From the NCBI RefSeq assembly GCF_009469605.1, contig NZ_SSXU01000024.1, positions 1-54,256 on the forward strand: 54,256 nucleotides of DNA. Reading direction: 5' to 3'. Made by a program: the position numbers and the translations under genes. Positions 1 through 54,256 of this stretch are shown here, piece by piece. The first letter of the stretch is position 1. Every line of letters begins with the position of its first letter. The notes beneath the pieces were generated by a model. It searched no databases. It worked only from the letters and a program-made list of their open reading frames with translations, and was not told the origin of the DNA. This stretch comes from Zoogloea sp. 1C4. Lineage in GTDB: Bacteria > Pseudomonadota > Gammaproteobacteria > Burkholderiales > Rhodocyclaceae.

Positions 1-611
1 GCAACACCACGCCAGCCCGCTTGGCGATCAGCACCAGCTTGCGCCGGGCCACATCGAGCAGCCGGCTGTCGGTGGGAAAGGCGATGGCCTTCTCCTGCAC
101 CGTGGAATCGACGATGACCCGCTCCAGGTCCTTCGGGGCGATGGCCTTCATCGACACCGCCGCCTCGATGGTCTTGGCCAGAAGCTCTTCCACCCCCGCA
201 TCCCCCAGCGCACGACGGAAGCGCGTCAATCCGCTCGGGTCGCAGGGCAGCCGGGTCTCGAAATACTCACCGCCGCAAAAGAACTGCCAGTACGGGTTCT
301 CGGCCCATCTCTGAACGACGGTTTCATCGCTCTCGCCGAACGCGTGCTTCAAATACAGCAGCCCGACCATCAAGCGGATCGGCAGGCGCGGGCGACCTGC
401 CGCGCTGGTGCCTGCGCCCGCCACCTGCAAGGTCGGGCCGAACAGGTCCAGGCCTTCGATCGGACGCCCTTGGCGATCCTTGCGGGCAAAGCACGGCGCC
501 AGCGCCGATTCGATCTCGGCCCACGGCATGCGGGTTGCCAATACCGCGAGCGGGTGACGCAGGTCGATCATCGCGTCCAGCCGGGCGCGGAAAAAATCCG
601 GGGTGGTCATC
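1..611 (-). CDS. IS5-family transposase, N-terminal part
   Basis: DDE transposase of the IS5 family, which cuts and pastes its own element. About 203 residues are present, starting at ATG 611 and reading without a stop to the window edge, so the C-terminal catalytic half is missing from view. Recognisable IS5 features are an N-terminal helical DNA-binding region (start MTTPDFFRARLDAMIDLRHP), the segment LMVGLLYLKHAFGESDE, then ENPYWQFFCGGEYF and CDPSGLTRFRR, and the block RVIVDSTVQEKAIAFPTDSR, which carries the first catalytic Asp (VDST). Family assignment rests on these motifs from memory. Nothing in the visible part suggests inactivation. Confidence 0.85.
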
Positions 612-738
612 GCAAACCTGCGCTCCAAATCTTCCAGAAAGTGAATGCGATTGCACTGGAAACTGGAGGATTCGGCAAGCGCTCAACCACGCGCAGGCCG
701 CGTGAGGAAAGGCTCCGAGGAGTTCTTCAGGACCGACT
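1..738 (-). mobile_element. IS5-family insertion sequence, one end present
   Basis: The left part of the window is the 5' portion of an IS5-like element whose transposase runs leftward off the window. The element's outer end should lie just before position 739, where the asmA-like reading frame resumes. The strip between the transposase start (611) and that point is about 125 bp and should hold the terminal inverted repeat, ending near GGTCCTGAAGAACTCC as read inward on the minus strand. The exact border and target duplication cannot be fixed without the other end. Confidence 0.75.
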
Positions 739-2313
739 ATCGAGCTGGACGGCGCCAACATTCACCTTGAAGAAGACGCCGACGGCAAAGGCAACTGGCT
801 GCTCGGCAAGGATTCCGGCGGCAGCGCACCGGCGCTACGCCTGGGCACGATCCGCATCCGCGACAGCGTGCTCTCCGCCCGCCTGCCCTCGCGCCGCACC
901 GACGTGCAGTTGCGCGTTGCCAGCGACGACACCGGCGGCGCGCTGCGCTTCACCGCCACCGGGCGCTGGCAGGGTGAGCCCCTCGACATCCGGGGCAAGG
1001 CAGGGAGCGTCGAGGGCTATCTCGATGGCGCCCAGCCCTATCCGGTGGATGCCCGTGGCAGCATCGGCGCCACCCGTTTCAGCGTGGCCGGCAGCGCCGC
1101 GAACCTGCCGGATCTCAACGGGCTGGACATCCGTTTCAACCTCGCCGGCCCGAGCCTCGCGCCGCTCTACGCCCTGACCGGCGTGCCGCTACCCGCCACC
1201 CCGCCCTATCGGCTCGCCGGGCATCTCGTGCACAGCGGCCAGCGCTGGCAGTTCGACGATCTGGACGGCCTGGTCGGGTCGAGCGACCTGCGCGGCACCT
1301 TCCAGGTCGATCGCAGCACCCAACCCCAGCGGCTGGAAGGACGCCTGCGCTCGCGCCGCCTGGATCTGTCGGACCTGTCGGGCTTCATCGGCGCCCGCGC
1401 CACGTCGGGGCAGGAGATCGCGCCACGGCCGGGCAAGGTGCTGCCATCCCGCGCCCTCGGCTTCGAGAAGATCGCCGCTGCCGACGTGGACATTGATTTC
1501 GCCATCGACGACATCCGCAACACCGGCCTGCCCCTGGAGGCGGCGGAAGGCCATCTGCGCATCGACGACCGTCGCGTCACCCTGGCGCCCCTGCGGCTGG
1601 GGCTGGCCAAGGGCAAGGTGGATGGGCGGCTGGAGCTCGACGCCCGCAGTCAGCCTGCCAAGGCCATGCTGGATGTGCGCGCCACCCGGCTGCAACTGCG
1701 CGAACTGATGCCCGGCACCGAATCGCGCAACTTCACGTCGGGGCTCCTGGGCGGCCAAGCGAAACTCGCCATGCGGGGCCAGTCGGTGGCCGAGCTGCTG
1801 GGCAGCGCCGACGGCGAGGTGGCGGTGGCGATGACCGGCGGCAGCACCAACCGCCTGCTGGTGCGGCTGGCCAACCTGGACGTGGCCAATGCCTTGCTCA
1901 CCTGGCTGTCGGGAGGCCAGAAGGAGGACATCCGCTGCCTGGTGGGCGACATGACGGCCAGCGGCGGCGTGCTCAAGCCGCGCACCCTCGTGCTCGACAC
2001 GACCCGCAGCCGGGTGATCGGCCAGGGCACGATCAGCCTGCGCGACGAGCAGTTCGACCTGCACCTGCGGACGGAACCGAAGGACGGCAGCCTGCTCGCC
2101 CTGCGCGGGCCGCTGTATCTCGGCGGCAGCTTTGCCGCGCCGGTGGTCCGGCCGGAACCGATCCCCCTGGGGTCGCGGATCGCGGGGGCGGTGGCGCTGG
2201 GGCTGATCTCCCCGCCGCTGGCCCTGCTTGCCCTCATCGAGACCGGCGGCGCGGAAGACACGCCGTGCGCCGCCCTCCTCGCCCAACGCCGGGAGACGCC
2301 GGCCAAGCCCTGA
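739..2313 (+). pseudogene. AsmA-family protein, 5' end removed by the IS
   Basis: AsmA-like proteins are inner-membrane-anchored, mostly periplasmic proteins linked to phospholipid or outer-membrane homeostasis. The reading frame is homologous to AsmA from about 739 (ELDGANIHLEEDADGKGNW) to the stop at 2313. The C-terminal AsmA domain is clear, with repeated beta-strand blocks such as LLGGQAKLAMRGQSVAELLG and a glycine-rich tail near VALGLISPPLALLALIETG. The N-terminal membrane anchor is absent: the frame abuts the IS end and meets a stop at 703-705. About 525 codons remain, against roughly 650-700 usual for the family (recalled). Initiation at GTG 868 is possible, but that product would have no signal or anchor, so the gene is probably non-functional. 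Confidence 0.8.
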
Positions 2314-2358
2314 GCTTTGCCCTGGCGGCCCGCGCGAAAGCCCGCCGTGCACGCAAAA

Positions 2359-2392
2359 AGTCGGGGGCAGACCTTTCGATCTGCCCCCGACT
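2359..2392 (-). terminator. Rho-independent terminator
   Basis: A perfect 13-bp stem (AGTCGGGGGCAGA / TCTGCCCCCGACT) with an 8-nt loop. Read on the minus strand it is followed by five T residues, so it terminates the DUF1328 gene. Its position also lets the stem act on read-through from the asmA remnant on the plus strand, although there is no U-tract on that side. Confidence 0.85.
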
Positions 2393-2412
2393 GTCCTTGG
2401 CTGGCGGCGGGC

Positions 2413-2580
2413 TTATCCCTTACCGCGTACACCGTTGAAGATGAAACTCACGATGGCGAGGATCAGGAAGATGAAGAAGAGGGTCTTCGCGATTCCCACC
2501 GCACCCGCGGCGATCCCGCCAAAACCGAAAACGGCGGCGATCAGCGCGATCACGAAGAAGACGACGGCGTAGTGCAGCAT
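2413..2580 (-). CDS. DUF1328 small membrane protein
   Basis: A 55-residue protein of the DUF1328 (YtjA-like) family, function unknown, predicted to span the inner membrane twice. It begins [20 protein letters not shown] and continues into the conserved [12 protein letters not shown] turn, then a second hydrophobic helix ([16 protein letters not shown]) and a short basic tail. ATG 2580 is preceded on the minus strand by GGAGAACC. It lies 41 bp downstream of csbD and shares its terminator, so the two are probably co-transcribed. A close paralogue sits at 12676-12843 on the other strand. These genes often accompany stress-response loci; that role is inferred. Confidence 0.9.
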
Positions 2581-2621
2581 GGCGGTTCTCCTGGGTTCAG
2601 GTTGAGGTCAGGGCGCGACGA

Positions 2622-2825
2622 TCAGGCGTCGAACTTCTTTTCCCATTCCTTGACGTGCTTTTCGGCCTCGTCCTTGGTGATGCCGTAGCGTTCCTGGATC
2701 TTGCCGGCGAGCGCTTCGCGCTTGCCTTCGATCACGTCGATGTCGTCGTCGGTGAGCTTGCCCCACTGTTCCTTGAGCTTGCCCTTGAGTTGCTTCCAGT
2801 TGCCTTCGATGATGTCGCGGTTCAT
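2622..2825 (-). CDS. CsbD-family stress protein (YjbJ-like)
   Basis: A 67-residue hydrophilic, highly charged helical protein of the CsbD family, induced by general stress in several bacteria; molecular role unknown. The diagnostic N-terminus is [20 protein letters not shown], followed by [22 protein letters not shown] and [20 protein letters not shown]. An AAAGGAG ribosome site precedes the ATG by 7 nt. About 70 nt upstream of the start lies a 19-bp element that recurs upstream of the 12468 gene, near the other DUF1328 copy. Confidence 0.93.
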
Positions 2826-2894
2826 GGTGCTTCTCCTTTTCGGGTTGATCTACGATCCGGGCTGAGGCCCTGTTTCGCGGTGATGCAGTGGTTT

Positions 2895-2913
2895 CTGCAT
2901 GGTTCTACTTTAG
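2895..2913 (-). promoter_or_regulatory. Shared upstream element, copy A
   Basis: Minus-strand sequence CTAAAGTAGAACCATGCAG, 70-88 nt upstream of the csbD start. A 17/19 match, CTAAAGTGGAAGCATGCAG, lies at 12394-12412 upstream of the second small stress-gene cluster. It could be a promoter for an alternative sigma factor or an operator. Only the conservation between the two loci is observed. Confidence 0.5.
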
Positions 2914-3000
2914 CGGTGCGCGTTTTCCCGGGCAGTCGGCCCCATCCGAATGGAATGTGAGAATGCGCTTACGGCCGTGTGGGAATCCTGAAAGAGGAAA

Positions 3001-3033
3001 TGGCCTGCCCGATGCAGCACATCGGGCAGGCCA
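3001..3033 (-). terminator. Rho-independent terminator for the ABC transporter gene
   Basis: A perfect 14-bp stem (TGGCCTGCCCGATG / CATCGGGCAGGCCA) with a 5-nt loop, 47 bp beyond the stop of the minus-strand ABC gene. On that strand it is followed by TTTCCTCTTT, a U-rich tract. Confidence 0.85.
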
Positions 3034-3079
3034 TCAGAGGGATCGCCGGGTGGGTCGGCTTCGTTTGCGCCGCGACGGG

Positions 3080-4825
3080 TCAGACCACCGCCACCGCCGG
3101 CGCCGAGGTATCGACGTCGTTCCGCCGCCTGAATTCTTCCGGCGTCAGCAGACGCCAGCCGCCTCCGCCCGTGAGTTCGAGCACATGGGTGTGGTAGGTG
3201 AGCAGGGATTCCCGGTGGGCGATGCTGACGATGGTGGTGTTGCGCTCGCGCAGGCGGCGGTAGAGCACGGCTTCGTTGGCGCTGTCGAGGGCGCTGGTGG
3301 CCTCGTCGAGAATGGCCACCCGGGGGTTGATGAGGAGGAGCCGGGCAAAGGCCAGCCTCTGCTGCTCGCCGATGGAGAGCACCCGCGACCAGTCGAGTTC
3401 CTGGTCGAGTCCGCCACAGCGTTCGATCAGCCCGCCAAGTTGCACGGCGTCCAGTGCATCGGCGAGGTGGGCGTCGTCCACATCGCGGTTTGGGCGTGGG
3501 TAGAGCAGCTGGCTGCGCAGGCTGCCGATCTGCATGTAGGGCCGCTGGGGCAGGAACAGGGTGTCGATGTCGGGCGGGCGCTGGATCTCGCCTTCGCCGC
3601 TGTTCCACAGGCCCGAGATCGCCCTCAGCAGCGAACTCTTGCCGCAGCCGCTGGGGCCGACGATGAGCAGCCCGCCGCCAGTGGGCAGCTCGAAGTTGAG
3701 GTCGGTGACCAGGGTCTGCTCGCCCTGGGGCGTCTCGACGGTGACGTGGCGGGCAGCGAGGGTGCTGCCGTCGCTGCTGCGGATGCGGCGCTCGGACGGG
3801 CCGGCGCCCGGCTCCGATTCGAGCGCCCGGGCGAGGGTGTCGAGCCGGTCGATGCCGGCGGTAAACCGGCTGAGGCTCTCGAAGTTTTCGACGATCAACG
3901 ACACCGCACTGAGCACCACGGCAAACGCGCCGGCCGCCTGGATCGCGCGCCCGACCTCGACCTCGCCCGACAACACGGCGTCGGCAATGATGATGCTCGG
4001 CAGGACGAGGGTGAGCTGGCTGTAGGCCTGCTGGAAGAAGTTGAGACCGAACTGCTTGCGGATCAGCCGGCGGTAGTTGGCATACGCCGCGGCGAACGTC
4101 CCCTTGATCTGCTGGAGCTCGGGCGCCTCGCCACCATAGAACGCGATGGATTCGGCGTTCTCGCGTACCCGCACGAGGCCGTAGCGCAGGTTGGCTTCGC
4201 GCCGCAGCTGCAGGAAATTGAGCCGCATCAGCGGCATGCCGAACACACCCACCGCGAGGGCGGTGCCGACGGTGGCGTAGGCCGCGAGGAAATACACCAG
4301 CTTCGGCGATATCGACCACAGCACATTGCTGAAGGCCACCAGCTGCATCAACGAGCCGATGAAGATCAGCAGGAAGTAGAGCGAGCGCTGGGTAAAGACA
4401 TTCACATCCTCGGCGATGCGCTGGTCGGGGTTGTCGATCTCGTCGCTGATGCCCAGCCGGTAATACCGACGCCGCGCGAAATAACGCCCAAGGAGGCTGT
4501 AGGTGAGCCAGCGCCGCCAGTGGATGCCCATGTAGTCGCGGGCGTAGTAGTACAAGGCGTGCACCGGCACGAAGACCGCCAGCACCAGCAGGCAGGTGCG
4601 GATCGCCGTCCAGAAGCGATCCCGGTCGCCACCCGCGAGGGCCGAGGTGAACTCGCCGGTCTGGGCGTTGAGCATCACCGCGAGGCGGGTTTCGGCCAGC
4701 ATCAGCAGCACCAGCACGAGGAGCAGGCCCCACGCCCGCAGGCGCTGCTCGCCCCGCCAGTAGGGTGAGGCGATGGCCCAGAAGCGGCGCCACAGATGCT
4801 GGGAAAACAGGGAGACGGGTTTCAT
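3080..4825 (-). CDS. ABC transporter, fused permease/ATPase (YddA/SbmA-type)
   Basis: A 581-residue half-transporter of the ABC_membrane_2 family (YddA/SbmA/peroxisomal ABCD-like), acting as an inner-membrane dimer. The N-terminal ~310 residues carry about six hydrophobic segments, the first being WGLLLVLVLLMLAETRLAV. The nucleotide-binding domain shows Walker A GPSGCGKSS (Lys396), signature LSIGEQQR (483-490) and Walker B VAILDEATSALD. The start is ATG 4825 rather than the preceding GTG because AGGAAG sits just upstream. The substrate is not predictable; relatives handle peptides, cobalamin or acyl-CoAs. It is a single-gene unit ending at its own terminator, with the metallopeptidase 51 bp upstream on the same strand. 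Confidence 0.88.
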   Translation of the reverse strand: MKPVSLFSQHLWRRFWAIASPYWRGEQRLRAWGLLLVLVLLMLAETRLAVMLNAQTGEFTSALAGGDRDRFWTAIRTCLLVLAVFVPVHALYYYARDYMGIHWRRWLTYSLLGRYFARRRYYRLGISDEIDNPDQRIAEDVNVFTQRSLYFLLIFIGSLMQLVAFSNVLWSISPKLVYFLAAYATVGTALAVGVFGMPLMRLNFLQLRREANLRYGLVRVRENAESIAFYGGEAPELQQIKGTFAAAYANYRRLIRKQFGLNFFQQAYSQLTLVLPSIIIADAVLSGEVEVGRAIQAAGAFAVVLSAVSLIVENFESLSRFTAGIDRLDTLARALESEPGAGPSERRIRSSDGSTLAARHVTVETPQGEQTLVTDLNFELPTGGGLLIVGPSGCGKSSLLRAISGLWNSGEGEIQRPPDIDTLFLPQRPYMQIGSLRSQLLYPRPNRDVDDAHLADALDAVQLGGLIERCGGLDQELDWSRVLSIGEQQRLAFARLLLINPRVAILDEATSALDSANEAVLYRRLRERNTTIVSIAHRESLLTYHTHVLELTGGGGWRLLTPEEFRRRNDVDTSAPAVAVV

Positions 4826-4876
4826 CACTTCCTCACGATCGGGCGCCGCCGGGCAATCAGGGCTTGAGTGGGAGCA

Positions 4877-5968
4877 TCATTCCCGTGGCACGGGGGGCCA
4901 GTCGCGCCAGGCCAGACCGTTCGCGCTGCGCACCACCTCATCCACAAAGGCCAGCTTGTCGAGAACGGGGTCAGGCAGGACGAAGGGGTAGACGTCGCCA
5001 TGACCCAGACTGCGGCTCATGCTGTTGAGAAAGCGCGAGAGCGGCAGCCACGCAAACGTCAGGCGCTCCCGGAAAGGCTTGCCGAAGGACTCGCCCGGGT
5101 CGGCGGCGGCCGGGCCCTCGGCTGAGCCGTCCAGGTGAAGCCCCCAGTGGTCGGCGGTATCCAGGGCGTCGACCACGTGCAGGTAATGGGCCCAGGTTTC
5201 GGCCCAGTCTTCCCAGGGGTGCGACGCGGCATAGGCGCTGATGAAATGCGCCGGCCAGTCGGGGCGGGAGCCGTCCCTGTAGTGCGTCTCGAGCGCCTGG
5301 GCGTAGTCGGCGCGCTCATCGCCGAAGAGGGCGCGGTACGGCTCGAGCCAACCGCCCTGAGCCACCAGCGCATCCCAGTAGTAGTGGCCGATCTCGTGGC
5401 GGAAGTGCCCCAGCAGACTGCGGTAGGGCTCGCCCATCGCCGTCCGGCGTGCCTCGCGTTCGGCGTCGTCGGCCTCGGCAATGTTTACGGTGATGCAGCC
5501 GCTGTCGTGGCCGGTGAGCACCGGGTCGCCGCCTTCGACGGCCTCGAGAAACTGGAAGCGCAGGCCGCGCTCCGGGTCCTCGGCGAGGCCCGGCCGATCC
5601 AGGCCCAGGGTATCGAGGGCGTAGTAGAGGCGCCGTTTGGCCGCCTCCAGGCGCGCCCAGTAAAGGCGGTTGTCGGGCTTCTCCAGGGTGGGGATCACCT
5701 CGGTCTGCCGGCAGCAGGAACACAGGTCCGCCGGGTCGTCGGCAGGCACCATCCAGTTGCAGACCTGCGGGCCGGTGTAGTTGGCGCAGGGCTTCCACTT
5801 GCCTGTGACGCGTTTCCCAAGCGCCTTCCAGGGGCCTTCCGGCGCGGCTTCGAAGGCGGCCATGGCCGCCTCGGAGGGCAGGTAGCCCAGCGCCACCCCG
5901 CAGGCGGCGCAGGCGGTGTTCTCGAAATAGACCGGCTGGTCACATTGGCTGCATCGGAATGTCTTCAT
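4877..5968 (-). CDS. Zinc-ribbon putative metallopeptidase (Peptidase_Mx type)
   Basis: A 363-residue cytoplasmic protein with an N-terminal zinc-ribbon-like region: CSQCDQP at residues 6-9 and CAACG near 18-21, followed by further Cys pairs (CANY, CSCC) around 60-85. The body matches the putative zinc-binding metallopeptidase family, with the gluzincin motif HEIGHYYWD (HExxH) and a downstream Glu-rich stretch (HPWEDWAETWAHYLH) that could supply the third zinc ligand. The substrate is unknown in this family. It starts 21 bp after the stop of the Crp/Fnr gene on the same strand, so the two may be co-transcribed. Confidence 0.85.
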   Translation of the reverse strand: MKTFRCSQCDQPVYFENTACAACGVALGYLPSEAAMAAFEAAPEGPWKALGKRVTGKWKPCANYTGPQVCNWMVPADDPADLCSCCRQTEVIPTLEKPDNRLYWARLEAAKRRLYYALDTLGLDRPGLAEDPERGLRFQFLEAVEGGDPVLTGHDSGCITVNIAEADDAEREARRTAMGEPYRSLLGHFRHEIGHYYWDALVAQGGWLEPYRALFGDERADYAQALETHYRDGSRPDWPAHFISAYAASHPWEDWAETWAHYLHVVDALDTADHWGLHLDGSAEGPAAADPGESFGKPFRERLTFAWLPLSRFLNSMSRSLGHGDVYPFVLPDPVLDKLAFVDEVVRSANGLAWRDWPPVPRE

Positions 5969-5989
5969 GGGGAGTGAGCATCTCGGTGA

Positions 5990-6721
5990 TCAGATGAGGG
6001 GACGCGCCCGCAACGGCAAGGCGTAATAGTCTGCGAGCCGCTGCAGTGCTTCGACCTTGAGGATGCGCAGACGATTGGCAGAAAGTTCGTGCAGCCCGTA
6101 GGCGCGCAGACGCCGCAGCGACTTGTTGGTATGCACCAGGGACAGGCCCAGGGCATCCGCGATGTGTTGCTGGTTCAGGGGAAAATTGACGCCGGATTCA
6201 TCCCCCTCACCCACGCTGCGGGCGCGCTTGTAGAGATGGACCAGCAGCATGGCGATGCGCTCCATGGCGCTGCGCTGGCCAACGCCGAGCAGGTTCTCGT
6301 CGACGATCAGCTCCTCATGGGCGCTGAGCCAGGTGAGGTCGTAGGCGAGCCCCGGAAAGCCGCGGTAGAGATCCCACAGCTCGTCACGGGGGAAGACACA
6401 CAGGCGCACGGGGGTGAGCGCTTCGACACCGTGGGGCACCTGGCCGGAGAGCTCCGCCTGGAGCCCGATGAAGTCACCGGGGAGCAGGAAATTGAGGATC
6501 TGCCGCCGGCCGTCGGGCAGGCTGCGGAACCGGAACGCCCAGCCCGACCTCAGGGTGAACAGCAGATTGGAGGACTCGCCCTCCCGCAGGATCGCCTCGC
6601 CCGGCCCCAGGGTGGATTCCCGCCGGCGGAATTTCTCGATGAAGGCCAGCTCCGCATCGCTGACCCGCGTGAAGCCCCCCTGCGCCCGCAGCGGGCACGC
6701 CGCACAAGACGTATCGCTCAT
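5990..6721 (-). CDS. Crp/Fnr-family transcriptional regulator
   Basis: A 243-residue regulator: N-terminal cyclic-nucleotide-binding fold (residues ~20-130, with GEAILREGESSNLLFTLRSG and LPGDFIGLQAEL), dimerisation helix, and C-terminal winged helix with the recognition segment NQQHIADALGLSLVHTNKSL. The start at ATG 6721 was chosen over upstream codons because GGGGGGAG lies 6-8 nt before it. Cys6 and Cys9 (CAACPLR) resemble the N-terminal cluster ligands of FNR. Cys108 sits roughly where FNR's distant ligand lies, but a fourth cysteine is not seen, so oxygen sensing by an Fe-S cluster is uncertain. It may regulate the adjacent metallopeptidase or the divergent BLUF gene. Confidence 0.9.
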   Translation of the reverse strand: MSDTSCAACPLRAQGGFTRVSDAELAFIEKFRRRESTLGPGEAILREGESSNLLFTLRSGWAFRFRSLPDGRRQILNFLLPGDFIGLQAELSGQVPHGVEALTPVRLCVFPRDELWDLYRGFPGLAYDLTWLSAHEELIVDENLLGVGQRSAMERIAMLLVHLYKRARSVGEGDESGVNFPLNQQHIADALGLSLVHTNKSLRRLRAYGLHELSANRLRILKVEALQRLADYYALPLRARPLI

Positions 6722-6875
6722 GACTCCCCCCCTGCCAATCACACCCTCGTCCATTTCCTGGACAAGGTTCTGTACAGATCAGAAACACCGCTCAACCACA
6801 ATGTCTTATGACGTACCCAGGATTCGCCAGACGCGCTAGATTTCCTCCGGACTCACTGCGCCGACCGGAAATTCC

Positions 6876-7274
6876 ATGGAAAACCTCTACCAGTACGCCT
6901 ATCTCAGCTGCATCCGCCCTGAGGTCAGCCTCACCCGGGTTTACGAAATCGTTCAGGTTTCACGCAAGAACAACCGGAACGCGAACATCACCGGCATCCT
7001 GGTCTTCGACGGCTGGCGCTTTTTCCAGTACATCGAAGGGGCCGACGACACCGTGCTCGATCTGGTACGGAAACTTCGCCAGGATGAGCGCCATCATCAG
7101 TTCACCGAGCTGCTCTCCACGCCGTTTGCCGGCCCCCGGCTGTTCCGCAACTGGTCGATGGGTTACTCGGTCACGGCGGATGAGGCGCTGCTCACTGCAT
7201 TCACGCGGCTCACGCCGGGTGAGGTGGTTTTGCGGATTCCCGATCTCGTCGACAGCGTCGACCTCGAACCCTGA
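6876..7274 (+). CDS. BLUF-domain blue-light receptor (copy 1)
   Basis: A 132-residue stand-alone BLUF protein, which binds FAD and senses blue light through a Tyr-Gln hydrogen-bond switch. The key residues are present: Tyr9 (YAYLS), Asn33 (RKNNRN), Gln51 (RFFQYIEG) and the later Trp-x-Met (NWSMGY). The remaining ~35 residues after the core are C-terminal capping helices; there is no output domain, so signalling must go through a partner. It is divergent from the Crp/Fnr gene (154 bp between starts), which makes a light/redox link plausible but unproven. A second BLUF gene with the same key residues lies at 52909. Confidence 0.92.
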   Translation: MENLYQYAYLSCIRPEVSLTRVYEIVQVSRKNNRNANITGILVFDGWRFFQYIEGADDTVLDLVRKLRQDERHHQFTELLSTPFAGPRLFRNWSMGYSVTADEALLTAFTRLTPGEVVLRIPDLVDSVDLEP

Positions 7275-7382
7275 CCAGTTTCCTCCTTGGGCGCCGCCGT
7301 GTCCTGCCCTCTTTACGAGTCTGCCTGTCGTCATTTCAACCGGAGCGCGCGCCCGAGGCTGTCGGACTGACGCGAGAACACG

Positions 7383-7400
7383 CGTAGGACGGCGCCCACA
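7383..7400. promoter_or_regulatory. 18-bp palindrome site 1 (TGTAGGAC family)
   Basis: CGTAGGACGGCGCCCACA matches TGTAGGAC-NN-GTCCTACA in both half-sites with few mismatches. A degenerate partner, with right half GTCCTACG, lies at 7413-7430, 12 bp further on. Both are 100-150 bp upstream of the yihY-like gene. Confidence 0.5.
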
Positions 7401-7531
7401 GCCAGCGCGCCGCGCCAGACGAGTCCTACGTGGATGTCGGCGAGGCCCGATGGCGTGGCCGGCCAATCCGCCCATAATGGCTGCGTGATGCCAACGCCTC
7501 CGCGTTGACCACTTCAGCAGGGTCGAGCGCC

Positions 7532-8452
7532 ATGCCCCCTACCCGCCCGCCAACCGCCTCAGAGACTGCGCCCGCGCGGCAGGCGTCGCGCCTCGCCACG
7601 CTACCCGCCGCCCTGTGGCCCGCCGCCAAGGTGTTCGTCGAGCGCGATGCGCCCCGGCACGGCGCGGCGCTGGCCTTCTATACGGTGTTCTCCCTCGCCC
7701 CGCTGCTGGTCGTCATCACCGCGGGGATTGCGGTACTGCTGGGCACCGCCACCGCCCAGAACGCCATCGGGGAGTACATCCAGCGCATGCTCGGCCCGGA
7801 GGAGGCCCTGGTGATCGCCGCGATGACCCGCAATGCGCTCGAACGGCTCCAGGCCAGCGGCGCCGCCGCGTGGCTGGCGATGGGCAGCACCTTGCTGGGG
7901 GCGAGCGTCACCTTCCTCGAACTCAAGGCGGCGCTGGCGTCGATCTGGGACGTGCGGCCCGTCGCCCGCTCCGCCACGTCGACCTTGATCGTCGGGCGCC
8001 TGAGCGGGCTCGCGCTGGCCCTCGGCGTGGGCTTCCTGCTGGGCGTGACACTGCTCGCCGAGGCCGCGATGCACGCGGCGGTGGCGTGGCTGGGGAAAGA
8101 CATGCCGGGGCTCGACATCGCCGCCGGGCTGGTGGACCTGACCCTCATGAATGCCTTCAGCGCCGCGTTGTTCGCGCTGCTCCTGGCGCGCCTCACACCG
8201 GGGCGGACGCGCTGGCTAGACGCGCTGCCGGCGGCGCTGGTGGTCACGGTGCTGTTTGCCATCGGGCGCTACCTGATCGCCGCCTATCTCACCCACGCGG
8301 GTGTCGCCTCGGCCTATGGCGCCGCGGGCTCGCTGGCGGCCGTGCTGGTGTGGTGCTACGCGTCGGCGCAGATCTTCCTCTACGGCGCGTGCGTGTTGTA
8401 CGTGCAGACCCGGCGGGACACCCCCGCCGCCCCACAGGAGCCCTCTCCATGA
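7532..8452 (+). CDS. YihY/BrkB-family inner-membrane protein
   Basis: A 306-residue polytopic membrane protein of the YihY/virulence factor BrkB family (once misassigned as RNase BN), with about six transmembrane helices. The family signature follows the first helix region: ERDAPRHGAALAFYTVFSLA, then PLLVVITAGIAVLLG. ATG 7532 is preferred to the in-frame TTG at 7505. Function is unknown for the family; a transport or envelope role is usually assumed. Its stop overlaps the start of the flavin disulfide reductase gene (ATGA), so the two are translationally coupled. The upstream region carries two copies of the 18-bp palindrome. Confidence 0.88.
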   Translation: MPPTRPPTASETAPARQASRLATLPAALWPAAKVFVERDAPRHGAALAFYTVFSLAPLLVVITAGIAVLLGTATAQNAIGEYIQRMLGPEEALVIAAMTRNALERLQASGAAAWLAMGSTLLGASVTFLELKAALASIWDVRPVARSATSTLIVGRLSGLALALGVGFLLGVTLLAEAAMHAAVAWLGKDMPGLDIAAGLVDLTLMNAFSAALFALLLARLTPGRTRWLDALPAALVVTVLFAIGRYLIAAYLTHAGVASAYGAAGSLAAVLVWCYASAQIFLYGACVLYVQTRRDTPAAPQEPSP

Positions 8453-9849
8453 ATTCTCTCAAGGTGGATGTCGCGATCATCGGCGCCGGTTCGGCCGGCA
8501 TGAGCGCATACAAGGCAGCCCGCAAGCACACCGACCGGGTGGTGGTGATCGAGCAAGGCCCGTACGGCACGACCTGCGCCCGCGTCGGCTGCATGCCCAG
8601 CAAGCTGCTGATCGCGGCCGCCGATCACGCCCACGCCGTGGCTACCGGCGAGCCCTTCGGCGTCACCGTCGCCGGCCTGAAGATCGACGGCGCGGCAGTG
8701 ATGGCGCGGGTGCGCCGCGAGCGGGATCGCTTTGTCGGCTTCGTGCTCGACACGGTGGATGGCTGGCCCGACGCCCACAAGCTATCCGGGGCAGCCCGCT
8801 TCGAGGCGCCCGGCCGGCTGAGGGTGGCCGACACGTGCGTCGAAGCGGCGCGCGTCATCATCGCCACGGGTGCCACGCCCGCGGTGCCGGCCGGCTGGCG
8901 GGAGCGCCTGGGCGACCGGCTGGTGGTGAACGACGATGTGTTCGAGTGGGACGCCCTGCCCGAGTCGGTGGCTGTGGTCGGCACCGGCGTGGTCGGGCTG
9001 GAGCTGGCCCAGGCGCTGCACAGGCTCGGGGTGCGGGTGCGGCTGTTCGGGCGCAGCCAACGGGTCGGCCCGCTGACCGACCCGGCCCTGCAGGCTGCGG
9101 TTGCGGCGTGGATCAACGCGACCCTGCCCTACAGCGGCAATGTCGGCGAACCCGAGGTGGACCGCGACGGGGATGGCGTGGTCGTCACCTGGAAGGATGA
9201 GCGGGGCCACGAGCGCCGCGAACGCTTTGCCTTCGTGCTCGCCGCCGCCGGCCGGCGGCCTGCGCTGGCCGGGCTCGATCTCGACAAGGCGGGCATACCG
9301 CTCGACGCGCGGGGCAGGCCGGTTTTTGATCCGGCCACCGGGCGGATCGGCGACACGCCGGTGTTCATCGCCGGCGACGCGGACGACGATCGTCCAGTCC
9401 TCCACGAGGCGGCCGACGAAGGGCGCATCGCCGGCGACAACGCGGGCCGCTATCCCGACGTGCGCCCGGCGGAACGCCGCACGCCCCTGACGATCGTGTT
9501 CACCGATCCCCAGATGGCCATCGCGGGCGCCAGCCACGCCGACCTCACCCGCCGCGGCGTGGCCTTCGCCCAGGGCGCGGCGTCCTTCGCCGACCAGGGT
9601 CGGGCCCGGACGATGGGCCGCAACCTGGGGGAGATGCGGGTGTATGCCGGCAAGGCGGACGGCCGTCTGCTGGGGGCGGAACTGTTCGGGCCCGACGCCG
9701 AGCACCTCGCCCATCTGCTCGCCTGGGCCATCCAGCGCGGCGATACCGTGACGGACGCCCTCGCCGCGCCCTTCTACCATCCGGTGGTCGAAGAGGGGCT
9801 GCGCACCGCGCTGCAGAACCTCGCCAGGGCGCTGCGCGACGCGAGCTGA
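8449..9849 (+). CDS. Dihydrolipoamide dehydrogenase-like flavoprotein disulfide reductase
   Basis: A 466-residue class-I pyridine nucleotide-disulfide oxidoreductase. It has the FAD-binding GAGSAGMSA near residue 12, a redox disulfide TCARVGCMPSK (C-x4-C), the NAD(P)-binding GTGVVGLELA, the second FAD motif (FIAGDADDD) and the C-terminal catalytic FYHPVVEEGL (His...Glu). Length and motifs fit dihydrolipoyl dehydrogenase, but there are no 2-oxoacid dehydrogenase E1/E2 genes nearby, so the E3 role is not established. Mercuric reductase is less likely because the extra C-terminal cysteines are missing. Coupled to the YihY-like gene by ATGA; convergent with the alcohol dehydrogenase, stops 1 bp apart. 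Confidence 0.88.
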   Translation: MNSLKVDVAIIGAGSAGMSAYKAARKHTDRVVVIEQGPYGTTCARVGCMPSKLLIAAADHAHAVATGEPFGVTVAGLKIDGAAVMARVRRERDRFVGFVLDTVDGWPDAHKLSGAARFEAPGRLRVADTCVEAARVIIATGATPAVPAGWRERLGDRLVVNDDVFEWDALPESVAVVGTGVVGLELAQALHRLGVRVRLFGRSQRVGPLTDPALQAAVAAWINATLPYSGNVGEPEVDRDGDGVVVTWKDERGHERRERFAFVLAAAGRRPALAGLDLDKAGIPLDARGRPVFDPATGRIGDTPVFIAGDADDDRPVLHEAADEGRIAGDNAGRYPDVRPAERRTPLTIVFTDPQMAIAGASHADLTRRGVAFAQGAASFADQGRARTMGRNLGEMRVYAGKADGRLLGAELFGPDAEHLAHLLAWAIQRGDTVTDALAAPFYHPVVEEGLRTALQNLARALRDAS

Positions 9850-9850
9850 T

Positions 9851-10882
9851 TCAATCCATCGCCAGCACCGCCGCGCCCTGCAGCGCGCCACGGCGGAGCG
9901 TCTCGAGCGCGAGGTTGGCATCAGCCAGCGCAAAGCGGGTCACCGCGGTGTGCACCGGCACGCGGGGGGCGAGGTCGAGGAAGTCGATGCCGTCCTGGCG
10001 GGTGAGGTTGGCCACCGAGCGGATCATCCGTTCGCCCCACAGGTCGGCGTAGGGAAAGGCCGGGATGTCGCTCATGTGGATGCCGGCGCACACCACCACG
10101 CCACCCTTTTCCAGGTGCGCGAGCGCGGCCGGCACCAGCGAGCCGGCGGGGGCGAAGATCAGCGCCGAATCAAGGCGCTCCGGCGGCCGCTGGCTGGCGT
10201 CGCCCACCCACGCGGCGCCCAGCTGACGCGCGAAATCCTGGCTTTCCCCATCGCCCGGGCGGGTGAAGGCGTAGAAGGGCCGCTGCTGGTGGCGCAGCAC
10301 CTGGGCCACGATGTGGGCCGCCGCGCCAAAGCCGTAGATGCCGACCCGCTGCGCGTCCCCCACGAGGCGCAGCGCCCGGTAGCCGATCAGCCCGGCGCAC
10401 AGCAGCGGGGCAAGCTCCAGCGCCGAGGGCAGCGCCGCGCTCTCCATCAGCGGAAAGCAGTAGCGGGCGTCGGCCACCGTGAATTCGGCGTAGCCGCCGT
10501 CGATCTGGTAGCCGGTGAAGCGCGCGTGGTCGCACAGGTTCTCGCGGCCACTGGCGCAGAAGTGGCAGGTGCCGCAGGTCCAGCCCAGCCAGGGCACGCC
10601 GATGCGCTGGCCGGGGGCGAAGCCGCTCACCCCGTCGCCCAGCCCGGCCACCCGGCCGACGATCTCGTGGCCGGGGATGATGGGCAGCACCGGGTCGGGC
10701 AGCTCGCCATCCACCAGATGCAGGTCGGTGCGGCACACGCCGCAGGCTTCCACCTTCAGCAGCACCTGACCGGGGCCAGGCCGCGGGACGGGGCGGGTCT
10801 CCGGCACCAGCGGTTCGCCCGGGCGGTGGAGGACCATCGCGCGCATGGTGGCGGGGAGGGTTTCAAAGGTGTCGGCGGTCAT
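9851..10882 (-). CDS. Zinc-dependent alcohol dehydrogenase
   Basis: A 343-residue medium-chain zinc dehydrogenase, NAD(P)-dependent. Catalytic-zinc residues are in ACGVCRTDLH and the GHE triplet (PGHEIVG). The structural-zinc lobe is complete: CGTCHFCASGRENLC, four cysteines. The Rossmann region near VGIYGFGAAAHIVAQ has a GxGxxxH pattern rather than the canonical GxGxxG. It belongs to the AdhA/AdhP-like group; the substrate is not specified by sequence. Divergent from rtcB, with a 214-bp intergenic region between starts. Confidence 0.9.
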   Translation of the reverse strand: MTADTFETLPATMRAMVLHRPGEPLVPETRPVPRPGPGQVLLKVEACGVCRTDLHLVDGELPDPVLPIIPGHEIVGRVAGLGDGVSGFAPGQRIGVPWLGWTCGTCHFCASGRENLCDHARFTGYQIDGGYAEFTVADARYCFPLMESAALPSALELAPLLCAGLIGYRALRLVGDAQRVGIYGFGAAAHIVAQVLRHQQRPFYAFTRPGDGESQDFARQLGAAWVGDASQRPPERLDSALIFAPAGSLVPAALAHLEKGGVVVCAGIHMSDIPAFPYADLWGERMIRSVANLTRQDGIDFLDLAPRVPVHTAVTRFALADANLALETLRRGALQGAAVLAMD

Positions 10883-11096
10883 GGCAGCGCTCCGGATTCG
10901 TTTCGGGCCCGCCAGCGGCGAGCCGCGCCAGCCCCCGCGCCGAACCGCGCACGCTGGCGAGGACTTGGGGAATGGCGAGCGGGTGGATCTTCATCGGACC
11001 GATCGCGAACGGGCCACTACCTACTTTACGGCCGGAAGCACCCCGCCAACCGGATCTGGATCAAGTTTGTGGCGGGCGATCGGCGATAATCCGCCC

Positions 11097-12311
<1,215 letters not shown>

Positions 12312-12333
12312 GACCTTCGTCCCACGCCCGCGT

Positions 12334-12351
12334 CGTAAGACGATTCCCACA
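12334..12351. promoter_or_regulatory. 18-bp palindrome site 2 (TGTAGGAC family)
   Basis: CGTAAGACGATTCCCACA fits the palindrome seen at 15061, 15093 and 18791. It lies 134 bp upstream of the 12468 gene and about 42 bp upstream of the shared 19-bp element. The half GATTCCCACA is repeated upstream of csbD (minus strand, around 2978-2987). Confidence 0.45.
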
Positions 12352-12393
12352 TCGCATTCGGCCCGCGCCGACGGCCCCCCATAGCACGCCAGC

Positions 12394-12412
12394 CTAAAGT
12401 GGAAGCATGCAG
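12394..12412 (+). promoter_or_regulatory. Shared upstream element, copy B
   Basis: CTAAAGTGGAAGCATGCAG, 56-74 nt upstream of the 12468 start; a 17/19 match to the element upstream of csbD (2895-2913, minus strand). The orientation relative to the downstream gene and the distance are similar in both places, which is what a promoter or activator site would show. Confidence 0.5.
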
Positions 12413-12467
12413 CGAGGGCCATGCATCCCGGCCAGACTGCCCCACCGGATCAGCACAGGAGCAGGCC

Positions 12468-12650
12468 ATGAAGCGCGTCAACATCGAGTTCCCTACCCGT
12501 CCCGTCCGTGCCGCCCGCCGCGGTGAAGCCCGCAGCGGCTGGAATGAATGGATCGAGGACGAGATCGACATGCGCAAACTGCGTTCCGGCCGCAAGCTCG
12601 ACAAGGTTCGCCGGTCGATCGCCAACCAGGCGAACGAAGCCCCGCGCTGA
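12468..12650 (+). CDS. Small basic hypothetical protein
   Basis: A 60-residue, very basic protein starting [20 protein letters not shown], with no hydrophobic segment and a charged helical C-terminal half ([20 protein letters not shown]). I do not recognise the family. ATG 12468 is preceded by CAGGAGCAGG at a good distance. It is followed 25 bp later by the DUF1328 gene and preceded by the shared element and a palindrome site, so it is probably the first gene of a small stress operon. The charge suggests nucleic-acid or envelope-phosphate binding, but that is a guess. Confidence 0.7.
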
Positions 12651-12675
12651 TCCGCCAACACCCCGGGAGACCGTC

Positions 12676-12843
12676 ATGCTCCACTACGCCGTCGTGTTCT
12701 TCGTGATCGCCCTGATCGCCGCCGTGTTCGGTTTTGGCGGGATCGCCGCGGGTGCGGTCGAGATCGCCAGGATCCTGTTCTTTATCTTCATCGTGCTGGC
12801 CATCGCCAGCTTCATCATCAACGCCTTGCGCGGCCGAAGCTGA
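12676..12843 (+). CDS. DUF1328 small membrane protein (paralogue)
   Basis: A 55-residue protein whose first 28 residues ([20 protein letters not shown], then GGIAAGAV) are identical to the copy at 2413-2580; the second helix ([19 protein letters not shown]) has diverged. Two membrane-spanning segments. A GGGAGACC ribosome site precedes the ATG. The near-identical DNA in the 5' half suggests recent duplication or gene conversion. Function unknown. Confidence 0.9.
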
Positions 12844-12938
12844 CGCGCCGCCGCCCCGGACCCGGCTGGCGCGGGCGGCCCTGCCCCGCCAACCATGCCA
12901 GCGTCTGGCAAGTCTGGCAGACTCCCGCCTAGCCTTCG

Positions 12939-14375
12939 ATGCCGCCCCCGCCCATGCCGCCGTCCGACCGTCTTCCCCTCCGCCAGCAGATCACCCGGCT
13001 GCTACCGCACAAGCTGTGGTCCTACCTCCTCGTCACCACCGGCTGTCTGGCGGTGATCAGCCTGCTCGCCTTCGGCCGGCTCCATTCGGAGTTTGGCATC
13101 GAGGCCATGCGCAGCACCCAGGATTACAAGGCCCGGCTCGACCGAATCGACGCCCTGCTCGTTGCGGTGCTCAATGCCGAAACGGGGGTGCGAGGCTATC
13201 TGGTGTCCGGGCGCAACCCGGTTTACCTCGATTCCTATGAGTTGAGCGAGAAGGAGGTCGGCCCGCTGCTGGAGAAGATGAGCCAGGATTTCCCTGAAGG
13301 CGGCCCCGATCGCGCCGAGTTCGAGATGCTCCGCGGCCTGGTGGCGCTCAAGCGCTCGCTGCTCAACGAGTCCATCCGGTTAGGCCAGCCTCCGCCGCTG
13401 ATCTCCCAGGGCACGGGCGGACCGGGCAAGGCTTACATGGACCAGATCCGGACCTCGATCGACGCCCTCCGCGCACGCCTGGAAGAGCGCAACCACCAGG
13501 TCGTCGAAGAATCGGTGCGGCGCCTCAGCAGCATCCAGCGCACGGTCACCGCGCTGGCGGCGGGGGCGCTGGGCCTCATCATCGCGCTGTTTGCCGTGCA
13601 GCAGCGGCAGGCCGCGCTGCGGGCGAGGATCGCCGAACTGCTCAAACACGAGAACGACGTCCTCGAATCCACCGTCGTTCAGCGCACGCGAGAGCTGTCT
13701 GATCTGGCCAGCTACCTCACCGACAGCCGCGAAGCCGAGAAAGCCCGGCTGGCCCGGGAGATGCACGACGAGCTGGGCGCCCTGCTCACCGCCGCCAAGA
13801 TGGACGCGAGCTGGCTGCTGCGCAGCCTGGGCGCCAACAGCAGCCCGGACATCCAGGCGCGCTTCCGCCGCCTGATCGACACCATCGGCTCCGGCATCAC
13901 CATCAAGCGCCGCATCATCGACGACCTGCGCCCGCCGCTGCTGCAGGGGCTGGGTCTGGTGGAGGCGCTGCGCGCCGTGTCGGACGATCTGCGCCACGAG
14001 TATGAACTCAAGCTCAACCTGCCCGACAAGGACATCCACTGCCCGGAGCAGCAGGCCCTCGCCCTCTTCCGCATCGTTCAGGAAGCCATCACCAACATCC
14101 GCAAGTATGCCAACGCCCACCACCTGGAGCTGGGGCTGGAGGTGAAGGGCCGCGACATCCACCTGTGGATCGCCGACGATGGCGACGGTTTCGACGTCGC
14201 CAGCCCCACCCTCAACCGGCACGGGCTGGCCGGGATGAAGCACCGGGTACAGATGTTCGAAGGCAACTTCTCGCTGATCTCTTCCCCCGGCAAGGGCACC
14301 CGCATCGACGCCCGGATGCCCCTGCTGGATGGCCCTCCGCCACCCGAATCAGTCCACCATCAGCCCGTGGCGTAG
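12939..14375 (+). CDS. CHASE3-type sensor histidine kinase (HisKA_3/NarX class)
   Basis: A 478-residue inner-membrane kinase. TM1 is LLVTTGCLAVISLLAFG (~30-46). A periplasmic helical CHASE3-like domain (~50-205, containing NAETGVRGYLVSGRNPVYLD) is followed by TM2 VTALAAGALGLIIALFAV (~210-227), a coiled-coil linker, the HisKA_3 box EKARLAREMHDELGALLTAA with His276, and an HATPase_c domain with NIRKYANAH, DDGDGFD and GLAGMKHR. An alternative ATG at 12954 would trim five residues. The cognate regulator is almost certainly the NarL-type gene that converges with it, overlapping by 27 bp. The signal is unknown; the other neighbours suggest stress. Confidence 0.92.
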   Translation: MPPPPMPPSDRLPLRQQITRLLPHKLWSYLLVTTGCLAVISLLAFGRLHSEFGIEAMRSTQDYKARLDRIDALLVAVLNAETGVRGYLVSGRNPVYLDSYELSEKEVGPLLEKMSQDFPEGGPDRAEFEMLRGLVALKRSLLNESIRLGQPPPLISQGTGGPGKAYMDQIRTSIDALRARLEERNHQVVEESVRRLSSIQRTVTALAAGALGLIIALFAVQQRQAALRARIAELLKHENDVLESTVVQRTRELSDLASYLTDSREAEKARLAREMHDELGALLTAAKMDASWLLRSLGANSSPDIQARFRRLIDTIGSGITIKRRIIDDLRPPLLQGLGLVEALRAVSDDLRHEYELKLNLPDKDIHCPEQQALALFRIVQEAITNIRKYANAHHLELGLEVKGRDIHLWIADDGDGFDVASPTLNRHGLAGMKHRVQMFEGNFSLISSPGKGTRIDARMPLLDGPPPPESVHHQPVA

Positions 14376-14984
14376 GGCGTAGGCAGCCAGCTCGGCGTTA
14401 CTGTTCACGTCGATCTTCTCGAGCAGCCGCGAACGATAGGTGCTCACGGTCTTCACGCTGAGGTTGAGCAATTCGGCGATGCTCGACACGGATTCGCCCT
14501 TGGCAAGCCGCAGGAATACCTGCAGTTCGCGCTCGGACAGGCTCTCGTGGGGCAGGGAATTACCCGCACCGGCCAGATCGTCGGCCATCAGCTCGGCGGT
14601 CCGTGCCGACACGTAGCGGCGGCCCTGGGCCACGGTGCGGATCGCCTTGATGAGCTCATCCCGCTCACAATCCTTGCACAGATAGCCGTTGGCGCCGTTG
14701 CGGATCATCGGCAGCGCGTAGCGCTCCTCGGGAAAACCGCTGAGCACCAGCACCTTGAGGGATTCATAGCGCTGGCGCACCGCGCGCAGCACGTCCACCC
14801 CGCTCTGGCCGGGCAGCGAGAGGTCGAGCAGCAGGACGTCGCAAGGGGTCTCGCGCAGCTTCTGCATCGCCTCCTCGCCACTGGCGGCCTCGAATTCGAC
14901 GCGAATCCCGAGCTCGTCAGAGAGCATCTCCCGGAAACCCGCCCGCACGATTTTGTGATCGTCCACGATGGCCAGACGCAGCAT
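14349..14984 (-). CDS. NarL/UvrY-type response regulator
   Basis: A 211-residue DNA-binding response regulator: receiver domain (acid pocket VDDHK, phospho-acceptor Asp54 in LLLDLSLPG, conserved Lys in GYLCKDCE) and a C-terminal LuxR helix-turn-helix (LSERELQVFLRLAKGESVSS, then KTVSTYRSRLLEKI). ATG 14984 is chosen for the GGAGA about 9 nt upstream and because the receiver starts there. The gene faces the CHASE3 kinase and overlaps its 3' end. Two well-formed 18-bp palindromes lie 77-126 bp upstream of the start, which suggests that it binds them and regulates itself. Confidence 0.93.
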   Translation of the reverse strand: MLRLAIVDDHKIVRAGFREMLSDELGIRVEFEAASGEEAMQKLRETPCDVLLLDLSLPGQSGVDVLRAVRQRYESLKVLVLSGFPEERYALPMIRNGANGYLCKDCERDELIKAIRTVAQGRRYVSARTAELMADDLAGAGNSLPHESLSERELQVFLRLAKGESVSSIAELLNLSVKTVSTYRSRLLEKIDVNSNAELAAYALRHGLMVD

Positions 14985-15060
14985 GAGAGTTCTCCACGAT
15001 TCAATGATCAAATTGTATCGGACACCCTCTGGGCCGGCCGTCTTCGCTGTCTGACATTGA

Positions 15061-15078
15061 TGCAGGACTCGTCCTACA
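15061..15078. promoter_or_regulatory. 18-bp palindrome site 3, near-perfect
   Basis: TGCAGGACTCGTCCTACA is symmetric at 8 of 9 base pairs and the best dyad of the set. It lies in the divergent region between the NarL-type regulator and the PRC-barrel-like gene. Confidence 0.6.
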
Positions 15079-15092
15079 TCCAACGCCAGAAA

Positions 15093-15110
15093 CGTAGGAC
15101 AACACCTACA
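15093..15110. promoter_or_regulatory. 18-bp palindrome site 4
   Basis: CGTAGGACAACACCTACA, centred 32 bp (three helical turns) from site 3, so proteins at both sites would lie on the same DNA face. About 100 bp upstream of the gene at 15210. Confidence 0.6.
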
Positions 15111-15209
15111 TCGCTATCGGCATTGAACGACTGGCTAGCGGGTGGAAACGGGCAGATCATGGAAGCATCGTAGTCCTTCCGCCGACTACGCATGTACTCG
15201 GGAGTCATC

Positions 15210-15638
15210 ATGAACACGATCCGCCGCCTTCAGCGTCTCAGCCACAGCCCCGCCCTGCTGGGCCTGTTTGCCGGCGTGCTGGTTGCCGCCTTCGCCGCAG
15301 GCGCGATCACGGCCCAGACCTTGTCCTCGGCCAAGCGCCCGTCGATCGAACTCGTCTCGGCCACCACGGGCGACAAGGCGGCATCGGCCATCGACAGCCA
15401 CGCCATCGGGCGCGACGTCTACTCCATCCGCGGCACGCCCCTCGGACGCCTGACCGCCATCATCCGCGGCACCGACACCGGGAGCAGCTTTGCGCTGATC
15501 TCCACCTACGATAGGGACGCCAGCCTTGCCGGCGAAATTGCGATTCCCGTAGCCCAGCTCGACCTGCAGGGCGATCGCATCGTGCTCGGCAGCGGTGGCG
15601 GGCGCGACGATCCGGCTCCGCAACGCTGGCTTCTCTGA
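15210..15638 (+). CDS. Membrane-anchored protein with PRC-barrel-like domain
   Basis: A 142-residue protein with one N-terminal membrane segment (SPALLGLFAGVLVAAFAAGA) and a soluble C-terminal domain. The stretch IGRDVYSIRGTPLGRLTAII...EIAIPVAQLDLQGDRIVLG resembles the PRC-barrel fold (a 'DVYDxxGxxLGxV...VPxxxL' pattern), a small beta-barrel found in stress and photosynthetic-reaction-centre proteins. The match is by eye and moderate. ATG 15210 has GGGAG just upstream, unlike the in-frame ATG at 15192. It lies 11 bp before the DUF2252 gene and downstream of two palindrome sites. Confidence 0.65.
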   Translation: MNTIRRLQRLSHSPALLGLFAGVLVAAFAAGAITAQTLSSAKRPSIELVSATTGDKAASAIDSHAIGRDVYSIRGTPLGRLTAIIRGTDTGSSFALISTYDRDASLAGEIAIPVAQLDLQGDRIVLGSGGGRDDPAPQRWLL

Positions 15639-15649
15639 GCGTTTCAGCC

Positions 15650-16840
15650 ATGCGCGCGGCGCCCAGGCCCCGCGATCGGCCGTCGCTGCTCAAGCAGCGG
15701 CGATGGCGCAAGATGGCGTGCTCGGCGCACGCCTACGTGCGTGGCAACACCGCGCGTTTTTATGACTGGCTGGAGGAAAACAGCCAGGACGCGATCCCGG
15801 CCGGGCCGCCCGTCTGGATCTGCGGCGACTGCCACGTGGGCAACCTCGGCCCGGTGGTGGGTGCCGACGGACGGATCCAGGTCATGATCCGTGATCTCGA
15901 TCAGGCGGTGATCGGCAACCCGGCCCATGACCTCATCCGCCTCGGCCTGTCCCTCGCCAGCGCCTGCCGCAGCGCCAACCTGCCGGGCGCCGTCAGCGTC
16001 AAGGTGGTCGATGCGCTGCTGGACGGCTATGCCCGCGCCTTCACGCGCCGCCCCCACCACAAGGACGCACCCGGGACCATCAAGGCACTCCTCCGTGAGG
16101 CCATCGGGCGCAGCTGGAAGCAGCTGGTCCGCGAACACCTCACCCACACGCAGTCGCACATTCCCCTCGGCAAGCGCTTCTGGCCCCTCTCGAAGGCCGA
16201 GCGCCGTGCGATCGCCGCGCTGCTGTCCCCCGATGCCCTCGGCCCGCTCGCCGTGGGCCTGGGCATCGCCCGCCCCGACGACGCGGTACGGATGGCCGAC
16301 GCTGCCTACTGGGTGAAGGGTTGCAGCAGTCTGGGGCGGCCCCGCTACGCGGTGTTGCTTGAAATCGACGAGGCGGGTGGCCAGAACCGCCTGGCCATGC
16401 TCGACATCAAGGATGCACCGCCGGCCGCCGCGCCACGCACCACCTCCTCCGCCATGCCCCGGGATAACGCCGAGCGTGTCGTGGCGGCGGCGATGGCGCT
16501 CTCGCCCGCCCTCGGCGAGCGCATGGTCGCAGTGCGCCTGCTCGACCGCCCGATGGTGCTGCGCGAACTCGCGCCTCATGAGCTCAAGATCGAGCCCGAC
16601 CACATGCCGCCGGCCGTCATCGACGAGATGGGGGCCTACTTTGGCCGCATCGTCGGCGATGCCCACGCCCGGCAGATGTCGGCTGCGCAGCGCAAGGCCT
16701 GGCACGGCATCCTGCGCGCCTCCCGCAGCACGCAGGTGGATGCGCCGTCGTGGCTGTGGCAGGCCATCGTCGATGCCCTCGCCAGCCACGAGCGGGGCTA
16801 TCTGCAGCACTGCCGCAGGCACATCGCCCTCATCGGGTGA
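15650..16840 (+). CDS. DUF2252-family protein (kinase-fold-like)
   Basis: A 396-residue protein of the DUF2252 family, whose members have motifs reminiscent of aminoglycoside phosphotransferase/kinase folds. Here WICGDCHVGNLGP resembles a catalytic HxGN loop, and IRDLDQAVIGNPAHDLIRLG the metal-binding loop. The N-terminal SAHAYVRGNTARFYDW is also typical. A biochemical activity has not been assigned to my knowledge. It follows the PRC-barrel-like gene by 11 bp and overlaps the convergent phosphodiesterase gene by 11 bp. Confidence 0.85.
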   Translation: MRAAPRPRDRPSLLKQRRWRKMACSAHAYVRGNTARFYDWLEENSQDAIPAGPPVWICGDCHVGNLGPVVGADGRIQVMIRDLDQAVIGNPAHDLIRLGLSLASACRSANLPGAVSVKVVDALLDGYARAFTRRPHHKDAPGTIKALLREAIGRSWKQLVREHLTHTQSHIPLGKRFWPLSKAERRAIAALLSPDALGPLAVGLGIARPDDAVRMADAAYWVKGCSSLGRPRYAVLLEIDEAGGQNRLAMLDIKDAPPAAAPRTTSSAMPRDNAERVVAAAMALSPALGERMVAVRLLDRPMVLRELAPHELKIEPDHMPPAVIDEMGAYFGRIVGDAHARQMSAAQRKAWHGILRASRSTQVDAPSWLWQAIVDALASHERGYLQHCRRHIALIG

Positions 16841-17657
16841 TGACCGTCAGCACCCGATCGGAGAGATCGCGGGTGGCCGCCACCCGGAAGGCCTGCCGTT
16901 CGCTGTCGTAATCCCGCTGTTCCAGCACGCGCCGGACCTCCCCGGCAAAGTGGTCGACCCGGATCACATTGACCGAATTCGGATGCCCGCCCCGGATGCG
17001 GTGCGACGTGGCGGTGCCCGCCACCGCCGTCCAGCAGGCGCCGGCCTCCGGGCCGTAGCGCACGGCCAGTGGTCGGCACAGGGGCACATGCACATGGCCC
17101 GACAACACCAGATCAGCCCCTGCGCGCGCCCACGCTCGCACGGCCTCGGATGCGCCGTGGACGATGTCACCCAGATCACCGGCGTCATGCACGTCGAGCG
17201 GATGGTGCACCACCACGATCCGCATGGGCGTCGGCCCCGCGCGGCGCAGCCGCTCCGCCACAGCCTCGATCTGCTCGGGCGACAGGCTGCCGTGCTTGTG
17301 GCGCCAGGCCCGCACGCTGTTCACCCCGGTCATGAACACATCGGGCAGGCGGCGCGAATCCTCCAGCGCCGAACCAAGACACTGCCGATAGCCCTGAAAG
17401 GGGTCGACCACCCGTTGAAGCACATTGAACAGCGGAATGTCGTGGTTACCCGGCACGACCAGCCGGGGCCCGGGTGGCAGCCGCGCCACGAATGCTGCGG
17501 CGGCAGCGAACTCGGCCGGACGGGCGCGCTGGGTGACATCGCCCGACAGCACGATCAGATCGGGCTGGAGCTGCCACGCCAGGGCCAGCAGCGCCTCGAC
17601 CACCGGCGGCTGCTCGGTGCCGAAATGGGTGTCGGATATCTGGAGGATGACGCTCAT
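16830..17657 (-). CDS. Metallophosphoesterase (CpdA-like)
   Basis: A 275-residue calcineurin-like phosphoesterase with all dimetal motifs: ISDTHFG (D-x-H), LSGDVTQ (GD), PGNHDI (GNHD), VVHHPLD and LSGHVHVP (GHxH). It is close to the 3',5'-cAMP phosphodiesterase CpdA group in length, but could act on other phosphodiesters or phospholipids. ATG 17657 overlaps the stop of the lipid-kinase gene (ATGA), so the two are coupled. Pairing of a lipid kinase with a phosphoesterase suggests a lipid-phosphate role, which is inference. Confidence 0.88.
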   Translation of the reverse strand: MSVILQISDTHFGTEQPPVVEALLALAWQLQPDLIVLSGDVTQRARPAEFAAAAAFVARLPPGPRLVVPGNHDIPLFNVLQRVVDPFQGYRQCLGSALEDSRRLPDVFMTGVNSVRAWRHKHGSLSPEQIEAVAERLRRAGPTPMRIVVVHHPLDVHDAGDLGDIVHGASEAVRAWARAGADLVLSGHVHVPLCRPLAVRYGPEAGACWTAVAGTATSHRIRGGHPNSVNVIRVDHFAGEVRRVLEQRDYDSERQAFRVAATRDLSDRVLTVITR

Positions 17658-18622
17658 CCGCTCGCCTCGTCCTGCGGCGGATCGGGCGCCACCAGCCACA
17701 GGGGCTGCGATGCCACCTCGAACACCAGCGGAGTCCGCATCAGGCATTGCTCGCCGTCCATCGCAACCTTGACCTGACGCCCGCGCCACCACCCGCCCTG
17801 GGCCACCCGCAAGCGGCGAAAGACCAGCCGCTCGATCTCCTCGGCGTCGGCGAGGCGGCCGAGCGCCCCTTGCAGTGCCAGGCGGACCAGCCCAAGGCGG
17901 CCAACCGGACGCAGCACCAGACCGACCAACTGCCCCTCATCCACCTCGCCGGCTTCCGGCAGGCCGATGTCGCTCAGCTGGAGACGATTGTTGCCGACGA
18001 AGAGCGTCGAGGCGAGCAAGTGCTCATCCACGTCGCCGGACTGGAGATGGAGGTGATGCAGACGATGCCTGCCCAGCAAGGTCAGCAGCGCGGCGCCCCA
18101 AGCGGCCGGGCGGCTACGGCCCCATTGCTGCTTGAAGGCCTCGCGGTCCTCCAGCAGCTGGGGATACAGCCCGAGACTGGCATTGACCAGGAAGATCCGC
18201 TCATTCACCCGCCCCACCTGGATCGGCCTCAGGCGGCCGCCCAGCACGGCGTGGATGGCCGCCTCGGGTTCGGTCGGAAAGCCGTTGCTGCGGCCAAAGT
18301 AATTGAATGTCCCGCCGGGGATGACCGAGTAGGCGGCCCCCACCTCGAGGGCCACCGCGGCCACCGTGTTGAGCGTACCGTCGCCCCCCACCGCCACCAG
18401 CAGGCCATTGCGGTCCCGGGCCTGCCCGGCCGCTTGGCGTGCAGTCTGCTCGAGTTCTTCGGCGTGGGTCACGAGCCGCACACTCACCTGATGCCCGCGG
18501 GCGCTCACCGTGTCGCGGATTAACGCGGCGATCGCGTCGCCCTCCTGCCGGCCGGAGGCGGCGTTCACCACCACCAGCCACGGCGCGTCGGCATCAAGAC
18601 GGGGCGCGTCGGCCAGCCCCAT
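17654..18622 (-). CDS. Diacylglycerol/lipid kinase family protein (YegS-like)
   Basis: A 322-residue soluble kinase of the DAGK_cat family. Nucleotide-binding motifs: VVVNAASGRQEG at the start, LLVAVGGDGTLNTVA (GGDGT) near residue 78-92 and VIPGGTFNYFGRSNG. The C-terminal half carries the family's beta-sandwich, ending with an acidic metal-binding segment (VAMDGEQCLM). Likely substrates are diacylglycerol or another lipid alcohol. Its start is separated by 264 bp from the divergent stand-alone receiver; that region contains an 18-bp palindrome site. Confidence 0.9.
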   Translation of the reverse strand: MGLADAPRLDADAPWLVVVNAASGRQEGDAIAALIRDTVSARGHQVSVRLVTHAEELEQTARQAAGQARDRNGLLVAVGGDGTLNTVAAVALEVGAAYSVIPGGTFNYFGRSNGFPTEPEAAIHAVLGGRLRPIQVGRVNERIFLVNASLGLYPQLLEDREAFKQQWGRSRPAAWGAALLTLLGRHRLHHLHLQSGDVDEHLLASTLFVGNNRLQLSDIGLPEAGEVDEGQLVGLVLRPVGRLGLVRLALQGALGRLADAEEIERLVFRRLRVAQGGWWRGRQVKVAMDGEQCLMRTPLVFEVASQPLWLVAPDPPQDEASG

Positions 18623-18790
18623 GACTCAAGCTCGCCCCGTAGCTGGGCGCCCGGCTGCGGATGGGGTGGGCTGGCAGGGCAAGGCACGCATCGGTCGGTT
18701 CCTGGTTGAGCCCCCGCGGAAACCGCAGGGGACACCCAAAGCTTAGCCTCGGCTGCCTTGGCAGGAATGTGGGCAGACCGCCCGAGGCGC

Positions 18791-18808
18791 TGTAGGACGT
18801 AGCCGACA
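18791..18808. promoter_or_regulatory. 18-bp palindrome site 5
   Basis: TGTAGGACGTAGCCGACA, in the divergent region between the lipid-kinase gene and the stand-alone receiver, 79-96 bp upstream of the receiver start. The left half is a perfect TGTAGGAC. Confidence 0.55.
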
Positions 18809-18886
18809 GACACACGGAGCGTGTGGCGCTAACCTGTGCTCCGTAGTTGTCACTGTTTCTGACCGACTTTGTACCGAGTTATCCCC

Positions 18887-19285
18887 ATGTCGTCTGCCCC
18901 TACATCGCTGAACACCGTGATTGTCGAAGACAACCCGGCGCTCCTCGAGCTGCTGTCCGGCATGCTGGGCGGCATCGAGCGGGTCGAGGTCGTCGGCACC
19001 GCCGCCAGTGAAGCGGAAGCGATCTCGATGATCCGCAGCACCCGCCCCAAGCTCGCCATCGTCGACCTTGAACTGCGCGCGGGAACCGGGCTCAAGGTGC
19101 TCGGCGCCATCCAGAGCAACGCCGCCGATTTCGGTGCGCCGCGGACGGTCGTATTTTCCAACCACGCCCACCCGATCGTGAAGTCGCGCTGTCTGGCCCT
19201 TGGCGCAGAGGCGTTCTTCGACAAGTCCTTCCAGATGGACGAGCTGCTCGAGTTCGTCCAGGCACTCGCGGAACGCACCAACTGA
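18887..19285 (+). CDS. Stand-alone response-regulator receiver domain
   Basis: A 132-residue CheY-like single receiver domain: acidic pair in VIVEDNPALL, phospho-acceptor Asp60 (AIVDLELRAGTG), the Ser/Thr switch in VVFSNHA and Lys in FFDKSFQMDELLEF. No output domain. ATG 18887 is preferred to an upstream in-frame TTG. As an orphan receiver beside a palindrome that probably binds the NarL-type regulator, it could be a phosphate sink or phosphorelay link for the CHASE3 kinase system. That connection is inferred. Confidence 0.9.
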   Translation: MSSAPTSLNTVIVEDNPALLELLSGMLGGIERVEVVGTAASEAEAISMIRSTRPKLAIVDLELRAGTGLKVLGAIQSNAADFGAPRTVVFSNHAHPIVKSRCLALGAEAFFDKSFQMDELLEFVQALAERTN

Positions 19286-19339
19286 ACGAGTAGCACCGCC
19301 GGGCCAGCCCATCTTGCAGTTGGCCCGACACCAAAAGAA

Positions 19340-19365
19340 AAGAGGGGCGGTCTTCCGCCCCTCTT
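19340..19365. terminator. Bidirectional terminator
   Basis: An 11-bp GC-rich stem (AAGAGGGGCGG / CCGCCCCTCTT) with a TCTT loop. On the minus strand it is followed by TTTCTTTTGG, so it terminates the BON lipoprotein gene; on the plus strand it lies 55 bp after the receiver gene. Confidence 0.88.
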
Positions 19366-19389
19366 CCTTGTTGCCCCTCGGCTGGCCGG

Positions 19390-19701
19390 TTACGGCTTGA
19401 CCACGATGTCGTTCTTGATATTCACGACGCCCGGGGTGCCGCGCGCCAGATCTTCGGCCTTGCTCCGTTCCGCGCTGCTCTTGGCAAAACCGGAGAGCTG
19501 GACGACGCCCTTCAGGGTTTCGACGCTGATGGCCATCGCGCTCACGGTGGAGTCTTCGGCAAACTTGGCCTTGACGCGGGTGGTGATGGTGGCGTCGTCC
19601 ACATACTGACCGACGGTGGATTGTTCGCGGGTGACGGCGCAGCCGGCAGCGGTGAAGGCGAGCAGGCCGGCAAGGGCCAGGGAGGCGGCGGTGGTTTTCA
19701 T
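19390..19701 (-). CDS. BON-domain lipoprotein (OsmY-like)
   Basis: A 103-residue predicted lipoprotein: signal sequence LALAGLLAFTAAGC with the lipobox cysteine, then a single BON domain (VDDATITTRVKAKFAEDSTV ... VVQLSGFAKSSAERSKAEDL, then GVVNIKNDIVV). BON domains bind phospholipid or envelope surfaces and occur in osmotic-stress proteins such as OsmY. ATG 19701 follows a strong AAAGGAG. A palindrome half-site of the 18-bp family is located 117 bp upstream, and a terminator follows. The periplasmic leaflet to which it is anchored cannot be decided here. Confidence 0.9.
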   Translation of the reverse strand: MKTTAASLALAGLLAFTAAGCAVTREQSTVGQYVDDATITTRVKAKFAEDSTVSAMAISVETLKGVVQLSGFAKSSAERSKAEDLARGTPGVVNIKNDIVVKP

Positions 19702-19817
19702 TTTGAAACTCCTTTCGGTCTTTATTCTGGCCGGGAAAGCGTGCTTCCCGATTCGTGCTGCTGATTCCAGAATAATTCCGGGCCTTGCGCCGGGCTGTCC
19801 GACAGGGCGGATTGGCC

Positions 19818-19835
19818 TGTAGGACAAATCTGGCC
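19818..19835. promoter_or_regulatory. 18-bp palindrome site 6 (one good half)
   Basis: TGTAGGACAAATCTGGCC has a perfect left half TGTAGGAC and a poor right half. It lies between the FixJ-type gene's stop and the BON lipoprotein start, so it would act on the BON gene. Confidence 0.4.
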
Positions 19836-19844
19836 GGGCCGACC

Positions 19845-20477
19845 TCAGCGCCCGTCGTTGTTCAGCACCAGCCGCACCAGTTCGGCCACCGTGCCGATGC
19901 CGAGCTTCTCGCGGATGTGGCAGCGGTGCACCTCCACCGTCTTCTTGCTGATGCCCAGCTCCACCCCGATCTCGCGGCTCGAAAGCCCGTCGATCAGCAG
20001 ATCGAGCACCTCCCGCTCCCGCGGCGACAGCAGGGCCAGCAGCTGGTTGATGGAGCGCGTATGGCGCTGCTGGCGGTGGAGTTCGGCAGCGCGATTGACC
20101 GCGTCCTGCACCCGGTCGAGGAGCGCCTGATCCGAGAAGGGCTTTTCGATGAAGTCGAAGGCGCCGTTGCGCATCGCCCGCACCGACATGGGGATCGAGC
20201 CGTGGCCGGTGAGGAACAGGATGGGCAGCGCCGGGTTGTCGATGCGCAGCACCTCCTGCAGCTCGAAGCCGCCCATCAGCGGCATGCGCACGTCGAGCAG
20301 CAGACAGCCCGGCTGGTCGGCGTCGTAGCCGTCGAGGAACTCCCGCCCGTTGCGGAACACCCGCACCGGGTGGCCCACCGATTCGAGCAGCCAGCGCAGG
20401 GATTCGCGCACCCCGTCGTCGTCGTCCACGACGAACACGGTGGGGATGGCGGCGGGCTTAGCGGTCGGGGTCGACAT
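19845..20477 (-). CDS. FixJ-type response regulator
   Basis: A 210-residue FixJ/NodW-class regulator: receiver (acid pocket VVDDDDG, Asp62 in LLLDVRMPLMGG, Thr in FLTGHGSIPMSVRAM, Lys in FIEKPF) and LuxR-type HTH (LSPREREVLDLLIDGLSSRE, KKTVEVHRCHIREKLG). It is the direct partner of the PAS histidine kinase, whose 3' end it overlaps by 20 bp. Receiver and HTH of this class are typical of StyR/TutB/TdiR/TodT regulators of aromatic catabolism, which fits the divergent catabolic operon. The start ATG at 20477 lies within the kinase gene. Confidence 0.92.
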   Translation of the reverse strand: MSTPTAKPAAIPTVFVVDDDDGVRESLRWLLESVGHPVRVFRNGREFLDGYDADQPGCLLLDVRMPLMGGFELQEVLRIDNPALPILFLTGHGSIPMSVRAMRNGAFDFIEKPFSDQALLDRVQDAVNRAAELHRQQRHTRSINQLLALLSPREREVLDLLIDGLSSREIGVELGISKKTVEVHRCHIREKLGIGTVAELVRLVLNNDGR

Positions 20478-21963
20478 GAGTGGATTCTCCAGTAGCCAGC
20501 GGCAGGCTGAAGTGAAATTTGGCACCACCGCCGGTAACGCGGGTAGCCCACAGGTGGCCGCCGTGGGAATCGACGATCGACCGGCACAGGGACAGGCCGA
20601 TGCCCAGGCCCTCCTTCTTGGTGGTGTAGAAGGCGTCGAACAGGCGGTCGGGGTTGGCCTTGGGCAGCCCGTGGCCGCGGTCTTCGATGGTCACGTTCAC
20701 CGTGCCGGCGGCGGTGAGGGTGGTGGCGATGACGAGCTGGCGGCGCTCCTGGGGCGTGTCGACCATTGCCTCGATGCCGTTCCGGGCGAGGTTGGAGATC
20801 ACCTGCTCGATCAGCACCCAGTCGCAATCCACCAGCGCGGGCTCGCGCAGCAGCCGGTAGCGCACGGGGATGCGCCGGGTGCGCGCCTCGATCTCGATGA
20901 AGGGCGCGATCTCCTCGACGATGGTGCGGATGTCCACCGTCTCGCGGTGGTAGCCACTCTTGCGGGTGAAGTTGCGCACCGTGCGGATGATGCGCCCGGC
21001 CCGCTCGGCCTGGACGCGGGTGTTCTCCAGCACTTCCTTCAGGGTGGCGTCGTCTAGCCGGCCGGCATCGGCGCGGCGGATCGCCCCGCCGACGAAGTTC
21101 ATGATCGCGAAGAAGGGCTGGTTGAGCTCGTGGGCCAGCGCCGAGGCCATCTCGCCGGTGGTCGATAGCCGCGCCATGTGGGAGAGCTCCATGTCCCGCT
21201 GGCGCACCCGGGCTTCGGCTTCGATGCGGCTGGTCACGTCACGGAAGGTGACGAGCAGGCCATTGACGCAGTGGTCCTCCAGCAGATTGACGCAGCTGCC
21301 TTCGTGCTGGCGCCAGCTGCCGTCCCGGTGCTGGATGCGGTAGGCCAGCGGAAACACTCCGCCTTCGTCCCGCGCCGCCTTCTCGAGCAGCGCCGCCAGC
21401 CGGTTGGCGTCGTCGTGCTCCATCCGGCGGAACACGCTGAAGCCGCGCACTTCCCGCTCGCGAAAGCCCAGCACCTGGCGGATCGACGGCCCCACCCAGC
21501 GCACGTGGCCGAGGCGGTCGAGGATGGCGATGCCGTCGCTGATGCTGCCGATCAGCCGCCGGTAGTAGGCCTCGCGGGCCACCAGCCGGGCCTCGGCCTC
21601 CTTGCGCTCGCGGATGTCGCGCACCAGCGCGATCACCCGCGGGTGGCCGTCGGAGATGATGCGCTTGAGGTTCACCTCGGCCGCCAGGTCGCTGCCGTCG
21701 GGCCGGCGCAGCCACCACTCGAAGATCTGCGGGCCATCGCGGATCACCCGGTGGATCAGCGCCCGCGCGGCCCGGCTGTCGCAGCCGCGGCGGGCCGAGC
21801 TGATGTCGCCCACGTCCATGCAGCGCAGCAGATCCACCGGATAACCGGTGAGGCTGGCCGCCATCCGGTTGGCGTCGAGGATCGCGCCGCTGTCCTCGTC
21901 GTGGATGAAGATCGCGTCGTTGGCGTGATCGAACACGTCCTGATAGTTGGTCGCCACCTGCAT
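20458..21963 (-). CDS. PAS-PAS sensor histidine kinase (FixL/TdiS-like)
   Basis: A 501-residue kinase without clear membrane segments, so cytoplasmic. Two PAS domains occupy residues ~5-125 (VFDHANDAIFIHDEDSGAIL) and ~130-260 (YYRRLIGSISDGIAILDRLG). Then come a HisKA box with His278 (EMASALAHELNQPFFAIMNF) and HATPase_c (VISNLARNGIEAM, DRGHGL, GLGIGLSLCRSIV). ATG 21963 has GGAGAAA upstream. Candidate ligands are the pathway substrate itself, as in TdiS/TutC. The family resemblance to FixL is in architecture; I do not see a proven haem ligand. Divergent from the amidase-family gene, 265 bp apart. Confidence 0.92.
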   Translation of the reverse strand: MQVATNYQDVFDHANDAIFIHDEDSGAILDANRMAASLTGYPVDLLRCMDVGDISSARRGCDSRAARALIHRVIRDGPQIFEWWLRRPDGSDLAAEVNLKRIISDGHPRVIALVRDIRERKEAEARLVAREAYYRRLIGSISDGIAILDRLGHVRWVGPSIRQVLGFREREVRGFSVFRRMEHDDANRLAALLEKAARDEGGVFPLAYRIQHRDGSWRQHEGSCVNLLEDHCVNGLLVTFRDVTSRIEAEARVRQRDMELSHMARLSTTGEMASALAHELNQPFFAIMNFVGGAIRRADAGRLDDATLKEVLENTRVQAERAGRIIRTVRNFTRKSGYHRETVDIRTIVEEIAPFIEIEARTRRIPVRYRLLREPALVDCDWVLIEQVISNLARNGIEAMVDTPQERRQLVIATTLTAAGTVNVTIEDRGHGLPKANPDRLFDAFYTTKKEGLGIGLSLCRSIVDSHGGHLWATRVTGGGAKFHFSLPLATGESTHVDPDR

Positions 21964-22228
21964 GGCATTTCTCCGCCGGCCGCCGTGATTCAGGCCGATA
22001 AGCACTTGTACCTAGTCGCTTAGATGCGACGCCCGATTTACGCCCCGAAACCCCGCCGATAGCCTTGTCAGCACCTGCCGTCGATGACGGAACGACGCTC
22101 GTAAATGTGAAATTACAGTGTAAATCGAATTGAAAAATTAGCCATCGGCTTCCGGCCTGCGGGATCTCGCCCACCCCGCGTACCGGTGCCAAGCGTAACC
22201 CCAGCCCCCAACGCAAGGAGTGAATTCC
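21964..22228. promoter_or_regulatory. Divergent regulatory region of the catabolic operon
   Basis: 265 bp between the kinase start and the first catabolic gene. It holds an AT-rich block (22101-22142) unlike its GC-rich surroundings, with a GTAAATGTGAAATTAC near-dyad and a following GTGTAAAT. A spaced inverted repeat TAAGC...GCTTA (21999-22003/22018-22022) could be a FixJ-class operator. No convincing -35/-10 or -24/-12 pair was identified. AAGGAG (22215-22220) precedes the amidase start by 8 nt. Confidence 0.5.
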
Positions 22229-23551
22229 ATGAGCCAGAAGCCAACCAGCGCACAGCGCGAAGTGGTCGTCTCCACCTACACCCGCGGTATCGTCGGGCCG
22301 GGCAACCCGATGCTCGGCCCGGTGGCCGACGGCGGCACCATCCGCGTCGGCACGCCGCCGGGCTGCTGGGGCCCGATGATCACCCCCAAGTTCCAGGGCG
22401 GCCATGAAGTCTCCCAGCCGGTGGCCGTCGAAGGCGCCCAGGTGGGCGACGCCGTGGCGATCCACATCCAGCGCATGGAGGTCACCTCGCTGGCGACGTC
22501 GTCTGGCGTGATGGCCTTCGTGGATGGCCGCTACCTGGGCGACCCCTTCGTGGCCAAGCTGTGCCCGAGCTGCGGCACGGTCAGCCCGCCCAGCCACATC
22601 GAGGGCATCGGCGACGAGGCCGTGCATTGCGACGTGTGCGGCGCTGAAGTGAATGCCTTCCGCTTCACCAACGGCTACGTGATCGTCCTCGACAAGGACA
22701 ACAACGTCTCCCTCACCGTCGACAAGGCCGCCGCCGAGCGCCTCGCCGCCCACGCCAAGGACAACGCCCGCCTGCCCGAGCACTCCGAGCAGCACTCGAT
22801 TTTGTCGCTGGCCCGCGCCGACATCGTCGGCCTCGCGGCCCACATGCAGCCCTTCCTCGGCAACATCGGCACCACCCCGTCGAAGGATCTGCCGGATTCC
22901 CACAACGCCGGCGACTTCGGCAGCTTCCTGGTGGACGCACCCCACGCCTACGCCATGACCCAGGAAGAGCTGGAGCAGCACAAGACCGACGGCCACATGG
23001 ACACCAACTCGGTGCGCGCCGGGGCGATCCTGATCTGCCCGGTCAAGGTGACCGGCGCCGGCATCTACATGGGCGACATGCACGCCCAGCAGGGCAACGG
23101 CGAAGTGGCCGGCCACGCGACGGACGTCTCGGGCATCACCGAGGTGAAGGTGGAGGTCATCAAGGGCCTCGCCATCGACGGCCCGATCCTGCTCCAGCGC
23201 CCCGACGACCTGCCGCCCATGGCCCGCCCCATGAACCGCGAGCAGCGCGCCGCCGTGAAGGCCCTGGCCGAGCGCTTCGGCCAGGCAACGATCGAGGAAA
23301 ACGGCCCGATCACCTTCATCGGCACCGGTCGCACCCTCAACGACGCCACCCACAACGGCGTCGACCGCGCCGCCAAGGTCACCGGCCTGTCGCCGGAAGA
23401 GATCCTCAACCGCGCCACCATCGCCGGCTCCATCGAGATCAGCCGCCTGCCCGGCGTGGTGCGCGTCACCTTCCAGTGCCCGATGAGCATCCTCGACCGC
23501 ATTGGCGTCGGCCAGCTTGTGCGCAAGCAATACGGCCTCGACGCCGCCTGA
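22229..23551 (+). CDS. Acetamidase/formamidase-family protein with zinc-ribbon insert
   Basis: A 440-residue protein of the FmdA/AmdA family, which hydrolyses formamide or short amides to ammonia and acid. Family features: GPGNPMLGPVADGGTIRVG, VCGAEV region, GDMHAQQGNGEVAGHA (the active-site GD-x-H-x-xQG-x-GE) and ITEVKVEVIKG. Unusual is an internal C4 motif, Cys112-P-S-Cys115 and Cys134-D-V-Cys137, which looks like a zinc ribbon. First gene of the 11-gene operon, so an amide-bond or formyl-group hydrolysis step in the pathway is likely; the true substrate is unknown. The start is ATG 22229 with AAGGAG 8 nt upstream. Confidence 0.85.
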   Translation: MSQKPTSAQREVVVSTYTRGIVGPGNPMLGPVADGGTIRVGTPPGCWGPMITPKFQGGHEVSQPVAVEGAQVGDAVAIHIQRMEVTSLATSSGVMAFVDGRYLGDPFVAKLCPSCGTVSPPSHIEGIGDEAVHCDVCGAEVNAFRFTNGYVIVLDKDNNVSLTVDKAAAERLAAHAKDNARLPEHSEQHSILSLARADIVGLAAHMQPFLGNIGTTPSKDLPDSHNAGDFGSFLVDAPHAYAMTQEELEQHKTDGHMDTNSVRAGAILICPVKVTGAGIYMGDMHAQQGNGEVAGHATDVSGITEVKVEVIKGLAIDGPILLQRPDDLPPMARPMNREQRAAVKALAERFGQATIEENGPITFIGTGRTLNDATHNGVDRAAKVTGLSPEEILNRATIAGSIEISRLPGVVRVTFQCPMSILDRIGVGQLVRKQYGLDAA

Positions 23552-23589
23552 ACCCACATCCACACCCACCCGAACCAAGGAGCACACCC

Positions 23590-24795
23590 ATGAATGCCCC
23601 CAACGACCTGAAATGGGCCGCGAAATACCCCGACCTCGGCACCGGCCCGATCCCGGTCGAACCCTGCATCTCGCCGGAGTTCTTCGAGCAGGAACGCCAG
23701 AAGGTCTTCCTCAAGAGCTGGCTGAAGGTCGGCCGCGTCGAGGAGATCGCCAAGACCGGTGACTACAAGGTCAAGAAGCTCGCCTTCGCCAAGACCTCGG
23801 TGATCCTCATGCGCGGCAAGGACGGTCAGATCCGCGGCTTCCACAACACCTGTTCGCACCGCGGCAACAAGGTCGTCGTCGAGACCGGCGAGGAGACCTT
23901 CGGCCGCAACAAGGCCGCGGTGGTCACCTGCCGCTTCCACGGCTGGGTGTATGACGCGGGCGGCAAGATCGTCCAGGTACCCGAAGCCAACAAGTTCTCC
24001 GCCGATTTCGACAAGGACAAGAACGGCCTCACCCCGGTGCACACCGACGTGTGGGAAGGCTTCATCTTCGTCAATCTCGACCCCTCCGAGAACGTCACCC
24101 CGCTGGCCGAGTTCCTGGGCGGCATCGGCACCCACCTGTCCGGCTTCCCGTATGGCGAGCTGTCCCAGTGCTTCAGCTACCACACCTACCTGGACTGCAA
24201 CTGGAAGGTCGCCCACGACGCCTTCGCCGAGGCCTACCACGTGGCCACCATCCACGCCGGCTCCTTCCCCAACGTGTTCTCGTCGGGCCTGCAGAACGTC
24301 GAGCTGTTCGGGCCCCACCGCACCACCGCGATCTGCCTGTCCCTCAACGCCGAGCCAACCCCGGTCGCCAAGATCGCCAACGCGCTGGCCACCGGCTCGC
24401 TGGTCGCCCAGCGTGGCGCCTCGATGCTGCCGCCGACGGTGAACCCGGATCGCCGCGACGACTTCTCCTTCGAGCTGTCGGTGCTCTTCCCCAACCTGCT
24501 GCTGCACGTGTCGGAAGGCATCTGGTTCACCCACCAGTTCTGGCCCATCGCCCACAACAAGACCCTGTGGGAAGGCAAGTACTACGTCCGCCCGGCCAAG
24601 ACCAACAGCCAGCGCTGGGCCCTGGAGCACGCCCAGTGCCTGCAGCGCAACGCCTGGCTGGAAGACACTGCGACGATGGAAGACACCCAGACCGCCCTCG
24701 AATCCGGCGCCAAGCAGGTGATGTACCTGCAGGACGACGAAATCCTGATCCGCCACGGCTACCACGCCCTCGAAGCCTACATGCACGCCAAGTAA
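23590..24795 (+). CDS. Rieske ring-hydroxylating oxygenase, alpha subunit
   Basis: A 401-residue catalytic subunit of a Rieske non-haem iron oxygenase. The Rieske [2Fe-2S] ligands are Cys88, His90 (CSHRGN), Cys114 and His117 (CRFHGW). Mononuclear iron ligands His217 and His222 sit in AEAYHVATIH; the bridging position three residues before His217 is Glu214 rather than the common Asp. The electron supply is encoded in the same operon (Rieske ferredoxin 29603, reductase 29926). No Ring_hydroxyl_B beta subunit is recognisable, so the enzyme may be an alpha-only oligomer or pair with the NTF2-fold protein at 25164. Substrate: probably aromatic. Confidence 0.93.
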   Translation: MNAPNDLKWAAKYPDLGTGPIPVEPCISPEFFEQERQKVFLKSWLKVGRVEEIAKTGDYKVKKLAFAKTSVILMRGKDGQIRGFHNTCSHRGNKVVVETGEETFGRNKAAVVTCRFHGWVYDAGGKIVQVPEANKFSADFDKDKNGLTPVHTDVWEGFIFVNLDPSENVTPLAEFLGGIGTHLSGFPYGELSQCFSYHTYLDCNWKVAHDAFAEAYHVATIHAGSFPNVFSSGLQNVELFGPHRTTAICLSLNAEPTPVAKIANALATGSLVAQRGASMLPPTVNPDRRDDFSFELSVLFPNLLLHVSEGIWFTHQFWPIAHNKTLWEGKYYVRPAKTNSQRWALEHAQCLQRNAWLEDTATMEDTQTALESGAKQVMYLQDDEILIRHGYHALEAYMHAK

Positions 24796-24806
24796 GGAAC
24801 ACCGCG

Positions 24807-25151
24807 ATGACCGACCTTTCCCTGCCCAAGTCCTTCGAAGTCCTCGAGCCGCTGGTCGCCACCTGGGCGCTGGCCACCCAGGACGAACGCCAGCAGCGCC
24901 GCATCCACAGCAGCCGCGGCGAGCTGCGCGCCTTCTACGAGGCCATGCTGCCGCGCCTGCCGGACATCCTCACCCACGTGGATACCTTCCCCCTCGGCGA
25001 GCTGCCGCCGGCTTCGTCGCGCCTGTTCCACCTGGCCCTGTCGCTGGCCGAGGTGGCGCCGCACATCGAGCTCTACGGCGGCGACCCGAAGGTGCCCTAC
25101 AGCTTCGACGAAGCCCGCTTCGTCGCCGACCACGGCCGCGTCGCCGCGTAA
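24807..25151 (+). CDS. Conserved-context hypothetical protein, 114 residues
   Basis: A 114-residue acidic, largely helical protein (start MTDLSLPKSFEVLEPLVATW, core ELRAFYEAMLPRLPDILTHV, then FHLALSLAEVAPHIELYGG). No membrane segment, no cysteine cluster, no motif I recognise. It starts 11 bp after the oxygenase gene with AAGGA 8 nt upstream, and is followed after 12 bp by the NTF2-like gene, so it is part of the pathway. Possible roles are an oxygenase accessory or small subunit; small unassigned proteins sit at similar positions in other aromatic-oxidation operons (recalled generally). Confidence 0.75.
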   Translation: MTDLSLPKSFEVLEPLVATWALATQDERQQRRIHSSRGELRAFYEAMLPRLPDILTHVDTFPLGELPPASSRLFHLALSLAEVAPHIELYGGDPKVPYSFDEARFVADHGRVAA

Positions 25152-25163
25152 GCGCTCTCGACC

Positions 25164-25643
25164 ATGAAGCCAGCTCCCGATCTCGCCGACCGCCTCACCC
25201 GCCTCGAAGACATCGAGGCGATCCGTGCCCTGGTGGCCCGCTATGCCCTCGGCGCCGACCGCAACAACGACCCGGCCATCCTCGGGCCGCTGTTCGCCAA
25301 GGACGCCGAATGGGTGTGCGAAGGCTTCGGCCACTACCGGGGCCGCGACGAGATCGCCGCGGAGCTGGCGCGGATCGGCCGCGAGGCCATCCGCTGGTCG
25401 CTGCACTACATGGTCTCGCCCCTCGTCGAGCCGTCCCCCGACGGCCGCCGCGCCCGCTGCCACTGGTACCTGTGGGAGCTGGCGCGGGTCGGCGAGGAGG
25501 CCGAGGCCCACTGGATCGGCGGCTGGTACGAAAGCCGCCTCAAGAAAGGCAGAAAAGGCTGGCGTTTCACCCACGTCCGCCTGCACCTGAAGCTCCTGAG
25601 CCCGCACGCCGACGGCTGGAAGACCCTGCCGGCGGCCGACTGA
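25164..25643 (+). CDS. SnoaL-like/NTF2-fold protein
   Basis: A 159-residue protein of the SnoaL_4/NTF2-like superfamily: N-terminal helix LTRLEDIEAIRALVARYALG, then DPAILGPLFAKDAEWVCEGF and GRDEIAAELARIG, followed by a beta-rich half (HYMVSPLVEPSPDGRRARCH, WYLWELARVGEEAEAHWIGG). The same cone fold is used by ring-hydroxylating-oxygenase beta subunits and by small dehydratases, isomerases and cyclases. In this operon it could serve as an unusual beta subunit, or act on an unstable oxidised intermediate. Sequence alone cannot separate these options. Confidence 0.82.
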   Translation: MKPAPDLADRLTRLEDIEAIRALVARYALGADRNNDPAILGPLFAKDAEWVCEGFGHYRGRDEIAAELARIGREAIRWSLHYMVSPLVEPSPDGRRARCHWYLWELARVGEEAEAHWIGGWYESRLKKGRKGWRFTHVRLHLKLLSPHADGWKTLPAAD

Positions 25644-25670
25644 ACCCACACAGATTCCGAGGACCCAATC

Positions 25671-26939
25671 ATGCGCAAGATCTCCATCATCGGTGGCGGC
25701 CAGGCCGGCCTGCTGCTCGGTTTCGCCCTCCTCGACAAGGGCTATTCCGTCTCCCTCTACACCGACCGCAGCCCCGAGCAGGTGCTCAACAGCCGCATCC
25801 CCAGCACCGCCTTCCTGTTCGAATCCACCCTCGCCACCGAGCGCGAGCTGGGCCTCAACTTCTGGGAAGACCTGGTGCCCTACGGCGAAGGCATGCACGT
25901 GGATTTCCGCGGGCCGGACGGCAGCATCGGCCTCACCGTGCAGGGCCGCCTGGGCGACCTGCAGGGCCAGGCCCTCGACCAGCGCACCAAGTTCTCCCGC
26001 TGGCTGCAGGAATTCCCCCGCCGCGGCGGCAAGCTGGTCATCCAGGCCGTGTCGGTGGCCGATCTCGAGAAGATCGCCGCCGAATCCGACCTCACGATGG
26101 TCGCCGCCGGCAAGGGCCAGATCAACGCCTTCTTCGCCCGCGACGACGAGCGCAGCGTGCACAGCGCCCCGCCGCGCAACCTCGCCGCGATGCTCCTCAC
26201 CGGCCCCAAGCTCACCGGCGACCATCCGTGGAAGCGCGTGCCCTTCCGCCCGCTGCGCTTCAACTTCATCGCCGGCGTCGGCGAATACTTCTCGCTGCCC
26301 TTCTACACCCACACCCGCGGCGAGTGCCGCAGCTTCCTGTTCGAAGCCATCCCCGGCGGCCCGATGGACCGCTTCCAGGACGCCAAGGACGGCCACGAGC
26401 TGCTGGAGATCGCCCGCCAGGTGATCGCCGAGTTCGCCCCGGACGACCTGCACCACATGGAAGGCGCCGAGCTCACCGATGAGGACGCCTGGCTGAAGGG
26501 CGCCTTCGTGCCCACCGTGCGTAAACCCATCGGCCAGCTGCCCTCCGGCGCCTGTGTGATGGCCATCGGAGACACCGCGGTGCTCAACGACCCGATCGCC
26601 GGCCAGGGCTCCAACAACGCCGCGCGGATGGTGCGCCACCTGGTCGCCCGCATCGTCGCCAACGGCAACGCCGCCTTCGACGCCGCCTGGATGAAGGACA
26701 CCTTCGAGACCTTCTGGGACGAATCCGCCAGCTACACCACCGCCTTCACCAACGCCCTGCTCAACCCGCCGGGCGAGCCGGTGATGACCGTGCTTGGCGC
26801 CGCCTCCCAGCACCCGCCGGTGGCCGACGCCTTCATGCGCTGCTTCGACAACCCGCGCAACTACTGGCCGTGGATCGCCGATCTCGACGAAGCCCGCCGT
26901 TTTGTGGCCGAACGCACGGAGGAACGCTGTGCAGCCTGA
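25671..26939 (+). CDS. StyA-like FAD-dependent monooxygenase (styrene/indole type)
   Basis: A 422-residue group-E flavoprotein monooxygenase, related to styrene monooxygenase StyA and indole oxygenases. It uses FADH2 supplied by a separate reductase to epoxidise or hydroxylate. Motifs: N-terminal dinucleotide fold SIIGGGQAGLLLGFALLDKG, followed by VSLYTDRSPEQVLNSRIPST as in StyA, and the C-terminal FAD loop GDTAVLNDPIAGQGSNNA. The flavin reductase gene overlaps its 3' end by 11 bp, which is the usual styAB arrangement. Substrate could be an alkenyl-aromatic, indole or another N-heteroaromatic. Confidence 0.88.
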   Translation: MRKISIIGGGQAGLLLGFALLDKGYSVSLYTDRSPEQVLNSRIPSTAFLFESTLATERELGLNFWEDLVPYGEGMHVDFRGPDGSIGLTVQGRLGDLQGQALDQRTKFSRWLQEFPRRGGKLVIQAVSVADLEKIAAESDLTMVAAGKGQINAFFARDDERSVHSAPPRNLAAMLLTGPKLTGDHPWKRVPFRPLRFNFIAGVGEYFSLPFYTHTRGECRSFLFEAIPGGPMDRFQDAKDGHELLEIARQVIAEFAPDDLHHMEGAELTDEDAWLKGAFVPTVRKPIGQLPSGACVMAIGDTAVLNDPIAGQGSNNAARMVRHLVARIVANGNAAFDAAWMKDTFETFWDESASYTTAFTNALLNPPGEPVMTVLGAASQHPPVADAFMRCFDNPRNYWPWIADLDEARRFVAERTEERCAA

Positions 26940-27468
26940 CACCCACGCCGCCCGCTGGGCGGGGGATGGCCCGAGCGGCGATCCCCAGGCCCTGCGCAAG
27001 GCCCTCGGCAGCTTCGCCACCGGCGTGACGGTCGTCACCACCGTCGCGCCGGACGGCAGCCCCGTCGGCCTCACCGCCAGCTCCTTCAACTCGGTGTCGA
27101 TGGACCCGCCGCTGATCCTGTGGAGCCTCTCCAACCGCTCGCCCAGCCTGGCCGCCTTCACCGAAGGCAGCCACTTTGCGGTGAATGTGCTGACCGACGA
27201 GCAGATCGACCTGTGCCACCGCTTCGGACGCCCGGTGGCCGACAAGTTCGCCGGGCTGACGGTGACGCCCGGCGCCGGCGGCGCCCCGCTACTGCCGGGC
27301 GCGGCGGCGCAGTTTGAATGCGCGCTGGAAGCCGTCTATCCCGGCGGCGACCACCAGATCCTGCTCGGCCGGGTGCTGCGCTTCCGCTGGAGCGAGCGCA
27401 CGCCGCTGCTGTTCTGCCGCGGCAAGCTCGGCGCCGCCCTGCCCGCCGAACCGGCGATGGCCGGCTGA
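26929..27468 (+). CDS. Flavin reductase (HpaC/StyB-like)
   Basis: A 179-residue NAD(P)H:flavin oxidoreductase of the flavin_reductase domain family. It supplies reduced FAD to the monooxygenase. Features: ALRKALGSFATGVTVVTTVA, GLTASSFNSVSMDPPLILWS, and HFAVNVLTDEQIDLCHRFG with later GAAAQFECALEAVYPGGDHQ. It begins at GTG 26929, inside the monooxygenase gene, with GGAGG 8 nt before it; no internal ATG preserves the N-terminal family sequence. Confidence 0.9.
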   Translation: MQPDTHAARWAGDGPSGDPQALRKALGSFATGVTVVTTVAPDGSPVGLTASSFNSVSMDPPLILWSLSNRSPSLAAFTEGSHFAVNVLTDEQIDLCHRFGRPVADKFAGLTVTPGAGGAPLLPGAAAQFECALEAVYPGGDHQILLGRVLRFRWSERTPLLFCRGKLGAALPAEPAMAG

Positions 27469-27610
27469 TTGCCGGCCGTGAGGAGTAAGGAGTGAGGGGT
27501 GAGGAGGTCGGGCTGAGACCTCGTGCGCTGACGCTGGGGCGCACAGGCGACTGAATCGTTCCCTCACACCTCGCCCCAGAGTTGAAACAACAAGACATCA
27601 AGGAACCGAC
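27469..27610. other. Intra-operon gap with purine-rich repeat
   Basis: The longest gap (142 bp) within the catabolic operon. It holds a GTGAGGAGTAAGGAGTGAGG-type purine tract at 27479-27508 and a partly complementary CCTCACACCTCGCCCC at 27562-27577. A long-range hairpin between them is possible. No clear promoter is seen. Confidence 0.35.
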
Positions 27611-28393
27611 ATGAGAGGACTCAAGGACAAGGTGGTGATCGTCAGCGGCGGCGCCACCCTCATCGGCGCCGCCATCGCCCGGGCCTTCGTGGCCGAGGGG
27701 GCGAAGGTGGTCATCGCCGACATCGACAGCACCGGCGGCATGACGCTCGTGGCCGAGCTGGGCGAGACCACCCGCTTCGTCGCCACCGACGTGAGCCGCG
27801 ACGCCGACATCGACACCTGCGTGCAGGCCACGATAAAGGCCTTCGGGCGCATCGACTGTCTGGTGAACGTGGCCGCCATTTACGCCGACAACGGCCCCGC
27901 CTCGCCACGGGAAGACTGGGAGAAGGCCTTCGCGGTGAATGTGTTCGGCGCGGCGATGTTCCTGCGCGCCTGCCGGCCCCACATGGCCCGCGGCAGCGCG
28001 GTGATCAACTTCGGCTCCACCAGCGCCGGCGTGGCCCAGGCCGGGCGGTGGACCTACCCGGCCACCAAGGCCGCGGTGCTGCAACTTACCCGCAGCGCGG
28101 CGCTCGATCTCGCCGCCGACGGCATCCGGGTGAACGCCGTGTCGCCGGGCTGGACGTGGTCCGGCATCCTCGACCAGATCTCCGGCGGCGACCGCGACAA
28201 GGTGAACACCGTCGCCCGCCCCTTCCACATGCTCGGACGCATTGGCGATCCGGCCGAAGTGGCCGACGCGGTGCTGTTCCTCGCCTCCGACCACGCCCGC
28301 TTCATCACCGGCAGCAACCTGCCGGTAGATGGCGGCTACGCGGCGCTCGGCCCCGAGCAGGCCACTTCCCCCATCTCGGAGCTGCTGTCATGA
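27611..28393 (+). CDS. Short-chain dehydrogenase/reductase
   Basis: A 260-residue classical SDR. Cofactor loop VVIVSGGATLIGAAIARAF, Asp in VVIADID (NAD preference), NVAAIY for the NNAG position, catalytic Ser in NFGSTSAG and YPATK (Tyr/Lys), then VNAVSPGWTWSGI. In this operon a dihydrodiol or alcohol dehydrogenase step after ring oxygenation is the natural role. The stop overlaps the porin gene's start (ATGA). Confidence 0.9.
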   Translation: MRGLKDKVVIVSGGATLIGAAIARAFVAEGAKVVIADIDSTGGMTLVAELGETTRFVATDVSRDADIDTCVQATIKAFGRIDCLVNVAAIYADNGPASPREDWEKAFAVNVFGAAMFLRACRPHMARGSAVINFGSTSAGVAQAGRWTYPATKAAVLQLTRSAALDLAADGIRVNAVSPGWTWSGILDQISGGDRDKVNTVARPFHMLGRIGDPAEVADAVLFLASDHARFITGSNLPVDGGYAALGPEQATSPISELLS

Positions 28394-29550
28394 CCCGCCT
28401 GCCCCTGCGCCTCACCCTTCTCGCTGCCGCGCTCGCCACCAGCCTGCCGGCCCTCGCCGCCAACGGCACCATGCCCCACGGCTACGGCATCAAGGCCCAG
28501 GGCATGGGCGGCGCGTCCATCGCCCTGCCCCAGGATGCCCTGGCCGCCGCCAACAACCCGGCGGGCATGGCGCTGGTCGGCAACCGACTCGACCTGGGCC
28601 TCGCGGTGGTGATGCCCAAGCCCGCCTCCACCTTCGGCGGCACCGACTTCGACGGCGACGGCGTGAAGGCCATCCCGATCCCCGAGTTCGGCTACAACCG
28701 CATGCTCGACAGCCGCCAGTCCGTCGGCGTATCGGTGTACGGCAACGGCGTGACCACCAAGTACGACACCAACATCCTCGGCGGCCCCGGCAGCGGCAAG
28801 GACGGCGCCAAGCTGATGCAGGTGATCGTGTCGCCGACCTACGCGGTCAAGCTCTCCGACACCCAGGCCGTCGGCGTGTCGCTCGACCTCGCCTACCAGC
28901 GCTTCCGCGTGGATGGCGTGCCCGACGCCACCGGCCAGGAAGGCCAGGGCACCGAGACCTCGATGGGCGCCGGCTTCAAGCTCGGCTGGACCGGCCAGGT
29001 AAGCGAGAAGGTGACCCTCGGCGCCATGTACGCGGCGCGGATGCGCATGGGCAAGCTCGACGCCTACCGCAACCTGCTCGCCCACAACGGCGAGTTCGAC
29101 GTACCCGAGCGCTACGGCGTGGGCATCGCTGTGCGGCCGGTGGAGGGCGTGGTGATCGCCGCCGACCTGATGCGGGTGAACTGGGGCGACATCAAGTCGC
29201 TGGGCAACGCGCTCACCGACGCCCAGGCGGGCTTTGGCTGGCACAGCCAGACCATCAGCCGCATCGGCGCCAGCTGGCAGGCCACCCCGGCGCTGCAGGT
29301 GCGGGGCGGCTTCAGCCACGGCACCCAGATCGTCGCCGGCAAGGACACCACCCTCAACTATCTGGCGCCCGTCACGCCCCAGAACCACGTGACCGCTGGC
29401 GCCACCTGGACGCTCCCCGACCGCAGCGAGCTGTCGGTGGTGTACGCCCGCGTGCTGGGCGAGGAAGTGAAGGGCACCGGCCCCAGCGCCGGCGTCGATG
29501 TGCGCATGTCGCAAAACTGGATCGGCGCCGCCTACGCCTGGAAGTGGTAA
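28390..29550 (+). CDS. OmpP1/FadL-type outer-membrane transporter
   Basis: A 386-residue outer-membrane beta-barrel of the OmpP1/FadL/TodX family, which takes up hydrophobic and aromatic compounds by lateral diffusion. Signal peptide MTRLPLRLTLLAAALATSLP, cleavage near ALAANG. The N-terminal plug shows GYGIKAQGMGGASIALPQDA followed by AANNPAGMALVG (the NPA signature). C-terminal residue is a Trp after alternating aromatic beta-strands (NWIGAAYAWKW). Location inside an aromatic operon strongly suggests substrate uptake. Confidence 0.92.
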   Translation: MTRLPLRLTLLAAALATSLPALAANGTMPHGYGIKAQGMGGASIALPQDALAAANNPAGMALVGNRLDLGLAVVMPKPASTFGGTDFDGDGVKAIPIPEFGYNRMLDSRQSVGVSVYGNGVTTKYDTNILGGPGSGKDGAKLMQVIVSPTYAVKLSDTQAVGVSLDLAYQRFRVDGVPDATGQEGQGTETSMGAGFKLGWTGQVSEKVTLGAMYAARMRMGKLDAYRNLLAHNGEFDVPERYGVGIAVRPVEGVVIAADLMRVNWGDIKSLGNALTDAQAGFGWHSQTISRIGASWQATPALQVRGGFSHGTQIVAGKDTTLNYLAPVTPQNHVTAGATWTLPDRSELSVVYARVLGEEVKGTGPSAGVDVRMSQNWIGAAYAWKW

Positions 29551-29602
29551 CCCGGCCGGCCGGGCTTCGGCCCGGCCCACGACGACAAGAAAGGACATCC
29601 CC

Positions 29603-29935
29603 ATGAAACAGCTCTGCTCCACCCGCGACGTGCCCGCCGGCGGCTGCCACCGCATCGAACTCACCGACCGTCCGCCCCTGGCCGTGTTCAACCTCGACGG
29701 CCGCTTCTACGTCACCGACGACACCTGCACCCACGGCGACGCGTCCCTGTGCGACGGCGAGATCGACTGCGACGACGGCGTGGTTGAGTGCCCCTACCAC
29801 CAGGGCGCCTTCGAGATCGCCACCGGCCGCCCGGCCGGCGCGCCGTGCTCGATCCCGCTGCGCGTGTATCGCGTCGAGGTGAAGGACGAGGCCATCTACG
29901 CCGCCATCGACGAGACGGAGGCCGCATGTCCGTGA
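29603..29935 (+). CDS. Rieske-type ferredoxin
   Basis: A 110-residue Rieske [2Fe-2S] ferredoxin, electron carrier to the oxygenase. Ligands: CTHGDASL (Cys-x-His) and CPYHQGAF (Cys-x-x-His). Soluble, no signal peptide. An AAAGGA site precedes the ATG. Its end overlaps the reductase start by 10 bp, so the pair is coupled. Confidence 0.93.
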   Translation: MKQLCSTRDVPAGGCHRIELTDRPPLAVFNLDGRFYVTDDTCTHGDASLCDGEIDCDDGVVECPYHQGAFEIATGRPAGAPCSIPLRVYRVEVKDEAIYAAIDETEAACP

Positions 29936-30942
29936 TCACCCTGAATGACGGCGAGGCCGTCTTCGACTGCGCCGAGGGCGACACCCTGCTCCGCGCGGGC
30001 CTGCGCGCCGGGCTGGCGCTGCCCTACGAGTGCGGCGTGGGCGCCTGCGGCTGCTGCCGCTGCGAGGTGACCGCCGGCGAGGTGGCCAACCTGTGGCCCG
30101 AGGCGCCGGGCCTCTCCGACCGTGACCGCCGCAAGGGTCGCGTGCTGGCCTGCCAGAGCCTGCCGGCCGGCGACGTCCACCTCAAGCTGCGCCTGCCACC
30201 CCAGCCGGAGCCGGCGATCCGCCCGGTGCGCCACCGCGCCACCCTCGTCGCCAGCCGGCAGATCACCCACGACATCCGCGAGTTCGTGCTGCGCACCGAC
30301 GCCCCGGCGGATTTCCGCCCCGGCCAGTACGCCCTGCTGGCCCTGCCCGGCCTCGACCGGGAGCGCGCCTACTCCATGGCCAACCTGCCCAACGGGGCGG
30401 GCGAATGGCACTTCCGCATCCGCAAGGTGGCCGGCGGCGGCGCGTCCACCACGCTGTTCGAGCGTCTCGCCGTGGGCGCCAGCGTCGGCCTCGACGGCCC
30501 CTACGGCCTCGCCCACCTGCGCACCGACAGCCCGCGGGACATCGTGTGCATCGCCGGTGGATCGGGCCTCGCGCCGATGCTGTCGGTCGCCCGCGGCGTG
30601 GCGGCCGATCCGGCGCTCGCCGGCCGGCGGGTGGATTTCTTCTACGGCGGACGCACCCCGTCCGACCTGTGCGGCGAGGCCGATCTGGCGGCCCTACCCG
30701 GCTTTGGCGAGACGATCCGCTACCACGCCGCGGTGTCGGACCCGGACGCCGCCGCCCGCGGTGGCTTGCGCGGCCCGGTGGGCCCGGTGCATCAGCTGGC
30801 CGAAGCGGTGCTGGGCGAACGGCTCACCGAGGCCGAGTTCTACCTCGCCGGCCCGCCGCCGATGGTCGAGGCCGTCCAGCAGCTGCTGCAGGTCACCCAC
30901 CGCCTGCCGCCCGAGCGCATCCACTTCGACCGGTTCTTCTGA
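29926..30942 (+). CDS. Oxygenase reductase (plant-type Fd / FAD / NAD domains)
   Basis: A 338-residue reductase of the oxygenase electron-transfer family. N-terminal plant-type [2Fe-2S] domain with CGVGACGCCRC and a later ACQS (fourth ligand Cys); FAD domain with RAYSMAN (RxYSxxN); NAD domain with CIAGGSGLAPMLSV and FYLAGPPPMVEA. It passes electrons from NADH through the Rieske ferredoxin to the oxygenase. Having both an Fd domain here and a separate Rieske ferredoxin gives an unusually long electron chain for one oxygenase. Confidence 0.93.
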   Translation: MSVITLNDGEAVFDCAEGDTLLRAGLRAGLALPYECGVGACGCCRCEVTAGEVANLWPEAPGLSDRDRRKGRVLACQSLPAGDVHLKLRLPPQPEPAIRPVRHRATLVASRQITHDIREFVLRTDAPADFRPGQYALLALPGLDRERAYSMANLPNGAGEWHFRIRKVAGGGASTTLFERLAVGASVGLDGPYGLAHLRTDSPRDIVCIAGGSGLAPMLSVARGVAADPALAGRRVDFFYGGRTPSDLCGEADLAALPGFGETIRYHAAVSDPDAAARGGLRGPVGPVHQLAEAVLGERLTEAEFYLAGPPPMVEAVQQLLQVTHRLPPERIHFDRFF

Positions 30943-30945
30943 GCG

Positions 30946-31212
30946 ATGGACATCGACACCCTCATCGGCACCATTGCCGGCTGCCTCAGCACCGCCGCGT
31001 TCGTGCCCCAGGCCTGGCAGATCTGGAAGACCAAAAGCGCGCGGGACGTGTCGTGGGCGATGTACGCGGTGCTGATCGCCGGCGTGGCCCTGTGGATCGT
31101 CTATGGCCTGCGCCGCGGCGCGCTGCCGCTGGTGCTCACCAACGGGGTGATCCTGGCGGTGGCGCTGGTGATCCTGGCGATGAAGCGCAGGTTCGGCGAC
31201 GGCGCCAGCTAG
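30946..31212 (+). CDS. SemiSWEET-type transporter (PQ-loop)
   Basis: An 88-residue membrane protein with three transmembrane helices and the PQ signature in GCLSTAAFVPQAWQIWKTKS, typical of bacterial SemiSWEETs that work as dimers for sugars or other small solutes. It begins 3 bp after the reductase stop and its stop overlaps that of the convergent regulator. A transporter of this family is unexpected in an aromatic operon; it may export a small product or be an independent passenger. Confidence 0.85.
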   Translation: MDIDTLIGTIAGCLSTAAFVPQAWQIWKTKSARDVSWAMYAVLIAGVALWIVYGLRRGALPLVLTNGVILAVALVILAMKRRFGDGAS

Positions 31213-31778
31213 GAGCGGGTGGTCAGCACCCGCGCGGCCTGGTCGTACAGGCCGATGAAGTGGCTCATCACCTTGGTGGCGCCGCGGAGCTGCTCGCGCA
31301 GCTGCTCCATCTCCTCGGCCGGGGCCAGCACCAGATCACGCCGGCGGGCCACGAAGGCGGCCACCACCTCGCGACCGTCCTCGGTGGTGCGGTAGGTGGT
31401 GCCGCGGGCCGAGCGGTCGCTGGCCTTCTCGATGAGCCCGGCCTTCAGCAGCTTGCGCACGCTGTACTGGATGTTGGCCAGGTCGTCCCGGTTCATGAAG
31501 CGGCTGATGTCCGACAGGCTCTTGGGCCGGTCGAGGGTCTGGATGATGTGCAGCACCATGTTGTCCTGCCCGGAGAAGCTCGCCTCGTCCGACACCCCGG
31601 CCAGCCCCTGCATGTTGTAACGCCCGAAGGCTTCGCACAGGCAGATCAGGGCATGCTCGAACTCGGCCACCACCCGCTCGGCGTCGGAGGCGGCCAGATG
31701 CCAGGGCTGCGCCGCCACCGCGTCTTGGGCGGGCGCATCATCGACGGCATCGGGGGTGGCAGTGCGTCTTGCGGTCAC
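31209..31778 (-). CDS. MarR-like winged-helix regulator
   Basis: A ~189-residue regulator with a winged-helix domain of the MarR-like group: SGQDNMVLHIIQTLDRPKSL, then SDISRFMNRDDLANIQYSVR, KLLKAGLIEKASDRSARGTT, YRTTEDGREVVAAFVARRR, followed by a C-terminal dimerisation helix. The start is uncertain: GTG 31778 is used here, and GTG 31844 would add 22 low-complexity residues. No strong Shine-Dalgarno sequence before either. Placed convergent to the catabolic operon, it may repress it or the TonB operon that starts about 250 bp further on. Confidence 0.78.
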   Translation of the reverse strand: MTARRTATPDAVDDAPAQDAVAAQPWHLAASDAERVVAEFEHALICLCEAFGRYNMQGLAGVSDEASFSGQDNMVLHIIQTLDRPKSLSDISRFMNRDDLANIQYSVRKLLKAGLIEKASDRSARGTTYRTTEDGREVVAAFVARRRDLVLAPAEEMEQLREQLRGATKVMSHFIGLYDQAARVLTTRS

Positions 31779-31936
31779 GGCGGGGCACTCAATCGGTTGG
31801 AACAGGCCAGAATCTAACCCAGATCCGGCCCGCCCGCAGGCCACCCCATCGGCCTACGACGAAAGGCGTAGATCGCAGGGCGGCCTCACCGGCCCCGGGG
31901 GCCCTGCCAGAATGGCAAAAATATGCCTGTATCCGT

Positions 31937-31963
31937 TTGATCTTCAGGCGATGGCGCTATAAC
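31937..31963 (+). promoter_or_regulatory. Possible promoter of the TonB-receptor operon
   Basis: TTGATC at 31937-31942 and TATAAC at 31958-31963 with a 15-bp spacer, about 70 bp upstream of the receptor ATG, in a locally AT-rich stretch. The spacer is short for sigma-70, so this is tentative. Confidence 0.35.
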
Positions 31964-32034
31964 ATTCCGGCCTCATATTGTTAAAAAACGTTGCCGGACG
32001 AATCGCATACTCAGGGCAGATCGTGGAAGGATCC

Positions 32035-34086
32035 ATGAAGCCGCAGCATCTCACCCCAGTCATCGCTCTTTCCTGCGCGCTCGCCCACGCCGACGCGCCG
32101 CCATCGGCTTCCGGCGACATCACGAACCTTCCCCTCAGCGGTTTTGTCGAGGCCACCAGCCTCGAACAGCTCGCCGATCTGGTGGTCACCGATACCAAGC
32201 TCGGCCAGACTCCGGATTCCGTCACCCAGCGCATCGTCGTCCTCAAGAGCGACGAGATCGCGCGCCTGCCCACGCCCAACGGCAACCTGGCCGAGCTGAT
32301 GCGCCACACCTCCGGCCAGTTCGTCAATGTGCTGTCCCGCAACGATTCCAACTGGGGCTCGTACGCCGGCCTCGGGCCCAAGTACAACAGCTACCTCCTC
32401 GACGGCCTGCCGATCGACGCCTTCGCCGACGCCATGAGCCTCGACAGCTCGGCCATCGAGCGCATCGAGATCCACAAGGGCCCGGCCTCGGTGCTGTACT
32501 CCAACTACCTGACGATGGATTTCGTCGGCAACGAGGCGCCGCTGGCCGGCACCACCAACTTCGTGCTGAAGAACCGCGTGGACACCCCGCTCACCCGCTT
32601 CGCCGCCGGCTTCGGCTCGTGGGGCACCCGCGCCGCACGGGCCTACACCCAGGGCGCCAGCGGCCAGCTCAGCTACATCGTGAGCGCCAGCCACGAGCTC
32701 GCCGACTACCGCCAGTACGGCAACCCGGGCTCGTGGCTGCAGACCACCAGCCGGCCCCACTACGAGAAGGACCGGGTCTTCACCAACCTGTCCTACGCCC
32801 TGGGCCGGCCCGACCACACGATCAGCCTGTATTACCAGTACACCGCCCACCAGGGCACCATGGGCCGCCCGAACCGGGATTTCGACCACACCCACAACAC
32901 CTTCAACTTCGCCTACAACAACGCCATCAACGACGACTGGCACCTCCAGTTCAAGTACGGCGAACGCCACTACGATCGACGCTTTTCCCACGACGACTAC
33001 CCGTCCAGCCTCGCTCTGGTCAATCGCGACCTCAACCGCCAGACCATCCGCCCGGCCGACCTGACCGCCAGCTACCGCCTCGCCCGGGATTCGCTGCTCA
33101 CCCTGGGCGTCGATGGCCAGTGGGTCGACTACGCAACCGAAACCCGCAGCCCCGCCGGCGCCACCACACCCGCCAACCGGGCCGAGGCCCGCTCCACCGG
33201 CTACTTCATCCAGGAAAAGCTGCGCTGGAACGACTGGGTGCTGCGCGCCGGCCTGCGCCGCAACACCATCCACCACGACTACGCGCTGCTGGGCGGCAAC
33301 GCGCCCACCACCACCAGCGCCGCCTGGAGCAAGAACCTCTGGAGCGTCGGGGCGCGCTACAACCTGTCGCCCGGGCTCGCCTTCTACGGCAACGCCGGCT
33401 CCAGCTTCATGGTGCCCACCGCCAAGCAGATCGGCGGCACGGTGCCCACGCCCGGCGCCAGCGGCGAGCTGCCCAACCCGGCCCTGCGCCCCGAAAGCGG
33501 CATCGGCCGCGACCTGGGCGTCGACTGGCAGGCCACGTCCGCCCTGCACCTGAACCTGCGCGGTTTCGTGAACACCATCAGCGACGCCATCGTCACCAAC
33601 ATCGTCAGCGCCGTGCCCTCCCAGGTGCGCTCTGAAAACGCCGGCGGCGCCCGCTCGGCCGGCTTCGAGCTGGATTCCCGCTACGCCCTCGGCGCCGGCC
33701 TCACCGCCTTCGCCAACCTCACCCACACCCGCACCCGGATCAGTGACAACCTCAACCCCGGCAACGACGGCAGCCAGATCCCCTTCGCGCCGGATCGCCT
33801 CGCCAACGCCGGGCTGGTCGTCCCGCTCCCCGGCGAACTCGTCGTGGCGGCCTATTACCACTGGGTCGGCCGGTACTACGACAGCACCGACCGAGCCAGC
33901 CGGCAGTCCTTCGGCAACTACGGGGTGATCAACCTGCGCGCCCAGAAGGTGCTCTCCCGCACGGCCGGCTACACCGCGCTCGCCACCGCCGACCTGAACA
34001 ACCTCACCGATCGCCAGTACCGCATGCCTTTCGACTTCCGCGATCCGGGCATCAGCGGGTTTGCCGGCGTCGAAGTGCGCTACTGA
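32035..34086 (+). CDS. TonB-dependent outer-membrane receptor
   Basis: A 683-residue TonB-dependent receptor: short signal peptide (IALSCALAHADA), plug domain (~50-180, with NGNLAELMRHTSGQFVNVLS, YLLDGLPIDAFADAM and IERIEIHKGPASVLY), then a 22-strand barrel ending in aromatic GVEVRY. The TonB box is not obvious, though LADLVVTDTKL could contain it. Ligand unknown; no siderophore genes are nearby. It heads a four-gene unit (YfiR-like, hybrid kinase, c-di-GMP enzyme), so it may act as a sensing receptor rather than a pure importer. GGAAGG lies 8 nt before ATG 32035. Confidence 0.92.
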   Translation: MKPQHLTPVIALSCALAHADAPPSASGDITNLPLSGFVEATSLEQLADLVVTDTKLGQTPDSVTQRIVVLKSDEIARLPTPNGNLAELMRHTSGQFVNVLSRNDSNWGSYAGLGPKYNSYLLDGLPIDAFADAMSLDSSAIERIEIHKGPASVLYSNYLTMDFVGNEAPLAGTTNFVLKNRVDTPLTRFAAGFGSWGTRAARAYTQGASGQLSYIVSASHELADYRQYGNPGSWLQTTSRPHYEKDRVFTNLSYALGRPDHTISLYYQYTAHQGTMGRPNRDFDHTHNTFNFAYNNAINDDWHLQFKYGERHYDRRFSHDDYPSSLALVNRDLNRQTIRPADLTASYRLARDSLLTLGVDGQWVDYATETRSPAGATTPANRAEARSTGYFIQEKLRWNDWVLRAGLRRNTIHHDYALLGGNAPTTTSAAWSKNLWSVGARYNLSPGLAFYGNAGSSFMVPTAKQIGGTVPTPGASGELPNPALRPESGIGRDLGVDWQATSALHLNLRGFVNTISDAIVTNIVSAVPSQVRSENAGGARSAGFELDSRYALGAGLTAFANLTHTRTRISDNLNPGNDGSQIPFAPDRLANAGLVVPLPGELVVAAYYHWVGRYYDSTDRASRQSFGNYGVINLRAQKVLSRTAGYTALATADLNNLTDRQYRMPFDFRDPGISGFAGVEVRY

Positions 34087-34105
34087 TCACCGCGGCCGCC
34101 ACGCG

Positions 34106-34642
34106 ATGCGCGCATCTGCCTCCCGATCACGCCGCAGCCCGTTCGTCCTGGGCTGGCTGCTGAGCCTGCTGCTGGCCTTCGCCCACGCCCCGGCCTGGGC
34201 CGCCGGTGAGCTCGAAGCCAAGATCAAGGCCGCCTACGTGTTTCACGTGCTCAAGTTCGTCGACTGGCCCCAGGCCGGCAGCGAACCCCTGCGCCTGTGC
34301 GTCGCCGGCACCGACGCCGTGGGCCAGCTCCTCGCCGAGCTCTCCGGCAAGCAGATCAAGGATCGCAGCCTGCGGGTCGACATGGACCCGGGCGCCGATC
34401 TCGCGGGCTGCAACGCCCTCTACATCGGCCGCTCCGAACGCCGCTGGCACGACATCCTCGGCCGGCTGCGGGGCAGCGTTCTCACCATCAGCGACGTGGA
34501 CGGCTTCGCCTCGGCGGGCGGCATCGTCGGCTTCTTCTCCGACAACGGGCGGATCAAGCTCGACATCAACCCCGACGCGGCCCGCCAGGCCAACCTCAAG
34601 ATCAGCGCCAAGCTGCTCGAACTGGCAAGAACGGTGCAATGA
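34106..34642 (+). CDS. YfiR-family periplasmic protein (DUF4154)
   Basis: A 178-residue periplasmic protein. Signal sequence FVLGWLLSLLLAFAHAPAWA; mature domain matches YfiR/DUF4154 with LEAKIKAAYVFHVLKFVDWP, LRLCVAGTD, CNALYIGRSE, VLTISDVDGFASAGGIVGFF and IKLDINPDAAR. In Pseudomonas YfiR represses the diguanylate cyclase YfiN through its CHASE-type periplasmic domain. Here the adjacent kinase has a comparable periplasmic sensor, so YfiR probably controls that kinase. Stop and kinase start overlap (ATGA). Starts 19 bp after the receptor gene. Confidence 0.9.
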   Translation: MRASASRSRRSPFVLGWLLSLLLAFAHAPAWAAGELEAKIKAAYVFHVLKFVDWPQAGSEPLRLCVAGTDAVGQLLAELSGKQIKDRSLRVDMDPGADLAGCNALYIGRSERRWHDILGRLRGSVLTISDVDGFASAGGIVGFFSDNGRIKLDINPDAARQANLKISAKLLELARTVQ

Positions 34643-37600
34643 TGCGGCCCTCAACCGACAGGCGCGGCTTCCTCGACCGCATGCAGATCAAGACCAAGCT
34701 GGTCCTGCTCATCGTGCTGACCAGCGTGGTCGCACTGATCGTCCAGGCCGCCGGCTTCGTGGCCTACGAACGGATGCGCGTCACCGACCAGCTGATCGGC
34801 GACCTCTCCTCCCTCGCCCGGATCGTCGCCAACCGCAGCACCGCTGCCCTCATCTTCAACGACGACAAGGTCGTGGGCGAAACCCTCACCGCCCTGAAGG
34901 TCAAGCGGGCCATCGTCGCCGCCTGCGTCTACGACGCCGACGGACGCGTCTTCGCCCGCTACGACAGCGGCGAGGAGCGCCCCTTCCGCTTCCCGCCCCC
35001 CGCCACCGCTGGCGGCACGGTCATTGAAGACGGCTACCTGCATCTCACCGAGCCGGTCATCGAGGACGGCGTACAGCTGGGCACCGTATTCATCCGCGCC
35101 AGCTTTGCCGAGCTCAACCAGCTGTGGCGCGACTACCTGCTGTTCGCCGGGCTGATCGCCCTGGCGGTGTCCTTCATCGCCCTGCTGGCCGCCACCCGCT
35201 GGCAGCGCGTCGTCGCCGGGCCGATCGAGCGCCTCACCCGCACCGTCAAGACGATCTCCACCAACAAGGACTACCGCCTGCGGGCCAGCGCCGAGAGCGA
35301 GGACGAGGTGGGCACCCTGGTGGATGTCTTCAACGGCATGCTCGACGCCATCGAGGAGCGCAACCAGGCCCTCATCGACAGCAACCACCGGCTGTCCGAC
35401 AACGAAGCCCAGCTCAAGCTCGCCAACGAAGAACTCGAAGAACGGGTGCGGGCCCGCACCGCCGAGCTCCAGGCCCTGTTCGACTCGGCCAGCGTCGGCA
35501 TCGTGCTGGTGCGCGACGGCGCCATCACCCACCAGAACCGGCGCATGGACGAGATGTTCGGCCTCGGCGACGTCACCGCCAGCGAACTCGCCAGCCTGTG
35601 GCGCAGCGGCCCGGAAGGCGCCGAGGTCGAGGCAGCCCTGGCCCGGGGCGAGACGATCCGCCGCGAGCTGGAAATCCCCCAGCCCGAGGCCGGCCGGATG
35701 TGGGTGCGCATGTCGGCCCGGGTGATCGACGCCGCCGACCCGTCCCGCGGCATGGTGGGCGTCGTCGAGGACATCACCGCCGAGCGCGCCGCGATGGACG
35801 AAATGATCCGCGCCAGGACCCTCGCCGAGGACGCCTCGCGGATGAAGTCCGAGTTCCTCGCCACCATGAGCCACGAGATCCGCACCCCGATGAACGCCAT
35901 CATCGGCATGCTCTACCTGGCCCTCAAGAGCGAGCTGCCGCCCGGCCTCTCCAACTACCTCTCCAAGGCCCAGGGCGCCGCCCATTCGCTGCTGGGCATC
36001 ATCAACGACATCCTCGACTTCTCGAAGATCGAGGCCGGCAAGCTCGAGATCGAATCCATCGAGTTCGGCCTCGACGCGGTGCTCGAACAGCTCAAGGACA
36101 CCATCGTCCTGCAGGCCGAACAGAAGGGCATCGAGTTCCTGATCCGCTACGACGTGACCATCCCGCCGGTGCTGGTGGGCGACCCGCTGCGCCTCGGCCA
36201 GATCATGCTCAACCTGTGCAGCAACGCGGTCAAATTCACCGAGAAGGGCGAAGTCGAACTCGCCTTCCGCTGCATCGAGGCCACCGACACCGACCTCACC
36301 CTGCACTTCTCGATCCGCGACACCGGCATCGGCATGACGCCCGAGCTCGTCAGCCGGCTGTTCCAGAAATTCACCCAGGCCGACCAGACCACCACCCGCC
36401 GCTTCGGCGGCACCGGCCTCGGCCTCGCCATCAGCAAGCACCTGGTCGAGCTGATGGACGGGCGGATCTGGATCGAGGAATCCGTCCCCGGCAAGGGCAC
36501 CACGGTGTGCTGCACCGTGCATCTCAAGGTCTCGCCCGAAGCCCGCACCCACCGCCAGCGCCTCGTCGAGAAGGCCGGCCCGCTGCTCGCCGGCATCCAC
36601 GTGCTGGTGGTGGACGACAACGAGGTCTCGCGGGAGATCGTTGCCGAGATGCTGCGTTTCTTCCACCTGGAAGTCAGCGTCGCCTCCAACGGCCCCACCG
36701 CGATGGCCATGCTCCAGGCCGCCGACCCACCCTTCGACATCGTGCTGATGGACTGGCGCATGCCGATGATGAACGGCGATGAAGTCACCCGGCGCATCCA
36801 GGCCAACCCGGCCATCCAGCACAAGCCGAAGATCGTGATGATCACCGCCTACGGCCGCGAGGACGTCATCCGCGCCTCCGAGCAGGCCGGCGCCGACGCC
36901 TTCCTGGTCAAGCCGGTGTCGCCGTCGATGCTCCTCGACACCATCCTCACCAGCCTCGGCCGCGGGCGCATTCTCGAAGAGCGGCGCGCCAGCGCCCTGC
37001 GCCCGGGCAGCTGCGATCTGCGCGGCGCGCGCCTGCTGCTGGTCGAAGACAACGACATCAACCGCGAATTCGCCACCGAGCTGCTGCGCAGCATGAACAC
37101 CGTGGTCGATTCCGCCGTGAATGGCGCCGAGGCCGTCGCAATGGTCCGCGAAAACGCCTACGCGGCAGTACTGATGGACATCCACATGCCAGTGATGGAC
37201 GGCCTCGAAGCCGCCCGGCAGATCCGCGCCCTGGGCAATCAGCCCGGCGGCGAACGCTTCCGCGATCTGCCGATCATCGCCATGACCGCCCTGGCGATGG
37301 CCCACGACGAGCAGCGCAGCCTCGCCGCCGGCATGAACGACCACATCACCAAGCCCGTGGCGCCGGATCGCCTGCAGGCCGCCCTCGCCCGCTGGCTCCA
37401 GATTCCCCAGACCGCCCAGCTGCTGCCCGCCAGCACCAGCAACCTCGATGACGACCTGCACCGCCTGACCACCATCGACTGCGAGCAGGGCGTGCGCCGC
37501 ATCGGTGGCGACCAGGGCGCCTACCGCAAGCAGCTCCTGCGCTTCCGGGCCCGCTACGCCGGCGCCGCCGACACCCTCGCCACGATGATCGACGAGCGCC

Positions 37601-38049
37601 CCCTGCGGGAAGCCGAGGAGTTCTGCCACGCCCTCAAGGGCGTCTGCGGCAACATCGGCGCCGACGCCCTGTTCGCCTGCGTGACCGACATCGACAACCA
37701 GCTCAAGCAGGAGACCCGCCCCGAGCCCGCCGACCTGACCCGGATGGCCCGGCTGCTGGGCGAGGTGATGGCCGACATCGAGCGCCTCGAAACCCCGCCG
37801 GAAGCCGCACCATCCGCCGCCAGCATGGAGCCTGCAGAGGCAGGCCAACAGGTGGCACAATTGATCGAATTACTGGAATCCGATCTGGGCGCTGCCCAGG
37901 CGGTCATGACGACGCTGCGCGCAGGCGTCGCCGGCACGGCCGTGGAGGCCGTCATCCGCGAGATCGCCGAGAAGCTCGATCTCTTCGAGATCGACGAAGC
38001 CATCGCCCTGCTCAAGAGCCTGCACGCTGAACTGGCCGGCCCGCCATGA
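34639..38049 (+). CDS. Hybrid sensor kinase with HAMP, PAS, two receivers and HPt
   Basis: A 1136-residue inner-membrane kinase. Order: TM1 ~20-42 (LVLLIVLTSVVALIVQAAGF), periplasmic CHASE8-like domain ~45-165, TM2 ~168-190, HAMP, coiled coil, degenerate PAS (~285-390), HisKA with His412 (MSHEIRTPMNAIIG), HATPase_c (NLCSNAVKFTEKG, DTGIGM, GTGLGLAIS), receiver 1 (Asp705 in LMDWRMP), receiver 2 (Asp847 in LMDIHMP) and HPt with His997 (FCHALKGVCGN). The kinase is followed, with an ATGA overlap, by a protein with two receivers and c-di-GMP domains, the obvious phosphorelay target. Its periplasmic part resembles the YfiN sensor, which fits control by the upstream YfiR-like protein. Confidence 0.93.
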   Translation: MMRPSTDRRGFLDRMQIKTKLVLLIVLTSVVALIVQAAGFVAYERMRVTDQLIGDLSSLARIVANRSTAALIFNDDKVVGETLTALKVKRAIVAACVYDADGRVFARYDSGEERPFRFPPPATAGGTVIEDGYLHLTEPVIEDGVQLGTVFIRASFAELNQLWRDYLLFAGLIALAVSFIALLAATRWQRVVAGPIERLTRTVKTISTNKDYRLRASAESEDEVGTLVDVFNGMLDAIEERNQALIDSNHRLSDNEAQLKLANEELEERVRARTAELQALFDSASVGIVLVRDGAITHQNRRMDEMFGLGDVTASELASLWRSGPEGAEVEAALARGETIRRELEIPQPEAGRMWVRMSARVIDAADPSRGMVGVVEDITAERAAMDEMIRARTLAEDASRMKSEFLATMSHEIRTPMNAIIGMLYLALKSELPPGLSNYLSKAQGAAHSLLGIINDILDFSKIEAGKLEIESIEFGLDAVLEQLKDTIVLQAEQKGIEFLIRYDVTIPPVLVGDPLRLGQIMLNLCSNAVKFTEKGEVELAFRCIEATDTDLTLHFSIRDTGIGMTPELVSRLFQKFTQADQTTTRRFGGTGLGLAISKHLVELMDGRIWIEESVPGKGTTVCCTVHLKVSPEARTHRQRLVEKAGPLLAGIHVLVVDDNEVSREIVAEMLRFFHLEVSVASNGPTAMAMLQAADPPFDIVLMDWRMPMMNGDEVTRRIQANPAIQHKPKIVMITAYGREDVIRASEQAGADAFLVKPVSPSMLLDTILTSLGRGRILEERRASALRPGSCDLRGARLLLVEDNDINREFATELLRSMNTVVDSAVNGAEAVAMVRENAYAAVLMDIHMPVMDGLEAARQIRALGNQPGGERFRDLPIIAMTALAMAHDEQRSLAAGMNDHITKPVAPDRLQAALARWLQIPQTAQLLPASTSNLDDDLHRLTTIDCEQGVRRIGGDQGAYRKQLLRFRARYAGAADTLATMIDERPLREAEEFCHALKGVCGNIGADALFACVTDIDNQLKQETRPEPADLTRMARLLGEVMADIERLETPPEAAPSAASMEPAEAGQQVAQLIELLESDLGAAQAVMTTLRAGVAGTAVEAVIREIAEKLDLFEIDEAIALLKSLHAELAGPP

Positions 38050-40985
38050 ACGAGACCCCCGCCGCACCCGCCGACAAGAACCACAAGCCGCGCATCCTCA
38101 TCGTCGATGACGTGCACGAGAACCTGCACGTGCTGGTCGGCATCCTGCGCAATGATTTTGCCGTCGTCGTCGCCACCTCCGGCCCCAAGGCCCTCGAGCT
38201 GGCCACCCGCCAGCCGGCCCCCGAGCTGATCCTCCTCGACATCCGGATGCCCGGGATGGACGGCTACGAGGTGCTCCACCGCCTCAAGTCCGATCCCGCC
38301 ACCGCCGACATCCCGGTGATCTTCGTCACCGCCCTGGCCGAAACCGCCGACGAAGCCGTCGGCCTGCGCCTGGGCGCCGCCGACTACGTCACCAAGCCGG
38401 TCAATCCCGAGCTCCTGCTGCTGCGCGTGCGCAACCAGCTCGAACTGCGCTGCCACCGCCGCAAGACCGCCGCCGGCAACGGTGCCGAAGCCGTGCTGCG
38501 CGCCGAGAAGTCCACCCTGCTGCTGGTGGACGACATCCCCGAGAACCTCCACGGCCTGTCCACCGCGCTCCACGAAGACTACCGAATCATGGTGGCCGCC
38601 AACGGCCAGCGCGCGGTCGAACTGGCCACCGGCCCCAACCCGCCCGATCTGGTGCTCCTTGACATCATCATGCCGGGCATGGACGGCTACGAGGTGTGCC
38701 GGCGGATCAAGTCCAGCCCCAGCGGCGGCCGCATCCCGGTGATCTTCGTCACCGTCGCCGACAGCGTGGTGGACAAGCTCCACGGCTTCTCCATCGGCGC
38801 CGCCGACTACATCACCAAGCCCTTCGACATCGACGAAGTGCGCGCCCGGGTGCGCACCCACCTGGATCTCAGCCGCCTCCAGCGCTCCCTCGAACAGCTC
38901 ATCGAAGAGCGCATGGCCTCGCTGCAGGAAGCCAACGAGGCCCTCGCCGAGAGCAAGGAGAAGTACCGCATCCTGGCCGAGTACTCCCCCAACTGGGAAT
39001 ACTGGATCGACCCCCAGGGCCGCTACCTGTACGTCTCGCCAGCCTGCCAGGACGTCTCCGGCTACAGCGCGGTGGATTTCGTCGGCGACCCCGGCCTGAT
39101 GCGCAAGATCATCCACCCCGACGACCTCCCCATCTGGGACGCCCACGACGAGCAGCAGCCCTCGCCCAGCGGCCACCACCTGCTCAACTTCCGCATCCGC
39201 GCCCGGGACGGCTCCGAGCGCTGGATCGAGCACATCTGCCAGCCCGTGGTGGACGCCCGCGGGCGCTTCCTCGGCAGCCGCGGCAGCAACCGCGACATCA
39301 CCAGCCGGGTCCGCGCCGAAGAAGAACTCCACCTGGCCGCCACGGTGTTCGCCACCACCTCCGAGGCGGTGATGGTGATCGACGCCACCAACCGGGTGCT
39401 CACCGTCAACCCGGCCTTCACCGAGATCACCGGCTTCAGCCAGGAAGAAACCGCCGGCCACGAACCCGTGATGCTGCCCGCCGACCCCTCCGACCCGGAG
39501 CCCTACCGGCACCTGTGGGCGGCGGTCAACACCACCGGCCGCTGGCAGGGCGAGATCACCAGCCGGCGCAAGGACGGCCGCGAGTTCATCGCCTGGGCCA
39601 CCGTCAGCACCGTGTATCGCGAGGACGCCTCGGTGCATCGGCGGGTCGTGCTGTTCTCCGACATCACCGAAAAGAAGAAGGTCGACAACCTCATCTGGAC
39701 CCAGGCCAACTACGACCACCTCACCCGCCTGCCCAACCGCCGCCTGTTCAACGACCGCATGGAGCGCGAGGTGCGCAAGGCCCAGCGCAACGGCACCACG
39801 GTCGGCCTGCTGTTCATCGACCTCGACCGCTTCAAGGAGGTCAACGACACCCAGGGCCACGAGATCGGCGACCTGCTCCTCATCGAAGCCGCCAGCCGCA
39901 TCCGCCAGTGCGTGCGCGACTACGACACCGTGGCCCGGCTGGGCGGCGACGAATTCACCGTGATCCTGTCCGAGCTCCACGGCGGCAGCGAGATCGGCCG
40001 GATCGCCCAGGACATCATCGATCGCCTGTCCGAACCCTTCCTCCTCGCCCACCAGGAACACTTCGTCTCGGCCAGCATCGGCATCGCCGTGTTCCCCGAG
40101 GACGGCCTCACCATCAGCGAGCTCATCAAGCACGCCGACCAGGCCATGTACCTCGCCAAGGACGCCGGCCGGGGCTGCTTCCGCTTCTTCACCCGGGCGC
40201 TCCAGCAAAGCGCCGAGCAGCGCGTGCGCCTCGCCGGCGAGCTGCGCCGGGCGGTCGAGGCCGAACAGCTCGAGGTCTACTACCAGCCCATCGTCGAGCT
40301 CGACACCAACCGCGTCACCAAGGCCGAAGCCCTGCTGCGCTGGAAGCACCCCACCCAGGGCACGATCAGCCCGGCGGTGTTCATCCCCGTCGCCGAAGAC
40401 ACCGGGATCATCCACGACCTGGGCGAATGGGTCTTCCGCGAAGTCATCCGCCAGGCCCGCCGCTGGCGCGACACCCTCGGCGAAGACTTCCAGGTGAGCA
40501 TGAACATGTCGCCGGTGCAGTTCAACGTCAGCGGCCCCAGCTGCCGCCAGTGGGCCGACCTGCTCGCCAGCGGCGACCTGCCCGGCGCCAACCTGGTCAT
40601 CGAGATCACCGAAGGCCTGCTGATGAACACCGAGCCGGGCATCCTCGACATCCTGCTGCGCTTCCGCGACGCCGGCATCGGCGTGGCCATCGACGACTTC
40701 GGCACCGGCTACTCGTCGCTCGCCTACCTCAAGAAGTTCGACATTGACGTGCTCAAGATCGACCAGTCCTTCACCCGCAACCTGAGCCCCGACGCCCCCG
40801 ACTTCGCCCTCTGCGAAGCCATCGTCGTGATGGCCCACAAGCTGGGCCTGAAGGTCATCGCCGAAGGCGTCGAGACCGAACTCCAGCGCGACCTGCTGCG
40901 CCAGATCGGCTGCGACTACGCCCAGGGCTACCTGTATTCCCGCGCGGTGCCGGCCGACCAGTTCGAAGCCTTCTGCTGCGCCTGA
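38046..40985 (+). CDS. REC-REC-PAS-PAS-GGDEF-EAL c-di-GMP enzyme
   Basis: A 979-residue cytoplasmic protein. Two receivers (~14-130, LLDIRMPGMDGYE; ~158-275, LLDIIMPGMDGYE), a coiled-coil linker, two PAS domains (~310-425 and ~430-555), GGDEF (RLGGDEF, residues 633-637) with an intact inhibitory I-site RDYD, and EAL (Glu761 in KAEALLRW, plus DDFGTGYSS and EGVET). Both catalytic signatures look intact, so it may make or degrade c-di-GMP depending on receiver phosphorylation. The start overlaps the kinase stop (ATGA). Stop at 40985, then 64 bp to the nuclease pair. Confidence 0.94.
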   Translation: MNETPAAPADKNHKPRILIVDDVHENLHVLVGILRNDFAVVVATSGPKALELATRQPAPELILLDIRMPGMDGYEVLHRLKSDPATADIPVIFVTALAETADEAVGLRLGAADYVTKPVNPELLLLRVRNQLELRCHRRKTAAGNGAEAVLRAEKSTLLLVDDIPENLHGLSTALHEDYRIMVAANGQRAVELATGPNPPDLVLLDIIMPGMDGYEVCRRIKSSPSGGRIPVIFVTVADSVVDKLHGFSIGAADYITKPFDIDEVRARVRTHLDLSRLQRSLEQLIEERMASLQEANEALAESKEKYRILAEYSPNWEYWIDPQGRYLYVSPACQDVSGYSAVDFVGDPGLMRKIIHPDDLPIWDAHDEQQPSPSGHHLLNFRIRARDGSERWIEHICQPVVDARGRFLGSRGSNRDITSRVRAEEELHLAATVFATTSEAVMVIDATNRVLTVNPAFTEITGFSQEETAGHEPVMLPADPSDPEPYRHLWAAVNTTGRWQGEITSRRKDGREFIAWATVSTVYREDASVHRRVVLFSDITEKKKVDNLIWTQANYDHLTRLPNRRLFNDRMEREVRKAQRNGTTVGLLFIDLDRFKEVNDTQGHEIGDLLLIEAASRIRQCVRDYDTVARLGGDEFTVILSELHGGSEIGRIAQDIIDRLSEPFLLAHQEHFVSASIGIAVFPEDGLTISELIKHADQAMYLAKDAGRGCFRFFTRALQQSAEQRVRLAGELRRAVEAEQLEVYYQPIVELDTNRVTKAEALLRWKHPTQGTISPAVFIPVAEDTGIIHDLGEWVFREVIRQARRWRDTLGEDFQVSMNMSPVQFNVSGPSCRQWADLLASGDLPGANLVIEITEGLLMNTEPGILDILLRFRDAGIGVAIDDFGTGYSSLAYLKKFDIDVLKIDQSFTRNLSPDAPDFALCEAIVVMAHKLGLKVIAEGVETELQRDLLRQIGCDYAQGYLYSRAVPADQFEAFCCA

Positions 40986-41049
40986 GCAGCCCGCCCGCTG
41001 CCCCGGCGTGCCACAATCCGCGCCGCCTCCCCGTTTTCGATTGCCGCCC

Positions 41050-42162
41050 GTGATCACCCTCCTGCACACCGCCGACTGGCAGATCGGCAAGCTCTTCGGC
41101 CAGTTCGACCCGGACGACGCGGCCCTCCTCGCCGAAGCCCGCTTCGCCGCCATCGAGCGCCTCGCCCGCCTCGCCACCGACCACCGCGCCGACGCCGTGC
41201 TGGTGGCCGGCGACGTGTTCGACGCCCAGGGCGTGACCGACCGCACCGTTTTCCGCCTGTTCAACGCCATGGCCGGCTATGCCGGGCCGTGGGTGATGAT
41301 CCCCGGCAACCACGACGCCGGCCTCGCCGAATCGGTATGGACGCGCGCCGCCCGCCTCGGCGCCATCCCCGCCAACGTGCACGTGTGCCTGCAGCCCGCG
41401 CCGCTCGTCGTCGCCGGGCTGGCGATCCTCCCGGCGCCGCTCACCCAGCGCATCACCCACGCCGACCTCACCGAATGGTTCGCCAGCGCCGAAACGCCCG
41501 TGGGCCTGCCGCGCATCGGCCTTGCCCACGGCAGCGTGCAGGGCCTGCTGGCCGACGGCATCGACTCCTCCAACCCCATCGCCGCCGGCCGCGCGGCCCA
41601 GGCCCGCCTCGACTACCTGGCCCTGGGCGACTGGCACGGCACCCGCCGGGTCGATGAACGCTGCTGGTACGCCGGCACCCCCGAGACCGACCGCCACCGC
41701 GCCAACGACTCCGGCCAGGCCCTACTCGTCCGCCTTGCCGGCCCCGGCGCGCTGCCCGAAGTCACCCCCGTCGCCACCGGCCAGTACCGCTGGCTGAGCG
41801 AAACCATCGACCTGCAGGTGCCCACCGATCTCGACGCCGCCCTCGAACGCATCGACGCCTTCGGCCCGGCCGACGTGGTGCAGATCAGCGTCACCGGCCA
41901 GACCGACCTCGCCGGCCACCGCTGCCTGCAGGACGCCCTCGCCCGGGCTGGCGGCAAGGCCCGCAGCCTCAGCGCCGATCTCGACGCCCTGCGCCTCGAA
42001 CCCACCGACGCCGACATCGCCGCCCTCGACGCCGACGGCTACCTGGGCGACGTGATCGCCGAACTGGGCGCCGACCTCAAGGCCCGCCCCGACGGCCCCG
42101 CCCGGGACGCCCTGGCCCTGCTGGCCGGTTTTCTTGCCGACGACCGGAGCGCCGCCCGATGA
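41050..42162 (+). CDS. SbcD/Mre11-like nuclease (YhaO-type)
   Basis: A 370-residue metallophosphoesterase-family DNA nuclease. Motifs: HTADWQIGKLFG (D-x-x-x-G), VAGDVFDAQG (GD), IPGNHDAG (GNHD), LAHGSVQG and LGDWHGTR (G-x-W-H). Start is GTG 41050, because the family N-terminus (VITLLHTADWQIG) begins there. Its stop overlaps the start of the SMC-like ATPase (ATGA). This pair resembles YhaO/YhaN and SbcD/SbcC, which process DNA ends and hairpins. Confidence 0.88.
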   Translation: MITLLHTADWQIGKLFGQFDPDDAALLAEARFAAIERLARLATDHRADAVLVAGDVFDAQGVTDRTVFRLFNAMAGYAGPWVMIPGNHDAGLAESVWTRAARLGAIPANVHVCLQPAPLVVAGLAILPAPLTQRITHADLTEWFASAETPVGLPRIGLAHGSVQGLLADGIDSSNPIAAGRAAQARLDYLALGDWHGTRRVDERCWYAGTPETDRHRANDSGQALLVRLAGPGALPEVTPVATGQYRWLSETIDLQVPTDLDAALERIDAFGPADVVQISVTGQTDLAGHRCLQDALARAGGKARSLSADLDALRLEPTDADIAALDADGYLGDVIAELGADLKARPDGPARDALALLAGFLADDRSAAR

Positions 42163-44822
42163 AACTCACCCGCCTGCGCGTCGAGCAGCTCCGCCAGTTC
42201 CGCCAGCCCCTCGAGATCAGCGGCTTCGAACCCGGCCTCAACGTGTTCACCGGCCCCAACGAGGCCGGCAAGAGCACCCTCGTCGCCGCCATCCGCGCCG
42301 CCTTCTTCGAGCGCCACCGCTCGAAAAGCGTCGATGACCTGCAGCCCTGGGGCGACAGCAGCGCCGCCCCCACCATCGAGCTGGATTTCGACCTCGGCGG
42401 CGAACCGTGCCGGCTCACCAAGCGCTTCCTCGGCCGCGCCCGCTGCGACCTGCAGCTGGGCGCCCGCCAGTTCGACGGCGCCGACGCCGAGGACCAGCTG
42501 GCCGAACTCCTCGGCTTCCAGTTCGCCCAGAAAGGCAGCAGCAAGAGCGAGCACTGGGGCATCCCCGGCCTGCTGTGGATCACCCAGGGCACCGCCCACT
42601 CCATCGCCGAGCCGGTCAGCCACGCCGCCGGCCACCTCAACCGGGTACTCGGCCAATCGCTCGACCACTCCCTCGGCGAAGTCGCCAGCAGCCGCGGCGA
42701 CGCCATCCTCGCCCGGGTCGAGGCCGCCCGCAACGAGCTCCTCACGCCGGCCGGCGGCCGTCCCCGCGGCCCCTTCGCCGACGCCGAAAGCCAGGTCGCC
42801 GCCCTCGAAACCCGCCTCGCCGAACTCGACAGCGCCATCGCCAGCTACTGTCGGCAGGTGGACAACCTCGCCGCCCTGCGCCGCGAGCACCGCGCCGAAG
42901 AAGCCGAGCAGCCCTGGCTCGGCTTCCGCGCCCAGGCCCGGGACGCCGCCGAACGCCTCGCCGCCATCCAGGACGTGGAGCGCGATCTCACCGCCGCCCG
43001 CCAGCAGGCCGGCCAGTTCGACGAGCGCATCCGCCTGCTGCGCCAGCAGCTCGACACCCTCGCCCGCCAGGAAGACGACGCCCGCCGCCGCCACGCCGAC
43101 GCCATCGAGGCCGCGCGCCGGGCCGACGACGCCCGCCGCCAGTCCGCCCAGTGGCAGGCCCGCCACGCCGACGCCGCCCGCGCCGCCGACATCGCCCGCC
43201 AGGCCCTGCGCCTCGCCCGCCAGGAAGACACCCGGCAGCAGCTGGCCGCCCAGCTCGCCACCCTGCGCCAGCAGGCCGCCGACGGCGCCGCCCGCCTCAC
43301 CGAGGCCGAAGCCGCCCAGGCCGCCCTGCGCGCCCTGCAGGCCCAGGCTGCCGCCAGCCGCCTCGACGACGCCGACCTCACCGCCCTGCGCGAGCGCCAG
43401 CGCAAGCTCGACGAGAACCGCATCCGCCAGTCCGCCGCCGCCACCCGGCTGCAGTTCGCCCTCGACGACGGCCGCACGATCCGCATCGGCGACGACCCGG
43501 TGAGCGGCAACGGCGAGCGCCAGCTCCTCGAGGCCACCCGCGTCGCGCTGCCCGGCATCGGCCAGCTCACCATCACCCCCGGCGGCGCCGATCTGGCCCG
43601 GCTCGCCCAGGCCGGCATCGACCTCGCCGACGCCCACGCCGCCCACCTGGCGCGCCTGGGCCTCGACTCCCTCGAAGCCGCCGAGGCCCGCCAGCGCGCC
43701 GGCCAGCAGCTCGACTTCGAGGTGAAGGCCGCCGCCGCCCGGCTGAAGGATCTCGCCCCCCGTGGCCTCGACGCCCTGCGGAACGAGCGCGACGCCCAGC
43801 TCGCCCGCGCCGCCGACGCCCAGCAGGCCCTCGACCGCCTGCCCGCCGCGCCCGACACCCCGCCGCCCACCATCGCCGAAGCCGAGGCCGCCGAGGACGC
43901 CGCCCGCCACGCGGCGGACACCCTCGCCGCGCAGCTCGCCCGAACCCAGGCCGACGCCGCCACCGCCGAAGCCGCCCACGCCGCCGCCAGCCGCGAAGCC
44001 GCCGCCGCCCAGGCCGTGCTCGACGCACCCGGGCGGGCCGACAGCGTGGCCCGCGCGCGCGCCGACCTCATCGACACCCAGGCCGCCCAAGGCGCCCTCA
44101 CCAGCCGCATCGAGGCCCTCGCCCGCCAGATCGACGCAGCCCGCCCCGACCTGCTCCGGCAGGACGTGGAGCGCTTCACCCGCAGCGCGGAACTCCACGA
44201 AAAGCGCTTCGCCGAACGCCGCGACGCCCTGCTGCGCCTCGACGTAGAGCTTCAGACCGCCGGCGCCCTGGGCCTCGACGAACAGCGCGCCGAAGTCGCC
44301 CGCGACCTCGCCCAGGCCCAGCGCCGCAGGGCCGAGCTCGCCCGCCGGGCCGGCGCGCTCGATCACCTGCTGGGGCTGCTGCAGGCCCGCCGCAAGGCCC
44401 TCACCCGGCGCCTGCAGGCGCCCCTCAAGCGCCATCTCGATCACTACCTGCACCTGCTGTTCCCCGACGCCAGCCTGGAGATCGACGAGCGCCTGCAGCC
44501 CGGCGCCCTCACCCGCCGCGGGCCCGACGGCAGCGCCGGGGCCGAAACCGGCCCCTTCGACGCCCTCAGCTTCGGCGCCCGGGAGCAGATGGGCGTCATC
44601 AGCCGCCTCGCCTACGCCGACCTGCTGAAGGAAGCCGGCCGGCCGACGCTGATCATCCTCGACGACGCCCTGGTCCACAGCGACGCCGAACGCCTCGCCC
44701 AGATGAAGCGCGTCCTCTTCGATGCCGCCACCCGCCACCAGATCCTGCTGTTCAGCTGCCACCCGGAATGCTGGCGCGACCTGGGTGTGGCGCCGCGGGC
44801 CATTGCGAACCTGCGCAGCTAG
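42159..44822 (+). CDS. SbcC/Rad50-like ATPase (YhaN-type)
   Basis: An 887-residue ABC-ATPase of the SMC/SbcC type: N-terminal Walker A ([17 protein letters not shown]), long alanine/arginine-rich coiled-coil arms (~220-800), and a C-terminal signature ([14 protein letters not shown]) and Walker B ([12 protein letters not shown]). A coiled-coil hook cysteine pair is not evident, so it is closer to YhaN/RecF-like forms than to full-length SbcC (~1050 residues). Forms a complex with the upstream nuclease. Confidence 0.88.
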
Positions 44823-44860
44823 GCCAGCGTCCAACCCCGCACCGAACCCGGAGCCCCCCG

Positions 44861-45505
44861 ATGACCGACAAGCCCAACCTCGCCGACCTGCGCAAGAGCT
44901 ACGAGCACGGCAGCCTGGACGAAGACCAGGTGGCCGCCGAACCCACCGCCCAGTTCAGCGCCTGGCTCGACGAAGCCCTCGCCCGCGGCCTGCCCGAACC
45001 CAACGCGATGACCCTCGCCACCGTCGGCCCCGACGGCCGGCCGTCCACCCGCGTGGTGCTCATCAAGGGCTGCGACGCCCGGGGCATCGTGTGGTTTTCC
45101 AACTACGCCAGCCGCAAGGGCCGCGAGCTGGAACACCAGCCCTTCGCAGCGCTGCAGTTTCACTGGGTCGAGCTGGAGCGCGTGGTGCGCATCGAGGGGC
45201 GCGTCGAGAAGGTGTCGGCCGAGGAATCCGACGCCTACTTCGCCAGCCGGCCGCTGACCCACCGCATCGGCGCCTGGGCCTCGCCCCAGAGCGAGACCAT
45301 CCCGGGCCGCGGCACCATCGTCGCCCGGGCGGCGGAGTACGGGCTCAAGTTCGGCCTCAACCCGCCCCGCCCGCCCCACTGGGGCGGCTACCGGCTGGTG
45401 CCGGATTACTGGGAGTTCTGGCAGGGCCGCGCCTCGCGCCTGCACGACCGCATCGCCTACCGGCTGCAGGACGGCGCGTGGCACAAGGCACGGCTGGCGC
45501 CCTGA
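44861..45505 (+). CDS. pdxH: Pyridoxamine 5'-phosphate oxidase
   Basis: A 214-residue FMN enzyme that oxidises pyridoxamine/pyridoxine 5'-phosphate to pyridoxal 5'-phosphate. Family features: [65 protein letters not shown] and the C-terminal [18 protein letters not shown]. The length matches E. coli PdxH. Starts 38 bp after the ATPase gene. A short GC hairpin (AGCCCGGCGGGCT, 45512-45524) lies between its stop and the convergent paiB-like gene. Confidence 0.96.
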
Positions 45506-45524
45506 GGGCCTGAGCCCGGCGGGC

Positions 45525-46160
45525 TTACAGGCGGCGCTTCACCGCGTCGGCCAGCGCCGCGTCGTGGTGCGGGTCGGCAGCATCCGCCAGGCCCGCCGCC
45601 ACACCGGCCCGGTCTTCGGCGGCGCGGTTCTGGCTCATCTTCCACTTGCCCTCGATCCGCGTGATCGGAATCTCGATGCCGACGATGGCCTTCATCTGGG
45701 CGGCGATGAAATCTGCCGGCGCATCATCCACCGCCCACGGTTCGGGGCGGCGATCTTCCTGCAGTCGGGTGAGATCGCCGATCTGGCGGCGCAGCCAGCC
45801 GGCATCCTCCACCACCGCCGGGCGGCCCCAGGCATGCACGGTGGCGTAGTTCCAGGTGGGCACCACCTTGCCGGTGGCCGCCTTGGTGGCGTACCACGAG
45901 GGCGTCACGTAACCCTCCTCACCCTGGAACACCACCAGGCATTCGTCCAGCCCAGCCAGCTCGCGCCAGTGGGGATTGGCCCGGGCCACGTGGGCGCGCA
46001 GCACGCCGTGCTCGCCTTCATCCGGGTAGATCAGAAAGGGCACCGGCGAGGCCATCAGCCCGCCCGGCCCGTGGGTGACGAGCAAGGCCAGCGGGTGCGC
46101 ACGCATCAGCGCGTGCAGGGCGTCGGGGTCGGATTCGCGGAAGGCGGGCGGGATGTACAT
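45525..46160 (-). CDS. PaiB-family FMN-binding regulator
   Basis: A 211-residue protein of the PaiB/FMN-binding negative transcriptional regulator family (split-barrel flavin fold). Features: MYIPPAFRESDPDALHALMR, PVPFLIYPDEGEHGVL, GPEGYVTPSWY-like VTPSWYATK and VPTWNYATVHAWG, IEIPITRIEGKWKMSQNRAA. In Bacillus PaiB was linked to protease and sporulation control; in proteobacteria the role is unclear and an enzymatic function is possible. Convergent with pdxH. Confidence 0.9.
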   Translation of the reverse strand: MYIPPAFRESDPDALHALMRAHPLALLVTHGPGGLMASPVPFLIYPDEGEHGVLRAHVARANPHWRELAGLDECLVVFQGEEGYVTPSWYATKAATGKVVPTWNYATVHAWGRPAVVEDAGWLRRQIGDLTRLQEDRRPEPWAVDDAPADFIAAQMKAIVGIEIPITRIEGKWKMSQNRAAEDRAGVAAGLADAADPHHDAALADAVKRRL

Positions 46161-46235
46161 GGCGGCAGCGGGGCGAGGGATCGGATGGGCGCCATCGTCC
46201 CATGTTGCCGCGGGGCCGGGAATCCCCCGGCGGGC

Positions 46236-46667
46236 TCAGTCGCCGGCGCCGTCCTTGGTGGCGCGGATCAGGCCGATGAGATTGTGGGGCTGGCCGCGGA
46301 CGACCTTCAGCAGCTCGGTGCGCGCCACCTGAAAATCGACGCCGTCGGCAAGCAGCTTGTCGAGGAGCTCGCCAAAGCGCTGGCGCCGCTTGAGCCCGTT
46401 CGCGGTCTGGTCGCGGCGATCGTAGAAGACTTCGAGCAGGGTCGACCCGCACACGCAGTTGCGGAAGACCTCGACGACGGCGCTACCGTCATCGTCGATG
46501 CTCGCCTTGAGCCCGGAATGATCGGCCCGCACCTGGCGGGTGGCGGCCAGAAACTCCTCGGCGTCGGCATACGCCTGACCACAGTTGCGGCACACCTTCG
46601 GAAACGTGGCCTCTTCGAGCGCCTGCAGGCTGCGGAACAGTTCTTCGTGGGAATAACGCAGGCTCAT
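46236..46667 (-). CDS. Hypothetical protein with two Cys pairs
   Basis: A 143-residue soluble protein. Cysteines form a likely zinc site: CRNCGQAY (~26-29) and CVCGSTL (~70-72). The rest is helical and charged (HEELFRSLQALEEATFPKVC, LDKLLADGVDFQVARTELLK). I do not recognise the family. ATG 46667 has GGGGGAC upstream. Possibly co-transcribed with the thiopurine methyltransferase, which ends 84 bp upstream on the same strand. Confidence 0.7.
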   Translation of the reverse strand: MSLRYSHEELFRSLQALEEATFPKVCRNCGQAYADAEEFLAATRQVRADHSGLKASIDDDGSAVVEVFRNCVCGSTLLEVFYDRRDQTANGLKRRQRFGELLDKLLADGVDFQVARTELLKVVRGQPHNLIGLIRATKDGAGD

Positions 46668-46751
46668 GCTCGGTCCCCCGTTCAAAGTCCGGTTTAACGG
46701 CAGCACGGGCAGCGGATTGAAGCCGGATCACGCACGGGCAACGATGGCCGG

Positions 46752-47423
46752 CTAGACCGGCTTCGGGGTGAGGAAATACACCTTCTGGACCACCCGGCCC
46801 AGCTCGCCCGGGGCGCCGTCGGGCAGGGCTTCGAGAAAGCACTGGGCGCTCTTCAGCTCCACATTGAAGAGCCGCCCGTAAAGCCCGGCGATCTCCGCCG
46901 AGATGGCGAGGAGCTCCTCGTCGGTCTCGTGGTCCTCGGCGTCCTCGGTGGTGAGCAGCAGGATCCGGCAGTCGGCGGGCACGATGGCGCGCAGGTGGGC
47001 GAGATAGGCGGCCCGCAGCTCCTCGGGCAGCGCGGTGAGGGAGGCCCGGTCGTAGATCGCCTTCACGTCCCCCAGATCGGCGGCAGTGAGCGCGAAGAAA
47101 TCGCCGCAGTGGATCGCCAGCCGGCCGTTGCTCCAGCGGGTGAAGGCGCCCAGCTTGTGGCGCACCGGCTGCAGGCGGCTTTCCTTGAAGAAGGCGCGGG
47201 CGGCGATGGGGCTCAGCTCCACCCCGATCACCTCGTGGCCCTGCTGGTGCAGCCACAGCAGATCGCGGCTCTTGCCGCACAGGGGCACGAAGACCTTGTC
47301 CGACGCCGCCAGCCCGAGCGCCGGCCAATAGCGGATCAGCAGCGGATTGACCGCCGCCTGATGGAAGCCGATCTCGTGATCCCGCCAGCACTGCTGCCAG
47401 CGCTCGTTGTCGCGGTTAGGCAT
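46752..47423 (-). CDS. tpm: Thiopurine S-methyltransferase
   Basis: A 223-residue SAM-dependent methyltransferase of the TPMT family, linked in bacteria to methylation and detoxification of selenium and tellurium oxyanions. Features: WQQCWRDHEIGFHQAAVNPL, FVPLCGKSRDLLWLHQQGHE (SAM loop), VIGVELSPIAARAFF and YDRASLTALPEELRAAYLAH. Start ATG 47423 with AAAGGAC upstream; longer in-frame extensions lack homology. Confidence 0.93.
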   Translation of the reverse strand: MPNRDNERWQQCWRDHEIGFHQAAVNPLLIRYWPALGLAASDKVFVPLCGKSRDLLWLHQQGHEVIGVELSPIAARAFFKESRLQPVRHKLGAFTRWSNGRLAIHCGDFFALTAADLGDVKAIYDRASLTALPEELRAAYLAHLRAIVPADCRILLLTTEDAEDHETDEELLAISAEIAGLYGRLFNVELKSAQCFLEALPDGAPGELGRVVQKVYFLTPKPV

Positions 47424-47601
47424 GACGCGTCCGTCCTTTCGGGGAGGATTGAATGGACGGCGCGGTGCGTCCATGAGGTTCCCCGCTGCCTGACCGGCGG
47501 AGCGACTCCTGGCACCGGCGCCCGCCTTCCGGGCGCCGATCGGTGGTTGATGCCCCGCGGGGCGAGGCGGCTTGAACGGATGCCCGGGCGCCATTTGGTG
47601 C

Positions 47602-47620
47602 ACTGCATCGACGATGCAGT
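47602..47620. promoter_or_regulatory. 19-bp perfect palindrome
   Basis: ACTGCATCGACGATGCAGT, nine-base arms around a single central A. Likely an operator for a dimeric regulator of tpm or the divergent gene. Not found elsewhere in the window by eye. Confidence 0.5.
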
Positions 47621-47685
47621 ATGGCGCGGGCCGGGCAAAAGGGAAACGAAATTCTCCCTCCGCACAGGCCGCGATCCGGCACTGC

Positions 47686-47703
47686 CGCCGGCAATTGCCG
47701 GCG
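47686..47703. promoter_or_regulatory. 18-bp perfect palindrome
   Basis: CGCCGGCAATTGCCGGCG, self-complementary over its whole length, 54 bp upstream of the 47758 start. It could be an operator or a cruciform-prone sequence. Confidence 0.4.
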
Positions 47704-47757
47704 TCATGGTCCGGTGCTCTAATGCGGCCTCTATCTCCACCCGGAAAGCCCCGCCCC

Positions 47758-48672
47758 ATGACCCGAAAGCGCCGCACCCTGTTCGCCCTGTGGATGCTCG
47801 CGGGGATGAGCCTCCTCGCGCCCGGCCTGGCGTCCGCCGCCGAAACCGGCTTCACGCTGCCCTTCTACACCTTCAACGGGCACATCCTGATCGACGGGGC
47901 GGTGGATGGGCGGCGGGGCAAGTTCATGTTCGATACGGGCACCGAGTTCCCGTTCTTCCTGAACAACCACTACCTGCCGCTGGCGAAGGACAGCCGGATC
48001 GGCGAGGGTCACGCGGCATCCGGGCAGCCGATGGTGCTGTACCGGCAGCGCGCGCCGATCGCCATCGAGATCGGCCGCGACGTGCGCCTCGACGCGGTGC
48101 CCGGCCTCATCCACACCGACTGGCAGTTTCTCGAAGCCGCCTACACCCCGGCCTTCCTGGGCAGCATCGGCCACGGCTTCAACCGCGATTACGTGTTCGT
48201 GATCGACTACGACGCCCAGACCATTGCCTTCCACCCCTACGGCCAGGATGCCACGGCCCTCTCCCGGGTGATCGACCCGGCGCGGGTGGTCGCCACCCTG
48301 CCCTTCACCCCCACCGGGGTGGATGGAAAGATGCCCGAGGTGGATATCCGGATCGGCGAGGAGACGATCACCGCCTTCTTCGACACCGGCAACCTCGGCA
48401 CCCTGGAGCTCACCGCGGCCATGCAGGCCCGGCTGGAGAGCCAGGGCCGGCTGCACATCAGCGCCAGCCCCTACACCTATGGCGCCTACGAGGCCCGCCG
48501 GGTGGCCAGCCTCAACGGCCTCAGCCACCACGGGCAGGCGCTCCACGACGTGGGGGCGCTCAGCTTCACCAGCGGCCCCCACAACCGGGTGGGGCTGGGC
48601 TATCAGTTTCTCCGCCAGTACGTGACGGTGTGGGACTACCGGGCGCGCACGCTCACGCTGCTCGCCCGGTAA
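47758..48672 (+). CDS. Secreted aspartyl-protease-like protein with two DTG motifs
   Basis: A 304-residue protein with a signal peptide (LFALWMLAGMSLLAPGLASA) and two retropepsin-like halves, each with a catalytic DTG: Asp59 (GKFMFDTGTEFPFF) and Asp209 (TAFFDTGNLGTLEL). The halves are linked by LGSIGHGFNRDYVFVIDYDA, and the second ends with VGLGYQFLRQYVTVWDYRAR. Family: bacterial Asp_protease_2-type proteins, function mostly unknown. If both halves fold together, the single chain would form a pepsin-like bilobal active site. ATG 47758 is followed by a basic n-region (TRKRR). Confidence 0.8.
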   Translation: MTRKRRTLFALWMLAGMSLLAPGLASAAETGFTLPFYTFNGHILIDGAVDGRRGKFMFDTGTEFPFFLNNHYLPLAKDSRIGEGHAASGQPMVLYRQRAPIAIEIGRDVRLDAVPGLIHTDWQFLEAAYTPAFLGSIGHGFNRDYVFVIDYDAQTIAFHPYGQDATALSRVIDPARVVATLPFTPTGVDGKMPEVDIRIGEETITAFFDTGNLGTLELTAAMQARLESQGRLHISASPYTYGAYEARRVASLNGLSHHGQALHDVGALSFTSGPHNRVGLGYQFLRQYVTVWDYRARTLTLLAR

Positions 48673-48684
48673 GGGGCGCCCCGA

Positions 48685-50763
48685 TCACCAGATGCTCACC
48701 CGCGCTTCCGGCGGCAGGTACAGCGCGTTGCCGGGCTTCACGTTGAAGGTGTCGTACCACGGCCCGAAGTTGCGCAGCACGCCATTGACCCGGAACTCGC
48801 CCGGGCTGTGGGCATCGGTGAGGGTGATGCGGCGCAGGAAGCCTTCGGTGTACTGCGAGCGCCACAGCTGGGCGTAACCCAGGAAGAAACGCTGCTCGCC
48901 GGTATAGCCGTCGATCACCGGCGCCTTGCCGGCGTATTCGGTGGCCACCAGCTTCTGGTAGGCGGTCCAGGCGATGGTGAGGCCGCCCAGGTCGCCGATG
49001 TTCTCGCCGAGAGTGAGCTTGCCGCTCACGTTGAGGCCGGGCAGCGGCGAATAGCGGTCGTACTGGGCCACCAGCTGCCGGGCACGCTGCTCGAAGCCGG
49101 CGCGGGCTTTCTCGGTCCACCAGTTGCGCATCACGCCCTTGCCGTCGAAGCGGTTGCCCTGGTCGTCGAAGCCGTGGCCCATCTCGTGGCCGATCACCAT
49201 GCCGATGGCGCCGTAGTTGATCGCCGGGTCGGCCTTCGGATCAAAGAACGGCGCCTGCAGGATGCCCGCCGGAAAGGCGATGGCGTTGGCGTTGGGGTTG
49301 TAGTCGGCGTTGATGACCTGGGGCGTGATGTACTCGGGCCATTCCCACTTGCGCACCGGGCCGGCGAGCCTGGCGCGGGCGTCCTGACGGGCCCAGGCCT
49401 CGTAGCGCATCACGTTGCCCAGCAGGTCGTCGCGGGCCACCTTCACGCTGCTCATGTCGTGCCATTGGTCCGGGTAGCCGATCTTGAAGGTGATGGCGTC
49501 GAGCTTGGCGATGGCGGCCTTGCGGGTGGGGGCGTCCATCCAGGCGGTCTGGGCCAGGCGCTCCCGGAAGGCGGCGCGCAGGAAGCCCACCAGCTTTTCC
49601 ATGGCGGCCTTGTATTCGGGCGGGAAGTAGCGTGCGGCGTAAAGCTGGCCCACCTGCTCGGCCATCGGCGGCGTGCCGAGGAAATCCAGCGCCTGCTTGT
49701 CGAGGGGCCGGGGCTCGGCGATGCCGCCGAGGCGGCGCTGGTGGAAGTCGAAGCTGGCATCCACCCACGCCTGGGAGAGCAGCGGGGCCCGGTTGTCCAG
49801 GTAGTGGAAGGCGAGGTAGGCCCGCAGGGTGTCGACGGGCGTCTTGCTGAAGAGCTCGGCCGCGCCCTTCACCGCGGTGTCGTTCATCAGATTGACGCGC
49901 TTCACGCCGTCGAAGCCCCGCTCGGCCAGCAGGCCTTGCCAGTCGATGCCGGGGGCGTAGCGGGCAAGGGCCTTCACCGACACGGGGTGGTAGGTCCGGA
50001 TCGGGTCGCGCTGGGCTTCCGGCGTCCACTGGGTGGCGGCCAGCGCTGTCTCGAAGGCGACGATCGCTTCGGCGCGGGCCTTGCCGTCGCCGACACCGGC
50101 GCGCTGGAACACGCCCTCGATGTAGTCGCGGTAGGCGCTGCGCAGGCCGATGTAGGGTTCTTCGTTGGTGAGGTAGTAATCCCGCCCCGGCATCCCCAGG
50201 CCGCCCTGGGAGATCTGCAGCAGGTAGCGGGAGGGGGCCACCGCGTCGCGGTCCACCACGAAGTCGACCACCGGCCGCTGGCCCAGCTTGCCCATGTAGC
50301 GGGACAGGGCGCGCCGGTCATCGAGGGCCAGGATCTCGTCCAGCCCGGCCTGGAGCGGGCGGCTGCCCAGGGCGTTGCGGCGCGCGACGTCCAGGTAGCT
50401 GGCCTGCAGGTCGGCCACCTGCTGGGCCAGCGTGCCGGGGGCCGGGCGCTGGGCCTGGAGCTCGTCGATCAAGACCTGCAGCTGCTGCTCGGTGCTGACG
50501 GCCAGGGCCACGAAGGCGCCGTTCATGGGCAGGCCGGCGGGGATCTGGGCGGTATCGAGCCAGCCCTTGTTCACGTGGCGGTAGAAGTCGTCGCCCGGCG
50601 CGATCTCCGGGGCGATGTAGCGGGTCTCGACGCCCCACTGCCCGAAGGTCGGCCCCTTGGCGGTGGTGTCCGCGTGGGCGACGGCGCCCATCAGCATCAA
50701 CGCCGGCACGGCCAGCAGGATGCGTTTGACTGAAGAGATACAACCCGATTGAACCCTGCTCAT
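48685..50763 (-). CDS. M13-family metallopeptidase (PepO/neprilysin-like)
   Basis: A 692-residue secreted zinc endopeptidase. Signal peptide RILLAVPALMLMGAVAHA; N-terminal M13 domain (APGDDFYRHVNKGWLD); catalytic HEMGH at 526-530 in VIGHEMGHGFDDQGNRFDG; third zinc ligand in LGENIGDLGGLTIAW; substrate-binding NADYNPNANAIAFPAGILQ and the C-terminal ALYLPPEARVSIW. Periplasmic or extracellular peptide degradation. ATG 50763 with AAGGAA upstream. Confidence 0.95.
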   Translation of the reverse strand: MSRVQSGCISSVKRILLAVPALMLMGAVAHADTTAKGPTFGQWGVETRYIAPEIAPGDDFYRHVNKGWLDTAQIPAGLPMNGAFVALAVSTEQQLQVLIDELQAQRPAPGTLAQQVADLQASYLDVARRNALGSRPLQAGLDEILALDDRRALSRYMGKLGQRPVVDFVVDRDAVAPSRYLLQISQGGLGMPGRDYYLTNEEPYIGLRSAYRDYIEGVFQRAGVGDGKARAEAIVAFETALAATQWTPEAQRDPIRTYHPVSVKALARYAPGIDWQGLLAERGFDGVKRVNLMNDTAVKGAAELFSKTPVDTLRAYLAFHYLDNRAPLLSQAWVDASFDFHQRRLGGIAEPRPLDKQALDFLGTPPMAEQVGQLYAARYFPPEYKAAMEKLVGFLRAAFRERLAQTAWMDAPTRKAAIAKLDAITFKIGYPDQWHDMSSVKVARDDLLGNVMRYEAWARQDARARLAGPVRKWEWPEYITPQVINADYNPNANAIAFPAGILQAPFFDPKADPAINYGAIGMVIGHEMGHGFDDQGNRFDGKGVMRNWWTEKARAGFEQRARQLVAQYDRYSPLPGLNVSGKLTLGENIGDLGGLTIAWTAYQKLVATEYAGKAPVIDGYTGEQRFFLGYAQLWRSQYTEGFLRRITLTDAHSPGEFRVNGVLRNFGPWYDTFNVKPGNALYLPPEARVSIW

Positions 50764-50887
50764 GACGATTCCTTGATTCCGGTTGGTGGGGGAGCCCTTC
50801 CGCAGGCACCTCACAAGGCCGGGCGGCAGCCCACACATTTTAAGGTTTCGCCATGACGTGCGCACAACCTCATGCACATGTCTCCAC

Positions 50888-51829
50888 TCAGGCGGGTTTT
50901 CCATCAAACCCCACGGCCGGCCGCGGGCTGGCGCGCCGGGTCATCATCAGCACGCCGCCCAGCACCAGCGCGGCCCCCGCCATCTGCTGCAGCGAGATGG
51001 ACTCGTCCAGCAGCAGCCAGCCGAAGAAGATGGTGAGCACCGGCCCGAGGGTGCCGATCAGCACCGCCCGCGCGGCACCGATGCGGCGGATCGCCACCGA
51101 TTGCCAGAACACCGGCAGCACCGTCGAGAAGAGCGCCATCCCGGCGCCGTACAGATACACCGGCAGCGGCTGGACCAGCGCGGTGAGCGGCTGGCTCGCC
51201 ACGAAGTGGAGCTGGGTGGCCACGGTGGACACCGCAATCCCCAGCGCCGCAAAGCGGATCGCCCCGAGCCGGCGCACCGCCACCTCGGTGCCGGCGCTGT
51301 ACAGCGCGTAGGTGAGCGCCGAGCCGAACACGAAGGCCGCGCCCAGCCACACCGCGCGGGTGTCGCCGGCGATCTTCAGGTCGTGGGCGAAGGCCAGCCC
51401 GATGCCGGCGTAAGAGAGCACCAGCGCCGCCACCTGCCGCCGCTCCAGCCGCTTGCCCATGAAGAGCACGCCGATCAGCACGGTGAGGGTGGGATAGACG
51501 AACAGGATCAGCCGCTCCAGCGCCGCCGAGATGTACTGCAGCCCGACGAAATCCAGGATGCTGCTGCCGTAATAGCCGAGCAGCCCCAGCATCACCAGGA
51601 TGCCCCAGTCCGAGCGGGCCAGCGGCGGCGCGTCGCGCCCGATCCACAGGCCCACGCCCAGCACGATGGGCAGCGAGAAGCTCATCCGCAGGGTGAGCAG
51701 GGTGATCGCCTCCACCGGCGCGGCGGCGTAGGCCAGCTTGACGAAGATCGCCTTGAACGAGAACCCGAAGGCGGCCAGCACCGCGAGGGCAACGCCCATC
51801 CGTTCGGTGGACCAATGTTTCCAGGGCAT
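50888..51829 (-). CDS. EamA/DMT-family transporter
   Basis: A 313-residue inner-membrane transporter with about ten helices in two EamA repeats (GVALAVLAAFGFSFKAIFVK ... VFGSALTYALYSAGTEVAVR). Likely exports a metabolite. ATG 51829 has AGGAG 9 nt upstream. Divergent from the LysR regulator, 105 bp between starts, so it is the probable target of that regulator. Confidence 0.9.
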   Translation of the reverse strand: MPWKHWSTERMGVALAVLAAFGFSFKAIFVKLAYAAAPVEAITLLTLRMSFSLPIVLGVGLWIGRDAPPLARSDWGILVMLGLLGYYGSSILDFVGLQYISAALERLILFVYPTLTVLIGVLFMGKRLERRQVAALVLSYAGIGLAFAHDLKIAGDTRAVWLGAAFVFGSALTYALYSAGTEVAVRRLGAIRFAALGIAVSTVATQLHFVASQPLTALVQPLPVYLYGAGMALFSTVLPVFWQSVAIRRIGAARAVLIGTLGPVLTIFFGWLLLDESISLQQMAGAALVLGGVLMMTRRASPRPAVGFDGKPA

Positions 51830-51858
51830 TTGGGGCGCTCCTGCCAGTGTTGTGATAA

Positions 51859-51920
51859 AACGAATGATGAAGGCCAGCCCCACCCCTGAAAATTGGCTTT
51901 TTCCCAAGCCAGCATTCGTT
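51859..51920. promoter_or_regulatory. Inverted repeat pair in the EamA/LysR divergent region
   Basis: AACGAATG (51859-51866) and its exact complement CATTCGTT (51913-51920), arms 46 bp apart, near opposite ends of the 105-bp region. Such spacing could let a LysR tetramer bridge both promoters. Confidence 0.35.
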
Positions 51921-51934
51921 ACTCACCAACACTG

Positions 51935-52828
51935 ATGCACTACGACCTCACCGACCTGCGCCTCTTCGTGGCCATCGCCGAGCTGCGCAACCTCACTCGC
52001 GGCGCCGAGCGGGTGCATCTCGCCCCGTCGTCGGCCAGCCATCGCATCCGCCTGCTGGAAGAATCCATCGGCACCCCGCTGCTGATCCGCGAGGCCCGCG
52101 GGGTCAAGCTCACCCGCGCCGGCGAGGCCCTGCTGCGCCACGCCCGCCAGGTGTTTGCCCAGTTGGAGCAGATGCACGCCGACCTCTCGCCCTTCGCCAA
52201 GGGCGTGAAGGGCCACGTCAATCTGTGGGCCAACACCCACGCCACCCACACCTTCCTGCCCGAGAGCCTGTCGGCCTTTCTACGCAGCCACCCGCAGGTG
52301 AGCATCACGCTGGAAGAACACACCAGCCCCGAGATCGTGATGGCGGTGGCGCGGGGCGAGGTGGAAGTGGGCGTGGTGGCCGATTCGGTCGAGGGCGCCG
52401 AGGTGGTCTGCATCCCCTACCGGGCCGACCGGCTGGTGCTGATCGCCCCGGTGGATCACCCCATCGCCGCGCAGCCCAGCATGGCCTTCGTGGAAGTGCT
52501 CGACCACCCCTTCGTGATGCTCCACGCCGGCTCGGCGATCCACACCTTCACCATGAACGCCGCCGCCGCGCTGGGCAGGCATCTGGAAGTGCGCATCCAG
52601 GTACGCAGCTTCGAGGCCGTTTGCCGGATGGTGGGCGCCGGCGTCGGCCTCGGCATGGTGCCCCGCAGCGCGATCCCCGATGGCCCGGGCCGCGCCGCGC
52701 TGGCCATCCTCGAGCTGGAGGAGCCCTGGGCCCAGCGCGATCTCAAGGTATGCGTGAAGAAGCGCGAGCAGCTCTCGGGCTTTGCGGCGGCGCTGGTGGA
52801 CAGCCTCACCGGCAGCGCGCCGGAATAA
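51935..52828 (+). CDS. LysR-family transcriptional regulator
   Basis: A 297-residue LysR regulator: N-terminal winged HTH (DLRLFVAIAELRNLTRGAER, SASHRIRLLEESIGTPLL) and a two-subdomain effector-binding region (GHVNLWANTHATHTFLPESL ... VGAGVGLGMVPRSAI). Divergent from the EamA transporter, the usual arrangement for regulation of the neighbour. ATG 51935. Confidence 0.93.
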   Translation: MHYDLTDLRLFVAIAELRNLTRGAERVHLAPSSASHRIRLLEESIGTPLLIREARGVKLTRAGEALLRHARQVFAQLEQMHADLSPFAKGVKGHVNLWANTHATHTFLPESLSAFLRSHPQVSITLEEHTSPEIVMAVARGEVEVGVVADSVEGAEVVCIPYRADRLVLIAPVDHPIAAQPSMAFVEVLDHPFVMLHAGSAIHTFTMNAAAALGRHLEVRIQVRSFEAVCRMVGAGVGLGMVPRSAIPDGPGRAALAILELEEPWAQRDLKVCVKKREQLSGFAAALVDSLTGSAPE

Positions 52829-52908
52829 GCCATACGCAAGCCAGCGGCGAGCCACCCGACATCGCTGGTGTATGCTGATGCCGTTTCCACACACAGCATC
52901 CGGATGCC

Positions 52909-53340
52909 ATGGGTCGGCTTGTTCAGCTCATCTACGTCAGCAGCGCCTCGCACCTTCTGGACGAACAGGCGCTGCGCGCCATCCTCGAATCCTCCGTCCG
53001 CCACAACACGCCCCAGGCCGTCACCGGGATGCTGCTGTATGCCAACGGCGCGTTCATGCAGGTGCTCGAAGGCGACGAAGCCGCCGTCGCCGAAACCATG
53101 TCGCGCATCCGCGCCGACCCCCGCCACCACAACATCTACGAGCTGTGCGCCAGCCCGGTGGCCGCCCGCGAGTTTGGCACCTGGAGCATGGGCTTCCGCG
53201 CCCTCACCCCCGCCGACGCCGCCACCTGGCCGGGCTACGCCCAGTTCTTCGAACGCGGCTTTACCGCCAGCGCCCTCACCGGCGCACCCGGGCTGGCGGT
53301 GGAAATGCTGAAGACCTTCGGGGACAAGAACGGGAAATAG
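52909..53340 (+). CDS. BLUF-domain blue-light receptor (copy 2)
   Basis: A 143-residue stand-alone BLUF protein. Key residues Tyr9 (LIYVSSA), Asn33 (VRHNTPQ), Gln51 (AFMQVLEGDE) and Trp-x-Met (TWSMGF) match copy 1 at 6876 at identical positions, although the two are otherwise well diverged. No output domain. A bulged hairpin (53341-53376) follows the stop without a U-tract. The 21-bp repeat array begins about 70 bp downstream. Confidence 0.92.
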   Translation: MGRLVQLIYVSSASHLLDEQALRAILESSVRHNTPQAVTGMLLYANGAFMQVLEGDEAAVAETMSRIRADPRHHNIYELCASPVAAREFGTWSMGFRALTPADAATWPGYAQFFERGFTASALTGAPGLAVEMLKTFGDKNGK

Positions 53341-53410
53341 CGGAAGGACTCGCCCTTTCTGGCAGCGCGAGTTCCGTTCGAGCGGCAACAAACCCGCGGC
53401 GGCTCCAGCA

Positions 53411-53667
53411 GATCAAGTTTTACTTGAACCGGTTCAAATAAACCTTGAATCAATTCAAGTCCGACTTGAACCTGTTCAAATCCGGGATGAAGCCATTCAC
53501 CTTCGGGTTAAACCACTTCAAGTAAACCTTGAACAAGATCAAGTCAGACTTGAACTTGTTCAACCCGGACATGAACCCGTTCAACTCAAACCTGAACCCG
53601 TTTAAATAGAACCTGAAAAACATCAGGTGGAACCTGAACTACATCAAGTTCCACCTGAACCCTTCAA
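53411..53667. repeat. Twelve 21-bp phased dyad repeats
   Basis: Twelve imperfect units begin at 53424, 53445, 53466 and every 21 bp to 53655, with no slippage; a degenerate half unit precedes them (GATCAAGT at 53411-53418). Consensus of the core is yTGAACcnnTTCAAgT followed by 5 variable bases, often ending AC. Units 1, 2, 3 and 7 have perfect 6-bp arms (TTGAAC or TTGAAT with complement) around 2 bp. Junctions can form a second dyad (CAAGT-ccg-ACTTG). The array is visibly AT-richer than its surroundings. Twenty-one bp is two helical turns, and also seven codons: in one register both strands read heptads with Leu/Met and Phe/Ile four and three apart, but with stops (plus: units 1, 5, 9; minus: 53450 and 53639). 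Confidence 0.9.
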
Positions 53668-53799
53668 TGTCCCCACCGGGACCACCCCCATCCACCCGCC
53701 ATTCATTACGACTGGGTGCCGCCGCTCCCCCCTTTGCGCTTGCGAGCCTGTCCGAATTTTTGTGTTTGAGGCATAACGTAGTCCCAGAAAGGAAGGGTT
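53668..53799. other. Gap between repeat array and transposase
   Basis: 132 bp with no gene. GC-rich spacer to about 53743, then the likely left end of the IS256-type element (GAGCCTGTCCGAATTTTTGT from 53744). GGAAGGG lies just before the transposase ATG. Confidence 0.5.
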
Positions 53800-54256
53800 A
53801 TGCCAAGGAAGAAACAGAAGTTACCGCTGCCGCCTGTAGCCGTGTTGCCGGAAGGCGCGCAGCAGTGGCTCGATCAGGTGGTGAAGGGCCCGATGACGGC
53901 GGGGGCGGTCGAGGACGTGATGCGCGGGATCAAGAAAGCCTTGATCGAGCGGGCGCTTCAGGCCGAGCTGAGCCATCACCTGGGCTACGCCGAAGGCGAG
54001 GACAAGCCCGAATCGACCGCCAACCAGCGTAACGGCACGAGCGGCAAGACGGTGCTCACCGACGACGGGCCGCTGCGGATCGACATCCCGCGGGACCGGG
54101 CCGGGCAGTTCGAGCCCCAGCTGATCGGCAAGCACGAACGGCGCTTCACCGGCTTCGACGACAAGATCATCGCCATGTACGCCCGCGGGATGAGCGTGCG
54201 CGAGATCCAGGCGTTTCTGCTGCAGATGTACAACACGGAGGTGTCGCCGGACTTCA
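53744..54256 (+). mobile_element. IS256-family insertion sequence, left part
   Basis: The right-hand window edge lies in an IS256-like element. Its left end is placed at about 53744 because GAGCCTGTCCGAA resembles IS256-family termini, but the border is inferred; the other end is outside the window. Confidence 0.7.
53800..54256 (+). CDS. IS256-family transposase, N-terminal part
   Basis: About 152 residues from ATG 53800 to the window edge, no stop. Typical IS256 (mutator-type) content: VEDVMRGIKKALIERALQAE, LSHHLGYAEGE, RNGTSGKTVLTDDGPLRIDI, PRDRAGQFEPQLIGKHERRF and IIAMYARGMSVREIQAFLLQ, just before the catalytic DDE domain. GGAAGGG precedes the start. Confidence 0.93.
   Translation, partial: MPRKKQKLPLPPVAVLPEGAQQWLDQVVKGPMTAGAVEDVMRGIKKALIERALQAELSHHLGYAEGEDKPESTANQRNGTSGKTVLTDDGPLRIDIPRDRAGQFEPQLIGKHERRFTGFDDKIIAMYARGMSVREIQAFLLQMYNTEVSPDF

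What the first reader, a model, noticed from the sequence alone, without database searches (positions are those of the whole stretch)
53411..53667. Twelve-unit 21-bp phased palindromic repeat array of unknown nature
Twelve units start at exact 21-bp intervals (53424 to 53655) without a single indel, each carrying a TTGAAC/GTTCAA-type dyad, in an AT-rich island of a GC-rich genome. Half-sites alternate in orientation, and 21 bp equals two helical turns, so a protein binding each dyad would line up on one DNA face. This resembles iterons or a cooperative operator array, yet no replication gene is near. There is also a hint of an 84-bp higher-order repeat: unit 1 and unit 5 agree at 17 of 21 bases, and units 1, 5 and 9 share the TAA/TAG position. 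Alternatively it is a decayed heptad-coding repeat, since the register is 7 codons and hydrophobic residues recur at heptad positions on both strands. It sits between a BLUF gene and an IS256 end.
Basis: partly seen in the sequence, partly recalled or inferred. Interest (0 to 1): 0.85.

Follow-up and report, generated by a model that had tools for sequence, protein, structure and literature searches.

The report
Private DNA arrays beside small genes
The repeat array is the DNA partner of a small, unnamed bacterial gene: most copies of this gene family carry their own run of palindromes spaced two helical turns apart, each with its own sequence, and stray copies of such runs sit elsewhere in the genome.

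Summary
The array is real, one of five class-I arrays in this Zoogloea-group genome. It is not an orphan. Beside it, on the minus strand, lie the last codons and stop of a ~155-aa gene cut by an IS256-family insertion (left end 53744; 8-bp duplication shared with the other gene piece on contig C66).

The gene belongs to a multicopy family without a convincing match in Pfam, NCBIfam, PADLOC, PHROGs or PDB. In the genus, 21 is the best repeat lag downstream of 63 of 65 gene copies scored first (9 of 66 upstream) and of 6 of 10 scored last; 35 of 35 protein clusters; outside the genus 20 of 29, one weak.

Paralogs carry different palindromes. The profile of one resident gene's array picks out an orphan array of its class on another contig.

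The arrays look non-coding: ortholog substitutions are equal at all codon positions. I think each protein, or a partner, assembles on its own palindromes on one DNA face. Binding was not tested; what the assembly does is open.

The parts
53403..53675 (.). 21-bp palindromic array, 13 units by profile scan (12 units start 53424-53655, the last damaged); consensus TTGAACnnGTTCAAGTCnGAS, near-identical on both strands
53706..53743 (-). last 11 codons and stop (stop 53706-53708) of the partner gene; its 5' part lies on contig C66 (L242) beyond the insertion
   Evidence: reads KRKGGSGGTQS-stop, like the family's C-terminal tail
53736..53743 (.). 8-bp target site duplication of the IS256-family insertion, shared with L242
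53744..54256 (+). left end of an IS256-family element and its transposase start (53800-), inserted in the partner gene; not part of the system
   Evidence: 81% to the first 152 aa of a full-length copy in L165; L242 carries the other end (77% over aa 370-421)
53676..53705 (.). 30-bp spacer between gene stop and array
   Evidence: spacers at sister loci with class-I-scored arrays run from 9 to 101 bp

Best explanation
Shown: the array is the downstream partner of a small gene of an unnamed multicopy family. Most family genes have their own array of roughly 8-20 units at 21 bp just behind them (estimates run from 4 to 24), usually palindromic, with a sequence that differs between paralogs; arrays of the same class also occur alone in other intergenic places. 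Inferred: the ~155-aa protein (acidic body, basic tail), as a dimer or larger, or a partner specific to it, recognises the palindromes of its own array in double-stranded DNA. Because 21 bp is two turns, neighbours line up on one face and assemble cooperatively into a compact nucleoprotein body over the gene-end array and over the solo arrays. Least certain: the use of that body. I think most likely is a local chromosome organiser or boundary that also keeps the gene-array pair in the genome.
For: Downstream of family genes in the genus, 21 is the best repeat lag in 63 of 65 regions, against 9 of 66 upstream; by protein cluster 35 of 35, upstream 5 of 36, with 594 of 3000 random windows of this genome as background; of the 11 listed copies scored last, 6 of 10 scorable. 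Outside the genus 20 of 29 scorable loci (L316 weak), upstream 5 of 31, of which L297 and L310 are clear arrays. Paralogs carry different palindromes. The class-I profile scores 30 or more in 13 of 15 loci whose protein is at least 66% identical to the first gene, and in 1 of 53 other genes; of the 15, L242 ends at a contig break and its array is the window's. The profile of the array behind the gene on C71 (L265), scanned over 40 twenty-kb stretches (about 0.8 Mb) and 6 other loci of this genome, hits only the orphan array on C107 (148 bits, 13 units). All 12 genomes with strong class-I arrays have the gene, of the other 11 two do (p 6.7e-5 without correction for kinship); a better profile adds a weak match in G002. 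Terminator-like hairpins lie between stop and array in some loci, most clearly L265, L275, L286, L292 and L293. Substitutions at the dyad core are rarer than elsewhere (0.100 against 0.148, p=1e-5, pairs not independent). The C-terminal 22 residues have mean net charge +3.6, the body -5.7.
Against: No binding data and no structure: the prediction job was interrupted and the tool then switched off. The protein matches no DNA-binding family convincingly. Motif similarity by PWM is high only above 80% protein identity (0.75-0.87), about 0.41 at 60-80% and about 0.3 below. The profile of the array on C31 (L236) also hits the C107 orphan (76.6 bits) and the class-I array on C129 (68.9 bits), so classes are not fully separate. 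Some arrays are weak (lag-21 identity 0.40-0.45) and some units hardly palindromic (palindromy below 0.5 in 14 of 46). A divergent branch at about 30% identity mostly lacks arrays. Constraint at the dyad core is modest, and arms of one dyad show no consistent covariation over shuffles. 44 of 49 array loci held have no detectable gene beside them.
Confidence: 0.6

Rival explanations
1. RNA system: the array is transcribed and folds, and the protein binds the RNA.
For: Most arrays fold better than column-shuffled copies (mean z -2.86 over 46 arrays); a few contain long near-perfect hairpins; arrays lie 3' of the gene.
Against: Against shuffles that keep whole units the effect is small (mean z -0.93, -0.20, -0.60). 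The period is 21 bp for many unrelated motifs, which suits B-DNA. Terminator-like hairpins precede some arrays.
Confidence: 0.2
2. Selfish repeat family helped by its gene, as REPINs are by RAYTs; the array is what spreads and the protein spreads or protects it. (This can hold together with the best explanation.)
For: Array class per gene, solo arrays elsewhere, unit blocks replaced between orthologs, patchy spread. Some loci share flanks beyond the array: L153/L157 in one genome, L028-L156-L160 with L032, and a ~280-bp repeat at L149, L150, L155, L161.
Against: No transposase match; no end common to all arrays (by eye); only about 4 to 8 class-I solo arrays located in a genome (capped list).
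Confidence: 0.35
3. Neutral tandem repeats that arise by replication slippage beside an unrelated gene.
For: Unit numbers change in 21-bp steps; some arrays outside the genus are nearly perfect repeats (L357, L362, lag-21 identity 0.96 and 0.95).
Against: The same gene family has them in 35 of 35 clusters, mostly on one side, at one period; neutral repeats do not follow a gene family.
Confidence: 0.05
4. Decayed heptad-coding repeat.
For: Class-I units can be read as L-N-x-F-K-S-D and GC is high at that frame's third positions (by hand from the counts); stops in that frame are somewhat rarer than in column shuffles (23 against 31.9).
Against: Stops in many arrays, equal substitution at codon positions, other classes of different sequence.
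Confidence: 0.02

Closest known systems
REPIN-RAYT (PMC3116915, passages read; PMC3733652, start of abstract seen in a listing)
   Same: A gene with its own class of extragenic palindromes beside it and further copies elsewhere
   Different: RAYT is a transposase; REPs are mostly in doublets (61% in the paper), not arrays at 21 bp; this protein matches no transposase model
TIGR-Tas (PMC12045711, abstract and passages seen)
   Same: Array of units up- or downstream of one gene (most often 5 to 15 in the paper); repeat sequence constant within and different between loci; a branch has palindromic stem-loop units
   Different: Tas has a Nop domain; units give 36-nt guides with two spacers; here the period is 21 bp, with no Nop match
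Iteron and centromere arrays (plasmid iterons, parC bound by ParR; recalled)
   Same: Direct repeats near 20-22 bp bound on one face by a small protein
   Different: Several arrays per genome, downstream of the gene; no replication or ParM-type domain among the 40 flanking proteins scanned, most of them at solo arrays
ArgR boxes (recalled)
   Same: 18-bp palindromes with 3-bp gap, 21 bp centre to centre
   Different: ArgR sites come in pairs in promoters; here about a dozen behind genes; no ArgR match

Membership tests
REPIN-RAYT | Partner gene encodes a REP-associated tyrosine transposase | tested here: not met
   no transposase match for the family proteins
REPIN-RAYT | Cognate palindromes beside the gene and elsewhere in the genome | tested here: met
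   elsewhere shown for class I and for the L265 class only
TIGR-Tas | Nop domain protein | tested here: not met
   27 members against Pfam up to E=1, no Nop among the 15 families listed
TIGR-Tas | Unit long enough for two spacers and two repeats (36-nt guides) | tested here: not met
   period 21 (22 in a few)
TIGR-Tas | Array processed into guide RNAs | not testable with these tools
   no RNA data
Plasmid iteron or centromere | Lies on a plasmid or beside replication/partition genes | tested here: not met
   none among 40 flanking proteins; no plasmid match for the array or the L274 protein; one distant plasmid homolog without a clear array. Neighbours of most family genes were not scanned
Known anti-phage system | Match to a PADLOC model | tested here: not met
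   weak matches only, JetB in 3 of 27 members (best E 0.013) and one other model in 1
IS256-family part | Array always with the IS | tested here: not met
   IS256-family transposase in 5 of 49 array loci; insertion in the gene here

The most novel reading that the evidence does not exclude
A new kind of system: a family of small proteins in which each paralog carries a private DNA address code, an array of its own palindromes two helical turns apart, and builds a nucleoprotein body there and at solo arrays in trans. Paralogs in one cell (eight copies here, one of them cut by the IS) would give several largely non-cross-reacting bodies on one chromosome.
Probability: 0.5. Interest if true: 0.92.

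Novelty: categorically new. Interest (0 to 1): 0.86.

Why it matters
An unnamed protein family comes with dozens of natural, mutually different candidate target arrays, so the specificity code, the role of exact two-turn phasing and the question whether bacteria build several separate chromosomal bodies become directly testable. It would also explain a group of strange intergenic repeats.

Tried and rejected
Exact-pattern scans: the strictest patterns found nothing in named genomes or viral contigs. Rfam over 52800-53810: 14 matches, all below gathering score, mostly microRNA models. Covariation inside units: no consistent excess. Mobile ends common to all arrays: none seen, though some loci share flanks. 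A 47-bp distance to genes in several loci was mostly one orthologous locus. G000 C107, fetched as a presumed empty site of the L171 array, held an array of another class. A blind dyad scan of the 40 stretches (about 0.8 Mb), limited to hits without a long open frame, gave the C118 and C96 arrays and two borderline hits; the C107 array was not among them. The gene context of solo arrays is mixed. Phages and viral contigs gave no homolog. Literature: 10 searches of open papers showed no description in their listings; one search was too unspecific (16,301 papers); subscription papers and preprints were not held. That similar hypothetical proteins occur in further phyla is a recollection I could not test.

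Full report
WHAT IS IN THE WINDOW. The array stands as described: 12 units at 21-bp steps from 53424, a weaker one before them, GC 41.6% in a 68.8% window. The core pattern occurs 13 times, 0.11 expected. Dyads alternate: one centred between unit bases 7 and 8, one on base 18, so the unit reads nearly alike on both strands. The last unit has lost one base inside. The 84-bp echo is supported at about 0.005 (26 of 5000 unit orders).

CLASS-I ARRAYS ELSEWHERE. The same motif forms arrays at C9, C96, C118 and C129. A three-unit sequence model finds them in 15 of 23 genomes of the genus, 12 of them strongly (E below 1e-6); in a sample of 300 genomes of the order, with stricter filters, only the own genome and one weak match. 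Named records matching the looser pattern with real arrays are titled Zoogloea or are SZAS-76. Genes on both sides are of many kinds. Orthologous arrays keep the 21-bp grid while blocks of units are replaced, gained or lost in 21-bp steps. Substitutions in paired orthologous units are equal at all three positions of the possible codon frame and lower in the dyad core (0.100 against 0.148; units with more than 7 differences were dropped).

THE GENE. One neighbour, 158 aa and without a convincing database match, is multicopy: 79 matches listed in 14 of 23 genomes of the genus, 8 in the window's genome. Of 30 of its loci, 21 showed an array by class-I profile or by dyad symmetry alone. I fetched 40 further stretches. 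Of these 70 loci one gave no hit and one gene was present twice; of the 68 genes, 65 had enough DNA downstream. In 63 of these 65 the best repeat lag among 15-29 is 21 (one 18, one 22), upstream in 9 of 66; mean lag-21 identity 0.548 against 0.356. Over 700 bases, L260 and L261 favour 22 bp. The 11 listed matches left out were scored last: 10 had enough DNA; 6 have best lag 21 (0.40 to 0.68), four have 15 or 18, three of these from a divergent branch at about 30% identity. By clusters of 80% protein identity it is 35 of 35 by majority, upstream 5 of 36. Coding DNA has some lag-21 signal: random 450-base stretches of this genome give best lag 21 in 594 of 3000, and at identity 0.46 or more in 136 of 3000; the downstream regions reach that in 53 of 66 (one gene counted twice).

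PALINDROMES DIFFER BETWEEN PARALOGS. Examples: GCCTAAAnTTTAGGC (L282, L291), CGAAnnTTCG (L274, L278), GCAAGC..GCTTGC (L263), GAGCAGC..GCTGCTC (L244), CAGTTCCGAACTG (L265). The class-I profile scores 30 or more in 13 of 15 loci with a protein at least 66% identical to the first gene and in 1 of 53 other genes (L255). By PWM comparison, similarity is high only above 80% identity; Mantel r 0.46, largest of 2000 permutations 0.12, which partly reflects orthologs. Not every array is clearly palindromic: the palindromy score is below 0.5 in 14 of 46.

SOLO ARRAYS BELONG TO RESIDENT CLASSES. The intergenic array at C107 (L184) was found by following a presumed empty site. The profile of the array behind the gene on C71 (L265), scanned over 40 twenty-kb stretches (C96, C107, C118) and six other loci, hits only that array, 148 bits and 13 units (it appears in two held stretches). 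The profile of L236 (C31) hits it too, more weakly (76.6), and also the class-I array at C129 (68.9), so the separation is not clean; profiles of L263 and L282 hit nothing. Three other gene copies of this genome (C51, C75, C107) were not used as profiles. Of 49 array loci held, 5 have a detectable gene in the stretch and 44 have not; the window is among the 44 because only 11 codons remain.

THE WINDOW ARRAY IS A GENE-END ARRAY CUT OFF BY AN IS. On the minus strand, 53743 to 53706 reads the family's basic tail and a stop, 30 bp from the array. At 53744 an IS256-family element begins. On contig C66 (L242) a family gene breaks off at the other end of such an element, with the same 8 bp (GCAAGCGC) at the junction, and the IS pieces match opposite ends of the transposase of a full-length copy in another genome. 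The contigs are not joined in the assembly, so adjacency is inferred, though strongly.

BEYOND THE GENUS. Family proteins: 32 of 395 genomes of the taxonomic family in 4 of 68 genera, 4 of 250 of the order, 5 of 369 of the class, 2 of 398 of the phylum, each count with the own genome; none in phages or viral contigs; one plasmid protein of Candidatus Thiodictyon syntrophicum, 46%. I tested 31 loci outside the genus, not every listed match; 29 had enough DNA downstream. In 20 the best downstream lag is 21 (L316 at 0.44 is too weak to count as an array; the G916 loci are near copies, and some genes are fragments); L356 has 22; upstream it is 21 in 5 of 31, of which L297 and L310 are clear arrays. 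So the pairing is older than the genus, and it is not universal.

HOW IT MAY WORK. Shown: gene-array pairing, period, palindromy of most classes, motif differences, solo arrays. Inferred: binding by the protein, double-stranded DNA as the ligand, cooperative assembly on one face. For DNA rather than RNA speak the constant 21 bp across unrelated motifs and the terminator-like hairpins before some arrays (9 of 46 by a loose scan, of which L240, L243 and L285 look like array units themselves). Folding tests give at most a small excess once units are kept whole. Open: what the assembly does, how solo arrays arise, which residues read the motif.

NOVELTY. By the features tested it is not a REPIN-RAYT, TIGR-Tas, plasmid iteron, centromere or listed defence system, though it resembles the first two in layout. 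No description appeared in ten searches of open papers (listed under Tried and rejected); other literature was not searched.

Noticed in passing
L149, L150, L155, L161: These arrays lie beside a separate ~280-bp repeat; in L150 it stands in inverted orientation on both sides of the array.
   Followed up: partly
window, L153, L165, L167, L168: IS256-family transposase or fragments lie within a few hundred bp of the array in 5 of 49 array loci (two of them orthologous); perhaps a preferred landing area.
   Followed up: partly
L263 and L282, downstream of the array: A REP-like hairpin, GTCGGACTTCAGTCCGAC, follows the arrays.
   Followed up: no
L153 and L157 (G019): Two copies of one array with common flanks at different places of one genome, a possible transposition or duplication.
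   Followed up: partly
L258 (second gene), L366, L367, L252: A divergent branch of the family (about 30% identity) without a downstream 21-bp array where that could be scored.
   Followed up: partly
L145:3278-3706: A class-I array lies next to an Xre/MbcA-type antitoxin gene.
   Followed up: no
L357, L362: Relatives outside the genus have almost perfect 21-bp repeats (0.96, 0.95), perhaps recently made arrays.
   Followed up: no
L171:758-1240: 84-bp higher-order repeat of four units, repeated about four times, like the 84-bp echo in the window; some of its units are not class I.
   Followed up: no
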